Positions 1 through 59,768 of a stretch of 59,768 nt of DNA are shown in pieces. The stretch lies in NCBI GenBank assembly GCA_002706365.1, contig PALM01000023.1:1-59768 (forward strand). Direction: 5' to 3'. The notes beneath the pieces are model-generated. The model was not told the DNA's origin. It did not search any database and worked only from the letters and a program-made list of their open reading frames with translations. This stretch comes from Flavobacteriales bacterium (lineage in GTDB: Bacteria; Bacteroidota; Bacteroidia; Flavobacteriales_E; Vicingaceae). Position 1 is the first letter of the stretch, and each line of letters starts with the position of its first letter. Position numbers and translations under genes: made by a program.

Positions 1-1
1 A

Positions 2-92
2 GAGCCTAGAACCGAGAGCCTAGAACCGAGAGCCTAGAACCGAGAGCCTAGAACCGAGAGCCTAGAACCGAGAGCCTAGAACCTAGACTATT
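2..92 (+). repeat. Heptad tandem array (GAGCCTA/GAACCGA)
   Basis: Thirteen contiguous 7-base units in perfect register. GAGCCTA alternates with GAACCGA (a 14-base higher-order unit), then GAACCTA and a degenerate GACTATT. The same GANNCTA unit recurs at many other intergenic sites in this window, in both orientations. No coding potential is seen. Confidence 0.95.
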
Positions 93-450
93 ATCTGCGC
101 TTATCTGCGAGATCTGCGGGAACAATAGAACGATACCTTATTTCTCTCGTTGACCTGCCTGCCGGCAAAGGCAGATTTCGCGGATTTATGCAGATTCTAC
201 TTTTACATGATCAGTACTCAGTAATACTTCAAGTATTTCAAGCGCCGTGCTGAGCCTGTCGAAGTATCGAAGGACTAGTCTCCACATTTCCGATATCCCA
301 TCTCCAAAATTCAAATTTCCCAGTATTTTCCTTGGTTTGGGGGCTATTTATCCTTATATTATAGTGTAATCAAATCAAAGCTTTAAGGCTGTTTTCCGTT
401 GGTGGAATTATGAACAACTTTAAAGTAAAATTTTAAAAAGAAAGAACATT
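93..450. other. Intergenic region with decayed repeats
   Basis: No gene is visible in this stretch. It holds ATCTGCG-type repeats near 93-118, a CTGCCTGCCGGCAAAGGCAG-like palindrome near 154-173 and a copy of the CTGAGCCTGTCGAAG dispersed repeat near 250-265. The last 100 bases are AT-rich and presumably carry the promoter and leader of the downstream CsbD-like gene. I could not identify a convincing TAnnTTTG box here. Confidence 0.6.
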
Positions 451-645
451 ATGATAAACGCTATAGAAGAACAAATCAAAGGAAATTGGAATCAGATCAA
501 AGGAAAACTCAAAGAGGAATATGCTGAACTTTCTGAAGACGATCTAGTCTTTGAAGAAGGTAAAACTGATCAGCTGATCGGAAAAATCCAAGAGAAAACA
601 GGTAAGACCAAACTAGAAATTCAAGAGTTCATAGACGAGATCTAA
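451..645 (+). CDS. CsbD family stress-response protein
   Basis: This 64-residue protein has the CsbD (UPF0337) pattern: an N-terminal KGNWNQIKGKLKEEYAELS stretch followed by a GK-rich segment and a second amphipathic helix. Family members are small, hydrophilic, soluble proteins induced by general stress in many bacteria, and their molecular function is unknown. The length is normal for the family. The ATG is preceded by an A-rich stretch instead of a Shine-Dalgarno site. The next gene, a PfpI/DJ-1 protein, follows after 59 bases on the same strand, which fits a small stress-related pair. That pairing is inference. Confidence 0.9.
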   Translation: MINAIEEQIKGNWNQIKGKLKEEYAELSEDDLVFEEGKTDQLIGKIQEKTGKTKLEIQEFIDEI

Positions 646-704
646 TTGATCATTGCCAATCAAACCGTCCCCAAATATTAATAACGAATTAAAATTAGGA
701 GAAT

Positions 705-1271
705 ATGATTGATCAAGATGATAAGAAAGTAGCCATTCTGGCTACCGATGGATTTGAGGAATCTGAATTAATAGAACCCATGCTTGCTTTGCAAAATGCA
801 GGCATCCAATGCCATGTAGTTTCCACAGATACCGAAAGGAATAGCATTAAAAGTTGGAAGGATGGCAATTGGGGGAAAGATATCAAAGTGGATAAACATC
901 TGAGAAATATTAAGCACGACGACTATAATGCGTTGATGCTTCCAGGTGGAGTTATTAATCCCGACAAACTTAGGAGAGAAGATGAGGCAGTTAACTTTGT
1001 AAGAGATTTCTTTGCAGCTCATAAACCAGTAGCGGCGATTTGCCACGGTCCACAAATTCTGATTGAAGCAGATGTTGTTGATGGAAGAAAGCTGACTTCC
1101 TTTCATTCCATTAAGAAGGACTTGAAAAATGCTGGTGCCAATTGGGTAGATGAAGAAGTCGTAGTCGACCAAGGCCTAGTGAGCAGTAGGAATCCAAATG
1201 ACCTCCCCGCATTCAACTCTAAGTTGATCGAAGAGGTTATGGAAGGCAAGCATGCGGAGCAAACCGTATAG
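705..1271 (+). CDS. PfpI/YhbO (DJ-1 superfamily) type 1 glutamine amidotransferase-like protein
   Basis: This 188-residue single-domain protein belongs to the DJ-1/PfpI superfamily. The nucleophile elbow is AICHGPQ with Cys113 followed by His114, and the conserved acidic residue lies near position 18 (DGFEESE). YhbO/PfpI-type relatives act as intracellular proteases or as glyoxalase/deglycase-like stress proteins; which activity applies cannot be decided from sequence. The start is well supported by AGGAGAATATG, one of the few clear Shine-Dalgarno sites in the window. A strong terminator follows at 1306-1328. It probably shares a stress role with the CsbD-like gene upstream. Confidence 0.92.
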   Translation: MIDQDDKKVAILATDGFEESELIEPMLALQNAGIQCHVVSTDTERNSIKSWKDGNWGKDIKVDKHLRNIKHDDYNALMLPGGVINPDKLRREDEAVNFVRDFFAAHKPVAAICHGPQILIEADVVDGRKLTSFHSIKKDLKNAGANWVDEEVVVDQGLVSSRNPNDLPAFNSKLIEEVMEGKHAEQTV

Positions 1272-1305
1272 TTAATACTCAAATCAAATCCTATTGCAGG
1301 AGACG

Positions 1306-1328
1306 CCCACCGAAAGGTGGGTTTTTTT
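1306..1328 (+). terminator. Rho-independent terminator after the PfpI gene
   Basis: The stem CCCACC / GGTGGG closes a GAAA tetraloop and is followed by seven T residues. It lies 35 bases after the stop codon of the PfpI-like gene. Confidence 0.93.
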
Positions 1329-1331
1329 GTG

Positions 1332-1373
1332 GAGTATGGAGTATGGAGTATGGAGTATGGTGCTTGGTATAAA
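1332..1373 (+). repeat. Heptad tandem array (GAGTATG)
   Basis: Four exact copies of GAGTATG are followed by degenerate units GTGCTTG and GTATAAA in the same 7-base register. GAGTATG also occurs as one unit of the mixed array at 7686-7832, which links the two arrays. The rest of the gap up to the symporter gene holds CCGCTGATTG- and TCTGATT-type repeats and no gene. Confidence 0.9.
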
Positions 1374-1547
1374 TAAGATTAATAGCCATTAATCAGCTAA
1401 TCGTGAGTTCCCGCTGATTGTGCAGAAAATTGAAGGCTAATTCAATGAGCCCAATCTTAGATCCCGCTGATTGAATTCATTATCCAAATCCCTCATTCAT
1501 CATTTCTGATCTCTGATTTCCGATTTATATGTTTACTATCGTAATTC

Positions 1548-2978
1548 ATGGAATTTGATATTCACCCCCTCGACCTATTCATCTTTGTAATTTATCTATG
1601 CGGAATGCTCGCTGTTGGCATGTACTTCGCCAAGCGAAATAAGTCGAATGATGAGTACTATGTGGGCGGTAGGGGCATGTCGGCCGGGCACATTGGCCTT
1701 TCTGTTGTTGCCACCGATGTAGGAGGTGGCTTCTCAATTGGTTTGGGTGGCCTGGGTTTCTTGATGGGTTTATCTGGCAGTTGGATGTTATTTACCGGAC
1801 TTCTGGGTGCCTGGATCAGTTCAGTAATACTCATCCCAAAAGTCTATAAGGTGGCTAGGGACCATAAATTCCTCACTTTCCCTCAGGCTCTTGCTCATTA
1901 TTACAATCCTAAAGTAGCTCTGGTAGCTGGTATCATCTCTCTAATCGGATATGCCGGCTTTTCTAGTTCTCAGATATTGGCTGGAGCAAAGCTCGCTTCG
2001 GCTACCTTCAGTTCTTTAGGAGTGAAGGAAGCCGTATTGATCATGGGTTTGATTGCGGTGATCTATACGGTAATAGGAGGTATGAAGGCCGTGATCTACA
2101 CAGATACTGTGCAATGGATCATTTTAATGGTGGGATTGATCGGTATTGGTTTGCCAATCGCATATTATAAGATTGGTGGTTTTGAGGCCATTGCTTCAAG
2201 CGTGCCTAAGGAGTTTCTGAGATTGGATAATCTGTCGTTTGTCGACTTCTTGAATTGGCTGATCACCATTTTACCCATTTGGTTTGTGGGGATGACGCTC
2301 TATCAACGCATCTATGCAAGTAAAGACCAAAAGACTGCGGTTAAGGCCTGGAGAATTGCCGGACTCTTCGAATGGCCAATAATGGCATTTATGGGGATTG
2401 CATTAGGGCTCTTTGCTAGAGTAGCATTCGATCAGGGCATGTTTGCCGATCTGGGTTATGCCTCTAGCGATGGACTGGATGCTGAGCTAGGACTTCCACT
2501 GCTTTTGCGAAACATTCTGCCGATCGGATTGATGGGCTTGATGATGTCGGCTTACTTCTCTGCCATACTATCAACTGCCGATAGCTGCTTAATGGCTGCC
2601 TCAGGGAATTTCGTCACCGATATCTATGGTTATTTCAATTCGAGAGAGCAGGGCATTCGACTATCTCAATGGGTCACATTGATCATTGGTGCAGCTGCAA
2701 TTTTGCTTGCTACTTTGATGCAAGATGTATTGGAGCTGATGCTCTATTCTTATGCATTCATGGTTTCCGGATTATTGATACCAGTTCTGGGAATGATCTT
2801 CGCCAAAAATCCCTCTCCAAAAGCAGCTATTGTAGCTATGATCGGTGGAGGTGGAACCACACTTGCTTTGATCCTAAGTGGTATTGATCTTCCTTTCGGA
2901 CTCGATGAGAATTTCTTTGGGATCTTAGGTTCCGCTATCCTATTCCTCTTGGTCCAGAAAATCGATAAACAACATTAA
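1548..2978 (+). CDS. Sodium:solute symporter (SSS family)
   Basis: This 476-residue integral membrane protein has about 13 hydrophobic segments. It carries SSS hallmarks: an early YYVGGRGMS segment, a glycine-rich stretch after TM2, the TVIGGMKAVIYTDTVQ region, and a SAILSTADSCLMAASG motif near the expected Na2 site. Family members couple Na+ entry to uptake of amino acids, sugars, vitamins or anions; the substrate cannot be read from sequence. Two genes for N-acyl amino acid processing (M20 amidohydrolase) and alanine racemization follow on the same strand, so an amino-acid-derived substrate is a reasonable inference. The start ATG lies just downstream of a heptad-like TCTGATT repeat. Confidence 0.92.
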   Translation: MEFDIHPLDLFIFVIYLCGMLAVGMYFAKRNKSNDEYYVGGRGMSAGHIGLSVVATDVGGGFSIGLGGLGFLMGLSGSWMLFTGLLGAWISSVILIPKVYKVARDHKFLTFPQALAHYYNPKVALVAGIISLIGYAGFSSSQILAGAKLASATFSSLGVKEAVLIMGLIAVIYTVIGGMKAVIYTDTVQWIILMVGLIGIGLPIAYYKIGGFEAIASSVPKEFLRLDNLSFVDFLNWLITILPIWFVGMTLYQRIYASKDQKTAVKAWRIAGLFEWPIMAFMGIALGLFARVAFDQGMFADLGYASSDGLDAELGLPLLLRNILPIGLMGLMMSAYFSAILSTADSCLMAASGNFVTDIYGYFNSREQGIRLSQWVTLIIGAAAILLATLMQDVLELMLYSYAFMVSGLLIPVLGMIFAKNPSPKAAIVAMIGGGGTTLALILSGIDLPFGLDENFFGILGSAILFLLVQKIDKQH

Positions 2979-3025
2979 TCAATTGACACTTTCTATTTCA
3001 TCCTATATTGCTTAAAATTAAGCTT

Positions 3026-4153
3026 ATGAAAAGCCTTAAAGAGATTAGAAGACATCTACACGCCAATCCTGAAGTGTCGGGAAATGAGAGTGAGACCGCA
3101 AAATTCATTTATGATGAACTGAAAGAGAATTGCGATGCTGATGAACTGATACAGCTCGATTGTCATGCGGTAATTGCGCGATTCAAATCTTCTAATCCAG
3201 GCAAAACCATAATGATCAGAGGAGATATTGATGCCTTGCCCATCCAAGAGATAAATTCCTTTGAACATCGTTCCAAGGTAGATGGTGTTTCGCATAAATG
3301 CGGTCACGACGGTCATGCCACTATACTAATTGGACTAGCTAGAAAGCTAAGTGAGTCAAAACCGCAATCAGGTGAAGTGATCCTGTTGTTTCAGCCTTCA
3401 GAGGAAAATGGCATGGGAGCAAAAGCGGTAATTGATGATCCATATTTTAAAAAGGTAAAAGCTGATTTTGCCTATGCATTGCACAATCTGCCTGGATTTC
3501 CCAAGAAGGAGATCGTAATCAGAGAGAAGCAGTTCAATGCTCATGTGATTAGCATGATCATTAAGCTTTCAGGCAAGACTGCTCATGCTGCTGAGCCTGA
3601 GTTTGGGCATAATCCGGCTTTAACTATTTCCAAGTTGCTGCTTGCAACAGAGCAAATGGTGAAGAATGAAGCAGAGGCTGACGACTTCTTTTTGATTACA
3701 CCTATACATATGAATTTGGGTGATCTAGCCTATGGAATTTCAGCTGGATATGGCGAGATCCATTATACAATTAGGGCATGGGATTCAAATCTGGTGAAGC
3801 AGAATTGCCTTGTACTTGAACAATTGGCTAAAGAGTTAGGTGAAGAGGATAAACTTAAGGTCGACATAAGCTACGATCAGGAGTTTGCGGCTAATATGAA
3901 TGACGATAAGGCTGTTGATCATCTGAAAGATGCTGTGAAGTCGATTAATGCTGAGCATAGAGTGCTAAATAAGGCCTTCAAATGGGGAGAGGACTTTGGA
4001 TTATTTACTCAAATGTTCCCTGGCGCGATGTTCGGAATTGGATCAGGGGAAGACTGTCCTGCACTACACAATCCCGACTACGACTATCCCGATGAAATAA
4101 CGGATACCGCTGTAGACGTTTTTTTCCAAACAATTAAAGAGATCAATGGATAA
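3026..4153 (+). CDS. M20 family amidohydrolase / peptidase
   Basis: This is an M20D-like zinc amidohydrolase of about 375 residues. It has MIRGDIDALPIQE (metal-ligand region), HKCGHDGHA (Cys/His metal site), LFQPSEENGMGA (catalytic Glu pair) and ALHNLPG, then a dimerization domain and a C-terminal GSGEDCPALHNPDYDYPDE metal-binding end. Relatives hydrolyse N-acyl amino acids, hippurate or IAA conjugates. I chose ATG 3026, which begins MKSLKEIRRHLHANPE; an upstream TTG at 3008 sits in a TATATTGC promoter-like box. Its last 8 bases overlap the alanine racemase start (ATGGATAA), so the two are translationally linked. The substrate is unknown. Confidence 0.9.
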   Translation: MKSLKEIRRHLHANPEVSGNESETAKFIYDELKENCDADELIQLDCHAVIARFKSSNPGKTIMIRGDIDALPIQEINSFEHRSKVDGVSHKCGHDGHATILIGLARKLSESKPQSGEVILLFQPSEENGMGAKAVIDDPYFKKVKADFAYALHNLPGFPKKEIVIREKQFNAHVISMIIKLSGKTAHAAEPEFGHNPALTISKLLLATEQMVKNEAEADDFFLITPIHMNLGDLAYGISAGYGEIHYTIRAWDSNLVKQNCLVLEQLAKELGEEDKLKVDISYDQEFAANMNDDKAVDHLKDAVKSINAEHRVLNKAFKWGEDFGLFTQMFPGAMFGIGSGEDCPALHNPDYDYPDEITDTAVDVFFQTIKEING

Positions 4154-5306
4154 ACCCGCACCTCCTGCACATATAGAGATCAGTAGATCAGCTGTAAAAC
4201 ACAATCTGGAATTTCTAAAGAAAATGATAGGAGAGGAGGTGCTTTTTACTTCTGTAGTAAAAGGCAATGCCTATGGTCATGGAATTGAAGAGTACTGTTC
4301 CCTTGCTCTGGAAGCAGGGGTGAAGAATTTCTGCACTTATAGTGCTGATGAAGCTTTCAGGGTTTGGGAAGCTACAGAAGGGAAAGCTAAGATCATTGTT
4401 ATGGGCTATAAGAGTATTGAGGCTCTGGAGTGGATGATAGCGAATGGCATTGAGTTCTTTGTTTTTGAAGAAGGCTTCTTAAAAGAAGCCAAAAAGGTGG
4501 CTGAAAGCGTTGGGAAGACAGCAGAAATTCATCTTGAGATTGAAACGGGAATGAATCGGACTGGGATTGAGGTTGAACGATTAGATCCAATCTTGGAATA
4601 TATCAATCAGCATGCAGATCAATTGCATCTAGCAGGCATTTGCACTCATTTTGCGGGTGCCGAGAGTATTAGTAACTATTACAGAGTTCAGAAACAACAT
4701 AAGGTATTCTACGGAGTGGTGAAACATTTGAAGAGCATACAAAAGCTACCTCCTAAAGTCCATGCCGCCTGTTCCGCGGCCAGTTTAAGGTTACCCAAGA
4801 GTAGATACAATATGGTGCGTATTGGCATTATGCAATACGGCTTCTTTCCTTCTAATGAAAGCTGGGTTGAATATGCGAGTAAGGAAAACAATATGGAGTT
4901 TCCATTGAAGAGAGTCATCAGCTGGAAATCTAAAGTAATGAGCATCAAAGAGGTTCAAACAGGAGAATTCATTGGCTATGGAACCTCCTATTTTGCCAAC
5001 TCACCTACTAAGATAGCCATTGTTCCGGTTGGATATGGCTTGGGATTCGATCGCGACTTGAGTAATCAAGGTAAGGTTTTGATCGGCGGACAAAGAGTGA
5101 ATGTTATAGGGATCGTAAATATGAATGCCTTAACAGTTGATATTTCGGGATTGGATGATGTGAAAGTTGGCGATGAAGTGGTGTTGATCGGTAAACAAGG
5201 AGAATCTGAGATATCGGTCGCTTCATTTAGTGATATCTCTAAACTGGTGAATTACGAGCTACTTACGCGTTTGCCTTCTGAGATTCCTCGTCTTATCGTT
5301 GATTAA
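4146..5306 (+). CDS. alr: Alanine racemase
   Basis: This 386-residue fold-type III PLP enzyme interconverts L- and D-alanine, supplying D-Ala for peptidoglycan. The PLP lysine is Lys39 in VVKGNAYGHG, and the C-terminal catalytic Tyr region is GYGTSYFA near residue 280. The PLP-phosphate region RIGIMQYGF is present. The usual C-terminal GRVCMDQ-type motif is replaced by GIVNMNALTVD, a variant that may mark a second racemase or altered substrate preference. It overlaps the M20 gene by 8 bases. Together with the symporter this suggests uptake, deacylation and racemization of an amino acid, which is inference; a plain cell-wall role is also possible. Confidence 0.9.
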   Translation: MDKPAPPAHIEISRSAVKHNLEFLKKMIGEEVLFTSVVKGNAYGHGIEEYCSLALEAGVKNFCTYSADEAFRVWEATEGKAKIIVMGYKSIEALEWMIANGIEFFVFEEGFLKEAKKVAESVGKTAEIHLEIETGMNRTGIEVERLDPILEYINQHADQLHLAGICTHFAGAESISNYYRVQKQHKVFYGVVKHLKSIQKLPPKVHAACSAASLRLPKSRYNMVRIGIMQYGFFPSNESWVEYASKENNMEFPLKRVISWKSKVMSIKEVQTGEFIGYGTSYFANSPTKIAIVPVGYGLGFDRDLSNQGKVLIGGQRVNVIGIVNMNALTVDISGLDDVKVGDEVVLIGKQGESEISVASFSDISKLVNYELLTRLPSEIPRLIVD

Positions 5307-5318
5307 GATTTCAATTGT

Positions 5319-6041
5319 CTAATCGATCACCAAGAAATATTGAAACATTAGTGTAATCGCATTCTTGGCCAGGGTGTTTTCTGTACTTATGAACTCTTCA
5401 TATTTGATCGATATACCTAGCTCACTAGTGTTTTGAAATCTATGCACCCCTTTCAATGAGAATTGATTGGAGTTTGGAAATCGTTCTTCACTAATGGGGT
5501 CTCTCAAAAAGTACCATTCCATAGTTCCAACTATAAACCAATCAGAGAGTTCACTCTCATTGTTCCGCAATTGATAGATCATACTTGCGCGATATCTACT
5601 TCTAAAATAGTTATCTCGACTAGATGCATTGAACAACCTCCATTCACCTTTTAATTGTTGAACAATGGTAAATTGCTTGTGGAGTTTCAAATCATAACGA
5701 ATAGCGAGCCATGGTCTTTGCTCAGAAAAATTTGGTGTTTCAGAACCAAAGGTATATGCGTATGAAAAGCCACTGTAGGCTGTCCATCTCTTAAGGATAG
5801 ACCTTCTCATTATTAATTCAAGTCGAATTCGTTGCCATCCGTTCTGATCAATGAATCTCTTCCAGTTTCCTTTTCCCTCAATTGCAAAACGATCCTTCTG
5901 CCAAATTCTGTTGCTGATCTCCGCTTCGCTAAAGCTTTCAGTTTGGGCAAGCAATTTTGAATTAGCCTGCATAATGACTATCAAAACGGTAATAGAGAAA
6001 AGCTTGAGTATCGACTTATTTCCTACTTGACAAAACTTCAT
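5319..6041 (-). CDS. DUF2490 family outer-membrane protein
   Basis: This 240-residue protein has an N-terminal signal sequence (cleavage likely after NSKLLAQ) and the DUF2490 pattern: repeated amphipathic strands, a WQKDRFAIEGKGNWKRFI region, an RLELIMRRSIL strand and a C-terminal aromatic strand ending in MFQYFLVID. DUF2490 proteins are predicted beta-barrels common in Bacteroidota with no assigned function. It overlaps the upstream hypothetical gene by 26 bases and converges on alr with a 12-base gap. The start could be a few codons later, since the signal sequence is preceded by a polar stretch. Confidence 0.85.
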   Translation of the reverse strand: MKFCQVGNKSILKLFSITVLIVIMQANSKLLAQTESFSEAEISNRIWQKDRFAIEGKGNWKRFIDQNGWQRIRLELIMRRSILKRWTAYSGFSYAYTFGSETPNFSEQRPWLAIRYDLKLHKQFTIVQQLKGEWRLFNASSRDNYFRSRYRASMIYQLRNNESELSDWFIVGTMEWYFLRDPISEERFPNSNQFSLKGVHRFQNTSELGISIKYEEFISTENTLAKNAITLMFQYFLVID

Positions 6042-6567
6042 GATCTTCTAAAGCTGAACCCTCAATATTCACCGCAAGACTTAGGTTAATGATTTTTAAT
6101 TGAGTCGTTTTTTTGATGCGAACTTTCGGATTGAAGGTCGCTTTGATTAACATACCTAAACCAAAAGCCACTGCTCCAAATTGATAAGCAGATCGATGAA
6201 CAATTGGTGCGTCATCGTTTATAATTCTATTTGTGGTGGATATTGCTGCATAGCCTAGTCCAGCCGTTATAAGTACATCTGATACAATCTCAGCACCCTT
6301 GGCTTTATCTTCTAAGTAAACTGTCTTTATTTCAGAAAGTGGGATAGTATCCTTGGCAATTACTATAGAGGAATCTAATAGTCGGTTCAATGGACCAATA
6401 TGTATTGCTTTATCTACGGTTTTAATACGCATAAGATCTCCCGGAAGTATGCGGTATCTCTTGGGCCTATGCAATCTATCAACTGCCAGGAATTTAGAAT
6501 GAAATCCCGTCTGGGCAAATGAGTCGAATGCAAAGAATAACAGAAATGCGATTATAGTGAAGCGCAT
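6016..6567 (-). CDS. Exported protein of unknown function
   Basis: This 183-residue protein starts with a signal peptide (MRFTIIAFLLFFAFDSFAQ). The mature part holds a basic segment (RLHRPKRYRILPGD), a region resembling Bacteroidota proteins that describe lipid- or membrane-linked small beta domains, and a central hydrophobic stretch (SDVLITAGLGYAAI). I do not recognise a named family. It is probably periplasmic or outer-membrane associated. It overlaps the DUF2490 gene downstream by 26 bases, so the two are probably co-expressed and may function together. Confidence 0.75.
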   Translation of the reverse strand: MRFTIIAFLLFFAFDSFAQTGFHSKFLAVDRLHRPKRYRILPGDLMRIKTVDKAIHIGPLNRLLDSSIVIAKDTIPLSEIKTVYLEDKAKGAEIVSDVLITAGLGYAAISTTNRIINDDAPIVHRSAYQFGAVAFGLGMLIKATFNPKVRIKKTTQLKIINLSLAVNIEGSALEDHEVLSSRK

Positions 6568-6708
6568 TGATGAAAGTTAGGAATTAAAAAGTATTTATTT
6601 ATTGGGTCACAGAGCCCCGACTTCGTCGGGCTACGCAGAGAAGGCACAGAGAACGTAGAGCCCTCAGTGTCTTCCCTGAGGTCCCCTGTGAGCCAGTAAG
6701 AATATCTC
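6568..6708. repeat. CACAGAG-type dispersed repeat with embedded hairpin
   Basis: A CCCGAC-TTC-GTCGGG stem-loop (6616-6630) is embedded in CACAGAG/GAAGGCACAGAG sequence. The same layout appears at 36051-36090, where the stem is CCCAAC/GTTGGG, so the pairing is kept although the sequence changed. A minus-strand ORF crossing this stretch is judged spurious. Confidence 0.75.
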
Positions 6709-7635
6709 TTAACTCCCAAACCGCAATCCGACTCCAAAGTCAATTCGTTGAAGGCCGATGTAATCTTCTGTATCCTCAAATTCTACTATTCTTCTACCAT
6801 TGACATCATTCACCTCAATTTCAGAAAGACTGCCACCATAGATTGAAAGCTGAAGACCTAGATATAGGTTCTTGTCGACTTTAATATCATAACCCAGATC
6901 GAAACCTAGACCCACAGTGCTGCCTTCAATTGTAATCGGGTCGATCACTTCTGCATCATTCATATAGCCCATGTAACCTATGAAGAAGGTCACAAAGAAT
7001 GCATTTTCCCCATTTCTATCAACTGAGCGGAAAGTACCAGATGGTCCAATAAAATTGATCCTGATATCATCAGAGATCCGTCCGGCTCCGATCACATTGC
7101 CCATTGCATCTGTGATCACAATATTATCCAATGAGTTGTCGGTTAGGAAGCTGGAATATTTGAAACCAATACCAAACTCTTTATTGATGAATACCTGAGC
7201 ATCCAAGCTAAAACTCAAGCCCCATTTCAATTCCCTAATATAATCTTCTAGTAAATCGTCGAGTCCATCTTCAATAGCTGCCAGTTGGTATGATGGTCCA
7301 ACTGTAAATCCGAGACGGAAACCGCTTGCGCCGCTCGATTGATTAGCTGTGCTAGATGTTCCATTAACTGTAGCACTTGAACCTTTTATCTTTTTGCTTC
7401 CTTCTTTTCTGTAGGAGTATTGAAAATAATCTACCTCGCTTAACTGCATACTAAAGGACTCAAATCCATTTTCAGATTTGGCGGTATAATTGATCTTTGA
7501 TTGATCCACTCTAGTGATGGCACAGATAATGGAATCTCCATTTGTCTTTACGATCAAGTCTTGGGCAACTAATCCATCCGACAATCCCAACAGGAAAATA
7601 GCGATAAGTATGTAGTAGAGTCTTCTTAATGGCAT
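6709..7635 (-). CDS. Outer-membrane beta-barrel protein
   Basis: This 308-residue protein has a signal peptide ending near GLVAQ, then a small N-terminal domain (DLIVKTNGDSIICAITRVD) common in Bacteroidota exported proteins. A Ser/Thr/Gly-rich linker near residues 85-105 leads into a C-terminal porin-like barrel of alternating strands that ends RIDFGVGLRFGS. The product is predicted to sit in the outer membrane; no ligand can be assigned. It is followed on the same strand by two more envelope genes after a 141-base repeat-containing gap, so co-transcription is uncertain. Confidence 0.82.
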   Translation of the reverse strand: MPLRRLYYILIAIFLLGLSDGLVAQDLIVKTNGDSIICAITRVDQSKINYTAKSENGFESFSMQLSEVDYFQYSYRKEGSKKIKGSSATVNGTSSTANQSSGASGFRLGFTVGPSYQLAAIEDGLDDLLEDYIRELKWGLSFSLDAQVFINKEFGIGFKYSSFLTDNSLDNIVITDAMGNVIGAGRISDDIRINFIGPSGTFRSVDRNGENAFFVTFFIGYMGYMNDAEVIDPITIEGSTVGLGFDLGYDIKVDKNLYLGLQLSIYGGSLSEIEVNDVNGRRIVEFEDTEDYIGLQRIDFGVGLRFGS

Positions 7636-7685
7636 AGTTCAGCTATATATGGTAATTGTGTATCAAACATATCATTTTTAAATAA

Positions 7686-7832
7686 GAGCCTAGAGCCTAG
7701 AGCCTAGAATCTAGAATTTGGAGACTGGAGTATGGAGTAAGGTGTATGGATTAAGGAATAAGGAATAAGGAATAAGGAATAAGGAATAAGGAATAAGGAA
7801 TAAGGAATAAGGATTAAGGATTAAGGACTGAA
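7686..7832 (+). repeat. Mixed heptad array, GAGCCTA grading into GAATAAG
   Basis: Twenty-one consecutive 7-base units can be read in one register: three GAGCCTA, then GAATCTA, GAATTTG, GAGACTG, GAGTATG, GAGTAAG, GTGTATG, GATTAAG, eight GAATAAG, two GATTAAG and GACTGAA. Nearly every unit begins with GA while the remaining five positions change. The array fills the upstream part of the 7636-8141 intergenic region. Confidence 0.95.
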
Positions 7833-7859
7833 AAAGAGAGGTCTATATTCTAAAATACC

Positions 7860-7900
7860 CCGCACGGACAGCATGTCCGCGCTAGCGTTCTAAATAAAAT
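7860..7900. repeat. Dispersed repeat with CGGACA...TGTCCG inverted repeat
   Basis: The sequence begins CCGCACGGACAGCATGTCCG, continues CGCTAGC and ends in AAAAT. A near-identical copy lies at 18239-18280. The rest of this intergenic stretch (to about 8040) holds other short repeats, including a GCCTGCCCGACGGAAGGCGGGC hairpin-like element near 7949-7970, and no gene. Confidence 0.85.
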
Positions 7901-8084
7901 ATCCGGATATATTGGACTTGGTTCCCGATTGAAATCGCGAAGCGAAATTGCCTGCCCGACGGAAGGCGGGCTCTGTGGTTAAAGCGGATGTAGTTATGAA
8001 TTAACTATTCTAACATTTAACATCCAAAGAACTTCATTACTCCATGTATTTCAAGTTCTCTTCACTAAATAATCCAAACTTTAT

Positions 8085-8092
8085 TACATTTG
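8085..8092 (+). promoter_or_regulatory. TAnnTTTG -7 box for the caspase gene
   Basis: TACATTTG matches the Bacteroidota -7 consensus and lies 49 bases before the start of the TPR-caspase gene. No clear TTG -33 element is seen at the expected spacing, so confidence is moderate. Confidence 0.5.
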
Positions 8093-8141
8093 ATACGTAT
8101 GACTAGATGTCAACACTCTCAATGATTTAAAGCTGCTAACC

Positions 8142-10496
8142 ATGATCTGCTACAAACATACTTTCCGTCTATTATTGATAGGTAGTATCCTTATCATTAC
8201 GGGAAATCTGCATGCCCAAAATGCGAAGAAGTTTTTCAAAACCGGAGAAGACTTCGTAGAAGCCGAGAACTATAAAGACGCAATTGATCAATTCAATAAA
8301 GCAATTGAATTAGATTCTGATTTTGAAGATGCCTATCTCGAGAGGGCTAAAGCCAAGGAGAAATTAGGTGATCTTAAAGAAGCTGCAGAAGATTATAAGC
8401 GCTTGGCTGCAATAGATGCCGGTGAAAGTGAATACTTCTTTAATTGGGGTAGGATCTACTACCAATTGGAGATGTATAAAGAATGTCTTGACCCTCTAAA
8501 CAAAGCAATCAATGAGGATAAGAAATATCATAAAGCACTGCAGATCCGAAGTAAAGCATATATCAGACTTGATAGTTTCACTATGGCTATTAGAGACTGC
8601 AACTTGGCGATTGATATCGAAAAGAAGAATCCTGAGAATTACTACAATCGTGCAGTAGCTTATGACAGTTTGAATGAATATGCCTTAGCAGAAGCAGACC
8701 TAAAACAAGCGATCGATTACGAAATGGCTGGCGAAATGGCTCATGTGGCATTGGCAGAAGTGCAGATAGAGCAGGAGAAATATGATGAGGCTCTAGCTTC
8801 GATCAATACAGCCATCGATAAGAATAAGAGCAATACCAATGCTTACTATGTAAGAAGTAAGATCCACTTTGCGAGAAAACAATTCCCTGAAGCGATCAAT
8901 GATCTATCAACTTTGCTTGCGATCGATCCAAAAAATGAAATGGCTTATAATCAACGAGGGATGTACTATCAGACTTTGAGTCAGCAGCAAAATGCGATCA
9001 ATGATTATACGCAGGCTTTATTGATCAACAAAGAAAACTACAAGTCTTATTATAAAAGAGCGCAATCATATGAAGCAATTGCAGACTATGGCAATGCGGT
9101 AAAAGATTATGAGTCATTGATGAAACTCTCTCCATATGATGAGAATGCAAAGAGAATGATGAAAGAGGCCAATCTTCGTCTCTTCGAATTGAACAGAGAA
9201 GAAGACGCACCTACTGTGACTATTATCAATCCTCACTCTACTAAAGACGTAATTGAAGTTTCGGAAGCTCTGGAGACATTCACCTTAGAAGCTCAAGTGA
9301 ATGACAATAGTGCAATTGAATACATCAAACTAAATGGTGAAGCTATTGCATATGATCGACTAGAGACTAATCCAGTATTTACTAAAGATTTTGATGCAAG
9401 TATTGATAGCATTCTATTCGAGATAGCTGATGTATACGACAATAAAACAGCTTTAGTATACAAAATCAAAAGAACGGAAAATGATCCTCCTCAAATTGCA
9501 TTAGTTGCACCATACTCTTCAGATAATGGAGAGGTGTATTTAGATTCTGATGATCCTAATTTATATATAGAAGGTAAGATCAACGATAATAGTTTGATCA
9601 AGCAGATCTTTATTGAAGGAGCAACTGCTAGCTTCATCTATGAGAAGAAGAATCCAACATTCTCAGCTACTGTGAATGTGGCCAATAAAGATGAGATCAC
9701 TGTAACTGCTGAAGATATTTATGGAAATAAGGCAGAGCGCGTGTTCACCCTGAACCGAGAGGCTGCTAGAATTGCAGCCAATAACCCAATGGGCAAGACT
9801 TGGGTGATCTTTATCGAGAATTCGGATTATGAATCCTTTGCCAGTCTCGACGGACCGGAGAAGGATGTTACCCTGATGAAGAGTGCATTCGCTAACTATG
9901 AGATCCACAACATCATCCACAAGAAGAACATGAGCAAGAGTGATCTTGAGCGTTTCTTCTCAATTGAACTTAGAGATTTGATCAGGAGTAATAGAGTAAA
10001 TTCTATTCTGGTATGGTATGCCGGTCATGGTAAGTTCATCAATGAAGCCGGCTACTGGATTCCTGTGAATGCCAAGCGTGATGATGAGTTCTCTTATTTC
10101 AATATCAACTCATTGAAAGCATACATGTTGGCTTATTCAAAGTATGTAACCCATGCTTTGGTTGTGACCGATGCCTGTGAGTCTGGTCCATCCTTCTATC
10201 AGGCAATGAGATCAACTGAGCAAGAGAGAAGATGCGACGATTGGGCAGCTACTAAGTTTAAATCCTCTCAGGTATTCTCTTCTGCAGGGTATGAGCTAGC
10301 ATCTGATAACTCTCAGTTTACAAAGACCTTTGCGAGTTCACTTACAAATAACCCAGACGCTTGTATACCTATAGATAAGGTGGTGTCTAAAGTGACTCAG
10401 GCTGTGGCCGAAAACAATAATCAAAAACCTAAATTTGGGAAGATCGCGGGATTGGAAGATGAGAATGGAACCTTCTTCTTTATCCGTAAAAAGTGA
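8142..10496 (+). CDS. Exported TPR-repeat protein with C-terminal caspase domain
   Basis: This 784-residue protein has a signal peptide (cleavage near NLHAQ), about nine TPR repeats over residues 30-350, a middle region of two Ig-like modules, each with a sequence of the type IVNDNSAIEYI/KINDNSLIKQI (about 355-540), and a C-terminal caspase-like (C14) domain. The catalytic dyad is intact: His629 in YAGHGKF and Cys679 in TDACESG. Caspase-fold proteases cut after basic or acidic residues and often act in regulated self-processing. The signal peptide implies action in the periplasm or at the surface, not cytosolic cell killing. It overlaps the downstream sensor by 4 bases (GTGA), pointing to tight co-expression. 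Substrate and trigger are unknown. Confidence 0.9.
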   Translation: MICYKHTFRLLLIGSILIITGNLHAQNAKKFFKTGEDFVEAENYKDAIDQFNKAIELDSDFEDAYLERAKAKEKLGDLKEAAEDYKRLAAIDAGESEYFFNWGRIYYQLEMYKECLDPLNKAINEDKKYHKALQIRSKAYIRLDSFTMAIRDCNLAIDIEKKNPENYYNRAVAYDSLNEYALAEADLKQAIDYEMAGEMAHVALAEVQIEQEKYDEALASINTAIDKNKSNTNAYYVRSKIHFARKQFPEAINDLSTLLAIDPKNEMAYNQRGMYYQTLSQQQNAINDYTQALLINKENYKSYYKRAQSYEAIADYGNAVKDYESLMKLSPYDENAKRMMKEANLRLFELNREEDAPTVTIINPHSTKDVIEVSEALETFTLEAQVNDNSAIEYIKLNGEAIAYDRLETNPVFTKDFDASIDSILFEIADVYDNKTALVYKIKRTENDPPQIALVAPYSSDNGEVYLDSDDPNLYIEGKINDNSLIKQIFIEGATASFIYEKKNPTFSATVNVANKDEITVTAEDIYGNKAERVFTLNREAARIAANNPMGKTWVIFIENSDYESFASLDGPEKDVTLMKSAFANYEIHNIIHKKNMSKSDLERFFSIELRDLIRSNRVNSILVWYAGHGKFINEAGYWIPVNAKRDDEFSYFNINSLKAYMLAYSKYVTHALVVTDACESGPSFYQAMRSTEQERRCDDWAATKFKSSQVFSSAGYELASDNSQFTKTFASSLTNNPDACIPIDKVVSKVTQAVAENNNQKPKFGKIAGLEDENGTFFFIRKK

Positions 10497-13400
10497 TTTT
10501 TTCTATATATAATCTACCGCACATTATCAGAGCTAAGTATTCAAAGTACTACTTAGCTCTTTTGCTTTTGCTGACATTTTCATTCTCAGCATTCAGCCAG
10601 AATTACTATTTCGATAATTACAATGTTCAGCAGGGCTTAGCCCAGTCGAATATCTATGCTATTCTTCAAGATCAAGATGGTTATATATGGCTAGGAACTG
10701 CAGGAGGAGCGTCAAGGTTTGATGGCTTAAATTTCATCAACTACACAACAGATGATGGTTTAGCTGATAATGGAGTGAAGTCAATTGTCCAGGCCCAAGA
10801 TGGCAGAATTTGGTTGGGACATATTGGCGGAGGTATCAGTAGAGTAGAGAATGGTGTGGCCACAGTATGGACATCAGACAGTTTTGCCAGTGATGATGAT
10901 ATCACAGCTATTCTCGAGGATGCTGACGGACATCTTTGGATCAGCACCTATGGAAATGGAGCTATGCTTGTAGAGAATCCTGAAGTTGACTCTTTAAATG
11001 AGCTAAATGTTACCCAGTATAGAGGTCAGGAAGGACTTAGCGATAGGATCTTCTCAATGATGATGTCTAACGACAACGAAGTCTACTTCGTTACGGATGT
11101 AGGTATTAAGAAATACAATAAAGAGAAGGATGAATTTGAGTTCTTTAGAGTAGAAGGAGTTCCGGCTTATTTTCAGATCACTGCACTTTTCCAAGACAAG
11201 AACGACAACTTCTGGTTTGGCACCTATAATGGAGGATTGTTCAAGGCTTTTGCAGGTAGCGAGAAGGTGATCATGTATGATGTGAAAGATGGTCTGGCCG
11301 ATAATTGGGTAAGCTGCTTAAATGAAGATAAAGATGGCAACATCTGGGTTGGAACCTGGGGAGGAGGAATAAGCAAGATTTATAAGGGAAATGGCAGTAT
11401 GCTCACTTTTGACCCTTCTAATGGCTTAAAAGACAAGAAAATCCGTTGTCTATTGGAAGATAGAGAAGGTAACATCCTTATTGGTACCAATGAAAATGGT
11501 CTCTTGATCTTCAAAGGGGAACAATTCGTATCCTTTTCTGAGACGAATGGACTTATAGACGATCAAATATGGTCGATCATAGAAGACTCGCAAGGACTCT
11601 TTTGGTTTGGAACAAATGAAGGGATCACTACTTTCGATCCAAAAGCCGAGGGAGAAGAATCTTATACTAATTATAACAATCTGAACGGATTACTAGACAA
11701 TCACATTCGCTTCATTAAAGAAGATAAGAACCACAACCTGTGGATAGCCAGCTGGGGAGGAGGAATTCTCAAATACAATAGAACCACTGCCAAATTCGAT
11801 TATTTTCCAAGGATCAACAACAACATCTACAATGGTTTGGTAACTGCCTTGGAGATCGATCATGAGAATAATCTGTGGATTGGAACCTTAGACGGTCTGG
11901 TATATTATGAGATCGATAAAGGTGTAGGAGTTCGACTTTCACAAACAGATGGTTTAGCAGGAAATGATATTTCTGCACTTTACTGTGATTCAAAAGGAGT
12001 TATGTGGGTTGGTGCAAGAGGTGTTGGGGTAACTAGTATCACGGATACTACCTTTAAGATCATGGAAATGGAGAAGCACTTCACACCTACTGCTTTCATT
12101 GAAGATAAAGAGGGTAAACTTTGGATCGGTACAGAAGGTCAAGGCTTAGTGGTATCTGATAAAACTGAAATTCTAAAATCATATAAATCCAAAGAGGGGT
12201 TATTGTCAGATTTTATCACCCTATTGAATATTGATGATCAAAATAATATCTGGATTGGTACTAATAAAGGCTTGAACAAATTCGCTCAAGAGGAAAATCA
12301 ATTTTACAGATATACATCTAAGATCGGTTTTACCGGAATTGAGGTGAAAAATCAGGCTACCTTCAAAGATGATGATGGTAACCTTTGGTTTGGAACCATA
12401 AAAGGAGCCTTTAAATATCAAGCAGAGCATGCAAGGCAGAACAACCTTGAGCCATTGACACATATTACCAGCTTTAAAGTAAATCTTGAGCCAAGGGAAA
12501 TGGTAGATGGCATGAAATTGAATTATAAGGAGAAGGAGATCTCTTTCCAATTCAATAGCATTTGTCTTTCTGATCCCACCTCTATTAAGTACAAGTATAG
12601 ACTGGTAGGAGCAGACCAGAATTGGCGTCCAGCCAATAAGCAAACCTTCGTGAATTATTCTCCATTGCCTCCAAATAGCTATGTTTTTGAGGTAAAGGCC
12701 ATGAATAATGATGGAGTATGGAATGAAGAGCCGGCGAGCTTTAGTTTCAAGATACTTCCGCCATTTTGGCAAACCTGGTGGTTCTATTTACTCTGTGCTA
12801 TTGTAGCCTATGGTGCGATTTACTTTTATATCAAGATCAGGGAGCGAAACCTATTGAAGGAAAAGCGAGTGCTTGAAGAAAAGGTCGAAGAGCGTACTAA
12901 AGAAGTTGTAGAGAAGAGCGAGGAGTTGGAGCAAAAGAACAATGATATTCTCGACAGTATTCGCTATGCAAAAGTGATACAGACGGCTATTCTTCCCCCA
13001 GATAATCTATTCCAAAAGCTTTTGCCTGAATCCTTTGTGCTCTTTAAACCAAAGGATATTGTAAGTGGCGACTTCTATTGGATCTATACCAAAGAGGAGA
13101 AGGTGCTCTTTGCTGCATCCGATTGTACAGGACATGGAGTTCCAGGAGCATTCGTATCTATGGTTGGGTATAACCTATTGGATAAGATCGTAGGGGAATA
13201 CGGCATTACTGAGCCGGCGGCCATATTGGATCGATTGAATTTTGAGGTAGCACAGACTTTCCGTCAGAAAGGGGAGGAAGAAGAAGAGATAGGAACCAAG
13301 GTTAAAGATGGTATGGATATAGCATTGGTGGCTTTTGATACCAAGACTAGGACTTTAGAATATGCAGGCGCATTCAATCCGCTGTATTTATTGCGTGATG

Positions 13401-13720
13401 ATGAGATCATAGAATACAAGGCCAATAGGTCTCCAATTGGGAGCTTTAAGGCCGGCGAGCAAGAAAAGTTCGTCAACCACAAGATCGAGCTAAAAGACGG
13501 CGACTGCATCTATATGTTTACCGATGGTTTCGTGGATCAATTCGGCGGACCAAGAGGCAAGAAGTTCATGGCCAAGCGCTTGAGAAACACCCTTGTTTCA
13601 ATTGGGCTGCATCCTATGGCCAAGCAAGGAGAAGAACTGCAAGAATCCATTGAAGACTGGATGGGAGACTTAGAGCAAGTAGATGATATCCTTGGAGTAG
13701 GAGCGAGGTTTAAGTTTTAA
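10493..13720 (+). CDS. Beta-propeller / Y_Y_Y sensor with SpoIIE-type PP2C phosphatase
   Basis: This 1075-residue membrane protein has a signal peptide (to about residue 35) and two periplasmic beta-propellers made of Reg_prop repeats (GNIWVGTWGGGISK type, residues 40-690). A Y_Y_Y domain follows, then one transmembrane helix near 762-785, a cytoplasmic coiled coil (KRVLEEKVEERTKEV) and a SpoIIE/PP2C phosphatase with KDIVSGDFYW, DCTGHGVPGAF and FTDGFVDQFGG. The layout matches hybrid two-component sensors, with a Ser/Thr phosphatase as output instead of a histidine kinase. The likely targets are anti-sigma antagonists. It starts with GTG overlapping the stop of the caspase gene. Confidence 0.92.
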   Translation: MIFSIYNLPHIIRAKYSKYYLALLLLLTFSFSAFSQNYYFDNYNVQQGLAQSNIYAILQDQDGYIWLGTAGGASRFDGLNFINYTTDDGLADNGVKSIVQAQDGRIWLGHIGGGISRVENGVATVWTSDSFASDDDITAILEDADGHLWISTYGNGAMLVENPEVDSLNELNVTQYRGQEGLSDRIFSMMMSNDNEVYFVTDVGIKKYNKEKDEFEFFRVEGVPAYFQITALFQDKNDNFWFGTYNGGLFKAFAGSEKVIMYDVKDGLADNWVSCLNEDKDGNIWVGTWGGGISKIYKGNGSMLTFDPSNGLKDKKIRCLLEDREGNILIGTNENGLLIFKGEQFVSFSETNGLIDDQIWSIIEDSQGLFWFGTNEGITTFDPKAEGEESYTNYNNLNGLLDNHIRFIKEDKNHNLWIASWGGGILKYNRTTAKFDYFPRINNNIYNGLVTALEIDHENNLWIGTLDGLVYYEIDKGVGVRLSQTDGLAGNDISALYCDSKGVMWVGARGVGVTSITDTTFKIMEMEKHFTPTAFIEDKEGKLWIGTEGQGLVVSDKTEILKSYKSKEGLLSDFITLLNIDDQNNIWIGTNKGLNKFAQEENQFYRYTSKIGFTGIEVKNQATFKDDDGNLWFGTIKGAFKYQAEHARQNNLEPLTHITSFKVNLEPREMVDGMKLNYKEKEISFQFNSICLSDPTSIKYKYRLVGADQNWRPANKQTFVNYSPLPPNSYVFEVKAMNNDGVWNEEPASFSFKILPPFWQTWWFYLLCAIVAYGAIYFYIKIRERNLLKEKRVLEEKVEERTKEVVEKSEELEQKNNDILDSIRYAKVIQTAILPPDNLFQKLLPESFVLFKPKDIVSGDFYWIYTKEEKVLFAASDCTGHGVPGAFVSMVGYNLLDKIVGEYGITEPAAILDRLNFEVAQTFRQKGEEEEEIGTKVKDGMDIALVAFDTKTRTLEYAGAFNPLYLLRDDEIIEYKANRSPIGSFKAGEQEKFVNHKIELKDGDCIYMFTDGFVDQFGGPRGKKFMAKRLRNTLVSIGLHPMAKQGEELQESIEDWMGDLEQVDDILGVGARFKF

Positions 13721-13813
13721 GCTTTTGGCCGAAGGCCAAAAAGCTAGAGACCGGAGACCAGAGTCCGACCGGAATCCTAGTATATTGCAATTGGCAAGCA
13801 ATTCTTTTTTAAG

Positions 13814-15265
13814 TTGAGATATCTTATTAGCATACTATTAATAGTTTATGGGTTAAGCCTTAAGGCTCAACCCTTTGCTCTTGATTCAACTTTTTCGCCC
13901 TTTTTCGATATCACGGTTAATCATGTGCCAAATGCCAATATAACTCACATCATTGAGTTAAACGGTGATCAAGTAATGTTGACAGGAGACTTTGATGTAG
14001 GAAGCTTTAGTGATGTGCTATTGATCAATAGTAGAGGAATAAGAATAAATTCATTTGCACCAGGTCCAAGAGATGGAGGGTATCTTTTTTGGTATAATGA
14101 TTCAATAATAGGAGTAGTTGGAACAGGAAATTTAAATTTCATTGATACTAATGGTAATGTAGAGCTTTTACAGTATAGAGATGCTTTTAGAAAAACTGTC
14201 AGATGCCCTTCATTTTTTACGCCATATGTCTTTTCAAATGGCTCCCTTTTAGTATCAAACAGTTTTGGTACTTCTCCAAATTCTTGCAGGATCATTGTTC
14301 CTCCTGATACATTTCCTCATAGATACATGATTAAGGTAGATAGCATTGGAACTTGGGATAGCTCATTTGCTGGCATTGCAAATGAAGTTGTACAAGAGTT
14401 TATTAAGTATGATAGCAATAGAATACTATTAAGTGGTTTTCACAATCGATTCACACATTTCAACAGCCAAAGGGTAAATGGATTATGTCGGATCTACCAA
14501 GATGGTCAACTAGATTCTAGCTTTTCATCTCCGTTTCAGGATAATTCTATAGGCTATGTTTCTGCAGTCTATCTGGAGCAAGATGGTAAAATTGTCCTTG
14601 GTGGAGAAATGAACATCGTTGGCTATCCTAATGCACTAAGATTAGTAAGATTGAATTCGAATGGATCCTTGGATACTGGCTTTTATTTCAATTCACAATT
14701 AACCAACCCAGAATTTCCAACAGGTGTAATAAGTAGTATAATTGGAGCAAGTGATGGGGGATATATAATCTCTGGGTCTTTTGATAGCATTCAAGGAGTA
14801 AGTAAAAATCACCTTGCAAAACTTGATTCTAATGGAATTATTGAGCCTCAATTCTTTACTACTATTGGACCAGATAGTTCGACAAGCCCATTCTTCGATA
14901 CACCTGGCGTGAGAGTGACTAGATCAAACTCTGGTGACCTTTATGTTTATGGGGATTTTAGGTATTGGGATGGACAGCCATCACAGCCAATTGTAAGACT
15001 CACTGATTTTTCCGTCGGTATTAAAAAATTTGAGCAGAGTAAAAAAACAATTCGAGTCTATCCAAACCCTTCTAAAGATGGAGTCATAATGTTCTCTAAT
15101 TCAGATAACATTTTGGAAACAAGGGTCTATGATATAAGTGGTAAACTACAGTTATTATATTCGAGTGTTTCAACTATTCAATTGCCAGAGGCTAAAGGTT
15201 TATACCTATTGCAAATCACATTCAGAGATGGAAGTGTGGAAACTCATAAAGTGATCCGACAGTAA
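13814..15265 (+). CDS. Secreted delta-60-repeat protein with T9SS sorting domain
   Basis: This 483-residue protein starts at TTG with a signal peptide ending near LSLKAQ. The body holds delta-60 repeats (patterns such as RLNSNGSLDTGF and KLDSNGIIEPQF) predicted to form a propeller. The C-terminus carries a type A T9SS sorting domain: IRVYPNPSKDGV, then YDISGKL and a closing GLYLLQI...HKVIRQ. It is therefore predicted to be exported across both membranes and anchored or released. Function is unknown. An inverted repeat (TTTTGGCCGAAGGCCAAAA, 13723-13741) lies between it and the sensor gene. The start at TTG is forced by the lack of any nearby ATG before the signal peptide. Confidence 0.88.
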   Translation: MRYLISILLIVYGLSLKAQPFALDSTFSPFFDITVNHVPNANITHIIELNGDQVMLTGDFDVGSFSDVLLINSRGIRINSFAPGPRDGGYLFWYNDSIIGVVGTGNLNFIDTNGNVELLQYRDAFRKTVRCPSFFTPYVFSNGSLLVSNSFGTSPNSCRIIVPPDTFPHRYMIKVDSIGTWDSSFAGIANEVVQEFIKYDSNRILLSGFHNRFTHFNSQRVNGLCRIYQDGQLDSSFSSPFQDNSIGYVSAVYLEQDGKIVLGGEMNIVGYPNALRLVRLNSNGSLDTGFYFNSQLTNPEFPTGVISSIIGASDGGYIISGSFDSIQGVSKNHLAKLDSNGIIEPQFFTTIGPDSSTSPFFDTPGVRVTRSNSGDLYVYGDFRYWDGQPSQPIVRLTDFSVGIKKFEQSKKTIRVYPNPSKDGVIMFSNSDNILETRVYDISGKLQLLYSSVSTIQLPEAKGLYLLQITFRDGSVETHKVIRQ

Positions 15266-15480
15266 ATAATATTTTGTTTTTGCTTCACTCATTATCACGC
15301 GAAGTGTCACCTGCTTATAATAAATAGTACAATTTCTGATCTTGGTTCCTGAGCTCCTTCTCCTCCGCTAGCAGGTGGATACGAAGGAGAAGCGCTAGTC
15401 AAAAGACTAATTTCCGATTTCTGATCTCAGATTTGGAAGATCGGGCTGGCTCGCGACTTATGTCGCTCGCCTATCCGTAA
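15266..15480. other. Intergenic region with dispersed repeats
   Basis: No gene is visible. The stretch holds the phrase CTTGGTTCCTGAGCT (also found near 18080) and TTTCTGATCTCAGATTTGG heptad-type repeats near 15410-15436. Confidence 0.6.
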
Positions 15481-15498
15481 GGGGGAACTTCAAAAGAA

Positions 15499-15537
15499 AA
15501 AAAGCCTTAGCGCCGTTTCACGGCGCCTGGGCTTTTT
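15499..15537. terminator. Bidirectional terminator hairpin
   Basis: AAAAAGCC...GGCTTTTT encloses an inner GCGCCG/CGGCGC stem with a TTTCA loop. Either strand gives a hairpin followed by T residues. It can end the T9SS gene transcript from the left and backs up the tRNA terminator from the right. Together with the next hairpin it forms a larger nested inverted repeat. Confidence 0.8.
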
Positions 15538-15581
15538 GCATTTTACGGCTCGCTGAAGTAAACTTCGCTCCCCTTAAATGC

Positions 15582-15617
15582 AAAAAGCCCTTCCGCTAAA
15601 GCGGAAAGGCTTTTTTT
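15582..15617. terminator. Terminator downstream of tRNA-His
   Basis: AAAAAGCCC-TTCCGC-TAAA-GCGGAA-AGGCTTTTTTT forms a long hairpin with T-tracts in both directions. In the minus direction it lies directly behind the tRNA-His 3' end. Confidence 0.85.
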
Positions 15618-15623
15618 CTTTTG

Positions 15624-15698
15624 GGTGGAAGATCGGGTTCGAACCGACGACCTCCTGAACCACAATCAGGCGCTCTAACCAGCTGAGCTACAACCACC
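15624..15698 (-). tRNA. tRNA-His (GTG)
   Basis: Read on the minus strand, a full cloverleaf is visible: D-arm GCTC/GAGC, anticodon stem CCTGA/TCAGG with loop TTGTGGT (anticodon GTG, His), T-arm GTCGG-TTCGAAC-CCGAT, and an extra G at position -1 typical of tRNA-His. CCA is not encoded. The acceptor stem reads GTGGTTG against CTTCCAC, giving two adjacent T:T mismatches at pairs 5-68 and 6-67, which is unusual. A consensus promoter precedes it and a terminator follows. Confidence 0.9.
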
Positions 15699-15721
15699 GT
15701 ATAGCCTCCAAAAGGAGGAGC

Positions 15722-15752
15722 GCAAAGTTAGGAAAATTTGATACATGCCAAA
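15722..15752 (-). promoter_or_regulatory. Promoter for tRNA-His
   Basis: On the minus strand TTTG is followed after 18 bases by TAACTTTG, close to the Bacteroidota TTTG-N19-TAnnTTTG consensus. It lies 23 bases before the tRNA 5' end. Its overlap with the first codons of the longest M48 reading frame argues for a later M48 start. Confidence 0.75.
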
Positions 15753-15836
15753 TCCCTTTCTAAGCTATTTTTTGTGGAGACCATAATGCTCGGTCTTTTG
15801 GCATTTTCAATTAACTTTCAGCCTCTAATTCAAGCT

Positions 15837-17264
15837 ATGAGACTAAAAATCAGTATTCTTTTCTTTATTCTAATTCCTGGAATTCTAACTGCTCAATATT
15901 CCGATAAACAAAAGCGTCTGGGAAGTATGGTGCTTGCAGTAATGGACGAGACCTATGGAATCTATCACGATTCAAGCATGCAGGCCTTTGTAGAGAAGGT
16001 CGGTCATAATCTTGAAGCTCATCTAGATGACCAATACAAATTTCAATATTTTATCACCGATCAGGAGGAACTGAATGCTTTTGCTACAGCCGGTGGATAT
16101 GTATTCGTAACTCGTGGTTTATTGGGTTTGATCAATTCTGAGGATGAATTGGCGTGTGTTCTAGGACATGAGATCACGCATGTGACAGAGAATCATACAA
16201 CAAAGACGAATAGGGCTTCCATACTGCCTAAGATACTTGAATTACCTGCTAATATCATTGGGTTGCTCACTGTGCAGGAAGTGGCCAATATCATCAACTT
16301 TCCTATTGAAGCTAGCTCGCAGCTGGTGATTTCCTCTTTTAGCAGAGGACAAGAACGAATAGCGGATCGCAAGGGTGTTGAACTTGCCCTTAAGGCTGGT
16401 TATGATCCATATATGCTTCCTCATGTGCTTGAGAAGATGGATCAATTTGGAGAGACCCTTTACGGAATGCAACATCATTTCTCACTCTTTGATGATCATC
16501 CCATGACAGAAGATCGGGTAGAATTGATCTATAAGCAATTAGAAGAAATGAAGGTTGAAAAGAAAGAAATTCAAAGTGGAACCACCCTTCCTTTTCAAGA
16601 TGGTTTGATTTTCGGAAGAAACCCACGTTATGGAAATATTCAAGACAATGCCTTTGTCCATGGTGGGCTAAGAGCTTACATTCAATTTCCCAAAAGCTTC
16701 TCCGTTCAAGGAACAACAAAGTCGGTAACTGCAATTTCTCCAAAGGGAAATAGCACCATCATCGTTTGTATTGATTCACTTTTAAACAGTCCGGAGCTTA
16801 CCGCAAAACTAGAACTGAAAGCACTTCAAGGTGTAGATCTTATTGAACAAGGGAAAACCAGAGTGAATGGTTTGGAGGCTTATCGGGCTACAATGGAGTA
16901 CAGACAAGATAAGCATCACGACTTGCATTCAGAGATCCTATGGATCAAATTACCGATTAGTAATACTATTGTAAGAGCTGTAAGTATTCGTCCTAAGGAA
17001 GAACTAGATCCGCGATTGGATTCCTGTCTAATGAGCATTAGACAGTTGAGATTCGAAGAACTAAACCAATGGTTTTACTACGAACTCAATTTTCTTGAAG
17101 GGGAGCTCCCAAAGAAACACGAAAAAGACCAGGAGACATTCCTCAACTTCATTCGATTAATGAATGATATGGAGGAAGATAGCACCTCTGTGGAACAAGG
17201 AGAACTAAAGGTGGTGAATGTTCGACCAATCGGGGATTTTCGGTATCCTAATTTGTATAGGTAG
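15837..17264 (+). CDS. M48 family zinc metalloprotease
   Basis: This is a protein of about 475 residues with a signal peptide (MRLKISILFFILIPGILTAQ) and an M48 peptidase domain. The zinc motif is HEITH with His111 and His115 in GHEITHVTENH, and a third-ligand region follows with ERIADRKGVELA. The C-terminal half matches the extra domain of BepA/LoiP-like M48B proteins (HPMTEDRVELI, then a GRNPRYG...FVHG region). Such proteins degrade or chaperone misassembled outer-membrane proteins in the periplasm. ATG 15837 is preferred over the more upstream 15738, because the earlier start falls inside the tRNA promoter and spoils the signal peptide. Confidence 0.88.
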   Translation: MRLKISILFFILIPGILTAQYSDKQKRLGSMVLAVMDETYGIYHDSSMQAFVEKVGHNLEAHLDDQYKFQYFITDQEELNAFATAGGYVFVTRGLLGLINSEDELACVLGHEITHVTENHTTKTNRASILPKILELPANIIGLLTVQEVANIINFPIEASSQLVISSFSRGQERIADRKGVELALKAGYDPYMLPHVLEKMDQFGETLYGMQHHFSLFDDHPMTEDRVELIYKQLEEMKVEKKEIQSGTTLPFQDGLIFGRNPRYGNIQDNAFVHGGLRAYIQFPKSFSVQGTTKSVTAISPKGNSTIIVCIDSLLNSPELTAKLELKALQGVDLIEQGKTRVNGLEAYRATMEYRQDKHHDLHSEILWIKLPISNTIVRAVSIRPKEELDPRLDSCLMSIRQLRFEELNQWFYYELNFLEGELPKKHEKDQETFLNFIRLMNDMEEDSTSVEQGELKVVNVRPIGDFRYPNLYR

Positions 17265-17266
17265 TC

Positions 17267-17566
17267 TTAGCCTATATTCTCTATATCTTTCTCTAATGGA
17301 TTGAATTTCTTATAGGCGTAGAATCCTAAAATAACACCTCCGGTCAATAGGAAAACTAATCCTTGATCAATGGGCACACAAGGAGGAGGTACACAAGGTG
17401 GTCTTCCTCCACCTGGCGGTCTTCCATTTCCATTTCCATTTCCGATACCACCTCCATTTCCATTTCCATTACCACCTCCATTTCCATTGCAAGGTGGTTG
17501 TGCTATGCTATTCTGTGAGAATGCAATGAGGCTACAAAAAAGCAGCATTAAATAAACTGACTTCAA
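17267..17566 (-). CDS. Small exported Gly/Asn-rich protein with C-terminal membrane helix
   Basis: This 99-residue protein has a signal peptide (cleavage near NSIAQ), a low-complexity middle of GNGNGNG and PPGGGRPPC repeats with four Cys residues, and one C-terminal hydrophobic helix after VPIDQG, followed by a basic tail (YAYKKF). Similar small proteins with a PID-G motif, one helix and Lys residues recur in Bacteroidota, and their function is unknown. The signal peptide, helix and basic tail resemble a sorting arrangement, which is inference. The opposite strand is also open here only because of the repetitive composition. Confidence 0.75.
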   Translation of the reverse strand: MKSVYLMLLFCSLIAFSQNSIAQPPCNGNGGGNGNGNGGGIGNGNGNGRPPGGGRPPCVPPPCVPIDQGLVFLLTGGVILGFYAYKKFNPLEKDIENIG

Positions 17567-17637
17567 TGGTGTTTTACTCGCTTATGTTAAGTGATCAATT
17601 ATTGCGTAGTAGAAGTGCAGTTGGCTGATTTGAGGAA

Positions 17638-17760
17638 CTATACGTTGCCAATTGAAAATGGTTCGAGAAAATGAATAAAAAGCCCGCTGCAGCATAAATG
17701 CACGCAACGGGCTCCAACCAAACCAAACCAAAATCTCTTCTGGTTGTGGTAATTAGACAT
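17638..17760 (-). CDS. Candidate 40-codon leader ORF overlapping a terminator
   Basis: The ATG at 17760 opens a 40-residue frame beginning MSNYHNQKRFWFGLVGARC and ending SIGNV before a TAG. It is dense in aromatic and Cys codons (FWF, then RC, CC). The rho-independent hairpin at 17677-17713 lies inside it, so translation would compete with termination, as in attenuators. The downstream gene is the Gly/Asn-rich protein, not an amino acid biosynthesis gene, which weakens an attenuation model. A second frame (17595-17807) is open over the same DNA. It may be a real leader peptide, a small RNA or chance. Confidence 0.35.
   Translation of the reverse strand: MSNYHNQKRFWFGLVGARCVHLCCSGLFIHFLEPFSIGNV
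17677..17713 (-). terminator. Terminator hairpin, minus strand
   Basis: On the minus strand AGCCCG...CGGGCT with an inner TGC/GCA pairing is followed by TTTTTAT. It is preceded by a GGTTTGGTTTGGTTGG stretch. It lies 111 bases before the Gly/Asn-rich gene on the same strand. Confidence 0.75.
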
Positions 17761-18238
17761 TTTTGGAGCCGTTTTGTTGAGGGAGAGCATGAAATTTTTT
17801 CTGTCAAAGAATATTTGAAAGATTCATGCCTAATTGCGTATGTAACTGCATGATATACATCACCTTAGGTGTATTACGAAAACAAAATTGCTGAATGTTA
17901 AGGAAATTTTGATTGTGAAATCACTTGTTTCAGCTTGTACACGGATGACATTGACTCTCCTTCGACAAGCTCAGGACGGAGCGCTCGGGGTGACATAGAG
18001 AAGGCATCCTTCTCATCTAAAGCTTTGAAGGACAAAGCAGAGGGACTGAGGGCTTTTCGGTACTAAACCAGTATTCAATCTTGGTTCCTGAGCTGTTACA
18101 CTGAATCTGTCGAAGTGCTGTCGAAGGACCGGTAACCGGTCTCTTCTAAGCTATTACACAAAGGTTCGCTAAGGTCTCGCAAAGGTTCACGAAGATGATC
18201 TAGATGATCTGATAGCCTATAAAAAAATCTAAAGAACT

Positions 18239-18280
18239 CCGCACGGACGGCATGTCCGCGCTAGCACTCTAAATTAAAAT
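18239..18280. repeat. Second copy of the CGGACG...TGTCCG dispersed repeat
   Basis: It begins CCGCACGGACGGCATGTCCG and is nearly identical over about 41 bases to 7860-7900. Confidence 0.85.
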
Positions 18281-18330
18281 TTCAGATTTCTGATCTCTGA
18301 TCTCTGATTTGTCTAGACTCTAGCTGCACT
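18281..18330 (+). repeat. Heptad segment, copy 1 (long form)
   Basis: TTCAGATTTC then TGATCTC units, TTTGTCTAGACTC and TAGCTGCACT. It matches 18466-18508 exactly except for one additional 7-base unit (TCTCTGA). Confidence 0.9.
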
Positions 18331-18465
18331 ACTTGTCCTTCGACTTTGGACATGGAATCGCTATGTTAGGAATCTCAAGTCGAAATAATTCTCTAGATTT
18401 TCTGTAATATATAATCTAAATTTATCTTTTCCCGCTGATCTCGCTGAACCCAAAATTGCTCTCTT

Positions 18466-18508
18466 TTCAGATTTCTGATCTCTGATTTGTCTAGACTCTA
18501 GCTGCACT
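18466..18508 (+). repeat. Heptad segment, copy 2 (short form)
   Basis: This is a 43-base copy of the 50-base segment at 18281-18330, shorter by exactly one heptamer. Confidence 0.9.
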
Positions 18509-18534
18509 TTAGCGCACTCCTGCCAACGGGAGGA

Positions 18535-18849
18535 TTATTCCTCCTCGATCAACCAAAGTGCTTCCTCTAGCTCTCCTTTGGCTTTATTGTCTTTTTGCTG
18601 ATCGGCGAGTTTAATGCCTACTTTGTAGATGTGACGGGCCTTTTTGAGATTGTCCTTAGCCTCGTATAATTGACCGAGTTTGTAGTATGCTCCTAGATAG
18701 TCGGGGTCGTCAGACATTAACTCTTCAATTGTGTCAATAGCCTTTTCCGACTTGCCTTCCTTTTCGTATTCAAGGGCAAGAGCATAGTATAGAAAACTGT
18801 CCTTAGGATCAGTTTTCAGCATCTTTTTTATTTCTTCAACTCTACTCAA
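18535..18849 (-). CDS. TPR-repeat protein
   Basis: This 104-residue soluble protein contains two clear tetratricopeptide repeats (SFLYYALALEYEKEGKSEKA and AYYKLGQLYEAKDNLKKA) and a C-terminal helix. TPRs mediate protein-protein contacts; no catalytic domain is present. It starts with TTG and overlaps the end of miaA by 8 bases (TTGAGTAG), so it is translationally coupled. Small TPR proteins directly behind housekeeping genes are common in Bacteroidota and their partner is unknown. Confidence 0.85.
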   Translation of the reverse strand: MSRVEEIKKMLKTDPKDSFLYYALALEYEKEGKSEKAIDTIEELMSDDPDYLGAYYKLGQLYEAKDNLKKARHIYKVGIKLADQQKDNKAKGELEEALWLIEEE

Positions 18850-19753
18850 TTCTATTGCGAATATATTGAATGATTTCCTTTTTATCAGTAGGCTGAAACC
18901 ATTTTATGTCTTTATCTCGCTTAAACCAGCTCATCTGCCTTTTGGCGTACCTTCTGCTGTTCACCTTTACTTTCTCAATAGCCTCGTCAAGCCTTATTTC
19001 GCCTTCAAGATAGGGAAAGAATTCTCTATAGCCTACTGTCTTCAATGCATTGTGTTCTCTATATTGAGAGACTGTCTCAACTTCTTCCAGCAGACCTTGT
19101 TCCATCATCTGATCCACCCTGAGATTGATCCGCTTATAGAGCTCCTCCCTGGGCAGTTCCAGACCGATCTTGATGATCTTGAAGGCTCTATATTTTCGCT
19201 TTCCTTTGCGCAGTTTTGAGTAGGGCTTTCCGGCTAATCTGCAGATCTCAATTGCCCGCATCACCCTCTTGCTATTCTGCAGATCCACTGTTTCATAGAA
19301 GTCGGGATCCAATTCCTTCAACTCTGCTTGAAGACTTTCCAATCCTTCAGCTTCCAACTTTTGGTTCAGTTCCGCTCTAATGCGCTCGTCGGCGGATGGC
19401 AGTTCTTCATCAAAGCCATTTAAAAGCGCATCCACATACATGCCAGACCCACCACATAGGATGGCAATTGAATGATTCTGAAAGTACTCTTCTAAAAATG
19501 CCAATACATCATTCTCATATTTGGAGGCATTGTATTCTTCTCTTATGGAAAGATTGTCGATAAAGTGATGCTTGGCTTGGCTTTGCTCTACTTCAGTAGG
19601 CTTGGCTGTGCCAATGGTGAGTTCTTTGAAGAACTGACGGGAATCTGCAGAGATGATCTCGGCATCGAAAGTATTGGCCAGAAAAATGGCTAGAGATGTT
19701 TTGCCAACGGCTGTTGGACCGACAACTGAGATGAGATAGGTGTCCTCAGTCAT
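18842..19753 (-). CDS. miaA: tRNA dimethylallyltransferase
   Basis: This 303-residue enzyme adds the dimethylallyl group to A37 of tRNAs reading UNN codons. It has the P-loop GPTAVGKTS near the N-terminus, the DSRQFF and GTAKPT motifs, the HHFID region and the C-terminal YAKRQMSWFKRD tRNA-contact motif. The length is standard. It is followed by the TPR gene with an 8-base overlap and preceded closely by the pRiA4b ORF-3-like gene (5-base gap), so an operon 20301 to 18535 is likely. Confidence 0.96.
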   Translation of the reverse strand: MTEDTYLISVVGPTAVGKTSLAIFLANTFDAEIISADSRQFFKELTIGTAKPTEVEQSQAKHHFIDNLSIREEYNASKYENDVLAFLEEYFQNHSIAILCGGSGMYVDALLNGFDEELPSADERIRAELNQKLEAEGLESLQAELKELDPDFYETVDLQNSKRVMRAIEICRLAGKPYSKLRKGKRKYRAFKIIKIGLELPREELYKRINLRVDQMMEQGLLEEVETVSQYREHNALKTVGYREFFPYLEGEIRLDEAIEKVKVNSRRYAKRQMSWFKRDKDIKWFQPTDKKEIIQYIRNRIE

Positions 19754-19758
19754 TTGTA

Positions 19759-20301
19759 TTATAAGTATTCTTCGTAGTCGTCGAGCGACTCATAACCACC
19801 TTGTCCGAATATATCGTCTTCGTCCTCGTCTTCGTCCTCCCCAACTTCATCCAACATGGCTTGGATCAATATACTCTCTGCATCTTTAGGATCAAGTTCT
19901 TTACCCAGTTCTTTGGGCAGTTCTCCATACGACTTGATTACTTTGATATCTTCGGCTTCATCCATGACTTCCCTGATCTCGATGAGTTCAAGAACGAATT
20001 TGATCTCTTGCAGAAAATCATAGGTGTAATCTAAGCTATCTCCCAGACTAGTGAGGACATCAGAAGCAGTATGATCCTTCATCAAACTGCTGTTCTCATC
20101 AAAGGCCTCTATTTGATAATCAGTCTCAAATTGCAGACTTTCATCGTATTTAGTAAAACCCGCCAATTGATTGCTATCCAAGCCAAAAGCCTTCAAAATG
20201 GCTTCATGCAACTCAAATAAGCTCCTTTCTCCAGGCACCAAAAGGTCTCTGAAGACAACCTCCTTACCGTCGTACAATACTTTGATTAGAAATGAACGCA
20301 T
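19759..20301 (-). CDS. Plasmid pRiA4b ORF-3-like protein
   Basis: This 180-residue acidic protein resembles the pRiA4b ORF-3 / IS1096 TnpR-like family: an N-terminal VLYDGKEVVFRDLLVPGE strand pair, FELHEAILKAFG and a DSLDYTYDFL segment. The C-terminal tail is strongly acidic (EDEDEDDIFGQ). Despite the family name there is no sign of a mobile element, and the gene sits in a housekeeping operon 5 bases before miaA. The function of the family is not established. Confidence 0.8.
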   Translation of the reverse strand: MRSFLIKVLYDGKEVVFRDLLVPGERSLFELHEAILKAFGLDSNQLAGFTKYDESLQFETDYQIEAFDENSSLMKDHTASDVLTSLGDSLDYTYDFLQEIKFVLELIEIREVMDEAEDIKVIKSYGELPKELGKELDPKDAESILIQAMLDEVGEDEDEDEDDIFGQGGYESLDDYEEYL

Positions 20302-20331
20302 CTATTTAGCTTTCTTCATATTTATAATGTG

Positions 20332-20366
20332 TCTAGGTTCTAAGCTCTAGACTCTAGGTTCTAGAA
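20332..20366. repeat. Heptad array (TCTAGNN), inverted orientation
   Basis: Units TCTAGGT, TCTAAGC, TCTAGAC, TCTAGGT and TCTAGAA abut the stop codon of the CCA-adding enzyme gene. Confidence 0.9.
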
Positions 20367-21770
20367 TCAAGGCTGCAAGCCTAGATTCTCCCCAACTTCC
20401 AACATCTTCTCCCAAGCTTCTTCGCGATTATTTTGAATGTCGCCATCCAAAATCGCCTCGCGGATTGCCGTTTTTATTAGGCCTACCTCTTTTGAAGGAG
20501 GGAGTGCAAAATACTCCATTATTTCATCTCCTGAAATAGGGGGCTGCCATTGTCGCAATCGATCCTTTTCTTCAACTTCTTTCAGCTTTTCTTCTACCAA
20601 TTTGAAGTTCTTGGTATACCGTTGTTGCTTTCGCTCATTCTTGGTAGTGATATCTGCTGCACAGAGTGTCATTAGATCATCCACATCATCTCCGGCTTCA
20701 AAAAGCAGTCTTCTCACTGCAGAATCGGTAACGGTTTCTTTCACTAGAGCGATCGGACGAAGATGCAGACGAACCAACTTCTGCACATACTTCATTTTTG
20801 AGTCGAGAGGAAGTTTTAGTTGATTGAAGATCTTAGGCACCATGCGGGCACCTCTGTCTTCATGTCCGTGGAATGTCCAGCCTACCTTTGGATCGAAACG
20901 CTTAGTAGGTGGTTTGGCAATATCATGCAAGATAGCCGCCCATCTCAACCATAGATCATCCGTGTTTTCAGAGATATTATCTAGCACCTCCAGCGTGTGG
21001 TAGAAGTTGTCTTTATGACCCTTTCCATTCCTGAATTCCACGCCTTGCAAATTCGCCATTTGAGGGAAGAAGATCTGCAGTAATCCGGTATCAAATAATA
21101 GTTTGAAACCTAGGGAAGGCTTTTCTGCCAGAATGATCTTATTCAGTTCATCCTTGATCCTCTCCATAGAAATGATCTTAATGCGATCCTTCTCTTGCTT
21201 GATAGCTTCCAAGGATGCTTCTTCGATCTCAAAGTTCAATTGGGTGGCAAAGCGGATTGCCCTCATCATGCGTAATGGGTCGTCGGAATAGGTTTCGGCC
21301 GGACTCAAAGGCGTGCGAATGATGCCTGCCTTCAGGTCTTTTACTCCATTAAATGGGTCCACAAGACTTCCATAATCCTCAGCATTTAGGCTAATTGCCA
21401 TGGCATTGATGGTGAAATCCCTTCTGTTCTGATCATCCTCCAAAGTGCCGCTTTCCACTTCAGGTTTGCGTGAATTCCTGCTATAAGATTCCTTTCTAGC
21501 GCCAACGAATTCGATCTCCCAATCACCACTTTTGATCATGGCCGTTCCAAAGTTCTTGAAGACGCTTACTTTGGGTTTGCCTTTGAGATTATCAGCTACT
21601 TTTTGGGCTAATTTGATTCCATCTCCCAGACAGACGATATCCAAGTCCTTACTTTCTCTTTTTAAGAGACAATCACGCACATGACCACCAATGACATACG
21701 TGGGGAAATTCAGCTCTGCAGCTGCATTGGCAATGGTTTTGAAAACGGGATGTTTGAGATGTTCGAGCAA
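20367..21770 (-). CDS. cca: CCA tRNA nucleotidyltransferase with HD domain
   Basis: This 467-residue enzyme repairs or adds the 3' CCA of tRNAs, which is needed here because the tRNA-His gene does not encode CCA. The nucleotidyltransferase core has [19 protein letters not shown] with the DxD metal motif. The [13 protein letters not shown] motif follows, then the RNA-binding head and an HD domain with [10 protein letters not shown] and [11 protein letters not shown]. The length matches HD-containing bacterial poly(A) polymerase/CCA enzymes. A 36-base gap separates it from the upstream tsaC gene. Confidence 0.95.
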
Positions 21771-21805
21771 GAGAAAAAGCTTTTTGCAAACTTACGATTA
21801 TCCCT

Positions 21806-22381
21806 CTATTTCCTTAGGATTTCTACACTTCCATTGGCTTGTAGACGAATGATCTTAGATGCGGAATTTTCAGAAGATTGATCAAACTCTTCCGGTACTG
21901 CATAATCTACTTGATCGAAGATTCGAGGATCGATCTCAGAAAAGCTTTTGGCAGCTTCTTCACCTGATAGATTGGCAGATGTAGAAACGATCGGACGGTT
22001 AACTCTATGGATCAGATCGGCTACATACCCTTCTTTCACATAGCGTATGCCCACCATTTGATTTGGTCTTAGGACTTCGGGAAGGAAATTACTTGCAGGA
22101 AGGACTAAGGTTAGGGGAGAAGAAGCATTATCGATCAAGTCCCAGGCTACTTCGGGAACATCAGCAGTACATTGATTGAACAAACGATCTGAATTCACCA
22201 AAACGATGAAGGGTTTTTCCTTTTTTCTTCCCTTGATCGCTCTGATCTTGTCAATTGCCTCTGCATTTGTGGCATCACAAGAAAGTCCATATATAGTGTC
22301 GGTTGGAGATAGGATCACACCTCCTTTTTTAATGCTTTCAACCGCAATTTTCAAGCTATCTGTCCGTTTGCCATTTTCCAT
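21806..22381 (-). CDS. tsaC: L-threonylcarbamoyladenylate synthase (Sua5/YrdC family)
   Basis: This 191-residue protein makes threonylcarbamoyl-AMP for t6A37 modification of ANN-decoding tRNAs. It has the family pattern: GGVILSPTDTIYGLSCDA, the KGRKKEKPF loop, SSPLTLVLPA and the STSANLSGEEA signature. It is a single YrdC domain without the Sua5 extension. The ATG lies 4 bases behind a consensus -7 box, implying a nearly leaderless mRNA. It likely leads an operon with cca, joining two tRNA-maturation functions. Confidence 0.94.
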   Translation of the reverse strand: MENGKRTDSLKIAVESIKKGGVILSPTDTIYGLSCDATNAEAIDKIRAIKGRKKEKPFIVLVNSDRLFNQCTADVPEVAWDLIDNASSPLTLVLPASNFLPEVLRPNQMVGIRYVKEGYVADLIHRVNRPIVSTSANLSGEEAAKSFSEIDPRIFDQVDYAVPEEFDQSSENSASKIIRLQANGSVEILRK

Positions 22382-22385
22382 GCTG

Positions 22386-22414
22386 CAAATTTAAGTGCAA
22401 AGGCTTATTCTCAA
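22386..22414 (-). promoter_or_regulatory. Promoter for tsaC
   Basis: On the minus strand TTG is followed after 18 bases by TAAATTTG, close to the Bacteroidota consensus. It sits 4 bases before the tsaC ATG. Confidence 0.75.
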
Positions 22415-22449
22415 TAAACAAAGGCACGATTTTGGTTAACTTTAAATCT

Positions 22450-23082
22450 GTGAAAAGGCAACTATTCATCCTTCTTTTCGCTATCCTAACACTTAGTTTG
22501 GGCAAACTAAGTGCTCAAGACCGTTATCAAGACTCAGCAAGAGTGATGAGGACTACCATTATAAATGGAGATACCATCCCATTATTCGCACTGAGAGAAG
22601 TGCAAGTTTGGATACCAGTTACTTTCGCGAATAGTCGTCAGGAAAGGCGCTATGGTCGCTTGCAACGCTATGTGGTGAAGGTATATCCTTATGCCAAGAT
22701 TGCAGGTGAGATGTTGGAGGATTTTGATGATACATTAAAGACCTTCACTTCTGATAGAAAGCGTCAGAAATACCTCAAAGAAGTAGAGGAGCAATTGAAA
22801 GCAGAGTTTGGCGGAGAGCTAAAGAAACTCACTATCAAACAGGGAATCATACTTGTTAAGCTCATCGATAGAGAAACGGGGAATACTTCCTATGACCTGA
22901 TCAAGCAACTCAGAGGTTCCTTCTCGGCCTTTATCTGGCAATCGCTAGCCCGACTATTCGGCTCAAATCTCAAATTGGAATACGATCCCTATGGCGAAGA
23001 TCGCTACATAGAAGATATCGTCCGCAGAATTGAAAGCGGTCAGCTGTCTTATAAGAAAAGGGAGAGGAAAACAGGTATATAG
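22450..23082 (+). CDS. DUF4294 domain exported protein
   Basis: This 210-residue protein has a signal peptide (MKRQLFILLFAILTLSLGKLSA) and a DUF4294 domain: NGDTIPLFALREVQVW, then the basic RQERRYGRLQRYVVKVYPYAK and a helical C-terminal part with SFSAFIWQSLARLFGSNLK. The domain is restricted to Bacteroidota, and its function is unknown. The GTG at 22450 gives a clean signal peptide; a TTG at 22432 in the same frame is an alternative. It diverges from tsaC. Confidence 0.85.
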   Translation: MKRQLFILLFAILTLSLGKLSAQDRYQDSARVMRTTIINGDTIPLFALREVQVWIPVTFANSRQERRYGRLQRYVVKVYPYAKIAGEMLEDFDDTLKTFTSDRKRQKYLKEVEEQLKAEFGGELKKLTIKQGIILVKLIDRETGNTSYDLIKQLRGSFSAFIWQSLARLFGSNLKLEYDPYGEDRYIEDIVRRIESGQLSYKKRERKTGI

Positions 23083-23084
23083 CA

Positions 23085-23114
23085 AATCAGAAATCTGAGA
23101 TCAGAAATCTGAAA
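23085..23114. repeat. AATCTGA-type heptad repeat
   Basis: AAATCAGAAATCTGAGATCAG and neighbours form a 7-base-period segment that is the reverse complement of the TTTCTGATCTC segments at 18281 and 18466. Confidence 0.8.
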
Positions 23115-23250
23115 TTTTTGATCCTGCTATATTTCACATTTTGATTCCTAAATTGAAAATTCTGAACTATTGAGTTCATTTAATAGATCGGTGACCAAAG
23201 TAAAAATGGCCTCCAGTGCAGGATGCCATTCGTAATTCGTAATTGATAAG

Positions 23251-23278
23251 TCTAGATTCTAGATTCTAGGTTCTAGGC
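23251..23278. repeat. Heptad array (TCTAGNN)
   Basis: Two TCTAGAT units, then TCTAGGT and TCTAGGC, ending 3 bases before the stop of the 3-hydroxyacyl-CoA dehydrogenase gene. Confidence 0.9.
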
Positions 23279-23281
23279 TCT

Positions 23282-24169
23282 TTATAAAAAGTTCTCCGCC
23301 ACTACCAGATCCTTACTTCCTGGAGTGTACTTATAGAAACCTTCTCCGCTTTTTGCACCGAGCTTTTTAGCAGTTACCATATTCACCAATAGAGGACAAG
23401 GCGCATATTTAGGATTGCCAAAGCCATCGTAAAGCACTTGAAGAATAGATAGACACACATCCAAACCAATGAAGTCGGCCAGTTGAAGCGGACCCATAGG
23501 ATGAGCCATACCCAATTTCATAACAGTATCGATCTCTTCAACCCCTGCTACACCTTCATAAAGTGAATAGATTGCTTCATTGATCATTGGCATTAGGATT
23601 CTATTGGCTACGAATCCAGGATAATCGTTCACTTCTACAGGAACTTTGTTCAGTTTCTTAGAAGCATCCATAATGGTTTTAGTCACTTCATCTGAAGTAG
23701 CATAACCTCTGATGATCTCTACCAACTTCATCACCGGTACCGGATTCATAAAGTGCATTCCAATCACTTTGTCGGCTCTGTTAGTTACCGCTGCGATCTT
23801 AGTGATACTGATAGAAGAAGTGTTAGTAGCAAGAATGGTCTTTTCGTCGCATATCTCATCCAACTGACGGAAGATATCGAGTTTGATCGACACATTCTCT
23901 GTAGCTGCTTCAACAACTAAGTCAACACCTTTTACGCCTTCTTCCAGTTTTTGGAAGGTATTTAAGTTCTTTAAGGTGCTTTCTTTATCGGCTTCGGAAA
24001 TCTTTTCTTTCGCCACCATGCGATCCAAGTTCTTCTCAATGGTCGCTTTAGCTTTATCTAATGCTTCTTGAGAAAGATCGATCAAATTCACTTCATGTCC
24101 GAATTGAGCAAATACATGCGCAATTCCATTCCCCATGGTTCCCGCTCCGATTACAGCTACTTTGTTCAT
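23282..24169 (-). CDS. 3-hydroxyacyl-CoA / 3-hydroxybutyryl-CoA dehydrogenase
   Basis: This 295-residue NAD(P)-dependent enzyme oxidises 3-hydroxyacyl-CoA or reduces acetoacetyl-CoA in fatty-acid and butyrate-type metabolism. The Rossmann motif is VIGAGTMGNGIAHVFAQFG. The signature HFMNPVPVMKLVEII with the catalytic His, the conserved ATNTSSISIT, and the C-terminal domain NEAIYSLYEGVA...GMAHPMGPLQLADFIGLD follow. The length is that of stand-alone PaaH/Hbd proteins. It is monocistronic, flanked by repeat-rich spacers, with a TACCTTTG box 34 bases upstream. Confidence 0.94.
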   Translation of the reverse strand: MNKVAVIGAGTMGNGIAHVFAQFGHEVNLIDLSQEALDKAKATIEKNLDRMVAKEKISEADKESTLKNLNTFQKLEEGVKGVDLVVEAATENVSIKLDIFRQLDEICDEKTILATNTSSISITKIAAVTNRADKVIGMHFMNPVPVMKLVEIIRGYATSDEVTKTIMDASKKLNKVPVEVNDYPGFVANRILMPMINEAIYSLYEGVAGVEEIDTVMKLGMAHPMGPLQLADFIGLDVCLSILQVLYDGFGNPKYAPCPLLVNMVTAKKLGAKSGEGFYKYTPGSKDLVVAENFL

Positions 24170-24203
24170 TTATTTATGGATTTTTTGTTTCAAAATGAGC
24201 TGG

Positions 24204-24211
24204 CAAAGGTA
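24204..24211 (-). promoter_or_regulatory. TAnnTTTG -7 box for the dehydrogenase gene
   Basis: TACCTTTG on the minus strand matches the consensus -7 element. It lies 34 bases before the ATG and overlaps the left end of a 53-base duplicated segment. Confidence 0.55.
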
Positions 24212-24261
24212 GTCTTGAATCTTGAATTATGAAAGGAAAGCATTGTTCAGAGCCTAGAACC
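24209..24261 (+). repeat. 53-base direct repeat, copy 1
   Basis: It begins GTAGTCTTGAATCTTGAATT and ends in GAGCCTAGAACC. It is identical to 24365-24417 and runs into a GANNCTA heptad array (24250-24277). Confidence 0.95.
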
Positions 24262-24364
24262 TAGAGCCTAGAATCTAGACAGTTTATAAAGTAAGAGTCT
24301 CCTTCATCTTTCCGGCTTCTGTACTCCGGCTTCCGGCATCCGCAAGCTCCGCTTGCTTTTAAAA

Positions 24365-24417
24365 GTAGTCTTGAATCTTGAATTATGAAAGGAAAGCATT
24401 GTTCAGAGCCTAGAACC
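24365..24417 (+). repeat. 53-base direct repeat, copy 2
   Basis: It is an exact copy of 24209-24261, followed by GAGCCTA units to 24433. Between the copies is GCAAGCTCCGCTTGC (24342-24356), a small hairpin followed by four T residues. No gene lies between 24170 and 24506. Confidence 0.95.
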
Positions 24418-24467
24418 GAGAGCCTAGAGCCTAGACGGTTCCATTTACTGAGATTCTCCATCATCTG

Positions 24468-24495
24468 TCTAGATTCTAGGTTCTAGATTCTGGAG
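24468..24495. repeat. Heptad array (TCTAGNN)
   Basis: TCTAGAT, TCTAGGT, TCTAGAT and TCTGGAG are in register, in inverted orientation to the GAGCCTA array 35 bases to the left. Confidence 0.85.
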
Positions 24496-24506
24496 ATTTA
24501 AATCAA

Positions 24507-25934
24507 TTACTTGCCACTACCCTTAAGTACAATAAGTATCGTATAAATCAAAATCTTCACATCCACATAGAGCGACATATTCTCAATATAGATGATATCG
24601 TACTTCAGTCGCTCTACCATTTGGTCTACGTTTTCCGCATAACCGTACTTTACTTGTCCCCAAGAGGTGATTCCCGGACGAACCTTTAGAAGGTGATTGT
24701 AGTGAGAGGCTTTTTCTACGATCTTATCAATGTAGAACTGTCGCTCAGGGCGTGGACCTACCAATGACATATCACCAGTAAGTACGTTGAAAAATTGAGG
24801 AATCTCATCCAATCTTGTCTTACGCATGAATCTCCCGAACTTGGTAATTCTAGGGTCTTTTTCAGAAGATAATGCCGGACCGTGCTTTTCAGCATCGATA
24901 TACATGGATCTGAACTTATAGATATTGAATGGCTTGCCATGTATTCCTATACGCTCCTGTGCGAATATGATTGGGCCTGGAGTGGTGAACTTTACGATCA
25001 ATCCAACCACTATATAAACCGGAGAAAAGAGGATCAATACAAATAGAGATGCAGCAATATCTACCAATCTCTTGATAGTTTGCTGCCAGGGTGGCATGAT
25101 CTCTCTATTGATAATGATCAGAGGAGCACCAAAAATGGTCGACATCTTTACAGAGCCCGAAAGGATATCATACATATCCGGAATCACCTTAATGATCACA
25201 TTCAAACCTTCAAGCTCGGCTATAATTGCCTCTAGTTTTTGGTGTTCGAACGACTCAATGGCAATAATGGCCTCTTCAACCTCATTTTCCTCAACGATCT
25301 TTCTCAACTCATTGTAGTTACCCAGAAAAGGAAGTTTGTCTTCAAGTACATATTTCTCTCTTCGGTTAACCCTTACAAAGCCAATAAACTTGTTACCATA
25401 AGATTTCTTTTCGCCTTCAATCTCTTGGAAAAGCTCGAGCGCCTTTTCATTTGATCCAACAATAATGGTATTAAAGCCAATTTCTCTACTCTGAACCCTT
25501 TTAACAGTTCTATTGGTGAGTATGAATCGGAAGAAGTAGGTGAGAAAGAAATGAAAGAAAGAAATGTATAGATAAGAGAGATAGTAATCTCTGTATGTGT
25601 TTATGGCATCATCCAGTATGAAGATGAAAAAGAGGAATGTGCAACCAAGTAAGCTGGTAACAAAGGTTTGAATGAGTTCATTCAAACGTGATTTTCGATA
25701 TACATTCTTGTAAAATCCAGTGGATGCATAAAGTAGTATCCATCCTGCCGGGATCAGGATCAATCCCCAAAAGAAATTCTCATCGTAGTTAATGGGAATC
25801 TCATAGCCAAACTTGGTAGGTTCTAAATAGAGCTTTCTAAACCTGAAGAATAAGAACCAAGCGGTAGCCGCGGCGATGAAATCGAAGCCGATATATAGCA
25901 GAGTCTGCCTTCGCTTATTCATAGTACTAGCCAT
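24507..25934 (-). CDS. Polyprenyl glycosylphosphotransferase (exopolysaccharide-initiating sugar transferase)
   Basis: This 475-residue membrane enzyme transfers a sugar phosphate to a polyprenyl phosphate carrier, starting exopolysaccharide or O-antigen synthesis. It has four N-terminal transmembrane helices, a central CoA-binding-like domain (IIVGSNEKALELFQEIEG), a fifth helix and a C-terminal sugar transferase core with KFRSMYIDAEKHGP, TKFGRFMRKTRLDEIPQ and VGPRPERQFY. This is the WcaJ/EpsL class. The ATG overlaps the stop of the upstream lipoprotein by one base. The Gfo/Idh/MocA oxidoreductase upstream may act on a nucleotide sugar in the same pathway; no other capsule genes are nearby. 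Confidence 0.92.
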   Translation of the reverse strand: MASTMNKRRQTLLYIGFDFIAAATAWFLFFRFRKLYLEPTKFGYEIPINYDENFFWGLILIPAGWILLYASTGFYKNVYRKSRLNELIQTFVTSLLGCTFLFFIFILDDAINTYRDYYLSYLYISFFHFFLTYFFRFILTNRTVKRVQSREIGFNTIIVGSNEKALELFQEIEGEKKSYGNKFIGFVRVNRREKYVLEDKLPFLGNYNELRKIVEENEVEEAIIAIESFEHQKLEAIIAELEGLNVIIKVIPDMYDILSGSVKMSTIFGAPLIIINREIMPPWQQTIKRLVDIAASLFVLILFSPVYIVVGLIVKFTTPGPIIFAQERIGIHGKPFNIYKFRSMYIDAEKHGPALSSEKDPRITKFGRFMRKTRLDEIPQFFNVLTGDMSLVGPRPERQFYIDKIVEKASHYNHLLKVRPGITSWGQVKYGYAENVDQMVERLKYDIIYIENMSLYVDVKILIYTILIVLKGSGK

Positions 25935-26788
25935 CAGTAATTGATCAACTTCATGTTATCTATATACAATTCTGCATTATCATTTTTGGACTTTAATAAA
26001 CCAAACGCAATATTATAGTTTGCAGCGTTAAATAAAGTTGAAAATACATTGCTGAATTCTACGTATCCTTTATTCCAATCACTGCTTGCTCTGAAATTTA
26101 CTACGGAAAATTGCTGTGAACGGTTATTTGCATATATGCTTATAGCAAAATCATGGGTCGACTTATAGTCTAATTCCAGATATACAGCAGTTCCATTTCT
26201 AGGTATATCGCCAAAAGATGGAGTATATACTTCGGCGAATGATTTTCCTGGGGGTAAGAAAATGGCACCAGAAGCTAAACCTTCAAAAACCTTATTCTGA
26301 TCTGTAATCCTTACAATTCCAGTATCTCCGTTCGGGTTTTCTATCAAGTTAATTCCGCTTTCAAAATCTTCACCTGCCCATCCTTCATCAAAAATGGCAT
26401 CTGCTTTATACTCAACTACTACATTTGGTTCATAGACCACTTCTGGAATCAAATTAGTATCCAGGGTAAAGAATTCGTAGAAGGGGTAGATCTCTCTTTG
26501 ATTAGACAGGCCATTATTGAATATGCCGCCTCTTACTTTGATATTCACATTTCCCGTTTGAAGTATAGGCACAACTGTAGGAAGTTCAAAAGCACCGATC
26601 AACTGATCATTCACAAATACCCAAGCATCAGTGATATTATCTGAAGCTGAACCCTGGTTTGGGTTAGTAATGTTTACTGAAATATCGTCGATCTTTAGAT
26701 AAGCCGGAACAGTGGCCTCTATTTCATCTTTATTGCAGGAGAGAAGAAGTATAGAGCAGAAAAGTAGCAGGAGATAATGGTGCTTCAT
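25934..26788 (-). CDS. Lipoprotein of unknown function
   Basis: This is a protein of about 284 residues with a lipoprotein signal (MKHHYLLLLFCSILLLSCNK, lipobox LLSC). The mature part has an N-terminal Ig-like/beta region (YLKIDDISVNI, then a TDAWVFVND strand) and a C-terminal jelly-roll-like region near residues 150-284 (SGAIFLPPGKSFAEVYTPSF, ending AELYIDNMKLINY), which looks carbohydrate-binding-like. An ATG 24 bases further upstream would add a non-signal tail, so 26788 is preferred. The stop codon overlaps the sugar-transferase start (TGATG). A role at the cell surface linked to polysaccharide is inferred from context only. Confidence 0.8.
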   Translation of the reverse strand: MKHHYLLLLFCSILLLSCNKDEIEATVPAYLKIDDISVNITNPNQGSASDNITDAWVFVNDQLIGAFELPTVVPILQTGNVNIKVRGGIFNNGLSNQREIYPFYEFFTLDTNLIPEVVYEPNVVVEYKADAIFDEGWAGEDFESGINLIENPNGDTGIVRITDQNKVFEGLASGAIFLPPGKSFAEVYTPSFGDIPRNGTAVYLELDYKSTHDFAISIYANNRSQQFSVVNFRASSDWNKGYVEFSNVFSTLFNAANYNIAFGLLKSKNDNAELYIDNMKLINY

Positions 26789-26836
26789 GCTTGGTTGATC
26801 AATAAGAGGCAACGCCTAAATTGATTAAATATTGTC

Positions 26837-27823
26837 CTAAACTAGGTTTTCTTGAGCAAATTCTAACTTTTCTATGATCTTATGTGCGATGTCCAATGCA
26901 TTATAACCATCGTGAATAGTCACCTCTGGTGTGCTATCGTTCTCAATGGCACTGGCAAATGCCGTTAACTCATCTTTGATGGCATTGTTGGGTTCTACAT
27001 TGGGCTTTTCAAAGTAGATCTCTTTTTGTCCTTTATTTTCTCCAAGGTCAATAGTCACGGACAATGGATCTGCTTCACCTTCAACTGTAGACATGCGAAC
27101 TACTTCTGATTCTTTTTCTAAGAAATCTACAGAGAGGTAGGCATCTTTTTGAAAGATGCGTGTCTTACGCATGTTCTTCAATGAAATTCTACTGGCGGTA
27201 AGGTTCGCTACACAACCATTATCGAACTCGATTCTGGCATTGGTAATATCTGGTTGATCACTTACAACAGCTACACCACTGGCAGAAATCCTTCTCACAT
27301 TACTCTTGACAATACTCAGCACTATATCAAGATCGTGGATCATAAGGTCTAGAATTACAGAAACGTCAGTTCCTCTTGGGTTGAACTGAGCCAATCTGTG
27401 TGTCTCGATGAACATAGGGTGCTTAATGAACGGACGAGTAGCGATGAATGCAGGATTGTAACGTTCTACATGCCCAACTTGCACTTTCACATTGGCTTCT
27501 TCTGCGAGTGTAATAAGCTGTTTGGCCTCTTCAACTGTATTGGTAATTGGCTTTTCTATGAAGATATGCCTTGAGTTTCTGATGGCTTTCACAGCGCAAT
27601 CAAAATGCGATAGAGTAGGAGTAACGATGTCTACAACCTCTACTTCATCAATCAGATCATCGATATTATCAAAGGCTTTAACACCAAACTCTTCAGCTAC
27701 CTTTGCAGCAGCTTCTGGATTCGGATCATAGAAGCCAACCAATTCATATGCCGGAATCTCTTTGATTAACTTGATATGGATCTTACCCAAATGACCGGCT
27801 CCTAATACTCCTATTTTAAGCAT
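26837..27823 (-). CDS. Gfo/Idh/MocA family oxidoreductase
   Basis: This 328-residue NAD(P)-dependent oxidoreductase has the Rossmann motif VLGAGHLGKIHIKLI, the signature EKPITNTVEEAKQL with the catalytic Lys, and VGHVERYNPA. Family members reduce or oxidise sugars, nucleotide sugars, inositols or biliverdin; the substrate is not predictable. It lies upstream of the lipoprotein and sugar-transferase genes on the same strand with a 48-base gap, so a polysaccharide-related substrate is a reasonable inference. Confidence 0.9.
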   Translation of the reverse strand: MLKIGVLGAGHLGKIHIKLIKEIPAYELVGFYDPNPEAAAKVAEEFGVKAFDNIDDLIDEVEVVDIVTPTLSHFDCAVKAIRNSRHIFIEKPITNTVEEAKQLITLAEEANVKVQVGHVERYNPAFIATRPFIKHPMFIETHRLAQFNPRGTDVSVILDLMIHDLDIVLSIVKSNVRRISASGVAVVSDQPDITNARIEFDNGCVANLTASRISLKNMRKTRIFQKDAYLSVDFLEKESEVVRMSTVEGEADPLSVTIDLGENKGQKEIYFEKPNVEPNNAIKDELTAFASAIENDSTPEVTIHDGYNALDIAHKIIEKLEFAQENLV

Positions 27824-27961
27824 GCTAATTTTTTTTCAAAAATAAGTCAATCAATTGCTTTAGAAGGATAAAGAGGTCATTCTGTTGTTAACATCCACTT
27901 ATTGAAAAAGCCGTATATTTTAAAAAGCCATTCAGCTTAATACTTTCGTTCCTTTGTAGCG

Positions 27962-28612
27962 ATGATGGATAATTACAAACATAAAGGCCTGCGCAAGAAA
28001 CTAATTGAACTATTGCGCGAGAAAGGCATTGAGAATGAGAGGGTTTTGGATGCAATAAACGCTGTTCCAAGACATCTCTTCATGGATAATGCATTTATCA
28101 ATTTTGCATATAAGGATCAGGCTTTTCCTATTGGAGCAGATCAAACCATATCTCAACCATATACAGTTGCCTTCCAATCTCATCTACTAGAAGTCAAAGG
28201 AGGAGAAAAAGTACTTGAAATTGGAACCGGGAGTGGTTATCAAGCTGCGGTCTTGTTAGAGCTAGGAGTTAAAGTCTTCAGTATTGAACGCCATAGATCC
28301 TTGCATAAGAAATCCAAACAAAAATTGGAAGAGCTGGGATATAAGGGAAGGTTTTTCTTTGGTGATGGATTTGAGGGTTTACCCACTTTCGCTCCCTTTG
28401 ATCGCATTATTATCACAGCAGCAGCTCCGAGAATTCCGGAAAAGCTAATCGAACAACTTAAAGTCGGCGGATACTTAGTGATTCCATTGGGTAAAGGGGA
28501 GAGTCAACAAATGCTTAGATTGCATAAAAAAGCCGAAGGTGAGATTGAAGAAGAAAAGTTCGGACAATTCAGCTTTGTCCCCATGCTCGAGAATAAATCT
28601 TTCAGCAGCTGA
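27962..28612 (+). CDS. pcm: Protein-L-isoaspartate O-methyltransferase
   Basis: This 216-residue SAM-dependent methyltransferase repairs isoaspartyl residues in aged proteins. It shows the family order: AINAVPRHLFMDNAF, DQTISQPYTVAF, the SAM motif VLEIGTGSGYQAAVL, GDGFEGLPTFAPFDRIIITAAA and GGYLVIPLGKGESQ. The length is typical. A TACTTTCG box lies about 13 bases before the ATG and may be its -7 element. It diverges from the oxidoreductase gene and precedes an outer-membrane protein gene. Confidence 0.95.
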   Translation: MMDNYKHKGLRKKLIELLREKGIENERVLDAINAVPRHLFMDNAFINFAYKDQAFPIGADQTISQPYTVAFQSHLLEVKGGEKVLEIGTGSGYQAAVLLELGVKVFSIERHRSLHKKSKQKLEELGYKGRFFFGDGFEGLPTFAPFDRIIITAAAPRIPEKLIEQLKVGGYLVIPLGKGESQQMLRLHKKAEGEIEEEKFGQFSFVPMLENKSFSS

Positions 28613-28666
28613 GCAATAAGTCGAATTTATTTCAGTTTTTTTGGCAAGCTAACAAATCCCAAATTC

Positions 28667-29443
28667 ATGAAAAGCAGAATAATCACTCTATTAAGCCTCT
28701 TCATTTTCTTTAGCACACAAGCCATAGCTCAGGAAGAGAGCAATGAACAATCATCAGAAAACAGTCAGCGCCATGAAGATATGCCTGTGCAAGGTGATGT
28801 GGGAACCACATTGTTGCTAAGCGGACTAATTGATAATATACAGTTGAGTTCTCCAGATGTGGAATTGGGTCAGAACATCCTTTTCGTTCGTTATTATTTG
28901 GAGGATGATCTAGTAGTGCGATTGGGATTTGGGGTAGATCTGAATAGCTATGGGAGAGAAACCGCAGATAGTGTTGGACTCTCACTTTTGAGAACTGATT
29001 CTAGCACATCTCGCTTCACTTTGAATATTTCTACTGGTATAGAGAAGCACTTGAGTAGTTCAAATCGAATGGACCCATATATCTTTTCTCAACTGAATTT
29101 CACTTTTGTAGGCAAAGAGAATACAGACATAGTTCAAAGTCAGACCTTCTCTGCGGGAACTGCTCGTTCGAACCGCACCATTAAGAAAGATGGTGGAATA
29201 GGTATTGGCTTAGTTTTAGGAGGTGGTATGAACTACTTCATCGCTCCTAGATTTAGCTTGGGAACAGAACTTGGTTTGGTATTGCAATATTCAAGTATAG
29301 GTGGTACCATTAGCGATAATACGATCTTCACTTCAATAGGTGGCGGTACTACTTCGGATTTCAACCGTTCAGAGGATCAAGTTCAGACCACTGAAATTGA
29401 TGTGCAGACCAATGCGCTCATCAATATTTCTTACTTCTTCTAG
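28667..29443 (+). CDS. Outer-membrane beta-barrel protein
   Basis: This 258-residue protein has a signal peptide (cleavage near STQAIAQ), an acidic, Gln/Ser-rich N-terminal linker (EESNEQSSENSQRHED) and a predicted eight-stranded barrel with alternating hydrophobic residues and glycine-rich turns, ending in the aromatic NALINISYFF. It belongs to the broad Bacteroidota OmpA/PorT-like barrel group; no ligand or function can be assigned. Confidence 0.8.
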   Translation: MKSRIITLLSLFIFFSTQAIAQEESNEQSSENSQRHEDMPVQGDVGTTLLLSGLIDNIQLSSPDVELGQNILFVRYYLEDDLVVRLGFGVDLNSYGRETADSVGLSLLRTDSSTSRFTLNISTGIEKHLSSSNRMDPYIFSQLNFTFVGKENTDIVQSQTFSAGTARSNRTIKKDGGIGIGLVLGGGMNYFIAPRFSLGTELGLVLQYSSIGGTISDNTIFTSIGGGTTSDFNRSEDQVQTTEIDVQTNALINISYFF

Positions 29444-29473
29444 AACACTTAAAACATTACCTCTCTTTAGGCG

Positions 29474-29481
29474 TACCTTTG
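29474..29481 (+). promoter_or_regulatory. TAnnTTTG -7 box before the choice-of-anchor B gene
   Basis: TACCTTTG lies 4 bases before ATG 29486, which implies a leaderless or nearly leaderless mRNA. No good -33 TTG is visible. Confidence 0.6.
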
Positions 29482-29485
29482 CAGG

Positions 29486-31849
29486 ATGACCCTTATGAAG
29501 AACTTCCTGCTATTATCATTTTTATTGATAGTGAGCCTCGCTTTAAATGCGCAAGGACGCCTCAATGTAGATTCTATCTCGAGCTACAAATTTCCTAATG
29601 CTTCTTTTCCAAACACCAATGAGGTTTGGGGCCATGTAGATACAAATGGTACCGAGTATGCCTTAGTATGTAGAAGGAATGGTTTTTCGGTTATAAGCCT
29701 GGCAGATCCCGCCAACCCTCAACTGATATATTCAGATACTTCAGCAAGCACGCTTTGGCGCGATGTGAAAAGCTATAAAGGCTACGCATATGTGGTGAAT
29801 GAAGATCGCGGTGGCTTAGAGATCTTCGATCTGAATGGCTTGCCAGACACTGTAAGGAAAATAAACTCATACGGGGGGAGCAATTTTCCTCTACAAAGAG
29901 CTCATAACCTCTACATAGATTCAAATGGAGTTGCTTATATCTTTGGAAGCAACAACAACTTTCCAAATTCTGCAGGTACCATATTTCTCGATCTAGATAC
30001 CGACCCAGAGAATCCTATCGAACTTGGAAATTATGATTCACTCTATCTTCATGATGGCTATGTGCGCGATGATACATTGTATGGAGGTGCAGTGAATAAT
30101 GGAAAGCTTATAATTCTTGATGTTAGTGACAAGCAGAATCCTGTTTTCCTAGGTGCAGTCACAACACCATCTGCTTTTACACATAATGTATGGCTGTCAG
30201 AAGATGGCAATACAGCCTTTACTACAGATGAGGTATCTGGTGGATTTATCACTGCTTATGATGTGACAGATCCAGCTTTGATACAGGAAAGAGACCGCAT
30301 TCGAAGCAGGAATACTTCTACCGTAATTCCGCATAATACCCACGTGCTAGATAACTTCTTGGTTACTTCATATTATACTGCTGGTGTTAGCATTGTAGAT
30401 GCTACAAATCCAGACATGTTGATTGAAACGGGATATTTTGATACTTCACCAAATTTCAGCGGATCTGGTTTCAACGGAAATTGGGGAGCATATCCTTTCT
30501 TGCCCTCTGGCTTATTACTTGTCACAGATATGCAAGAAGGCTTAGTGGTGCTTCGCCCCAACTATAAAGGAGCCTCTTTTCTTGAAGTATTTGTAAGAGA
30601 TTGTAATGGAACTGCCATTACTTCTGCATCTGTTTCTTTAGGTGGCAACCTAAATGATACCACTAATTTGATCGGTTTGGTTGAATTTGGTGCATTGATC
30701 GAAGGAAAGTTTGATCTGGAAGTCAAAGCCCCGGGATACTATACTCAGATTATCGAAGATGTAGATATGATCCCTGGCCAAAAAGGTAGATTAGGGGTAT
30801 TTCTTAGAGATAGCAATAGTGTTTTCAGTTTGTCTGTAACAGATCTTCAGCAAAACGCATTAGCAGGAGCTGTGCTTTCTCTTGAGAATGAAGATACCTT
30901 GATCAATCTCACTACAGATCTGTCGGGCAATGTAGATGTTGCCAATATTGATTATGGTGATTTTGAAGTGCGAGTAGGGAAGTGGGGATATAAAACCCAA
31001 TGCATTCAAAACGTTTCTTTCAATTGCAATAATGAAGCTGAGGTTTTTGCTCTTGAAGAGGGTATAGAAGACAATTTTGAGCTGGATCTTGGTTGGACAG
31101 TTAGCGGTTCAGATTCATTGGGAGCATGGGTTATAGGAGACCCAATCCCTACTATTGATGGAGTTCGTTTGGCAAATCCACCTATAGATTCCTATGACGA
31201 CTGCGGCGAATTTGCGATAATGACTGGTAATGGAGTAGGATCGGCAGATGCTTTTGATGTGGATTCTAATAGCTTTTTAAAGTCGCCAAAGCTCGACCTA
31301 AGTGGTTTTATTGAGCCATATTTGGTCTTTTACAGATGGTATTATAATGGTGGTGTGAAAGATGACCAGTTTGTGATAAGCTTTATCGATACTAGTGGAA
31401 ATAAGCAATGGATCGATGTGATCAAGCATGATACTGAACATGCCAACTGGATACTTGAGAATATTAAAGTATCTGATCATATTTCACCTCTAGCATTGGA
31501 TTATATTCAGTTTGAAGCCAGCGATAAGGGAAGTCAAAGTATCGTAGAGGCTGCTATCGATCAATTCTTTGTTTCTGAAGGTGAATTTGTGGGTCTAAGT
31601 GAAGTAGAAGCTGATAATGCTTTCAAAATCTATCCTAATCCATTCAATTCTTCCTTGAACATTGAAATAGAGAATGATGATTACCTACAGGCAGAACTAT
31701 ATGATGTTTCTGCGAGAAGGTTAGCGAGCATGGATCTAAGAATAGGATTGAATACGCTTGAACTGCCCACTTTGCCGAAAGGAATTTATCTGATTCGTAT
31801 AATTAAAGCGGATGGTAGTGTGATGCAGCAGAAGCTATTCAGACAGTAA
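29486..31849 (+). CDS. Choice-of-anchor B family T9SS-secreted protein
   Basis: This 787-residue protein has a signal peptide (to about LALNAQ) and a choice-of-anchor B domain with propeller-like repeats (residues 25-370, for example SVISLADPANPQLIYSD and HNVWLSEDGNTAFTTDEV). Two carboxypeptidase-regulatory-like modules (about 370-520), a region of jelly-roll type (about 530-700) and a C-terminal type A T9SS sorting domain (FKIYPNPFNSSLN, YDVSARRL, GIYLIRIIKADG, KLFRQ) follow. It is predicted to be exported by T9SS to the surface or medium. An in-frame ATG at 29495 (MKNF) is an alternative start. The molecular role is unknown. Confidence 0.9.
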   Translation: MTLMKNFLLLSFLLIVSLALNAQGRLNVDSISSYKFPNASFPNTNEVWGHVDTNGTEYALVCRRNGFSVISLADPANPQLIYSDTSASTLWRDVKSYKGYAYVVNEDRGGLEIFDLNGLPDTVRKINSYGGSNFPLQRAHNLYIDSNGVAYIFGSNNNFPNSAGTIFLDLDTDPENPIELGNYDSLYLHDGYVRDDTLYGGAVNNGKLIILDVSDKQNPVFLGAVTTPSAFTHNVWLSEDGNTAFTTDEVSGGFITAYDVTDPALIQERDRIRSRNTSTVIPHNTHVLDNFLVTSYYTAGVSIVDATNPDMLIETGYFDTSPNFSGSGFNGNWGAYPFLPSGLLLVTDMQEGLVVLRPNYKGASFLEVFVRDCNGTAITSASVSLGGNLNDTTNLIGLVEFGALIEGKFDLEVKAPGYYTQIIEDVDMIPGQKGRLGVFLRDSNSVFSLSVTDLQQNALAGAVLSLENEDTLINLTTDLSGNVDVANIDYGDFEVRVGKWGYKTQCIQNVSFNCNNEAEVFALEEGIEDNFELDLGWTVSGSDSLGAWVIGDPIPTIDGVRLANPPIDSYDDCGEFAIMTGNGVGSADAFDVDSNSFLKSPKLDLSGFIEPYLVFYRWYYNGGVKDDQFVISFIDTSGNKQWIDVIKHDTEHANWILENIKVSDHISPLALDYIQFEASDKGSQSIVEAAIDQFFVSEGEFVGLSEVEADNAFKIYPNPFNSSLNIEIENDDYLQAELYDVSARRLASMDLRIGLNTLELPTLPKGIYLIRIIKADGSVMQQKLFRQ

Positions 31850-31854
31850 ATTGA

Positions 31855-31989
31855 TCAGCAACTAATAAACTGCGTAGCTCCGAAGAAGACTGCTAACCAG
31901 ATCAATCCTTTGATCAGGAAGAAGAGAAAACCTGCTAATCCAAGACCTTTTAACCAACTCTTGAAATTCTTTTCCTTTTTGTCTGTCAT
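31855..31989 (-). CDS. Small membrane protein coupled to the DnaQ-like exonuclease
   Basis: This ORF encodes 44 residues: a short basic cytoplasmic N-terminus (MTDKKEKNFKSWLKGLG), one long hydrophobic helix rich in Phe and Leu (LAGFLFFLIKGLIWLAVFF) and the short tail GATQFISC. Its ATG overlaps the exonuclease stop as ATGA (31986-31989), a classic coupling arrangement, and its TGA lies 5 bases from the convergent T9SS gene stop. The basic amphipathic start and the coupling make it a credible gene. Function is unknown. Confidence 0.72.
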   Translation of the reverse strand: MTDKKEKNFKSWLKGLGLAGFLFFLIKGLIWLAVFFGATQFISC

Positions 31990-32543
31990 GGACGCCTACG
32001 GTATTTCTCAATCTTGCTGAAGCTCGATTGTTGATCCCTTTCCAATAACTGCTTAAAAAGTTCTACTGTCGCCTGTGCATCTCCCTTTGCGCTATGTCGG
32101 CCATTCAATGGAATTTCCAAGGATTTGCACAATTTTCCCAAGCCATAAGCCGGAGCTTCGGGAATCAAGCTTTCACTAAGCTGCAATGTGCATAAACGTT
32201 CTCGCTTATAATCTTGTCCGATCGATGCATACTCCATTTGAAAGAAACTGTAATCGAATTTCACATTGTGAGCAACAAAACAACTGTTTCTTGTGATTTG
32301 ATCAACCTCATGGGCTATATCCCTGAATAAAGGAGCCTCAGCAGCCATTTTATTGTCGATTCCTGTTAGTTTCTGCACAAATGGAGGAATCTTCATCTCG
32401 GGATTCACCAATGAGTGAAATTCATCTACTATTTGAATACCGTCGAATTTGTAGATCGCAATCTCAGTGATTCTCCCAATCTTGCTATTGCCTCCTGTGG
32501 CTTCTATGTCGATAATGGAATACAACACTGCAAAATTACACAT
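31986..32543 (-). CDS. DnaQ-like 3'-5' exonuclease (DEDDh)
   Basis: This 185-residue protein is a single exonuclease domain. Exo I is YSIIDIEATGGN with the Asp/Glu pair, Exo II is CFVAHNVKFDYSFF, and Exo III is NGRHSAKGDAQAT with the DEDDh His and final Asp. Such stand-alone domains act as proofreading subunits (epsilon-like) or as exonucleases in repair or RNA turnover; there is no polymerase or GIY-YIG extension. The start is the first ATG in the frame. Translation is coupled to the 44-residue membrane protein through ATGA. Confidence 0.93.
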   Translation of the reverse strand: MCNFAVLYSIIDIEATGGNSKIGRITEIAIYKFDGIQIVDEFHSLVNPEMKIPPFVQKLTGIDNKMAAEAPLFRDIAHEVDQITRNSCFVAHNVKFDYSFFQMEYASIGQDYKRERLCTLQLSESLIPEAPAYGLGKLCKSLEIPLNGRHSAKGDAQATVELFKQLLERDQQSSFSKIEKYRRRP

Positions 32544-32610
32544 AGAATGAATTGAAATGGGAAGGGCTTCTTTCTGAATTATCTTATCTTAGGCCTAATA
32601 AACTAGCATT

Positions 32611-32892
32611 ATGGCCAACAAAAGAGATCTAAAGAAAGAGATTAAGAAAGCAACCGACAGTTTGATCGAAGATGCCTTCTATCAAACCTTGGATGCAGCT
32701 GAAAAGGAAGCGAAGAAAATGGACGATCTCATCGACAAGATCGTAGACGAAAGATTCGATTTGATCAATAAGATCAATCAATATCCGCTTAATGAAAAGG
32801 CAGATAAGGTGAAAGCTCATTTCAATGATGTGAAGAAAGAGCTCGATAAAATGGTAGATGATTATACCAAGAAGATCGGTAAGGTCGACTGA
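32611..32892 (+). CDS. Small helical coiled-coil protein of unknown function
   Basis: This 93-residue highly charged protein (many Lys and Asp/Glu) is predicted to be almost entirely helical with coiled-coil character, for example KRDLKKEIKKATDSLIEDAF and AEKEAKKMDDLIDKIVDERF. It has no signal sequence and no Cys. It precedes the Nramp-like transporter by 14 bases on the same strand, so the two probably share a transcript. I do not recognise a family. Confidence 0.75.
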   Translation: MANKRDLKKEIKKATDSLIEDAFYQTLDAAEKEAKKMDDLIDKIVDERFDLINKINQYPLNEKADKVKAHFNDVKKELDKMVDDYTKKIGKVD

Positions 32893-32906
32893 TCTCTGAA
32901 TTCCTT

Positions 32907-34130
32907 ATGAAAAAGTGGTTTCGTCGCTTAGGACCCGGTTTGCTCTATGCCGGAGCCGCAGTGGGGGTCTCGCATTTGGTGCAATCTACTAGAGCCGGGG
33001 CATCTTATGGCTTGGTGATGGTAGCAGTAGTGGTGCTCGCCAACTTTCTCAAATACCCATTCTTTAAAGCAGGTCCCTTATATGCCGTCCATAGCGGCAA
33101 AAGCCTTCTAGAGGCATTTTTCCAAAAGGGAAAATGGGCTATAACACTTTTCTATATTGTTACCCTTACCACCATGTTTGCCGTGCAAGCAGTGGTGACA
33201 TTGATCTTAGCTTCTGTGCTGGCTTCAATTCTAGGAATCAATTTGGCACTTTGGCAGTTGTCGGCCATTCTTCTTCTAATCTGCGGTGCAATTCTCCTCA
33301 TTGGCAAATACCATCTTCTTGAAAATATAATGCGATGGGTTATTCTACTCTTAACCCTTACCACCATAATTACTTTGATCACGGCAATTGGCTCACCTGA
33401 CTTAAAGATAGATTTTGCTACTTCTTTTAGCTTCAATGAGATCACTGATGTTTTCTTCTTGATCGCCCTGGTGGGATGGATGCCTGCACCTCTAGACATT
33501 GCCTTATGGCATTCTGAATGGACTTTAGCCGATATAAAGGATAGCAATGAAAGAGTGAGTCCGAAAGCTGTGAATTACGATTTCAATGTAGGTTATTGGG
33601 GTACTACTTTCTTGGCGGCAGCTTTTGTTACGCTTGGCGCGATAGTGTTAGGTAATTCAGATGCCGAGCTATCTTCCTCAGGTTCGGTCTTTGCCGGACA
33701 GATCATTGGTATGTATACAGAGACATTGGGTAAATGGACCTTTGTGATCGTCGGTTTGGCCGCATTTACCACCATGTTCTCCACAACACTAACAGTTTTG
33801 GATGCCTATCCAAGAGTGCTGAAGAAGGCCGCCATCTTGCACCATAAACCTTGGGGAAATAATTCAAAACTCTATCCTATTCTCTTGGCCTTCACAATTT
33901 TAGGAGCGCTCTTTGTATTGATCTTTCAATTGGAGAATATGAAACAGTTAGTAGATTTCGCCACTACTATTTCATTTCTCACCGCACCAATACTCGCTTC
34001 TTTGATCTACGCTGTTTGTAAGCCGATGGGAGATAAAGTTTTCGACAAAAAGGACAATTGGATCGCGATTTTAGGTCTGCTATTTCTCTACGCCTTCAGC
34101 ATCTATTACCTTTGGACAAAATATTTTTAA
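32907..34130 (+). CDS. Nramp-like transporter with non-canonical metal-site motifs
   Basis: This 407-residue integral membrane protein has about 11 helices and the Nramp/SLC11 (APC superfamily) fold pattern. TM1 reads GPGLLYAGAAVGVSHLVQST, aligning with the canonical GPGFLVAVGYIDPGN but with GVSH in place of the metal-binding DPGN. TM6 has VGWMPAPLDIALW where classical members have MPH. Canonical Nramp proteins import Mn2+ or Fe2+ with protons; replacement of the Asp and Asn ligands makes that substrate doubtful here. Hydrophobicity and length fit the family. Co-transcription with the upstream helical protein and the downstream DinB-like gene (9-base gap) is likely. Confidence 0.85.
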   Translation: MKKWFRRLGPGLLYAGAAVGVSHLVQSTRAGASYGLVMVAVVVLANFLKYPFFKAGPLYAVHSGKSLLEAFFQKGKWAITLFYIVTLTTMFAVQAVVTLILASVLASILGINLALWQLSAILLLICGAILLIGKYHLLENIMRWVILLLTLTTIITLITAIGSPDLKIDFATSFSFNEITDVFFLIALVGWMPAPLDIALWHSEWTLADIKDSNERVSPKAVNYDFNVGYWGTTFLAAAFVTLGAIVLGNSDAELSSSGSVFAGQIIGMYTETLGKWTFVIVGLAAFTTMFSTTLTVLDAYPRVLKKAAILHHKPWGNNSKLYPILLAFTILGALFVLIFQLENMKQLVDFATTISFLTAPILASLIYAVCKPMGDKVFDKKDNWIAILGLLFLYAFSIYYLWTKYF

Positions 34131-34139
34131 TCAGATCGA

Positions 34140-34640
34140 ATGGATGCTCAGCATTACCCAGTCTATTATCAGTCTTACATTGAAAAGGTTCCGGAAGGAA
34201 ATTTGGTCGATCTGCTCGACTTCAGTCTCTCAGAGAGTCTGAAAACCCTTGTGATGATCCCAGAAAGCAAAGGAGATCATCGATACGAGGAGGGGAAATG
34301 GAGCATTAAAGACATACTACAACACTTGATCGATACCGAGAGGATCTTTTGTTTCAGAGCCTTGGCCTTTTCAAGAGGAGAGCAGAATGAAATCGCCGGC
34401 TACGACCATGATCTCTATGTGCAGAATGCCAATGCAGATCAAAGGAGTATGAAGTCGCTCTTGGAAGAGCTAAGAAGACTAAGAGCTTCAACCATCGACC
34501 TTTTCAAAAGCTTGAATGATGAGCAATTGAAACTGAAAGGAAAAGCCAATGGGCAAGTGCTTAGTGTAGAGCAAATTGGTCATGTGATCATCGGACATGA
34601 GATGCATCATGTGGCGATTATTGAGGAAAGATATAATTAG
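34140..34640 (+). CDS. DinB family protein
   Basis: This 166-residue four-helix-bundle protein of the DinB/YfiT superfamily has WSIKDILQHLIDTERIFCFR (first metal-binding His), SKGDHRYEEGKWS and a C-terminal QIGHVIIGHEMHHVAIIEER with a His cluster. Members bind a divalent metal and include thiol S-transferases and mycothiol- or bacillithiol-linked enzymes. The precise reaction is unknown. It follows the Nramp-like gene by 9 bases and is followed directly by a heptad array. Confidence 0.88.
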   Translation: MDAQHYPVYYQSYIEKVPEGNLVDLLDFSLSESLKTLVMIPESKGDHRYEEGKWSIKDILQHLIDTERIFCFRALAFSRGEQNEIAGYDHDLYVQNANADQRSMKSLLEELRRLRASTIDLFKSLNDEQLKLKGKANGQVLSVEQIGHVIIGHEMHHVAIIEERYN

Positions 34641-34668
34641 ATGTGAAATGTGAAATGTGAAATGTGAA
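34641..34668 (+). repeat. Heptad tandem array (ATGTGAA)
   Basis: Four exact ATGTGAA units start at the base after the DinB-family stop codon. Confidence 0.93.
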
Positions 34669-34776
34669 AGATTTATTAGGATAAGTATGCCGGACTCGGA
34701 CTTCGGCCTCGGCCTCACCAATTATTATGAGTTTTACATATTTCCATTCAAAGAAAAAAAAACCTATTAAAACATA

Positions 34777-35619
34777 ATGAGAATATACCCTATCCCTACC
34801 GGAAACTTCAAACTCGATGGCGGTGCCATGTTCGGCGTAGTACCTAAGTCCTTATGGCAACGAACCAATCCCGCTGATAGTAATAATATGTGCTCATGGG
34901 CATTGAGATGCATGCTCATCGAGAAAGGCGATCGTTTGATGCTGATCGACAATGGAATGGGAGAGAAGCAGTCAGAGAAATTCTTCAGCTACTATTACTT
35001 ACACGGTGATGATAGTCTAGAAAATTCGCTAAAGATCAACGGTTTTCATCCGGATGATATTACTGATGTATTCCTTACCCATTTGCACTTCGACCATTGC
35101 GGAGGAGGTGTGAAGTGGAATAAGGATCGCACAGCCTATGAGCCTACTTTCAAGAACGCTACTTATTGGTCGAACGCCAAGCATTGGAAGTGGGCCACAG
35201 TACCCAATGATCGTGAAAAAGCCTCTTTTCTGAAGGAAAACATCCTTCCTATGCAGGAATTCGGACAGCTGAAGTTCGTGGAGGAAGAAGATTTTGATTG
35301 GTTTGAGATATTCTATGCCAACGGGCATACAGATGCGCAGATGATCCCAATTATCGATTATCAAGGAAAGAAATTGGTCTTTATGGCCGATCTATTGCCA
35401 TCGGCCGGACATATCCCTTTGCCATATGTGATGGGCTATGATACCCGTCCGCTCTTAACCCTTAAAGAAAAGAAGGAGTTCTTGGATAGAGCAGTTCAAG
35501 AAGATTTCTATCTTTTTTTGGAACATGATGCAGATAATGAAGTCATCAGTCTACAGGATACAGAAAAAGGACCCAGATTGAAGGATAGCTTGAAATTTTA
35601 CGACCTCTTCGAGAAATAG
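34777..35619 (+). CDS. MBL-fold metallo-hydrolase
   Basis: This 280-residue metallo-beta-lactamase-fold protein has the motif THLHFDHCGG (HxHxDH), a further His near NGHTDAQMI (third), and MADLLPSAGHIPL with the bridging Asp. The overall layout resembles lactonases, N-acyl-homoserine lactonase-like hydrolases or the quinolone-degrading class. Substrate cannot be told from sequence. The stop codon is immediately followed by the ATG of ruvX, so they form a two-gene operon. Confidence 0.9.
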   Translation: MRIYPIPTGNFKLDGGAMFGVVPKSLWQRTNPADSNNMCSWALRCMLIEKGDRLMLIDNGMGEKQSEKFFSYYYLHGDDSLENSLKINGFHPDDITDVFLTHLHFDHCGGGVKWNKDRTAYEPTFKNATYWSNAKHWKWATVPNDREKASFLKENILPMQEFGQLKFVEEEDFDWFEIFYANGHTDAQMIPIIDYQGKKLVFMADLLPSAGHIPLPYVMGYDTRPLLTLKEKKEFLDRAVQEDFYLFLEHDADNEVISLQDTEKGPRLKDSLKFYDLFEK

Positions 35620-36030
35620 ATGGGAAAGATCCTCGCCATCGATTATGGAACCAAGCGATGTGGCCTAGCCATTACCGATTCCTTAAAGATTATCGCTTCG
35701 GCATTGGAAACAGTGGAAACCGGAAAGATCCACGATTATCTCCATAAGCTTTTTGAAAAGGACGATATCGAATGCGTAGTAATTGGTGAGGCAAAGCGTT
35801 TTAGCGGTGAGGATTCAGCAGTGGAAAAAAGCATCACACCTCTAGTGAACTTCCTCAAGAAACGCTATCCACAAATCAAGCTAGAGCGACAAGATGAAAG
35901 CTTTACTTCCAGTCTGGCCATGGACAGCATGATACAAGCCGGTTTTACGAAGAAACAGAGAAGAGAAAAGGGGAATATTGATAAGATTAGTGCGGTTTTG
36001 ATTTTGCAGGCTTATATGGAAAAAAATTAA
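35620..36030 (+). CDS. ruvX: RuvX/YqgF Holliday junction resolvase-like protein
   Basis: This 136-residue RNase-H-fold protein acts in pre-16S rRNA 5' processing and has been proposed as a resolvase. It carries AIDYGTKRCGLAITD with the catalytic Asp, VIGEAKRFSGEDSA, the KRYPQIKLERQDESFTS segment with the Glu, and the C-terminal KKQRREKGNIDKISAVLIL with the final catalytic Asp. Length and motifs are standard. It starts directly after the MBL-fold gene stop. Confidence 0.94.
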   Translation: MGKILAIDYGTKRCGLAITDSLKIIASALETVETGKIHDYLHKLFEKDDIECVVIGEAKRFSGEDSAVEKSITPLVNFLKKRYPQIKLERQDESFTSSLAMDSMIQAGFTKKQRREKGNIDKISAVLILQAYMEKN

Positions 36031-36050
36031 TTTTTCTCCTAATTGTTTAA

Positions 36051-36192
36051 CCACGGGCCCAACATAGTTGGGCCACAGAGAAGGCACAGCGGACACTGCG
36101 CTTGAATTTTAGTCAAAACGATACTTTAAATATGAAATTTCGCTGTGCTCGCCGTGAATTCGCCGTGTTAGCCACGCTTTAGCGTGGCTCGC
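36051..36192. repeat. CACAGAG-type repeat with hairpins
   Basis: GGCCCAAC-ATA-GTTGGGCC (36056-36074) is followed by CACAGAGAAGGCACAG, the same layout as 6609-6650 but with a compensated stem. Further right GCCACGC-TTTA-GCGTGGC (36171-36187) forms a second hairpin. No gene lies between ruvX and maf. Confidence 0.75.
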
Positions 36193-36204
36193 TGTGGTTA
36201 AGCC

Positions 36205-36780
36205 TTAAAAACTCCGAAGTTGCTCCCACACCTCCTTCACCGGCAATCCCATCACATTATAGAAAGAGCCTTCCATCTTCTCAACCCCGATCATGCCGAT
36301 CCATTCCTGTATTCCATAAGCACCGGCTTTATCAAAGGGTTTATACTTCTCGATATAGTAATCGATTTCATCAGCGCTCAGCTCTTTGAAGAATACTTTG
36401 GTACTCACCGAAAAGCTAATGGCTTTCTCCTTGGAAGTGAGGCAAACTCCACTGATCACTTCATGTTCCTTTCCCGATAGCAACTCCAGCATGGCCTTGG
36501 CCTCAGCCGCATTCGCCGCTTTGTTGAGAATGGTTTTGCCAATCACCACGGTGGTGTCGGAGGTGATCAAAAGATCATCTGCATTCAGATCATCGATACC
36601 TGCGGCTGCCTTTTTTCTGCTTAGGAATTCAGCCACCTCTTGAGGGGGAAGATCGGCCGGAAAGGTTTCATCCGCATCCAAACTGATCTGTGTGAATTCG
36701 AAACCCAATTTCTCCAGCAGTTCTTTTCTTCTGGGCGATTTAGAACCGAGTATAAGATTGTATTTGAGAGAGAATGCCAA
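36205..36780 (-). CDS. maf: Maf family nucleotide pyrophosphatase
   Basis: This 191-residue enzyme hydrolyses modified or canonical dTTP/UTP (the YhdE class) to limit misincorporation and influences septum formation. It has the N-terminal LILGSKSPRRKELLEKLGF, the central LLITSDTTVVIG and DKAGAYGIQEWIGMIGVEKM motifs, and the SFYNVMGLPV end. All catalytic motifs are present. It follows the UbiA gene with a 3-base gap on the same strand, a common pairing in Bacteroidota. Confidence 0.95.
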   Translation of the reverse strand: MAFSLKYNLILGSKSPRRKELLEKLGFEFTQISLDADETFPADLPPQEVAEFLSRKKAAAGIDDLNADDLLITSDTTVVIGKTILNKAANAAEAKAMLELLSGKEHEVISGVCLTSKEKAISFSVSTKVFFKELSADEIDYYIEKYKPFDKAGAYGIQEWIGMIGVEKMEGSFYNVMGLPVKEVWEQLRSF

Positions 36781-36783
36781 GTA

Positions 36784-37770
36784 TTAGTAAATATAGATGA
36801 TAGAGGTATAAAGAATACCAAATAACATAATGATCTTAATGGCCTGAGAGATGATGAAATAGTGTTTTTTCTTCTCTGCTTTTACAATGCGATAGATCAC
36901 CCAGATGATCGGCAATGTAAGTAGGATAAAGAAATAGGCAAATGAAATCCAGTCCTTACCCATGAATTGGATGGCTTCTAGGAATAAAAGACCCAGCAAT
37001 GTAAGAACTGCAAAGGCTATTGCAGCTTTCTTCGCAGCAGGAATACCAAATACTATAGGAAGAGTCTTGCAATCAAAGGCCTCATCACCTTCAATATCTT
37101 CTATATCCTTTACGATCTCTCTAACAAAGGTCAACAGGAATGCAAACAAGCTATATCCACTGATCCAATAGAGCAAGAACTTAATGCTGAATAAAAGAGA
37201 AGCCAAATTCTCGATCATATTGATATCTTCAGGAACCCCAGTAAGGTCTGGAAGATTGTCGAACATCACAGCAACCTCATAATATCCCGCTGTAAATGGT
37301 ACTAATGCAGTAAGTGAAGCGATGATCAAATTCCCAATAAGCACTTGCTTTTTAAAGCTTACCGAGTAATACCACAAGAGGGCAGCTGAAACAAATTGGA
37401 AGAGAATTAACATGGGATGACCAATGCTGTAAGCTACATATCCGGCAATTGCCAATCCAATTGCATTGATGAAGATGTGCATGGCCATTGCATGCCTGCG
37501 CTTGATCGATTTTCCTAAAACCAATTGATTGGGCTTATTTAGATAATCGAGCTTGATGTCAAAATAGTCGTTGATGATATATCCCGCTGCAGCGATCATA
37601 ACTGTAGCCAAAACCAATAAAGCGAAAGTACTTTCCGGAAGATAGAAGTTAAGATCTGCTTGTAGTAAGAATGGAAAGATGATTCCGTAACGGATGGCAT
37701 ATTGCGTTAATGCGATCACAACCAAATTGGGGAAACGGACAAGGCGGAGGAAATCAACTAATATCTTCAT
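36784..37770 (-). CDS. UbiA family prenyltransferase (geranylgeranylglycerol-phosphate synthase-like)
   Basis: This 328-residue membrane protein has about eight helices and the two UbiA Asp motifs: NDYFDIKLDYLNKPN and DIEDIEGDEAFDCK. Members attach a polyprenyl chain to an aromatic or glycerol-phosphate acceptor. Members annotated in Bacteroidota resemble geranylgeranylglycerol-phosphate geranylgeranyltransferase; the actual acceptor is uncertain. The ATG is 4 bases behind a TACATTTG -7 box, so its mRNA is probably nearly leaderless. It forms an operon with maf. Confidence 0.88.
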   Translation of the reverse strand: MKILVDFLRLVRFPNLVVIALTQYAIRYGIIFPFLLQADLNFYLPESTFALLVLATVMIAAAGYIINDYFDIKLDYLNKPNQLVLGKSIKRRHAMAMHIFINAIGLAIAGYVAYSIGHPMLILFQFVSAALLWYYSVSFKKQVLIGNLIIASLTALVPFTAGYYEVAVMFDNLPDLTGVPEDINMIENLASLLFSIKFLLYWISGYSLFAFLLTFVREIVKDIEDIEGDEAFDCKTLPIVFGIPAAKKAAIAFAVLTLLGLLFLEAIQFMGKDWISFAYFFILLTLPIIWVIYRIVKAEKKKHYFIISQAIKIIMLFGILYTSIIYIY

Positions 37771-37774
37771 TCCC

Positions 37775-37782
37775 CAAATGTA
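37775..37782 (-). promoter_or_regulatory. TAnnTTTG -7 box for the UbiA-maf operon
   Basis: TACATTTG on the minus strand lies 4 bases before the ATG at 37770. The expected -33 position has no TTG. Confidence 0.6.
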
Positions 37783-37866
37783 GAAATGAATTCAGAATTC
37801 GTTGATCAGATTTTAAATAAGTACTTAACAAATTTGCAACTTTACATCTCAGATAATCCTTCTCAA

Positions 37867-39582
37867 ATGAAATACACCTTTAGCTATAGCAATCCGAATT
37901 CACATTATATCAATATACAATTTGAATTGGAATTGAATGGAGAAACATCAGTCGACTTGCAGCTCCCCGCATGGCGTCCTGGTAGATATGAGTTGGGAAA
38001 TTTTGCCAAGAACATTCAAAAGTGGGAAGCTTTCGACGAGAATGGAAAAAAGCTATCTGCCCAAAAAATGACCAAAGATCTTTGGCGTGTACAGACCAAG
38101 TCAGCCAAAAAGCTGATGGTTCAATACAATTATTTCGCATTTGAACTCAATGCAGGCTCGACTTTTCTTTCTGAGGAACAACTTTACGTGAATCCAGTGA
38201 ATTGCTGTCTTTATGATACAAATAGAGCAGAAGAGCCTTGTGAACTTATTCTAGATGTACCAGAAGATTATAAAGTTGCCACTTCACTAAAGAAGGTGAA
38301 AAAACATGAATTCAAGGCTAAGGACTTTGATGAGCTTGCAGATTCCCCATTCATTGCGTCTGCCTCTTTAAAGCATTTCAAGTACACAATTGATAATACC
38401 AACTTTCACCTTTGGTTTCAAGGTAGTCTAAAGGGTGATTTTGATAAACTGATCAATGATTTTACTGCCTTTAGCAAAGAACAAGGCAAGCTTTTTAAGG
38501 GCTTTCCTTTTAAGAACTATCATTTTCTCTTTCACATACTTCCGGTTAAAGCCTATCACGGAGTAGAACATGCAGATTCTACAGTGATCGCTTTGGGACC
38601 AACCTATGAGGTAATGGATCCCAAGAAACTCTATGATGAGTTGTTGGGAGTGAGCTCTCATGAACTCTTTCATGCCTGGAATGTGAAACGTATTCGACCA
38701 GCCGAAATGTGGCCATACGACTTTACCCAAGAGAATTACAGTCGTTTAGGCTATTTGGCTGAAGGAGCAACTACTTGGTACGGCGATCTAATGTTGTATC
38801 GTTCTGGAGTGTTTACCGATGAGTCATTTCTAAAGACCTTTTCTCAGCTAATGAATAAGCACTTCAATAATCCCGGAGTTTTGAATCTCTCAGTGGCCGA
38901 TTCATCTTTTGATACATGGTTAGATGGTTACGGAATGGGAGTACCCAATCGAAAGTCTTCTATCTATACAGAAGGAGCACTGATCACATTCCTTTTGGAT
39001 ATTGAGATTAGGAAATCTACTACGGATAAGCATTCCTTTGACGAAGTACTAAGAACTTTCTATGAGGATTTCTATCTGAAAGGAAAAGGTATTACTGAGA
39101 CCGATTATCAAAATGTGGTTGAGCAAATAGCTGGGAAGAAACTAGGTACATTCTTCAAGAAATATGTGAATGGAGTGGAGGATTACTTCCCAGAATTAAA
39201 GAAAGCATTAGATTACCTAGGAATGGAGGTTCAGATAGATCTAAGAGAAAACTACCATGAAAGCTATCTTGGTTTTGTTTGTGATGAGAATGATAAAGTG
39301 CTAATGATCTATCCTAATTCAGCAGCAGATGATGCGGGCTTGTCAGTAGAAGACCAGATCCGAACGATTAATGGAATGGAAGCAAAGGGGAAGATTTCTG
39401 AATGGACCAAATACTTTGGCGATGAGCAGATAGAATTGGGCTTGATCAGCAAATATGGTGAAGACTGCGCAGTGCAAATGAAAGCGACTGATGAGATCTT
39501 TTATGCAAATTACAAAGTGCGGAGAAAGGAAAAGCCAAGCAAAGAGCAAGAAGAGAGGTTTAAAAAATGGATGAAGACCTAA
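37867..39582 (+). CDS. M61 family metallopeptidase (glycyl aminopeptidase-like) with PDZ domain
   Basis: This is a peptidase of about 571 residues. The N-terminal beta domain (LQLPAWRPGRYELGNFAKNI) is typical of M61, followed by a zinc peptidase core with HELFH in SSHELFHAWNVKRIRP and the downstream Glu in LGYLAEGATTWYGDLML. A C-terminal PDZ domain (VLMIYPNSAADDAGL) follows. M61 enzymes are cytosolic or periplasmic aminopeptidases cleaving Gly/Ala-terminal peptides. I prefer ATG 37867 (MKYTFSYSN), because the longest frame adds 27 residues with no family similarity. No signal peptide is evident. Confidence 0.9.
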   Translation: MKYTFSYSNPNSHYINIQFELELNGETSVDLQLPAWRPGRYELGNFAKNIQKWEAFDENGKKLSAQKMTKDLWRVQTKSAKKLMVQYNYFAFELNAGSTFLSEEQLYVNPVNCCLYDTNRAEEPCELILDVPEDYKVATSLKKVKKHEFKAKDFDELADSPFIASASLKHFKYTIDNTNFHLWFQGSLKGDFDKLINDFTAFSKEQGKLFKGFPFKNYHFLFHILPVKAYHGVEHADSTVIALGPTYEVMDPKKLYDELLGVSSHELFHAWNVKRIRPAEMWPYDFTQENYSRLGYLAEGATTWYGDLMLYRSGVFTDESFLKTFSQLMNKHFNNPGVLNLSVADSSFDTWLDGYGMGVPNRKSSIYTEGALITFLLDIEIRKSTTDKHSFDEVLRTFYEDFYLKGKGITETDYQNVVEQIAGKKLGTFFKKYVNGVEDYFPELKKALDYLGMEVQIDLRENYHESYLGFVCDENDKVLMIYPNSAADDAGLSVEDQIRTINGMEAKGKISEWTKYFGDEQIELGLISKYGEDCAVQMKATDEIFYANYKVRRKEKPSKEQEERFKKWMKT

Positions 39583-39585
39583 TGG

Positions 39586-39969
39586 TTAAGCTTTTATTGC
39601 AACCATCGAAATCTCCACATTCACATCCTTAGGCAATTTGGCCACTTGCACAGTTTCTCTTGCGGGGGCAGTATCTTCTGAGAAGTATTCGGAATAGACT
39701 GAATTTACAGCCTGGAAATTATCCATGTCTTTAAGGAAAATGCTCGTTTTTACCACATTCTCGAAGTCCATTCCGGCTGCTGCAAGAACGGCTTTCAGAT
39801 TCTTCATCACCAGATGACTTTCAGCTTGTATGTCATCCAATACCAATTCACCGCTCTGAGGATCAATGGCGATCTGTCCGGAAGTATACAACACATTCCC
39901 AGCCAGTACCGCCTGATTATACGGTCCAATAGGAGCAGGAGCTTTGTCGGTTTGTATGATGGTTTTCAT
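39586..39969 (-). CDS. ridA: RidA family reactive imine/enamine deaminase
   Basis: This 127-residue trimeric protein hydrolyses reactive 2-aminoacrylate and related enamines released by PLP dehydratases. It has the family signature APAPIGPYNQAV, the ASGQIAID-like YTSGQIAIDP segment, and the C-terminal TAPARETVQVAKLPKDVNVE with the conserved Arg and final Glu. It converges on the M61 gene with a 3-base gap. A dehydratase-like gene that could supply substrate lies at 46170-47141. Confidence 0.96.
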   Translation of the reverse strand: MKTIIQTDKAPAPIGPYNQAVLAGNVLYTSGQIAIDPQSGELVLDDIQAESHLVMKNLKAVLAAAGMDFENVVKTSIFLKDMDNFQAVNSVYSEYFSEDTAPARETVQVAKLPKDVNVEISMVAIKA

Positions 39970-40002
39970 AATTCAATTCTTTGATTAAATGCAGACTGTA
40001 TT

Positions 40003-40025
40003 TCGCAGGATTACAAATCCTGCGA
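40003..40025. repeat. Perfect dispersed palindrome
   Basis: TCGCAGGATT-ACA-AATCCTGCGA is a perfect 10-base stem. It lies upstream of ridA and downstream of a heptad array. Similar palindromes recur in Bacteroidota intergenic regions; here it could also serve as an operator or terminator. Confidence 0.7.
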
Positions 40026-40048
40026 TGCTAGAATAATAAACCTTAGTT

Positions 40049-40139
40049 GAACTCAGAACTCAGAACTCAAAATTCAGAACTCCCATATCCCATATCCCAT
40101 ATCTCAGCTCTGATATCCCAACTTCTAGCTCTCGTATCC
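40049..40139. repeat. Mixed heptad array
   Basis: Thirteen consecutive 7-base units in one register: GAACTCA three times, AAATTCA, GAACTCC, CATATCC twice, CATATCT, CAGCTCT, GATATCC, CAACTTC, TAGCTCT, CGTATCC. It ends 3 bases before the stop of the next minus-strand gene. Confidence 0.93.
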
Positions 40140-40142
40140 GAA

Positions 40143-40685
40143 TTAATCCTCTTCGATCATCTCACCTACCTTCTCAAGAATATCATACTGATATCTTCCC
40201 TTACATTCGTAGATGATGGTTCCTTCTTTGTCTAGTACGAAGAAATAAGGAAGCTTACGGTCTTTCATTTTGAGCTTCTTGCGATAGTCTTCCATCTTTC
40301 CTTTGTAGATCACGATATTGTCCTTCAGCGATTCATCCGTTCCGGCTTCGATCTTTTCTTTGGCCTTGTTTGCCGCAATACTGTTCACTCCAGTAAACAT
40401 TAGAATGAGGTATACATTCGGATCGTAAACCAAAGAGTTGAGATTATTATCATTCATGAATTTTTGGAAGACAGGGTCTGACCAGGTATATAGATCGTTT
40501 TGCGCATCTTCTGAAAATGCCACTCCGACCAATGTGAACTTTCCCTTACTATCTTCAGGTATAGTGAGCGAGTCTTCATTTAAGTCAGACACTTTAATTG
40601 TTGGGAAAGGGTCCCCTACTTGAGCAAAGGCGATTTGAGAAATAGTAATGATGCTTAGTAATAGTAGAGTTTTGATCTTATTCAT
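40143..40685 (-). CDS. Exported thioredoxin-fold-like protein without catalytic cysteines
   Basis: This 180-residue protein has a signal peptide (cleavage near IAFAQ) followed by a thioredoxin/peroxiredoxin-like pattern: VGDPFPTIKVSDLNEDSLTI, GKFTLVGVAFSEDAQ and FFVLDKEGTIIYECKG. There is no CxxC or peroxidatic Cys (only one late Cys), so redox catalysis is unlikely. Relatives act as envelope assembly or binding proteins. It overlaps the end of aroQ by 8 bases (ATGAATAA) and is probably co-expressed with it. Confidence 0.75.
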   Translation of the reverse strand: MNKIKTLLLLSIITISQIAFAQVGDPFPTIKVSDLNEDSLTIPEDSKGKFTLVGVAFSEDAQNDLYTWSDPVFQKFMNDNNLNSLVYDPNVYLILMFTGVNSIAANKAKEKIEAGTDESLKDNIVIYKGKMEDYRKKLKMKDRKLPYFFVLDKEGTIIYECKGRYQYDILEKVGEMIEED

Positions 40686-41115
40686 AATGATTGATAAAAA
40701 ATTCGATTCCTAGTTTATATGAACTCAAACCCAAGCCGGATATTGAGCCTTTACAGTATTTAGCCAATAAAGAATTGTGCCGTTCTTCTTCTCGAGCAGC
40801 TGGTTGAGAGATGTGGATCTCCAAAACCGGACTGTCGATGGCAGCTACTGCATCGGCAATAGCTACAGAAGTATGCGTATAACCACCGGCATTGAGCAAG
40901 ATTGGAGTGGAGTGCTTACCAACTCTTTGCAGTTCATCGATGATTTCTCCTTCAATATTCGATTGAAAATAGCCCAATGTAATGGAGTCTGAATATTCCT
41001 TTCTAACAGCTCTTAAAAAATCATCAAAAGTGGTTGAACCATAAATATCGGGCTCTCTTTTTCCCAATAGATTTAAATTAGGACCGTTGATGATATGAAT
41101 TTGATTCACAGCCAT
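40678..41115 (-). CDS. aroQ: Type II 3-dehydroquinate dehydratase
   Basis: This protein of about 145 residues converts 3-dehydroquinate to 3-dehydroshikimate in the shikimate pathway. It has the family start IHIINGPNLNLLGKREPDIYG with the flexible lid Arg and catalytic Tyr, SNIEGEIIDELQ, LNAGGYTHTSVAIADA and the EIHISQPAAREEERH His region. The ATG at 41115 is preferred over 41136, because the latter lies upstream of the TACTTTTG promoter box at 41124-41131. The promoter region is shared with the divergent xerD gene. Confidence 0.94.
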   Translation of the reverse strand: MAVNQIHIINGPNLNLLGKREPDIYGSTTFDDFLRAVRKEYSDSITLGYFQSNIEGEIIDELQRVGKHSTPILLNAGGYTHTSVAIADAVAAIDSPVLEIHISQPAAREEERHNSLLAKYCKGSISGLGLSSYKLGIEFFINHYE

Positions 41116-41123
41116 GGCTCTGC

Positions 41124-41131
41124 CAAAAGTA
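41124..41131 (-). promoter_or_regulatory. TAnnTTTG -7 box for aroQ
   Basis: TACTTTTG on the minus strand, 8 bases before the aroQ ATG. It abuts the xerD box on the other strand. Confidence 0.6.
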
Positions 41132-41139
41132 TACATTTG
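41132..41139 (+). promoter_or_regulatory. TAnnTTTG -7 box for xerD
   Basis: TACATTTG on the plus strand, 5 bases before the xerD ATG, immediately next to the aroQ box. Transcription from one promoter would occlude the other. Confidence 0.6.
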
Positions 41140-41144
41140 TATTT

Positions 41145-42065
41145 ATGAAGCTCGACAATTATCGCAAAGGATTTGAAGCATTTTTAAAGCTGGAGCGATC
41201 CCTTTCTTCCCATTCAGTTCAGGCTTATATGCGAGATGTAGCTAAGTTGGTGGACTACTTCGACTTGAGTGATCAAGACCCTTCTCCAAATCAAATTTCC
41301 CAGAAAGACATTCGCTCATTTATCAATCATCTGAGCGATCTTGGGATTGCTGCTCGTACTCAAGCGCGCATCCTTTCCGGACTAAAATCCTTCTTCGATT
41401 TTCTAATTCTTGAAGGTGTGCTTACTGAGAGTCCGGCGGAACTGATCGAAGCACCTAAAATTGGAATGAAGCTTCCCGAAGTCTTGAGTATTGAAGAGAT
41501 TGATGGAATGATCTCCAAGATCGATCTATCTAAGCCGGAAGGAGAGAGGAATCGCGCGATATTAGAGACTTTGTATTCTTGCGGACTAAGGGTTTCAGAA
41601 CTCACCGGTCTGAAGCTCTCAAACTTTCTAAAAGAAGAAGGCTTTGTGAGGGTAGAGGGAAAAGGAGGCAAAGAACGACTTGTTCCCATTGGTCAGAGTG
41701 CCTTGAAGTATATCGACTTCTACCTAGAGGCTCAGCGTAATCATCAAGAAATTGATCCCGACTCAGTAGATATCCTTTTCTTAAACAGAAGAGGAAAGGC
41801 ATTATCGAGAGTGATGATCTTCAACATCGTAAAGAATTTGGCAAAAAGAGCGGGCATTCAAAAGAACATCTCGCCACATACCTTCCGTCATTCATTTGCC
41901 ACCCATTTGGTAGAAGGAGGTGCAGACCTCAGAGCAGTGCAGGAAATGCTCGGACATGAATCCATAACCACCACTGAGATCTACACCCATATTGATCGTC
42001 AATATTTGAAAGACGCTATTATTCAGTTTCATCCGAGAGCGAAAAAGCGGCAGAGCCGCTTTTAG
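41145..42065 (+). CDS. Tyrosine recombinase XerD/XerC
   Basis: This 306-residue site-specific recombinase resolves chromosome dimers at dif. It has an N-terminal SAM-like core-binding domain (HSVQAYMRDVAKLVDYF) and a C-terminal catalytic domain with all catalytic residues: Arg in YSCGLRVSELTGL, Lys in GKGGKERLVPIG, HTFRHSFATHL (His, Arg), LGHESITTTEIYTH (His and the Tyr nucleophile). The length matches XerC/XerD; it cannot be told which, so it is called XerD-like. The stop codon TAG lies at the first unit of a heptad array. Confidence 0.93.
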   Translation: MKLDNYRKGFEAFLKLERSLSSHSVQAYMRDVAKLVDYFDLSDQDPSPNQISQKDIRSFINHLSDLGIAARTQARILSGLKSFFDFLILEGVLTESPAELIEAPKIGMKLPEVLSIEEIDGMISKIDLSKPEGERNRAILETLYSCGLRVSELTGLKLSNFLKEEGFVRVEGKGGKERLVPIGQSALKYIDFYLEAQRNHQEIDPDSVDILFLNRRGKALSRVMIFNIVKNLAKRAGIQKNISPHTFRHSFATHLVEGGADLRAVQEMLGHESITTTEIYTHIDRQYLKDAIIQFHPRAKKRQSRF

Positions 42066-42106
42066 AACCTAGAGTCTAGATTCTAGAGTCTAGACTCTCG
42101 CATCTC
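42065..42106 (+). repeat. Heptad array (GANNCTA) overlapping two gene ends
   Basis: Units GAACCTA, GAGTCTA, GATTCTA, GAGTCTA, GACTCTC and GCATCTC are in register. The array begins at the last base of the xerD stop codon and supplies the final codons of the convergent DUF4386 gene (ends at 42090). Confidence 0.9.
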
Positions 42107-42773
42107 GTGAACCTTTAACTAGTAAGAAAACTGTCAACGAAAGCTCTCCAATTGCCGCAGCAATACCAACTATCAAGGCAGTGTATTCTTCGTATCCGCT
42201 AATTCCTAGATCGGTAAAGGTTTCCAAAAGGTATCCTGCTGCTGATCCGAGCAAGAACCCACCGAAAATGTTAGGAATGGTATTGGATCTGTAGATCTGG
42301 ATACCAAGGAGTAAAAGATGTGCTCCAAAGAAAGCCCCTGCGATCAAGTAACCGTAATTATGGGCATTCATAAACAGCATACTCAATGATTCCAGTTGAC
42401 CGGCCTCAAATACTCCTAGGAAATCAGCTCCACTTAGTACTTTATAAGCCAGGAAGTGATTCAGAAGATTGAGGCTTCCTATTGCCGGATGGGCGATCAA
42501 TCTTAAAGCTGAAGAAACCATTGCCAAGGTCTTTCCAAAAGGCTTTAGCATTTGATAGAGCATCACTGAGATCACTGCATCAAGTATGAATGCGATCAGA
42601 TCAAATGTGATACCCATTCTAAATAGGCCCTCGTTCTGCAGAATGTTCTCAGCAGTTGCAGCTGCGTCTCCCGGGATTACTAATGTTCCTCTAACATATC
42701 CCTGACTTAATCCGGCAAAGATGATAACTAGTAAGTATAGGAGTCCTGTAATTCTATAATCTCTCTTTTTCAT
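42090..42773 (-). CDS. DUF4386 membrane protein
   Basis: This 227-residue integral membrane protein has six predicted helices and the DUF4386 pattern (YRITGLLYLLVIIFAGLSQG, then ALRLIAHPAIGSLNLLNHFL and GIQIYRSNTIPNIFGGFLLG). The family is widespread and uncharacterised. Its last codons (DARV and TAG) are formed by the heptad array shared with the end of xerD. It lies downstream of the MDR dehydrogenase and is probably co-transcribed with it. Confidence 0.85.
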   Translation of the reverse strand: MKKRDYRITGLLYLLVIIFAGLSQGYVRGTLVIPGDAAATAENILQNEGLFRMGITFDLIAFILDAVISVMLYQMLKPFGKTLAMVSSALRLIAHPAIGSLNLLNHFLAYKVLSGADFLGVFEAGQLESLSMLFMNAHNYGYLIAGAFFGAHLLLLGIQIYRSNTIPNIFGGFLLGSAAGYLLETFTDLGISGYEEYTALIVGIAAAIGELSLTVFLLVKGSRDARV

Positions 42774-42813
42774 AATTCTTGTTTTTTATGGTTTTGTAAT
42801 TGATTTGATGATT

Positions 42814-43800
42814 TTAAGCGTTGTAGATCACTACATTGCCTTTCTTACGTCCAGAATCGATATATCTGTGGGCTTCAGCCACCTTTTCCAAAGGGTATTG
42901 TCTGTCGATCACTGTCTTTAATTTCCCCGCTTTGAAAATTTCTACTACATCGGCAAGCATGGCTTTTAGCTTAGCAGGCTTATTTGCTCCTGTAGCTTCG
43001 AATTTTGCTCTTTTACCGCCAGTGATGGAAGTGATTAGCATATCTCTAAGCAAAGGGAATTGTAATACAGGAGAGAGGTAGGCTCCATTGGGTTTCAAAA
43101 TACCTTTTACCGCTTTGAAAGAGCTTTTTCCAATGGTGTCGTAAACTAGATCATATTCTTCACTTCCTTTAGTGAAATCCGTTTTTTGATAATCGATCAC
43201 TTCATCTGCTCCTAGAGATTTCACAAGACCGGCATTTCTATGACTGCTAACTCCGGTGACATGTGCACCTAAGTGTTTTGCTATTTGAACTGCAGCTGTC
43301 CCCAAAGAACCTGAAGCTCCATTGATCAATACTTTCTGACCCGGCTTTACTTTGCCTATCTCTTTTAGAAAGTTGTATGAGGTAAGGTGACCATCAGCAT
43401 AGCTAGACGCTTCTGAGAAGTCGAGATTCTCTGGCATCCGCATTACGATTCCATCTTCTGGAACTACTAAGTATTCTGCATTAGCACTGAATCCAAAAGC
43501 AGTTTCGCCAAAAATGCGATCACCGACTTTAAAATTGCTCACTTCTGAGCCTAAAGCTTCAACTACACCTGCGAAACCAGTACCTGGAATTTCTTTTTTA
43601 GGTTTTTTTATTCCGATGATCAATCTGGCGAAGTATGGCTTACCGGTTCTCATCATGGCATCGGCTTTTGTTGCAGATGCTGTTTTCACTTTTACAAGCA
43701 CTTCATTTGCTTTTGGCTCAGGCTTGTTTACTTCTTTTAGTTTTAGCACTTCAGGAGATCCGTATCCAATTGCTACTATGGCGTTCATTTTCTTTGACAT
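42814..43800 (-). CDS. Medium-chain dehydrogenase/reductase (NAD(P)-dependent, quinone-oxidoreductase-like)
   Basis: This 328-residue MDR protein without the structural zinc Cys cluster has an N-terminal GroES-like domain (GTGFAGVVEALGSEVSNFKVG), the nucleotide motif VLINGASGSLGTAAVQIAKHLG and the C-terminal PLEKVAEAHRYIDSGRKKGN region. It probably reduces enones, quinones or aldehydes with NADPH. It lies beside a DUF4386 gene and is encoded downstream of an AraC-type regulator, an arrangement often seen for inducible stress operons. Confidence 0.9.
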   Translation of the reverse strand: MSKKMNAIVAIGYGSPEVLKLKEVNKPEPKANEVLVKVKTASATKADAMMRTGKPYFARLIIGIKKPKKEIPGTGFAGVVEALGSEVSNFKVGDRIFGETAFGFSANAEYLVVPEDGIVMRMPENLDFSEASSYADGHLTSYNFLKEIGKVKPGQKVLINGASGSLGTAAVQIAKHLGAHVTGVSSHRNAGLVKSLGADEVIDYQKTDFTKGSEEYDLVYDTIGKSSFKAVKGILKPNGAYLSPVLQFPLLRDMLITSITGGKRAKFEATGANKPAKLKAMLADVVEIFKAGKLKTVIDRQYPLEKVAEAHRYIDSGRKKGNVVIYNA

Positions 43801-43873
43801 GATATTTAGTTTTTAAATTCAGGGCAAAGGTTGGCCGATTGAAGCGCTCAGATGTTCGGGATTTCAGGAAGGA

Positions 43874-43895
43874 GTTCGGATTTATAAATCCGAAC
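43874..43895. repeat. Perfect 22-base palindrome
   Basis: GTTCGGATTT and its reverse complement (43874-43895) form a perfect palindrome 74 bases upstream of the MDR gene start and 12 bases past the regulator gene stop. It could be an operator for the MDR-DUF4386 operon or a dispersed repeat. Confidence 0.7.
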
Positions 43896-43906
43896 CTATT
43901 AGGGGG

Positions 43907-45700
43907 TTATTTCTGCGACTTCACATATTCGCCGGGAGTCATACCCACTTCCTTCTTAAAGGCAGTATTGAAGACAGTCTTGGAGTTGAAACCACTTTCG
44001 AAGGCCAAGCCCAATAGAGAGATGTGCGAATTATTCGGCTCTAGAGCAGCCTTTTTGAAGTATTCTATGCGTTTAGAGTTGATGAATTCATTGAAATTCT
44101 TGCCAATAAACTCATTCAAAAGCCAGGATAGGTGATTGGGATGCATATTGATCTGCTCTGCCAAGCCTCTTAAGCTGAGTCCTGGATTCAAATATGCTTG
44201 TTCGTCTTCTAGATAATTGATCAATTGTTCAGCTTCTGCACTAACTTGATCTTCATCGATCTCTTTTTTCTTCTTATTCGACTCTTTTGGAAGTTCAGCG
44301 CCGATAGCATAGACTTTCTCATTGAGTTGTGGGAATCTGGAATCTTTGCGAATTGATTCTGCTAGTGGATCGCTAAAACCGAGCAATAGAATAGAAGAAT
44401 TGGATTCAAAAAGTTGCTGTAAGACCTCAAATGCACCATCATAATCCTCTCTTATTGCGTTTAGTATAAAGAGGTATGAATGTGCATGATGAGCTTGTAG
44501 GTCCTTTGCATGTTCTTCCAACTCTTTGATTGCTGAGGAGGAAGTTTCACCGTCTAATTGATCGATTATAGCCAAAAGGCCCAATCGTTCATCACTGGTG
44601 AACATCTCTTCAGGAACAGCGTCAATGGTAGACCTCGCTTCTTTTAGTCGGCCTGCTTTGATATGCAAGTATATGCCGACGATCAAGGCTGGAAGGTTCT
44701 TATCATTCTCTTCCAGAAGTTCATTGATGATCTTTTCCGACTTATCGTATTCCCCAGATCGATAGTAGTAGTTGGCCTCAAAGAATCTGGTCTCTGAATT
44801 CAGTGGATCAATGGATTTTGCAAAAAGTATATGTTCCTTGGCTTTCTTAAAGTCCCCCATTAAGGAGTAACAAAAAGAGAGAAAGCGGTGTGCTTCAGGA
44901 TAGCTTGGTTCGGCTTTTACCGACTTCAAAGCATAATTCATTGCCGCTCCAAAATCTGCCTCTGTGAAGAAAGCTTGATTGGCGAGCATATAGTTCAAAC
45001 CTTCATCATCAGGGTTTATGCCTTTGGCTACTTCAATGGATTGTATGGCTTTCATCCAGGCTTCTTCTCTGGGTGCATAGCCTGCTACAGCCATAAAGCT
45101 ATAGCTGTCGGCCAATCCCAAATGTGCATCGATCAATTGAGGGTCTATATCAACTGCCTTTTGAAAGTGTTCAATGGCTTTATTGCTAGCTTCTGCATTC
45201 CATTGAGTAAAAAAGAACCTACCTTTCAAGTAGTGTTCGTAGGCATCTAGATTATCGGTCCGTTTTTCAACCAGGTGGTCTGAAAAGCTCATGTGGCCTT
45301 CATTCTCTCTTAGTTTGTCGGCAATTAAAAGAGCGATCTCATCTTGCACCTCAAATAGATTATCCATTTTACGGTCCCAGCTTTCCGACCAGAATTCGCG
45401 ATCTTCCTCAATATCTACCAATTGAGCTTGAATTCGAATTGTATCGCCGGCCAGTCTAACACTTCCTTCGAGAACTACATCTACCCCTAATTTCTCTGCA
45501 ATCTCATCCAATGAAGCATTTTGATCCTTGAAGTAGAAACTAGAAGTCCGAGAAGTCACCTTCAATTGCTCGATCTTACTCAAGGCATTGATGATCTCTT
45601 CGGTAATCCCATCGCAGAAGAACTCACTCTCCTGATCGCTGCTGCGATTTTTGAAAGGCAGCACCGCAATGGCAATGGATTGGTTTTGAGCAGACTTCAT
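43907..45700 (-). CDS. AraC-family regulator with adenylate-cyclase-like sensor and TPR repeats
   Basis: This 597-residue soluble protein has three parts. Residues 1-125 match the TolB-like N-terminal domain of CadC/adenylate-cyclase regulators (IAVLPFKNRSSD, FCDGITEEIINALS, VVLEGSVRLAGDTIRIQAQL, FWSESWDRKM). Residues 130-450 contain TPR repeats. Residues 495-597 form an AraC-type double HTH (LSLRGLAEQINMHPNHLSWL, then LGLAFESGFNSKTVFNTAFKK). It is likely a ligand- or partner-sensing activator. The adjacent MDR dehydrogenase and DUF4386 genes on the same strand are plausible targets, but this is inferred from adjacency. Confidence 0.9.
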   Translation of the reverse strand: MKSAQNQSIAIAVLPFKNRSSDQESEFFCDGITEEIINALSKIEQLKVTSRTSSFYFKDQNASLDEIAEKLGVDVVLEGSVRLAGDTIRIQAQLVDIEEDREFWSESWDRKMDNLFEVQDEIALLIADKLRENEGHMSFSDHLVEKRTDNLDAYEHYLKGRFFFTQWNAEASNKAIEHFQKAVDIDPQLIDAHLGLADSYSFMAVAGYAPREEAWMKAIQSIEVAKGINPDDEGLNYMLANQAFFTEADFGAAMNYALKSVKAEPSYPEAHRFLSFCYSLMGDFKKAKEHILFAKSIDPLNSETRFFEANYYYRSGEYDKSEKIINELLEENDKNLPALIVGIYLHIKAGRLKEARSTIDAVPEEMFTSDERLGLLAIIDQLDGETSSSAIKELEEHAKDLQAHHAHSYLFILNAIREDYDGAFEVLQQLFESNSSILLLGFSDPLAESIRKDSRFPQLNEKVYAIGAELPKESNKKKKEIDEDQVSAEAEQLINYLEDEQAYLNPGLSLRGLAEQINMHPNHLSWLLNEFIGKNFNEFINSKRIEYFKKAALEPNNSHISLLGLAFESGFNSKTVFNTAFKKEVGMTPGEYVKSQK

Positions 45701-45735
45701 TGGGATGGTGAAGATATTTATTTAAATAGATATGA

Positions 45736-45770
45736 GAACCTAGAGCCTAGAACCTAGAATCTGGATAGAT
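45736..45770 (+). repeat. Heptad array (GANNCTA)
   Basis: GAACCTA, GAGCCTA, GAACCTA, GAATCTG and GATAGAT are in register, upstream of the AraC-type gene and the divergent zinc-ribbon gene. Confidence 0.9.
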
Positions 45771-45831
45771 TTCAGACTTTTCTATAGTCTAAACTCTTTC
45801 AAAAGCCAAATTATCTCCCTAACTTTTATAT

Positions 45832-46188
45832 ATGGATAGAAGATGTAATTGTTGTGGGGAAGCTCTTTTAGGACGAAGTGATAAACGCTTCTGCAACGAT
45901 GCTTGTCGTTCCCAACACTATCATTTGCATCATCAGAAAGAGCGGGAGAAGATCTCAGATATCAATAGGATATTGAGAAACAACCGTCGCATATTACTAG
46001 AATGGAGGTCTACTAATGAAGAGTTGACCTATAAAGACAAACTCTTACAGAAAGGCTTTTGCTTCGAATATTACACTCATTTTAGAGAGTTAGATGATAG
46101 AAAGGCCTATTTCTGCTACGATTTGGGATATGTTGAAGAAGGGAGAGCCAGATATAAATTGATCAGCGATCAAGAAGAGCGCTTCTGA
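45832..46188 (+). CDS. Small zinc-ribbon protein (DUF2116-like)
   Basis: This 118-residue protein has an N-terminal Cys/His cluster (CNCCGEALLGRSDKRFCNDA with CRSQHYHLHHQ), fitting a zinc ribbon or Zn-binding treble clef of the DUF2116 type, followed by a helical region and the YKDKLLQKGFCFEYYTHF motif. Function is unknown, and a nucleic-acid or protein contact role is inferred from the zinc fold. The 3' end overlaps the convergent dehydratase gene by 19 bases. A TAACTTTT -7-like box lies just before the ATG. Confidence 0.8.
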   Translation: MDRRCNCCGEALLGRSDKRFCNDACRSQHYHLHHQKEREKISDINRILRNNRRILLEWRSTNEELTYKDKLLQKGFCFEYYTHFRELDDRKAYFCYDLGYVEEGRARYKLISDQEERF

Positions 46189-47141
46189 TCCAAAAGTTTA
46201 AAGAAGTCGCCTAGATCTAGGTTGCCACCGCTGATGATCAAGCCAACTCTCTTTCCTTTAAACATCTCTCTATTGGCCATGATGCAGGCCAGAGGAACGG
46301 CAGCCGAAGGTTCAATCACAATCTTCATGCGTTCCCAGATCAATTGCATGGCTTCAAGCATCTGCTTTTCACTGCAGCATAGGATGTCGTTCACATGCTC
46401 AAGAATAATATCAAAGTTCAGTTTACCTAAGGATGTTTTAAGTCCGTCTGCTAGAGTCTTTGGATTCTTAGAAGGCTGCCATTTGCCACTTTTGAATGAT
46501 TGATAGGCATCATCTGCCATTTCAGGCTCACAGCCAATCACTTTTGTCTTTGGAGAGAATGCATTAGCAGTTAGAGCAGTACCTGCTAGCAGTCCACCAC
46601 CACCGACAGGAGCTAAAATGTAATCCAGCTCATCCGTATCCTCGATCAACTCTTTTGCCGCAGTTGACTGTCCCAAAATAATATGTTCATGATCAAAAGG
46701 AGGTATGAACACAGCTCCATTTTCGGCTCTGATCCTTTCCATGTTCGATTCTCTAGCCTCAAGAGTAGGTTCACAGAAATGGACTTCTCCTCCATAGCCT
46801 TTAACTGCTTCTACCTTCACTTTGGGAGCATCTTTAGGCATTACGATATAAGCTTTGAGTCCATTCATCTTAGCGGCTAATGCCACTGCCTGAGCGTGGT
46901 TTCCGGATGAATGAGTCACTACTGCTTTAGGTCTTTCTATTTCTGTATTCAATAGTTCATGCATGAAGTAAGTGGCACCTCGCATTTTGAATGCGCCGAT
47001 CTTTTGAAAATTCTCGCATTTGAACAATACTTCGCAGCCCAACAGCTCATCAATGCCATCGGATCGCATAATAGGAGTCCTGTGGATCAAATCCTTTATG
47101 GATTCATGCACCTTTTCAAGATTTGCTTTAGAGCTGTTCAT
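46170..47141 (-). CDS. PLP-dependent threonine/serine dehydratase-like protein (serine-racemase type)
   Basis: This 323-residue fold-type II PLP enzyme has the Lys motif in GAFKMRGATYFM, the SSGNHAQAVALAA substrate loop, the APVGGGGLLAGTALT phosphate loop and the GLIISGGNLDL end. It lacks the C-terminal ACT-like regulatory domain of biosynthetic IlvA, so it is closer to catabolic threonine dehydratases or serine racemases. The reaction is deamination of Thr or Ser to a ketoacid, or Ser racemization. It starts one base inside the stop of the upstream OMP gene (TAATG). A ridA gene in the window would detoxify its enamine product. Confidence 0.9.
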   Translation of the reverse strand: MNSSKANLEKVHESIKDLIHRTPIMRSDGIDELLGCEVLFKCENFQKIGAFKMRGATYFMHELLNTEIERPKAVVTHSSGNHAQAVALAAKMNGLKAYIVMPKDAPKVKVEAVKGYGGEVHFCEPTLEARESNMERIRAENGAVFIPPFDHEHIILGQSTAAKELIEDTDELDYILAPVGGGGLLAGTALTANAFSPKTKVIGCEPEMADDAYQSFKSGKWQPSKNPKTLADGLKTSLGKLNFDIILEHVNDILCCSEKQMLEAMQLIWERMKIVIEPSAAVPLACIMANREMFKGKRVGLIISGGNLDLGDFFKLLDQKRSS

Positions 47142-47878
47142 TACTGAGGTAAGAATCTATATGAAAAACCAAATGTAACAGAGATCACTTCATAATTGAT
47201 CTTTCCACTGGCAACCGACACTTGATTTCCACTTCTGGCAACTTGATCGAATTCTTTTTGGAAGTTGATAAAAGCCGCTTGCGAGCTAAAGTCCAGTCGG
47301 TCGGTAAGGTGAATCCTGAATCCACCGCTAACGCCAAAGCCAATACTGCTTTCAGAAGTAGAAGCAAGGTGGATTGTGGAGCTATTCCCCATATCGTCAG
47401 TTTCTACAAGATCAATAGTGGGAATGAAGATATTCCCATATCCGATCATGATCTGCATTTGTAGACTAATTGAATTGCTTGGTTTGATGAATCCAATTCC
47501 TACAAAAGCTGCATTCAATTCATAATTGCTGGCATCAACTGTATAGCGAAGTCCGGGAGTTCTAAGATTTCTGGCCAATGCATTTTCATCTATCGAATTC
47601 TGAAGTCTCATATAATGAGCACTGGCATTGAGATTTTGATAGACGCGATATCCCACATCCAATAGTTGGAACGACTGGCCATTAACAGCATAAGCCGACT
47701 GATTATTTTCTTCATCAGTAGATGCAAAACTGCCATTGGGAATTGAGAATCCTAAGCTAAAGCCCACATAGGCTTTGTAATCGACTTTTTCTATTGGTGG
47801 AGGGCTATCAAGAGCTTGAGAGAAAAGTAGAGTAGGGGCTAAAAGCATCAAAAGCAGTATGCTTTTAATGCTAGTCAT
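47141..47878 (-). CDS. Outer-membrane beta-barrel protein
   Basis: This 245-residue protein has a signal peptide (cleavage near LLFSQ) and a predicted barrel of alternating strands (ANASAHYMRLQNSI-like segments with GFGVSGGFRIHL and a closing VTFGFSYRFLPQ). It belongs to the broad Bacteroidota barrel group. Function is unknown. It overlaps purE by 8 bases (ATGACTAG) and the dehydratase start by one base, so it is translated within a purine-gene operon, which is surprising for an envelope protein. Confidence 0.82.
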   Translation of the reverse strand: MTSIKSILLLMLLAPTLLFSQALDSPPPIEKVDYKAYVGFSLGFSIPNGSFASTDEENNQSAYAVNGQSFQLLDVGYRVYQNLNASAHYMRLQNSIDENALARNLRTPGLRYTVDASNYELNAAFVGIGFIKPSNSISLQMQIMIGYGNIFIPTIDLVETDDMGNSSTIHLASTSESSIGFGVSGGFRIHLTDRLDFSSQAAFINFQKEFDQVARSGNQVSVASGKINYEVISVTFGFSYRFLPQ

Positions 47879-48356
47879 TTTTGAGACCCTTGTTCATTTG
47901 AGCCACTTTCTCTTTCAATGATGTTTTATACTCTGCTAAACGGGCAGCTTGTTTTGCATCGCTGCTGCCGATGATCTGCCAAGCCAATATTGCGGCATTC
48001 ACAGCACCATCCAAAGCTACAGTAGCAACTGGTACACCTTTTGGCATTTGTAAGATAGAGAGTACAGAATCCCATCCATCTATTGAGTTAGAAGACTTTA
48101 TCGGAACACCAATCACAGGAAGTGTAGTCACAGAAGCTACCATGCCTGGTAGATGCGCTGCACCACCTGCTGCGGCAATGATCACTGCCATACCTCGATC
48201 TCTGGCAGTCTTTGCATATTCGATCATGTTTTCAGGTGTGCGATGAGCAGAAACGATCTCTACTTCATACTCCAAACCATGTTCTTTTAAAAAGTCGATA
48301 GCTTCTTGCATGACTCTGAGGTCAGAGGAGCTACCCATTATGATACCTATTTTCAT
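47871..48356 (-). CDS. purE: 5-(carboxyamino)imidazole ribonucleotide mutase
   Basis: This 161-residue enzyme moves the carboxyl group in N5-CAIR to give CAIR in purine biosynthesis. It has the class I PurE signature IGIIMGSSSDLRVMQEA, SAHRTPENMIEY, IAAAGGAAHLPGMVASVTTL and the MPKGVPVATVALDGAVNAA loop. The length is standard. It lies downstream of purK, separated by a 72-base gap filled by a heptad array, and overlaps the OMP gene. Confidence 0.97.
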   Translation of the reverse strand: MKIGIIMGSSSDLRVMQEAIDFLKEHGLEYEVEIVSAHRTPENMIEYAKTARDRGMAVIIAAAGGAAHLPGMVASVTTLPVIGVPIKSSNSIDGWDSVLSILQMPKGVPVATVALDGAVNAAILAWQIIGSSDAKQAARLAEYKTSLKEKVAQMNKGLKND

Positions 48357-48380
48357 TTCATTACAATATAAAATTCTTTG

Positions 48381-48422
48381 TCTAGATTCTAGAATCTAGA
48401 GTCTAGACTCTAGACCGAGGAA
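48381..48422 (-). repeat. Heptad array (TCTAGNN)
   Basis: TCTAGAT, TCTAGAA, TCTAGAG, TCTAGAC, TCTAGAC and CGAGGAA fill the gap between purK and purE. Confidence 0.9.
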
Positions 48423-48428
48423 TCATAT

Positions 48429-49583
48429 TCATAAACTTTCTTTAGAAACCACCTTCACCATCTCCTTCACCTTTCTGGCTTTAGCCTTAGCTTTTTCCAC
48501 ATCATCATCAATGATCGTGATATGTCCCATCTTCCTAAATGGCTTAACCTGACTCTTTCCATAGAGGTGAGGGTATACTCCCCCTAGCTTCAAAGCATCT
48601 TCCATCCCCTGGTATATAGCTTCTCCTGTATGTCCTTCTTCACCCAATAGATTAACCATAACCGCTGCATTGCGGATATCTGTATTTCCCAATGGTAGAT
48701 TCAATATTGCTCTTAAATGTTGCCCAAATTGGGAAGTAAAATTTCCTTCTATACTATGATGCCCGCTATTATGAGCTCTAGGAGCGATCTCATTGATCAT
48801 TAATTCACCATCCTTGCTCAAGAACATCTCAACAGCCAGCAAGCCAACCATACCTAGCTTATCCATAAGCTCAGTGGCTAGACTGTAGGCTTTCTTCTCG
48901 ATCTCTTCGCTCACTGATGCCGGAGAGAACAGGAATTCCACCATATTGGCTTTAGGGTTGAAAGCCAGTTCTACAAGAGGGAAATGTTTGATCTCACCAG
49001 CTTCATTTCTTGCGATAACTACAGAAAGTTCAGTTTGAAGGTCAACCCCTTCTTCAAGTACAGATGGACCATCCATAGCCTGATCTAGCGCATCTTTACT
49101 GTCGATCTTCTGCACTCCGTATCCATCATATCCCGATGTCCTCAATTTTTGGAATAGCGGAAAATTGAGTTTTGAGTTGGCTATTTCATTCTTGTTTTCG
49201 ATCAGCTCAAAAGGAGAGGTTGGCAATCCGTGTTTTTGATAGAATTGCTTTTGCAATCCTTTGTCTTGAATGAGCTTTAGGATTTTTGGTTGGGGAAAGA
49301 CCTTTACACCTTCCTCTTCCAATTTTTGAAGTGCATCTGAATTCACATCTTCAAACTCGATGGTCATCACATCCTTATCCTTCCCAAAATTGTAAACGGT
49401 CTCAAAATCTTTGAAATCACCTTGCACAAAATCATCTGTCAGAGGCTTGCAAGGTGCATTTGGAGAAGGGTCAAGTATGGAAATGTGGAGATTGAGATTG
49501 TATGCTTCCTGCAGGCTCATCCTCCCCAATTGTCCGCCTCCCAGCATCCCTATTTTAAAACTTTCGTGATGAATATTTCTCAT
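48429..49583 (-). CDS. purK: 5-(carboxyamino)imidazole ribonucleotide synthase
   Basis: This 384-residue ATP-grasp enzyme makes N5-CAIR from AIR, bicarbonate and ATP. It has an N-terminal preATP-grasp motif (IGMLGGGQLGRMSLQEAYNL), ATP-grasp core motifs (KLRTSGYDGYGVQKI, VEMFLSKDGELMINEIAPR) with metal-binding Glu residues, and HNSGHHSIEGNFTSQFGQHL. It pairs with purE downstream. A TATATTTG -7 box is 25 bases before the ATG. Confidence 0.96.
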   Translation of the reverse strand: MRNIHHESFKIGMLGGGQLGRMSLQEAYNLNLHISILDPSPNAPCKPLTDDFVQGDFKDFETVYNFGKDKDVMTIEFEDVNSDALQKLEEEGVKVFPQPKILKLIQDKGLQKQFYQKHGLPTSPFELIENKNEIANSKLNFPLFQKLRTSGYDGYGVQKIDSKDALDQAMDGPSVLEEGVDLQTELSVVIARNEAGEIKHFPLVELAFNPKANMVEFLFSPASVSEEIEKKAYSLATELMDKLGMVGLLAVEMFLSKDGELMINEIAPRAHNSGHHSIEGNFTSQFGQHLRAILNLPLGNTDIRNAAVMVNLLGEEGHTGEAIYQGMEDALKLGGVYPHLYGKSQVKPFRKMGHITIIDDDVEKAKAKARKVKEMVKVVSKESL

Positions 49584-49608
49584 TCTTTATCGCTTGAAAT
49601 CGGCTCGA

Positions 49609-49616
49609 CAAATATA
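49609..49616 (-). promoter_or_regulatory. TAnnTTTG -7 box for purK
   Basis: TATATTTG on the minus strand, 25 bases before the purK ATG, without a clear -33 TTG. Confidence 0.5.
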
Positions 49617-49662
49617 AAGTATATAAATCCTTTAAGAGGGGAGGGGTGGATTGAATAATTCC

Positions 49663-49670
49663 TACATTTG
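49663..49670 (+). promoter_or_regulatory. TAnnTTTG -7 box for hpt-adk
   Basis: TACATTTG overlaps the first possible TTG (49668), so translation should begin at a later in-frame TTG (49698). Confidence 0.6.
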
Positions 49671-49697
49671 TCAACCTCAATCGCCAACAAACACCAA

Positions 49698-50831
49698 TTG
49701 AAGCGGATAAAGATTCACGATAAGGTATTCGAACCTTACCTTTCAGAAAGCGAGATCCAGACAGAAATTTCTAGAATTGCTGGTGAAATAAGCCAGAAAT
49801 ATATTGGAAAGAAGCCCGTATTTATTGGGGTCTTGAATGGAAGTTTTCAATTTGCTGCAGACTTAATGAAGCAGATCAACTTCGATTGTGAGATCTCATT
49901 TGTCAAGGTAGCATCTTATCAGGGAACACAGAGTAGCGGACATGTTCGTCAGCTCTTAGGTCTTGATCAAAAACTTCGGGATCGCCATGTGATCATACTA
50001 GAAGATATAGTGGATACGGGCAATACCATTGAAGCAATTCACGAAGAATTATCTGGTACAGGGGCTAAATCAATAGCGATAGCTACCTTGTTATTCAAAG
50101 AAGCAGTTTACGATAAAGAGATTCCTATTGATTATATCGCTAAGAAGATCGACCCTGAATTTGTGGTTGGTTATGGTTTGGATTACGATGGCTATGGAAG
50201 GAATCTAAATGAACTATATGTGCTCTCAGAAGAGCAATCACTTAAAGTAGATAAGAATATGTTGAATATTGTATTATTTGGCCCTCCAGGTGCCGGGAAA
50301 GGGACACAGGCTCTACAATTAAAGGATAAATACAATTTGATTCACCTCTCTACAGGAGATATATTGAGAAATGAGATCAGCAATGAAACCAAACTCGGTA
50401 TCATGGCAAAGGAGTATATGGACAAAGGTGAACTTGTCCCCGATGAAGTGGTGATCGATATGATCGAGAACATTCTAAACGATAAGGCAGATGCTTCCGG
50501 ATTCATCTTTGATGGTTTCCCAAGAACTGTTGAGCAAGCTAGCGCACTCGACAATCTCTTGCAAAAGCACAATACAGAGATCGACCTTATGCTTTCACTT
50601 GAGGTTGATGATGAAGAATTAGTTGCTAGGATCGTACAAAGAGGAAAGGATTCTGGTAGAGAAGACGATAAGAATGAATCCGTGATCTTCAATCGAATCA
50701 TTACATACAACAAGAAGACAGCTCCACTTAAAGATTACTACAAAGAGCAAGGGAAATACAATCCGATCAAGGGAATAGGTAGTATAGAAGAAGTTTTCGA
50801 TCGTTTAACTGAGAAGATCGACGAAGCATAA
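49698..50831 (+). CDS. Fused hypoxanthine phosphoribosyltransferase-adenylate kinase
   Basis: This protein of about 377 residues joins two purine-salvage enzymes. Residues 1-180 form HPRT (VFIGVLNGSFQFAADLM, the PRPP loop VIILEDIVDTGNT and DPEFVVGYGLDYDG). Residues 188-377 form adenylate kinase (MLNIVLFGPPGAGKGTQ P-loop, HLSTGDILRNEI, GFIFDGFPRTVEQA), of the short type without a zinc LID. HPRT makes IMP and GMP from bases; Adk balances AMP, ADP and ATP. I chose TTG 49698 (MKRIKIHDK) because it lies after the promoter box. The Adk part could also be made from an internal ATG at 50259. It is divergent from purK. Confidence 0.93.
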   Translation: MKRIKIHDKVFEPYLSESEIQTEISRIAGEISQKYIGKKPVFIGVLNGSFQFAADLMKQINFDCEISFVKVASYQGTQSSGHVRQLLGLDQKLRDRHVIILEDIVDTGNTIEAIHEELSGTGAKSIAIATLLFKEAVYDKEIPIDYIAKKIDPEFVVGYGLDYDGYGRNLNELYVLSEEQSLKVDKNMLNIVLFGPPGAGKGTQALQLKDKYNLIHLSTGDILRNEISNETKLGIMAKEYMDKGELVPDEVVIDMIENILNDKADASGFIFDGFPRTVEQASALDNLLQKHNTEIDLMLSLEVDDEELVARIVQRGKDSGREDDKNESVIFNRIITYNKKTAPLKDYYKEQGKYNPIKGIGSIEEVFDRLTEKIDEA

Positions 50832-50837
50832 GCACGC

Positions 50838-52502
50838 CTAAAAGCGCAATCCTGTCATTAGGATATCATCGATCTGATCTTCATCCTTCATCCAATCTTT
50901 GATAGTGGATTTTACGATTCCACCTTGTTCAGACATTGGCAGATGGGCGATCTTCTTCAACATTTCTCCTACATTCTTGGTCATGAATTTCTTACCATCG
51001 GCACCGCCAAACTGATCGGGATAACCATCTGAGAAAAGGTAGAAACAATCGCCTTTGCGAATGCTTAGGCTATGAGTAGTGAAGTTCTTTTTGTGCTGAG
51101 AGAAGCCTCCAATAGAGAACTTATCTCCCTTTACCACATGTAGCTCTCCATCTCTCACATAGAAAAGCGGACGCATAGCTCCGGCAAATTCAATTTTATT
51201 CTGATCATGATGGATCGTCACTACACCTAGCTCCATCCCATCTTTGCTATTCCGATCGTTATCAGCTCTTTGATTCAAGGCTGTACGTACTCTTTTGTCG
51301 AGCTCCTTCAAAATCTTACCCGGATCAGTAATGCGTTGGTCACTTACGATCTCATTGAGTTGCGTATAACCGATGATCGACATGAATGCACCCGGTACAC
51401 CGTGACCAGTGCAATCTACAACTGCAAATAGAGATTTTCGCTCACTCTTCTCAAACCAATAGAAGTCGCCACTTACAATATCCTTAGGTTCATAGTAAAT
51501 GAAAGAATCGGCTAATGCATCCTTAACCTTTTTAATAGGAGGGAGAATTGAAGCCTGAATTCGCTTGGCATAATTGATACTTTCTTTGATCTCTTTATGC
51601 TGTTGCTCTACAACCTCTTTTTCTTTTATCAGCTCTGAGGTTCGCTCATCTACTTTTCCTTCTAGGTTGGCGTTGAGATCCTGTAATTCCCTATTGGCAA
51701 AATCAAGATCCCTTAAGCTCTTTATCAAAGCCTCTTCTGCTCTTTTCCTTGAGGTAATATCCTTTATGATACCTTGATAACCGGTAACTTGACCATATTG
51801 GTCCTTTACTACAATAGTGTTGAGGATACAATTGAGGACTTCACCGTCCTTTTTGACCAATCTTACCTCATAATCGCTTACTTCACCTTCTTCGCTTAGG
51901 GTGAACATAAGTTTCTCACGGTCGGCATTATTCACATAGAGATCCCTAACTCGAATTGAGTTCATATCTTCCATCTCATAGCCAAAGAGAGCCAAACCCG
52001 CAGGATTGATATCGATGAATTCACCGGCAATTGTCGACATATAGATCGCATCCTTAGAACGCATGAAAAGCTCCCTGTACTTCTCTTCACTCTTCCTGAG
52101 TTGGTCTTCTGTATGCTTTCGCTCGATAGCATATGAGATAGAGCGATTTAGTGTGGAGATATTCAAATCACCTTTCACTAAATAGTCTTGAGCTCCCTGC
52201 TTAACCGCATTCATGCCAATATACATATCATCAAGCTCGGTTAGCACGATAAATGGCATTTTGGGAAAGCTGTGAAAAAGATTATTGAAAGTATGGATGC
52301 CGTAGCTATCAGGAAGGAATAGATTGACCAATGTAATATCGATCTCCTCCTTCTTGATCAAGTCCTCAGCATCTTTCAAACCACTGGTATGAAAAATCTC
52401 GAAGTTATAATCCTTAGAGTTGGATAAAAGTTCTCCAATCTGAATGGCATCAGCCTCAGAGCTTTCTACCAGCAGGACTTTTAATTGGTCGATTAATATC
52501 AA
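50838..52502 (-). CDS. Degenerate receiver, PAS and SpoIIE-type PP2C phosphatase protein
   Basis: This 554-residue cytoplasmic protein has an N-terminal receiver-like domain (1-125), a PAS domain (about 140-260), a coiled coil (265-320) and a PP2C/SpoIIE phosphatase (KDIVSGDFYWFEKSE, DCTGHGVPGAFMSI, LFSDGYPDQFGGADGKKF). The receiver is altered: LVNLFLPDS has Asn where the phosphorylated Asp should be, while the Lys in YLVKGDL is kept. It therefore probably works as a constitutive or protein-binding pseudo-receiver. The phosphatase is closely related to that of the propeller sensor at 10493-13720. The likely role is partner switching by dephosphorylating an anti-sigma antagonist, which is inferred. 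Confidence 0.9.
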   Translation of the reverse strand: MILIDQLKVLLVESSEADAIQIGELLSNSKDYNFEIFHTSGLKDAEDLIKKEEIDITLVNLFLPDSYGIHTFNNLFHSFPKMPFIVLTELDDMYIGMNAVKQGAQDYLVKGDLNISTLNRSISYAIERKHTEDQLRKSEEKYRELFMRSKDAIYMSTIAGEFIDINPAGLALFGYEMEDMNSIRVRDLYVNNADREKLMFTLSEEGEVSDYEVRLVKKDGEVLNCILNTIVVKDQYGQVTGYQGIIKDITSRKRAEEALIKSLRDLDFANRELQDLNANLEGKVDERTSELIKEKEVVEQQHKEIKESINYAKRIQASILPPIKKVKDALADSFIYYEPKDIVSGDFYWFEKSERKSLFAVVDCTGHGVPGAFMSIIGYTQLNEIVSDQRITDPGKILKELDKRVRTALNQRADNDRNSKDGMELGVVTIHHDQNKIEFAGAMRPLFYVRDGELHVVKGDKFSIGGFSQHKKNFTTHSLSIRKGDCFYLFSDGYPDQFGGADGKKFMTKNVGEMLKKIAHLPMSEQGGIVKSTIKDWMKDEDQIDDILMTGLRF

Positions 52503-52647
52503 AATAACTATTCCTAGATGTGGAAATTGAAATTACGTAAATGGCTATGAAAAGATTCAGTTTTTAGACAAAGTATCAAGATTGAGGGTTGATTGGCATT
52601 TTTATAGGGATTAATAAAGCAATGCCAATTATCAGAAGTAGTTTAAA

Positions 52648-52655
52648 TACCTTTG
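52648..52655 (+). promoter_or_regulatory. TAnnTTTG -7 box for obgE
   Basis: TACCTTTG followed by C is 8 bases before ATG 52664. It lies inside the longest possible ORF (from 52589), which shows that the shorter start is right. Confidence 0.65.
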
Positions 52656-52663
52656 CCGGCATC

Positions 52664-53659
52664 ATGGCGGATAGCAATTTTATTGATTACGTAAAGGTAA
52701 ACTGTCGTTCAGGAAGAGGTGGAGCAGGTTCAGCTCATCTGCATCGAGATCGAATGACGGCAAAGGGCGGTCCCGATGGAGGAGACGGTGGAAGAGGTGG
52801 ACATATTATCCTAAAAGGGAATAAACAGCTATGGACCTTATTGCATTTGAAATATCGCAAGCACATCATTGCCGGACATGGAGAGAATGGTGGTGCTAGT
52901 CGTTCAAGTGGCCATGAAGGAGAAGATCGGATCATTGAAGTCCCTATAGGCACAGTAGCTCGTGATGAAGAAAGCGGAGAGGTAGAGGTAGAGATCTTAG
53001 AAGATGGACAAACACACATTCTTTTAGAAGGTGGAAGAGGAGGCTTGGGCAATGCTCATTTTAAATCGTCTACGAATCAAACGCCCCGCTATGCACAGCC
53101 CGGAGAAGCTGGAAAGGAAGAGTGGAAGATACTTGAGCTAAAAGTCTTGGCCGATGTGGGATTAGTTGGATTTCCCAATGCTGGTAAGTCGACACTACTA
53201 TCAGTGGTTTCTGCTGCTAAGCCGGAAATAGCCAATTATCCATTTACAACCTTGGTGCCTAATTTGGGAATCGTTCAGTACCGCGATCATCGATCCTTTG
53301 TGATGGCAGATATTCCAGGGATTATTGAAGGGGCAAGTGAAGGTAAAGGTTTGGGCTTGCGCTTTTTGCGACATATAGAGCGAAACTCAGTGCTATTGTT
53401 CCTTGTTCCTGCAGACGCTGATGATATTAAAAAGGAATATGAGATACTGCTGGCTGAATTGAAAGCTCATAATCCCGAATTACTAGATAAGGATAGACTT
53501 TTAGCCGTTAGTAAGAGTGATATGTTGGATGATGAGCTAAAGCAAGCAATAAAGGATGATATGCCAGATCTGGATTTCATCTTTATCTCAGCTGTAAGTG
53601 GAGAGAATATTGATAAGCTGAAAGATATGATCTGGAATAAAATCACTCTAGATGAATAG
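52664..53659 (+). CDS. obgE: GTPase ObgE
   Basis: This 331-residue GTPase acts in ribosome biogenesis and stress response. It has the glycine-rich Obg fold ([17 protein letters not shown] and [16 protein letters not shown]), then the G domain with GFPNAGKST, switch I near [19 protein letters not shown], the NKxD-type SKSD and SAVS. It lacks an OCT extension. The ATG at 52664 ([10 protein letters not shown]) is backed by the promoter box directly upstream. It starts an operon with PAP2, crcB and pafA, overlapping PAP2 by 8 bases. Confidence 0.96.
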
Positions 53660-54218
53660 CATAGAAGCCTGGGATAGACAGCTCTTCTTAGCCTTGAATG
53701 AGTTTCATACCGATTGGTTAGACTCATTAATGTGGCATGTTTCAGGTAAATGGGAATGGATTCCTTTCTATATCATCCTATTGTATTTCATTTTTAAGAA
53801 ATATGGCAAACAGACCTGGCTCATTCTTTTGGGTGTTGCTGTCTTGATCACTTTGAGCGATCAATTATCAGTACTTCTATTCAAGGAGCAGTTCCAACGT
53901 TATCGCCCATGTCATAACCTAGAGATAGCTGAATTGGTGCAGACCGTCAATGGAAAGTGCGGTGGGAAGTATGGCTTCATTAGCAGTCATGCCAGCAATA
54001 CCTTTGCCTTGGCATCATTCCTGGGCTTGTGGTTGGGTAGACGATTTTTGATTCCATTATTTCTCTGGGCGAGTATTGTGGCCTATAGTAGGATCTATCT
54101 AGGAGTTCACTACCCATTAGATGTAATTGGTGGAGCCATCTTTGGGATAATTCTAGCATATGTGCTTTATTTGGTCCTGATCAATATTTTCAAAAAACAG
54201 TTGAAGGTTCATGTTTAA
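53652..54218 (+). CDS. PAP2 family membrane phosphatase
   Basis: This 188-residue integral membrane protein has five predicted helices and the PAP2 motifs [12 protein letters not shown] (KxxxxxxRP type), the [13 protein letters not shown] motif (SGH-like), and [19 protein letters not shown]. Members dephosphorylate lipid pyrophosphates such as undecaprenyl pyrophosphate or phosphatidate. It overlaps obgE and crcB by 8 bases on each side (ATGAATAG and ATGTTTAA), so all are coupled. Confidence 0.92.
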
Positions 54219-54597
54219 AGAAGTTGCATTGGTATTCGTCGGTGGAGGCTTGGGCAGTATGCTGCGATTCCTCATTGGCAAAGGCGTATTGCAATTCTCT
54301 CAGCTTTCCTTTCCCATGGGAACCTTCATTTCCAATCTAATTGCCTGCATAATCCTTGGCCTAGTAGTTTACTTGAGCAAGGGGCGAATGATATTATCCA
54401 CTTCACTCATGCTTTTCTTGATGACTGGTTTTTGCGGGGGATTGAGCACCTTTTCCACCTTCAGCTTCGAGACTCTGCAGCTCTTCCGTCAAGGAATGTA
54501 TACCTATGCCTTCTTGAACATTGGATTGAGCATTAGTCTGGGAATACTTAGTATCTATTGGTTAATATCAAAAATTCCGGCAAATGAGATCAATTAA
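54211..54597 (+). CDS. crcB: Fluoride exporter CrcB/Fluc
   Basis: This 128-residue four-helix membrane protein has the Fluc signature: VGGGLGSMLRFLIGKG, the central MGTFISNLIACIILG segment with the conserved Asn, and GFCGGLSTFSTFSFE with the Phe-box and polar track. It forms dual-topology dimers that export F-. The length is normal. It overlaps PAP2 by 8 bases and pafA by 14. No fluoride riboswitch is visible in the operon leader. Confidence 0.93.
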   Translation: MFKEVALVFVGGGLGSMLRFLIGKGVLQFSQLSFPMGTFISNLIACIILGLVVYLSKGRMILSTSLMLFLMTGFCGGLSTFSTFSFETLQLFRQGMYTYAFLNIGLSISLGILSIYWLISKIPANEIN

Positions 54598-56182
54598 ACT
54601 TGTAATTCTCACATTCATACTTCTTGTAAATTATACCGCAAAGGCGCAAGAGTCAGAGCGACCGAAGATCGTGATTGGCATAGTGGTAGACCAGATGCGT
54701 TACGATTATCTCCAGAGATTTGCCGCGGCATACGGTGAAGAGGGTTTTAAGAGATTAATGCGTGAAGGCATGAATTATAGCAGCATGCATTATAATTACA
54801 AGCCCACCATGACTGCTTGCGGGCATGCAAGCATTTTTACCGGAACTACACCTTCAGTCCATGGGGTGGTGGCCAATGCCTGGTATTCTAGAGAGGAAGG
54901 AGATTATGTGTACTGTGTGAAGCTGCCAACAGAAGATGGAGAAGGAGTCTACTCTCCGGCTCGGATGAAAACAAATACTTTGGCAGATGAGATCAAGCTA
55001 AGTCTTGGATCTAGCTCTAAAAGTTTCGGTGTATCTCTAAAGGATAGAGGAGCGATCCTACCTGCCGGACATATGGCTGATGGAGCATTTTGGTTTGAAG
55101 GAGAAAAGGGTGGATTCATTAGCTCTACCTATTACTCAGACCCTGAACCAAATTGGGTTAAAGATTTCAATCAACAAGACTATTTCAAGAGCTACCTTTC
55201 TAATGGCTGGATTTTGAGTCGAGAGGTTGAAGTCTACGAAGCAGTAGCGGATGATCGTCTTTATGAAGGTCCATATGTAAAAGGTGGAGCGATCATTTTT
55301 CCATATGATTTCAGCTCGCTATATGAAAAAAAGGGAGACGATCTTATCAAATATACACCATTCGGCAATCAGCTTTTGGCTGATTTTGCCATGGAATTGA
55401 TAAAGAATGAAGAATTGGGAAAGGACGATCAAATGGATTTCTTTTCGATCAGTTTTTCATCTACCGATTATATAGGACATCAGTTTGGTGTAGGGTCTAG
55501 AGAACTTATGGATACCTATTTGAGACTGGATCAGACCATTGCCGAGCTCTTGGCATTTTTCGATAAGGAATTTGGGGAAGATTATGTGGTATTCCTCACT
55601 TCAGACCATGGTGCAGCTGAGAATCGAAATCATTTGAAAGAGAAAGGAGTTCCTTCAGGTTATTTTGATCGAAGAAGCATAGCAAAAGCTTTGGATAAGC
55701 AATTGGATAGTATTTACGGTCAGGCCGATTGGGTCATATCCAGCACAAATCTCAATATATATCTCAATAGGGCGCTATTTAAAGATGAGACATTAGATAT
55801 TGAGAGGGATGATGTAATTGAATCAGCATATTATTTCTTGAGCGAACAGGAGGGAGTGCTTGATGTCTATGTGCCAGAATATGGAAATGGAGATGAGTTC
55901 CTAATGAGAATGGCTTCGAACGGTTATTTCCAGAAGGAGTCAGGAGATTTGGTCATTATTGAGAAGGCCAATTGGAATCCATATCCCGATCATGGCTCTG
56001 GTCATTCGTCGGCCTATTCATATGATACTCATGTACCATTTTGCATTATGGGAAGTGGAATAGGAAGTGGAAAAGTGGATGAACCATATGCGATCACTGA
56101 TATCATACCCTCATTGTCGAATCTATTTGGCATATCTCTTCCAGACGGAGTTAGGGATTACAATCCACTACCTTTGAAATAG
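54584..56182 (+). CDS. pafA: Periplasmic alkaline phosphatase (PafA-like)
   Basis: This 532-residue exported enzyme of the alkaline phosphatase superfamily has a signal peptide (cleavage near NYTAKA), the metal-binding Asp36 in IVVDQMRYDY, the nucleophile Thr77 in YKPTMTACGHASIFTG, further metal ligands in FFSISFSSTDYIGHQFG and FLTSDHGAAENR, and the C-terminal NWNPYPDHGSGHSS His. It matches the PafA type of Bacteroidota, a calcium-activated or zinc phosphomonoesterase releasing phosphate from organic esters. It ends the obgE operon, before a minus-strand terminator. Confidence 0.92.
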   Translation: MRSIKLVILTFILLVNYTAKAQESERPKIVIGIVVDQMRYDYLQRFAAAYGEEGFKRLMREGMNYSSMHYNYKPTMTACGHASIFTGTTPSVHGVVANAWYSREEGDYVYCVKLPTEDGEGVYSPARMKTNTLADEIKLSLGSSSKSFGVSLKDRGAILPAGHMADGAFWFEGEKGGFISSTYYSDPEPNWVKDFNQQDYFKSYLSNGWILSREVEVYEAVADDRLYEGPYVKGGAIIFPYDFSSLYEKKGDDLIKYTPFGNQLLADFAMELIKNEELGKDDQMDFFSISFSSTDYIGHQFGVGSRELMDTYLRLDQTIAELLAFFDKEFGEDYVVFLTSDHGAAENRNHLKEKGVPSGYFDRRSIAKALDKQLDSIYGQADWVISSTNLNIYLNRALFKDETLDIERDDVIESAYYFLSEQEGVLDVYVPEYGNGDEFLMRMASNGYFQKESGDLVIIEKANWNPYPDHGSGHSSAYSYDTHVPFCIMGSGIGSGKVDEPYAITDIIPSLSNLFGISLPDGVRDYNPLPLK

Positions 56183-56193
56183 GTGAAAAAAAT

Positions 56194-56224
56194 AAGCCGG
56201 TGGTACACCATAAACCACCGGCTT
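56194..56224 (-). terminator. Terminator for the 360-residue helical protein gene
   Basis: AAGCCGGTGGT and ACCACCGGCTT form an 11-base stem with a 9-base loop. In the minus direction it is followed by TATTTTTTT, so it ends the transcript from 57333. In the plus direction it also follows pafA, but without a T-tract. Confidence 0.85.
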
Positions 56225-56250
56225 GAGAATAGGAACCTAGAATAACCAAT

Positions 56251-57333
56251 TTAATTCACAAGATGAGAATAAGGGTTCCTACCGAATAGATCAGTATGGA
56301 CAACTTGTTTGAAAACATGCTGTGCATTATCCAATGTATTCTGGATTGATTTAGATGGACGAAGCTTGTCCTGTCTAGCGTGAAATTTGTAGGCAACTAC
56401 TGCGTTGCGAATATCTTTGTAAACTACTTCTGGGAATTGGTAGTTATAAGCCTCAAACATGGCTTTATTAGAAAGCTCATTACTGAGTTCCAATGCCTCC
56501 TCAAGACAGTCGTGCTTTATTAGGTGATAACACTGTACTTGAGATAGGATATTTTGTAAGTGAAACCTTTTAAGACCAAAAGCCAAAGAATCGATTTGAT
56601 TTTTACAATTGAATAGTAAAGTCTCAATATCGACTTTGCCATCTTTGAGCAATTGATCTTGTCCTACTAGTACTACCAATTCAATTTTGGCAAGATTAGC
56701 AAGACAATTAAGGTTTTTAGATTCGGGGTGATTTTCAGATAAGGTTCTCAATAATTTGAAATCCTGGATCATATCCCGAACTAGAGTAGGATTTGCATTA
56801 TGAAGGTAATTTTCTACCTTATTATGCATTCCCACTAAAATTTGAAGAGCAGCTGAGATCAAAGAGTCGAGCTCTTTGTATTTTAAATAAAGATGACGAT
56901 AAACAGTTTCCAACTGGCTACCTTGACTTAGAAGGTAGAGTTCAGATAGGAGGGAAGAGGCTTCCTCTTCGATCTCGTAGCGCTTCATAGCATGGAAGTA
57001 GTCTTCCAGCTCTTCAATTCTTTCTGATTTTTCTTTTTTAGAGTTTCCGTTAAGTGCGTAAAAAACGGTGGTTGCTAAAACATCCTTCATTGAGTGATCT
57101 TCCAGGCCGAAGTATCTAAGGATGGTAAGGTAAATGATTCTTTCAAAGATCTTGAAGGACTTCTCATCAAGACTTAGTTCATTTTGAACTGTAGTGGTCT
57201 CTGCTTCTGCGCGGTACGCATCGAAGATCTTAAGGCTGATTTCAGCATAGGTAAGATCCTTCTCAAGCAAAGCTCTAATATCAGCGGCTGCCTGCTCCCT
57301 GAGTTGCTTTACTATTTCGTTGATTGCCTTCAT
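56251..57333 (-). CDS. All-helical protein of unknown function
   Basis: This 360-residue cytoplasmic protein has no signal peptide and no catalytic motif I can recognise. Predicted structure is almost wholly helical, resembling TPR-like or alpha-solenoid folds (for example EEEASSLLSELYLLSQGS and VYRHLYLKYKELDSLISAAL, ending FGRNPYSHLVN). It lies next to the small exported-peptide gene and the divergent 541-residue helical protein. Helical regulators that bind peptides exist in other phyla, so a peptide-linked role is possible but inferred. A terminator follows at 56194-56224. Confidence 0.7.
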   Translation of the reverse strand: MKAINEIVKQLREQAAADIRALLEKDLTYAEISLKIFDAYRAEAETTTVQNELSLDEKSFKIFERIIYLTILRYFGLEDHSMKDVLATTVFYALNGNSKKEKSERIEELEDYFHAMKRYEIEEEASSLLSELYLLSQGSQLETVYRHLYLKYKELDSLISAALQILVGMHNKVENYLHNANPTLVRDMIQDFKLLRTLSENHPESKNLNCLANLAKIELVVLVGQDQLLKDGKVDIETLLFNCKNQIDSLAFGLKRFHLQNILSQVQCYHLIKHDCLEEALELSNELSNKAMFEAYNYQFPEVVYKDIRNAVVAYKFHARQDKLRPSKSIQNTLDNAQHVFKQVVHTDLFGRNPYSHLVN

Positions 57334-57541
57334 ATTACACCGTTTGTTTTGAATTACGATGTAAAAGTATGGGCATACCTATTCTATATATAGGACAATA
57401 TGCATCCTATATCTTCAACTAGAATGCGTTAAAAATAAAGGTAGGATAAAACTATCTACCTGTGTATCAGCACAGTATGTAGTCTATAGATTCTTCAACT
57501 AAAATCGTATATTTGAAGAATCAATATTTAGCTAAAATCTA

Positions 57542-57697
57542 CTATGGCCACTCCATCGAACCGCCGCCACCATCAACTTCAGTCGAAGTTCCAGCTATCG
57601 CAATCTCTTGCTTTAGTTGATCTTCAGAATAATTTTGATAGTCGGCTGGAGTACCATAACCGAGAAGAGAAATTAGGATTGTAATTAAAGCTGTCAT
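57542..57697 (-). CDS. Candidate exported peptide precursor
   Basis: This 51-residue ORF starts at ATG 57697 and ends in TAG. It has a hydrophobic, signal-like N-terminus (MTALITILISLLGYGTPA), a polar, acidic middle (DYQNYSEDQLKQEIAIAG) and a glycine-rich tail (TEVDGGGGSMEWP). A TTG-N19-TATGTTTG promoter lies just upstream. Its position between two large helical proteins of unknown function resembles peptide-pheromone and receptor pairs. It is equally possible that it is a small secreted or membrane-active peptide. It was too short to be picked by usual ORF limits. Confidence 0.6.
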   Translation of the reverse strand: MTALITILISLLGYGTPADYQNYSEDQLKQEIAIAGTSTEVDGGGGSMEWP

Positions 57698-57722
57698 CTT
57701 TACTTTTTGTTAGTAATTAATA

Positions 57723-57752
57723 CAAACATATACAGGCGAAGGTCCATGGCAA
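57723..57752 (-). promoter_or_regulatory. Consensus promoter for the small-peptide gene
   Basis: On the minus strand TTG, 19 bases, then TATGTTTG. This fits the Bacteroidota -33/-7 consensus and lies 25 bases before the ATG at 57697. Confidence 0.7.
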
Positions 57753-57861
57753 TAGGACACTTCTTCTGTATTTTCTTCAATTAAAAGTAGTTAAAATTTG
57801 TGAAAGGGCTATAGAACGCCCATCAAAAGGAGAGTATTTTGAAAAACAGCTTCCTCAAGTA

Positions 57862-59487
57862 ATGAGTCAAGAGAATTATAATAACCTCCAAGAATTAGCA
57901 AATTCACTAAAAGAGGAAGAAATTAACTTAGCAAAAAAGCATTTAGTTGCTTTTGAGAGTTATCGTACGAAGACTCCATCACAAATGTTGCGTTTATTTA
58001 AATTAATTTTAAAAACGCCTGATATTCAGCTAGATAAAGCCAAGCGGTCAGTATCCCCTGATAACACATTAAAATCATTTAACCAGTTAGTTAAAAGAAC
58101 ACTGGATAGGGTTTTGGAATCCCTAATTCTTGATATCAATATCTCAAGAGGCGATCTATATAGTCCAGTATTTCAATATAGATTCAAAATAAGAAAGCTT
58201 ATTATGCAGGCTTCAATACTTCAAGGTAGGGGCTTGTCAAGTTTTTCTTTAAAAAATTTCAATTGGATAATAAAGACAGCTAAGAAGTATGAATTGTACG
58301 ATGAGCTTATAGAAACACTGTATTTAAAACAAGCGGTAGTTTTTAATAGAGATGGGCAGAAAGCATATGATAAGATAGCTGAAGAGATTGATTATTATGA
58401 GTCTTGTCGAAATCTTTTAAGGAAGTCAAAGGATTTGTATCGGTCTTTTTATGCAAGAGCTTCTTTTCAAGCTAATACAAAAAAACTGGTCTCAGAGTTA
58501 GAGTCAAGTTTAGCAAAGTTGGAGGAGGATAATAAAGAGTTAAAATCAGCCAACGTTAGTTTGTATATCTATCCATTGAAAATGGAAAGTGCAACACTTA
58601 AAAAGGACTTTGATGCCGGGTTAGATATTGGACTAAGGTTCATTGAGCTTTTGAAAACTAACCCTTCTATCTATTCCAAAATTAGAATTGGAATCTATTA
58701 CTCTAACCTAGCAGATAATGAAATTAGTGCATTTAGGTTTTCTAGCTCTCAACGGTTTTCGAATTACGCAATAGACTACTTAAGAGACAGGATGACCATT
58801 AATAATGTTATAGCAATTGAATTAAATGCTTTAGGTTTTTTCTTTGATGCAAAGTATCAAGATAGTTTAAAGTCAATAGATTCAATTATGAATGAACCAA
58901 TTATTGATAGATACAAATTACATAAGACCAAACTTTTTTATTACAAGGCTATGTCCTATTTCGCCCTGGAAGACTATAAAAAAGCATATTTACTTTTAAA
59001 TAACCTTCCCGACCTAGAGAAAGATAAGGAAGGGTGGAATGTGTGGATTAGAATAATGAGGATCATCTGCTCAATTGAACAAGAAAAAATCAATTTGATT
59101 GATTATGACCTTGAAAGTTTTAGGAAGTATATTCAAAGGGTAGAAAAGAAGTCTGAGATTATAGAAAGAGACAAGATAATCTTAAAGTTATTAATTGAGT
59201 TAGAAAAAAATGATTTTGACTATATATACATGCAGGATATTAAGTCTTTTAATAAAGACTTAGATAAAATACAATCAGTGAGTGGAGAGTACCTTTGGAA
59301 ACCAAACTCTCCTGAGTTAATCATATTTGATATTTGGCTAAAAGCAAAGATTAGTAATAATAGCTATCTAAATGAGTATGAAAAATTTAAGAAAAACTTA
59401 ACTCCTCAAAATAAAAATGTTTTGATAGTTCCTAGTAATGATGTAAATTCAAAACAAAGTCAAAGCCAGTTATCAATTGAGTTTTAA
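57862..59487 (+). CDS. Large all-helical protein of unknown function
   Basis: This 541-residue cytoplasmic protein has no signal or membrane segment and is predicted to be helical throughout. A charged N-terminal domain (KEEEINLAKKHLVAFESYRT, then LRLFKLILKTPDIQ) precedes TPR-like helical pairs (for example KLFYYKAMSYFALEDYKKAY). No catalytic motif is visible. Base composition is clearly more AT-rich than the neighbouring housekeeping genes. The last 11 bases overlap the following 84-codon gene. The layout resembles helical regulator families, but no DNA-binding motif is seen, so the function is open. Confidence 0.7.
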   Translation: MSQENYNNLQELANSLKEEEINLAKKHLVAFESYRTKTPSQMLRLFKLILKTPDIQLDKAKRSVSPDNTLKSFNQLVKRTLDRVLESLILDINISRGDLYSPVFQYRFKIRKLIMQASILQGRGLSSFSLKNFNWIIKTAKKYELYDELIETLYLKQAVVFNRDGQKAYDKIAEEIDYYESCRNLLRKSKDLYRSFYARASFQANTKKLVSELESSLAKLEEDNKELKSANVSLYIYPLKMESATLKKDFDAGLDIGLRFIELLKTNPSIYSKIRIGIYYSNLADNEISAFRFSSSQRFSNYAIDYLRDRMTINNVIAIELNALGFFFDAKYQDSLKSIDSIMNEPIIDRYKLHKTKLFYYKAMSYFALEDYKKAYLLLNNLPDLEKDKEGWNVWIRIMRIICSIEQEKINLIDYDLESFRKYIQRVEKKSEIIERDKIILKLLIELEKNDFDYIYMQDIKSFNKDLDKIQSVSGEYLWKPNSPELIIFDIWLKAKISNNSYLNEYEKFKKNLTPQNKNVLIVPSNDVNSKQSQSQLSIEF

Positions 59488-59731
59488 AGATTTAGATTTT
59501 TTAAATGACATTCTACCAACTCTATCGAGCTCAGAAACTCGATTAGTTAAAAAACTTATTCACGTTCAATTTAATGGGGTGGTTAGTAAGAAGCTAGAAA
59601 ATCTACTTAATAGATTAAAGAACCCTAAGGGAGCTCAATTTTTAAAAAATGAGATTTTTAAATCTAGCCTTGATGTAACCTTCCCTTTTCTCGAACCGGG
59701 TATAAATGTACTTTATCTTTCATTTAGTTAA
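59477..59731 (+). CDS. Small helical protein resembling the N-terminal domain of the preceding protein
   Basis: This 84-residue ORF starts at TTG 59477, overlapping the stop of the 541-residue gene by 11 bases, and ends in TAA. The pattern NDILPTLSSSETRLVKKL followed by KKLENLLNRLKNPK resembles the start of the preceding protein (LKEEEINLAKKHL, then LRLFKLILKTP). It may be a stand-alone domain, an inhibitor-like partner or a truncated duplicate. There is no signal peptide. The similarity was judged by eye only. Confidence 0.5.
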   Translation: MSFKDLDFLNDILPTLSSSETRLVKKLIHVQFNGVVSKKLENLLNRLKNPKGAQFLKNEIFKSSLDVTFPFLEPGINVLYLSFS

Positions 59732-59737
59732 GGTTCA

Positions 59738-59767
59738 CTTCATCAAAGCAAGCTTGCTTTGATGAAG
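59738..59767 (+). terminator. Perfect 30-base palindrome after the helical genes
   Basis: CTTCATCAAAGCAAG is followed directly by its reverse complement, with no loop bases, 6 bases after the last stop codon. It is probably a terminator or dispersed repeat; the window ends before any T-tract can be judged. Confidence 0.6.
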
Positions 59768-59768
59768 A

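Follow-up and report, generated by a model that had tools for sequence, protein, structure and literature searches.

TPR-receptor peptide quorum sensing is treated as a Bacillota trait, and two large surveys covered Bacillota only (PMC10075063, PMC9765709). In the known RRNPP/RRNPPA systems (Rap-Phr, NprR-NprX, PlcR-PapR, AimR-AimP and Rgg-SHP), a small precursor gene stands beside the gene for a TPR protein. The RRNPP criteria call for a receptor of 250-500 aa built from TPRs, an adjacent gene for a propeptide of 10-100 aa, and secretion of that propeptide by Sec or, for SHPs, by PptAB (PMC10075063). A member of the RRNPPA family would further be expected to resemble a known subfamily in sequence and to begin with an XRE-type HTH or a Rap-type three-helix bundle; its mature peptide would bind in the TPR groove after export and re-import through an oligopeptide permease. 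The precursor Phr105 has the mature peptide repeated within it (PMC11343458). Literature searches for RRNPP-type peptide signalling turned up no example in Bacteroidota. N-acyl-cyclolysine signalling, named in PMC13419125, is cell signalling in that phylum and differs by its non-peptide signal.

Here we describe a locus in a contig of a Flavobacteriales bacterium of the Vicingaceae (PALM01000023.1; the window, that is, the whole stretch analysed, is 59,768 nucleotides long). We consider it somewhat more probable than an even bet (about 0.55) that the locus encodes a divergent peptide-TPR ligand/receptor pair, RRNPP-like in its working and not a member of that group by sequence. As in RRNPP systems, a small gene adjoins that of a TPR-type protein, this protein matches Rap and NprR best in structure, and some related precursors (L161, L166 and L167) contain internal repeats. 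In contrast to those systems, the locus lies in Bacteroidota rather than Bacillota, its TPR protein has 541 residues rather than 250-500 and no sequence match to RRNPP chains, and the N-terminal domain of that protein is unrecognised. The leaders of the small peptides lack Lys and Arg, the paired genes are divergent, and there is an extra gene for a 360-aa protein.

A three-gene cassette in Vicingaceae

The sequence-only reading described two large, wholly helical proteins around a small open reading frame, and both proteins are all-helical in their AF2 models. The genes for the 360-aa protein (56251..57333, minus strand) and the 51-codon peptide (57542..57697, minus strand) are co-directional. 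The gene for the 541-aa protein, our proposed peptide receptor or regulator (57862..59487, plus strand), diverges from both, 164 bp from the peptide gene. This adjacency is kept in nine genomes: the complete cassette recurs in eight further Vicingaceae genomes, far above chance. Homologues of the peptide occur in 9 of 46 family genomes, with the 541 gene adjacent every time and never without it. The third gene is found only in Vicingaceae cassettes, with homologues of the 360-aa protein in 8 of 60 relatives, each inside a cassette, plus a divergent copy in one more genome (G019). The cassette has been lost or has decayed in some relatives (G026, G030).

An AT-rich island had also been proposed. 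AT-richness is present, mainly in the 541 gene, at 30.6% GC against 40.8% (sd 1.5%) for segments of the same size elsewhere. Horizontal transfer or a recent island is ruled out, since the family shares synteny at the locus (obgE-PAP2-crcB-phosphatase) and the gene is AT-richer than its flanks in relatives too. Nor is the further 84-codon open reading frame (59477..59731, plus strand; 84 aa) a fourth gene, as first read; an insertion sequence has interrupted a second TPR gene here and left its 5' remnant. The first part of the frame (59477..59673, plus strand) resembles the N-terminus of the 541-aa protein by eye, and contig C12 ends with the remainder of such a 541-type paralogue, in matching synteny. 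What follows is an insertion-sequence end running to the contig end (59674..59768, plus strand), a 95-base repeat of which the genome has three copies, 100% identical. Its inverted repeat TGTAACCTTCCC recurs at the C12 end, beside the start of an IS3-like open reading frame.

The 51-codon open reading frame is a true gene. Across all 36 pairs compared, pN is below pS, indicating purifying selection and ruling out a spurious or non-coding frame. Its product, within the propeptide size range, comprises a conserved hydrophobic leader (MTALITILISLLGYGTPADY), an acidic linker and a Gly-rich tail with Trp. A terminator-like hairpin follows the gene (57485..57526, minus strand; 17-nt arms, 88% complementary), and hairpins at this position are found in six of eight cassettes (z -2.9 to -9.0). 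A search of Rfam near the locus returned no structured RNA.

The promoter attributed to this gene is borne out by a -7 box of the Bacteroidota type, TATGTTTG (57723..57730, minus strand), whose position is conserved across cassettes: it lies 24-40 nt upstream of the peptide start in six of eight, and a seventh has the variant TAGTTTTG. At 24 nt beyond the box is a GGACA element (57755..57759, plus strand; TGTCC on the peptide strand), accompanied by a degenerate second half-site, TTCAATTA, within 57774-57796. The 360 gene has its own promoter core, GAATTACGATGTAAAAGTAT on the plus strand (57351..57370, minus strand), near-identical and in the same place in most cassettes. It too is preceded by a GGACA element at a fixed position (57393..57397, plus strand), with a degenerate second half-site, TCTTCAACTA, about 20 bp away (57412-57421). 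Counted on a single strand, 16 intergenic gaps contain 23 GGACA sites, fixed in position, where 1.2 would be expected. The combination TGTCC-N22..26-TATGTTTG occurs ten times in eight genomes, seven of them in cassettes; the doubled GGACA pattern has three matches outside cassettes. The peptide and 360 genes have in common a promoter element that is nearly exclusive to the cassette. A wider regulon was considered and rejected, as in these eight genomes the three remaining matches to the combination fall within unrelated coding sequences or where such sequences begin.

Predicted folds of the two large proteins

The AF2 model of the 541-aa protein is an all-helical TPR superhelix (pLDDT 84.4). 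The earlier proposal of a TPR- or RRNPP-type fold is favoured by the VIA-align list, which is led by Rap of pLS20 (Z 21.7), Rap with CSF (21.0), RapI (20.6) and NprR (20.1), with AimR also among the structural matches. The unrelated eukaryotic protein LGN, however, reaches Z 20.0 and is ranked first by Foldseek, so the fold alone cannot single out RRNPP. The family profile, searched against all PDB chains, found designed TPRs, kinesin light chain and LGN, and no RRNPP chain at E<=10. Profiles add to the TPR assignment through the relatives, 32 of 85 matching Pfam TPR_2 and 11 of 85 TPR_MalT; the window protein by itself has no Pfam TPR match. Homology to a known RRNPPA subfamily was not recognisable. 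Members of the 541 family are mostly 480-550 aa long.

Residues 1-87 (57862..58122, plus strand) are modelled as a five-helix domain, with helices at 41-51, 57-64 and 70-87 and two preceding ones. It is possibly a DNA-binding or protein-binding domain, and has no Pfam or PDB sequence match. No HTH was recognised, and neither Pfam nor PDB sequences back an N-terminal one. The best conserved segment of the family is the DKEGWN motif at residues 388-393 (59023..59040, plus strand); in 16 diverse members G391 is invariant, and D388, K389 and W392 are each conserved in at least 90%. The TPR_MalT matches recall the MalT/SARP-type TPR regulators, but here no NTPase or LuxR HTH domain was found and there is no small-molecule context. 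Four of 85 relatives match the BT2802 family (NCBIfam NF058569, ribose utilization protein; best E 3.4e-8), which the window protein does not, and we know of no small peptide associated with BT2802.

For the 360-aa protein (AF2 pLDDT 78), the same fold proposal is unsupported: there is no confident TPR or RRNPP match, the best Foldseek match, ComR, being non-significant (E 0.32) and VIA Z scores (<=11.3) falling in the common helical range. Compared with the 541 family, it gives HH-suite probabilities of 0.2-20% and a collinear alignment scoring 34.8, against <=16.1 for column-shuffled alignments, which is only suggestive of homology. The 360-aa protein probably acts as an accessory to the TPR protein or is its distant sister.

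Small partner genes across the family

The 541 family is widespread in Bacteroidota, being present in 110 of 247 Bacteroidia genomes; Acidiluteibacter ferrifornacis S-15 is a carrier in culture. Among 85 non-redundant relatives, 39 have a divergent open reading frame with a hydrophobic leader within 600 bp. The rate in shuffled regions is 4.9%; same-strand frames accompany 5 of the 85 relatives, and control genes give 5 of 42. On visual inspection, the class A hits L130 and L158 and the f4 hit L112 were taken to be spurious. Could the TPR protein and the small frame be functionally unrelated, held together by shared promoter space only? About half of the relatives lack a detected small partner, as this would allow. 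Nevertheless, the roughly nine-fold enrichment over shuffles, the exclusive co-occurrence within Vicingaceae, and the agreement of partner type with the TPR tree (20 changes, where shuffles need 36; 0 of 200) make chance neighbours very unlikely.

Small frames with hydrophobic N-termini adjoin homologues in many families, the outcome that the sequence-only reading had named as support. The partner peptides fall into many unrelated families, with precursors of median 55 aa and acidic hydrophilic tails. Several are encoded in tandem, in two to four copies (L062, L109, L150, L161, L184, L188), and the peptides are under purifying selection, tandem copies included (pS 0.49, pN 0.02). Two types contain three to five internal repeats of one short peptide, a design shared with pheromone precursors: DIIVDEIAH three times in L161 (in L166 as DIIVDEIGH) and a KPSTMFDQTDGVRA-type repeat five times in L167. 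In others the linker is variable and the C-terminus conserved, as in IITNDETGM, IIGLEETDF and IIWETNEK. The window's own subfamily shows the reverse, its leader being better conserved than its C-terminus, which counts against a conserved mature pheromone.

Repeated acidic segments also resemble the cores of multi-core precursors such as graspetides, so that the small gene might encode a RiPP precursor, with leader and repeated core, regulated by the TPR protein. RiPP leaders are usually hydrophilic, whereas these are hydrophobic, and gene maps show no recurring modification enzyme, protease or transporter gene alongside; we regard this explanation as scarcely credible. The tandem arrangement of short hydrophobic peptides is reminiscent of type I toxins and leaderless bacteriocins. 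If the small gene encoded a membrane-active toxin or bacteriocin, with the TPR (and 360-aa) proteins as regulators or immunity factors, the loss or decay of the cassette in some relatives would be in keeping with it. This reading fits poorly with leaders devoid of basic residues, with acidic tails and with a short hydrophilic peptide repeated inside the precursor, and the cassette contains no ABC or immunity gene. Searches for known toxin, antitoxin, bacteriocin or defence families were negative, as the peptides matched nothing in Pfam or NCBIfam at cut-off and the 541-aa protein nothing in PADLOC, with one stray hit among 85 relatives. We consider it improbable.

The signal-like N-terminus claimed for the peptide stands as a hydrophobic leader. 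None of 28 short leaders has a Lys or Arg among its first 12 residues; over 30 sequences these positions hold no Lys or Arg and 15 Asp or Glu, often beside the start. Classical Sec signals differ in this respect, which makes Sec export uncertain. Rgg-SHP offers a parallel in its very short hydrophobic precursor, exported by PptAB, beside a TPR-type regulator; here, however, no XRE HTH was recognised, and the precursors are longer, with acidic tails. Such leaders might instead hold the small protein in the inner membrane of the producing cell, its tail tethering or titrating the TPR protein as a membrane switch rather than a pheromone. The conservation of the leader in the window's family would agree with this, as would repeated tail motifs, which could give multivalent binding. 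Against it, the hydrophobic stretch of about 11-15 residues is short for a membrane helix, tails differ between families, and the repeats are split by variable spacers, as in cut precursors. Moreover, plainly Sec-type proteins of about 100 aa are the partners of a second clade within this TPR family. We judge a membrane switch rather unlikely.

A possible peptide-signalling family in Bacteroidota

We therefore return to the ligand/receptor pair, for which the findings are the conserved pairing, a coding peptide, a predicted TPR fold, precursor-like repeats in relatives and a cassette-specific promoter element. We propose that the 51-codon gene would yield a precursor in which a C-terminal peptide follows a short hydrophobic leader and an acidic linker; this peptide may leave the cell and be taken up again. 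OppA-type binding proteins (SBP_bac_5) in all eight genomes tested make re-import possible, in a permissive sense only. By analogy with Rap, NprR and AimR, the TPR protein would bind the C-terminal peptide in its superhelix and, once bound, switch its partner or target, probably the promoter element before the peptide and 360 genes, resulting in autoregulation. A receptor role for the TPR protein, and contact of it or of the 360-aa protein with DNA, are inferred. Of the peptide-receptor reading first made from the letters, the TPR fold of the 541-aa protein and the conserved small-gene pairing have stood, while a receptor fold for the 360-aa protein found no support and the 84-codon frame proved to be a gene remnant.

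More tentatively, and at rather less than even odds, we speculate that these loci represent an undescribed, phylum-wide family of Bacteroidota peptide signalling. Its TPR regulators would sense cognate short peptides cleaved from precursors that are encoded divergently and bear a novel, uncharged type of leader. Such systems would use many different peptide 'codes', and would have evolved separately from, or be only very anciently related to, Bacillota RRNPP. Bacteroidota are dominant in the gut and abundant in the sea, yet to our knowledge little is known of their signalling, and we know of no gene that N-acyl-cyclolysine signalling has in common with the cassette. If our reading is true, Bacteroidota would hold many testable ligand-receptor pairs whose candidate ligands can be read from sequence, and one would have to ask how peptides of this kind cross the two membranes of a Gram-negative cell.

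Layout and conservation of the cassette

All four open reading frames proposed by the sequence-only reading lie where it placed them, in the order 360 aa (-), 51 aa (-), 541 aa (+) and 84 aa (+), in a genome of 3.0 Mb. The AT-richness it described also holds: no other gene-sized stretch of the window is as AT-rich as the 541 gene, at 30.6% GC against 40.8 +/- 1.5%. Pfam and NCBIfam gave no name for any of the four proteins, and no RNA families or tRNAs were found near the 541 gene.

The 84-codon frame is not a fourth gene but a 541-like 5′ part joined to an insertion-sequence repeat. Its first 65 codons resemble the 541 N-terminus, and from 59674 on the sequence is present three times in the genome. 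The inverted repeat of this element, TGTAACCTTCCC, also ends another contig (C12), together with the remainder of a 541 paralogue and the start of an IS3-like ORF in matching synteny. Most likely, then, 541-type genes once stood as a tandem pair in this genome, as they do in the relative G008, until an insertion sequence broke the second. At its end the contig carries CTTCATCAAAGCAAGCTTGCTTTGATGAAG (59738-59767), a perfect palindrome of 30 bp that is part of the repeated insertion-sequence end. In the tandem TPR paralogues of G008 and G048 (L054:3379-4986 and 5203-6855; L065:2600-7293), C-terminal parts are near-identical and N-terminal parts have diverged, as if by gene conversion.

Relatives of the 541 protein occur in 21 of 60 genomes and those of the 360 protein in 8 of the same set. 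The relatives whose records carry names belong to Vicingaceae and other groups of Flavobacteriales, and include the cultured Acidiluteibacter ferrifornacis. The peptide is present in 9 of 46 family genomes, each time adjoining the 541 gene, with the 360 gene next in 8 of the 9. The cassette of the ninth, G019, is spread across two contigs; what is left of the peptide lies on the second, together with a divergent homologue of the 360 protein. Since obgE-PAP2-crcB-phosphatase precede the cassette in nearly all genomes, it is an old resident rather than the supposed island. Two genomes, G026 and G030, retain just decayed remnants between the same neighbours (L059, L061). Transposase genes occupy the expected place of the 360 and peptide genes in G026, where the TPR gene is reduced to its C-terminal half; G030 has short fragments only.

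The peptide, its promoter and its counterparts in Bacteroidia

The peptide (consensus MTxLITLLISLLGYGTPADYxxxTExQLxxEIxxAQ...DGGGxxxWD) is under purifying selection, with pN below pS in 36 of 36 pairs (mean 0.32 vs 0.64), and its gene is duplicated in tandem in G036. Framed by a TATGTTTG -7 box, a GGACA element at fixed distance and a terminator-like hairpin, the gene looks like its own short transcript. The pattern TGTCC-N22..26-TATGTTTG occurs 10 times in 8 genomes, 7 times inside cassettes; the remaining 3 sites fall within unrelated coding sequences or at their start. On one strand of 16 gaps, GGACA was observed 23 times against 1.2 expected, and several genomes double it at ~20 bp spacing (two helical turns). 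This element points to local control that the peptide and 360 genes share. In the G012, G033 and G036 cassettes, another GGACAATAGAA-like element stands directly before the 541 start codon, with a variant in G008. In two genomes (L203:1501, L206:1501), the promoter pattern also matches a POT-type peptide-transporter gene at its first codons, beside a dipeptidyl-peptidase-like gene; this is probably coding sequence (ELWGH) mimicking the pattern, although the gene itself is suggestive.

Matches to the TPR family occur in 110 of 247 Bacteroidia genomes and, across the phylum, in 86 of 198; the weaker matches may be other TPR proteins. We fetched ~100 loci, inspected the region upstream of the TPR gene, and made the relatives non-redundant at 60% identity (n=85). 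Small ORFs do recur beside homologues, as a peptide-receptor reading would predict: in 39/85 relatives an ORF of 35-130 codons that encodes a hydrophobic leader diverges from the TPR gene at a distance of <=600 bp, against 4.9% in shuffled sequence, 5/85 on the same strand and 5/42 for control genes. These figures are descriptive, as the sampled relatives are not phylogenetically independent.

A second labelling, after two partners were struck out by eye, gave 28 short partners with uncharged hydrophobic leaders (class A) and 16 Sec-type partners (class B); neither had a library match giving a name. Class A partners are mostly 45-80 aa, and none carries Lys or Arg in residues 1-12. Among them are MISAISTILIAASLLIGSGS...IITNDETGM, present as one to four tandem copies, MATLLAILLSLNLITS...IIWETNEK, present as three, and further MELLIAVLIAFGVVSS...IIGLEETDF and MSTLILLVSMLFNSGTSFDIIVDEIAHRSGKDIIVDEIAHYAGSDIIVDEIAH; in another precursor a KPSTMFDQTDGVRA-type unit is repeated so that it stands five times. 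Between tandem copies, silent sites have diverged with the protein nearly unchanged (L150: pS 0.49, pN 0.02). Class B partners, divergent and upstream of the TPR gene (L064, L067, L068, L120, L122-L125, L129, L138, L140, L142, L143, L145, L156, L175), are ~100 aa with Lys-rich leaders and, in many, a CGVxxxQIxxYL...GHxD domain. Its fuller pattern, CGVxxxQIxxYLxxxGY...GHxD, is without a name in Pfam/NCBIfam. Partner class clusters on the TPR-protein tree (20 changes vs 36 in shuffles; 0/200 as low), and a single supported clade (SH-aLRT 97) contains 16/16 class B partners and no class A. In a second TPR subfamily (L163, L165, L169), a 124-165-aa ORF lies behind the peptide, 500-700 bp beyond the TPR start; those of L165 and L169 are alike (LAFSxxxLxYLxPFIxxL).

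Folds of the two helical proteins

The AF2 model of the 541 protein is wholly helical (pLDDT 84.4, pTM 0.80). In VIA-align the best-scoring structures were Rap proteins and NprR (Z 21.7 to 20.1), with RapH, RapF and AimR lower (Z 19.1 to 15.7), but LGN was nearly equal (Z 20.0), kinesin light chain reached Z 17.8, and Foldseek ranked LGN first, with NprR/Rap from rank 14 on. The predicted TPR fold is therefore firm, while the proposed likeness to RRNPP receptors is the best found, yet shared with other TPR proteins. In sequence searches, the family profile recovered designed TPRs, kinesin light chain and LGN, and no RRNPP chains; Pfam TPR_2 matches 32/85 relatives. Five N-terminal helices span residues 1-87, a domain that matched nothing in Pfam or among PDB sequences, and DKxGWN (388-393) is the family's most conserved stretch. 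Matches to BT2802, a 'ribose utilization' family of Bacteroides, were found for four relatives; a literature search gave no paper on it. As a candidate regulator, BT2802 would agree with a role in regulation.

For the 360 protein, modelled as helical (pLDDT 78), structure comparison gave no confident fold match, to TPR or RRNPP proteins or to any other. It aligns collinearly with the 541 family from the N-terminus at twice the score of the best shuffled control, with an HH-suite probability of just 20%; the 360 and TPR proteins may be distant sisters.

A candidate peptide-signalling system

Peptide-pheromone systems are marked by tandem precursor genes, internal short-peptide repeats, variable linkers with conserved ends, and an adjoining TPR protein. 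As the TPR family and its small partners show these marks, the neighbouring peptide would be the ligand and the TPR protein its receptor, a reading to which we give a probability of roughly 0.55. The uncharged class A leader speaks against export by the ordinary Sec route; the peptide may instead stay in the cell as part of a membrane-tether switch. OppA-type binding proteins are present, which is not proof of peptide re-import.

Identical internal peptide repeats are known from Phr105 (PMC11343458). Two large RRNPP surveys covered Bacillota only (PMC10075063, PMC9765709), and searches of open-access journal papers found no comparable peptide signalling in Bacteroidota, an absence that is not proof. 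The sole recent Bacteroidota signal named is non-peptide (N-acyl-cyclolysine, PMC13419125). Set against the RRNPP definition (PMC10075063), the window's system shares the small precursor, the TPR protein and their adjacency, but departs from it in receptor length limit and sequence homology. We file it as a system that would work like RRNPP without being a member of that family.
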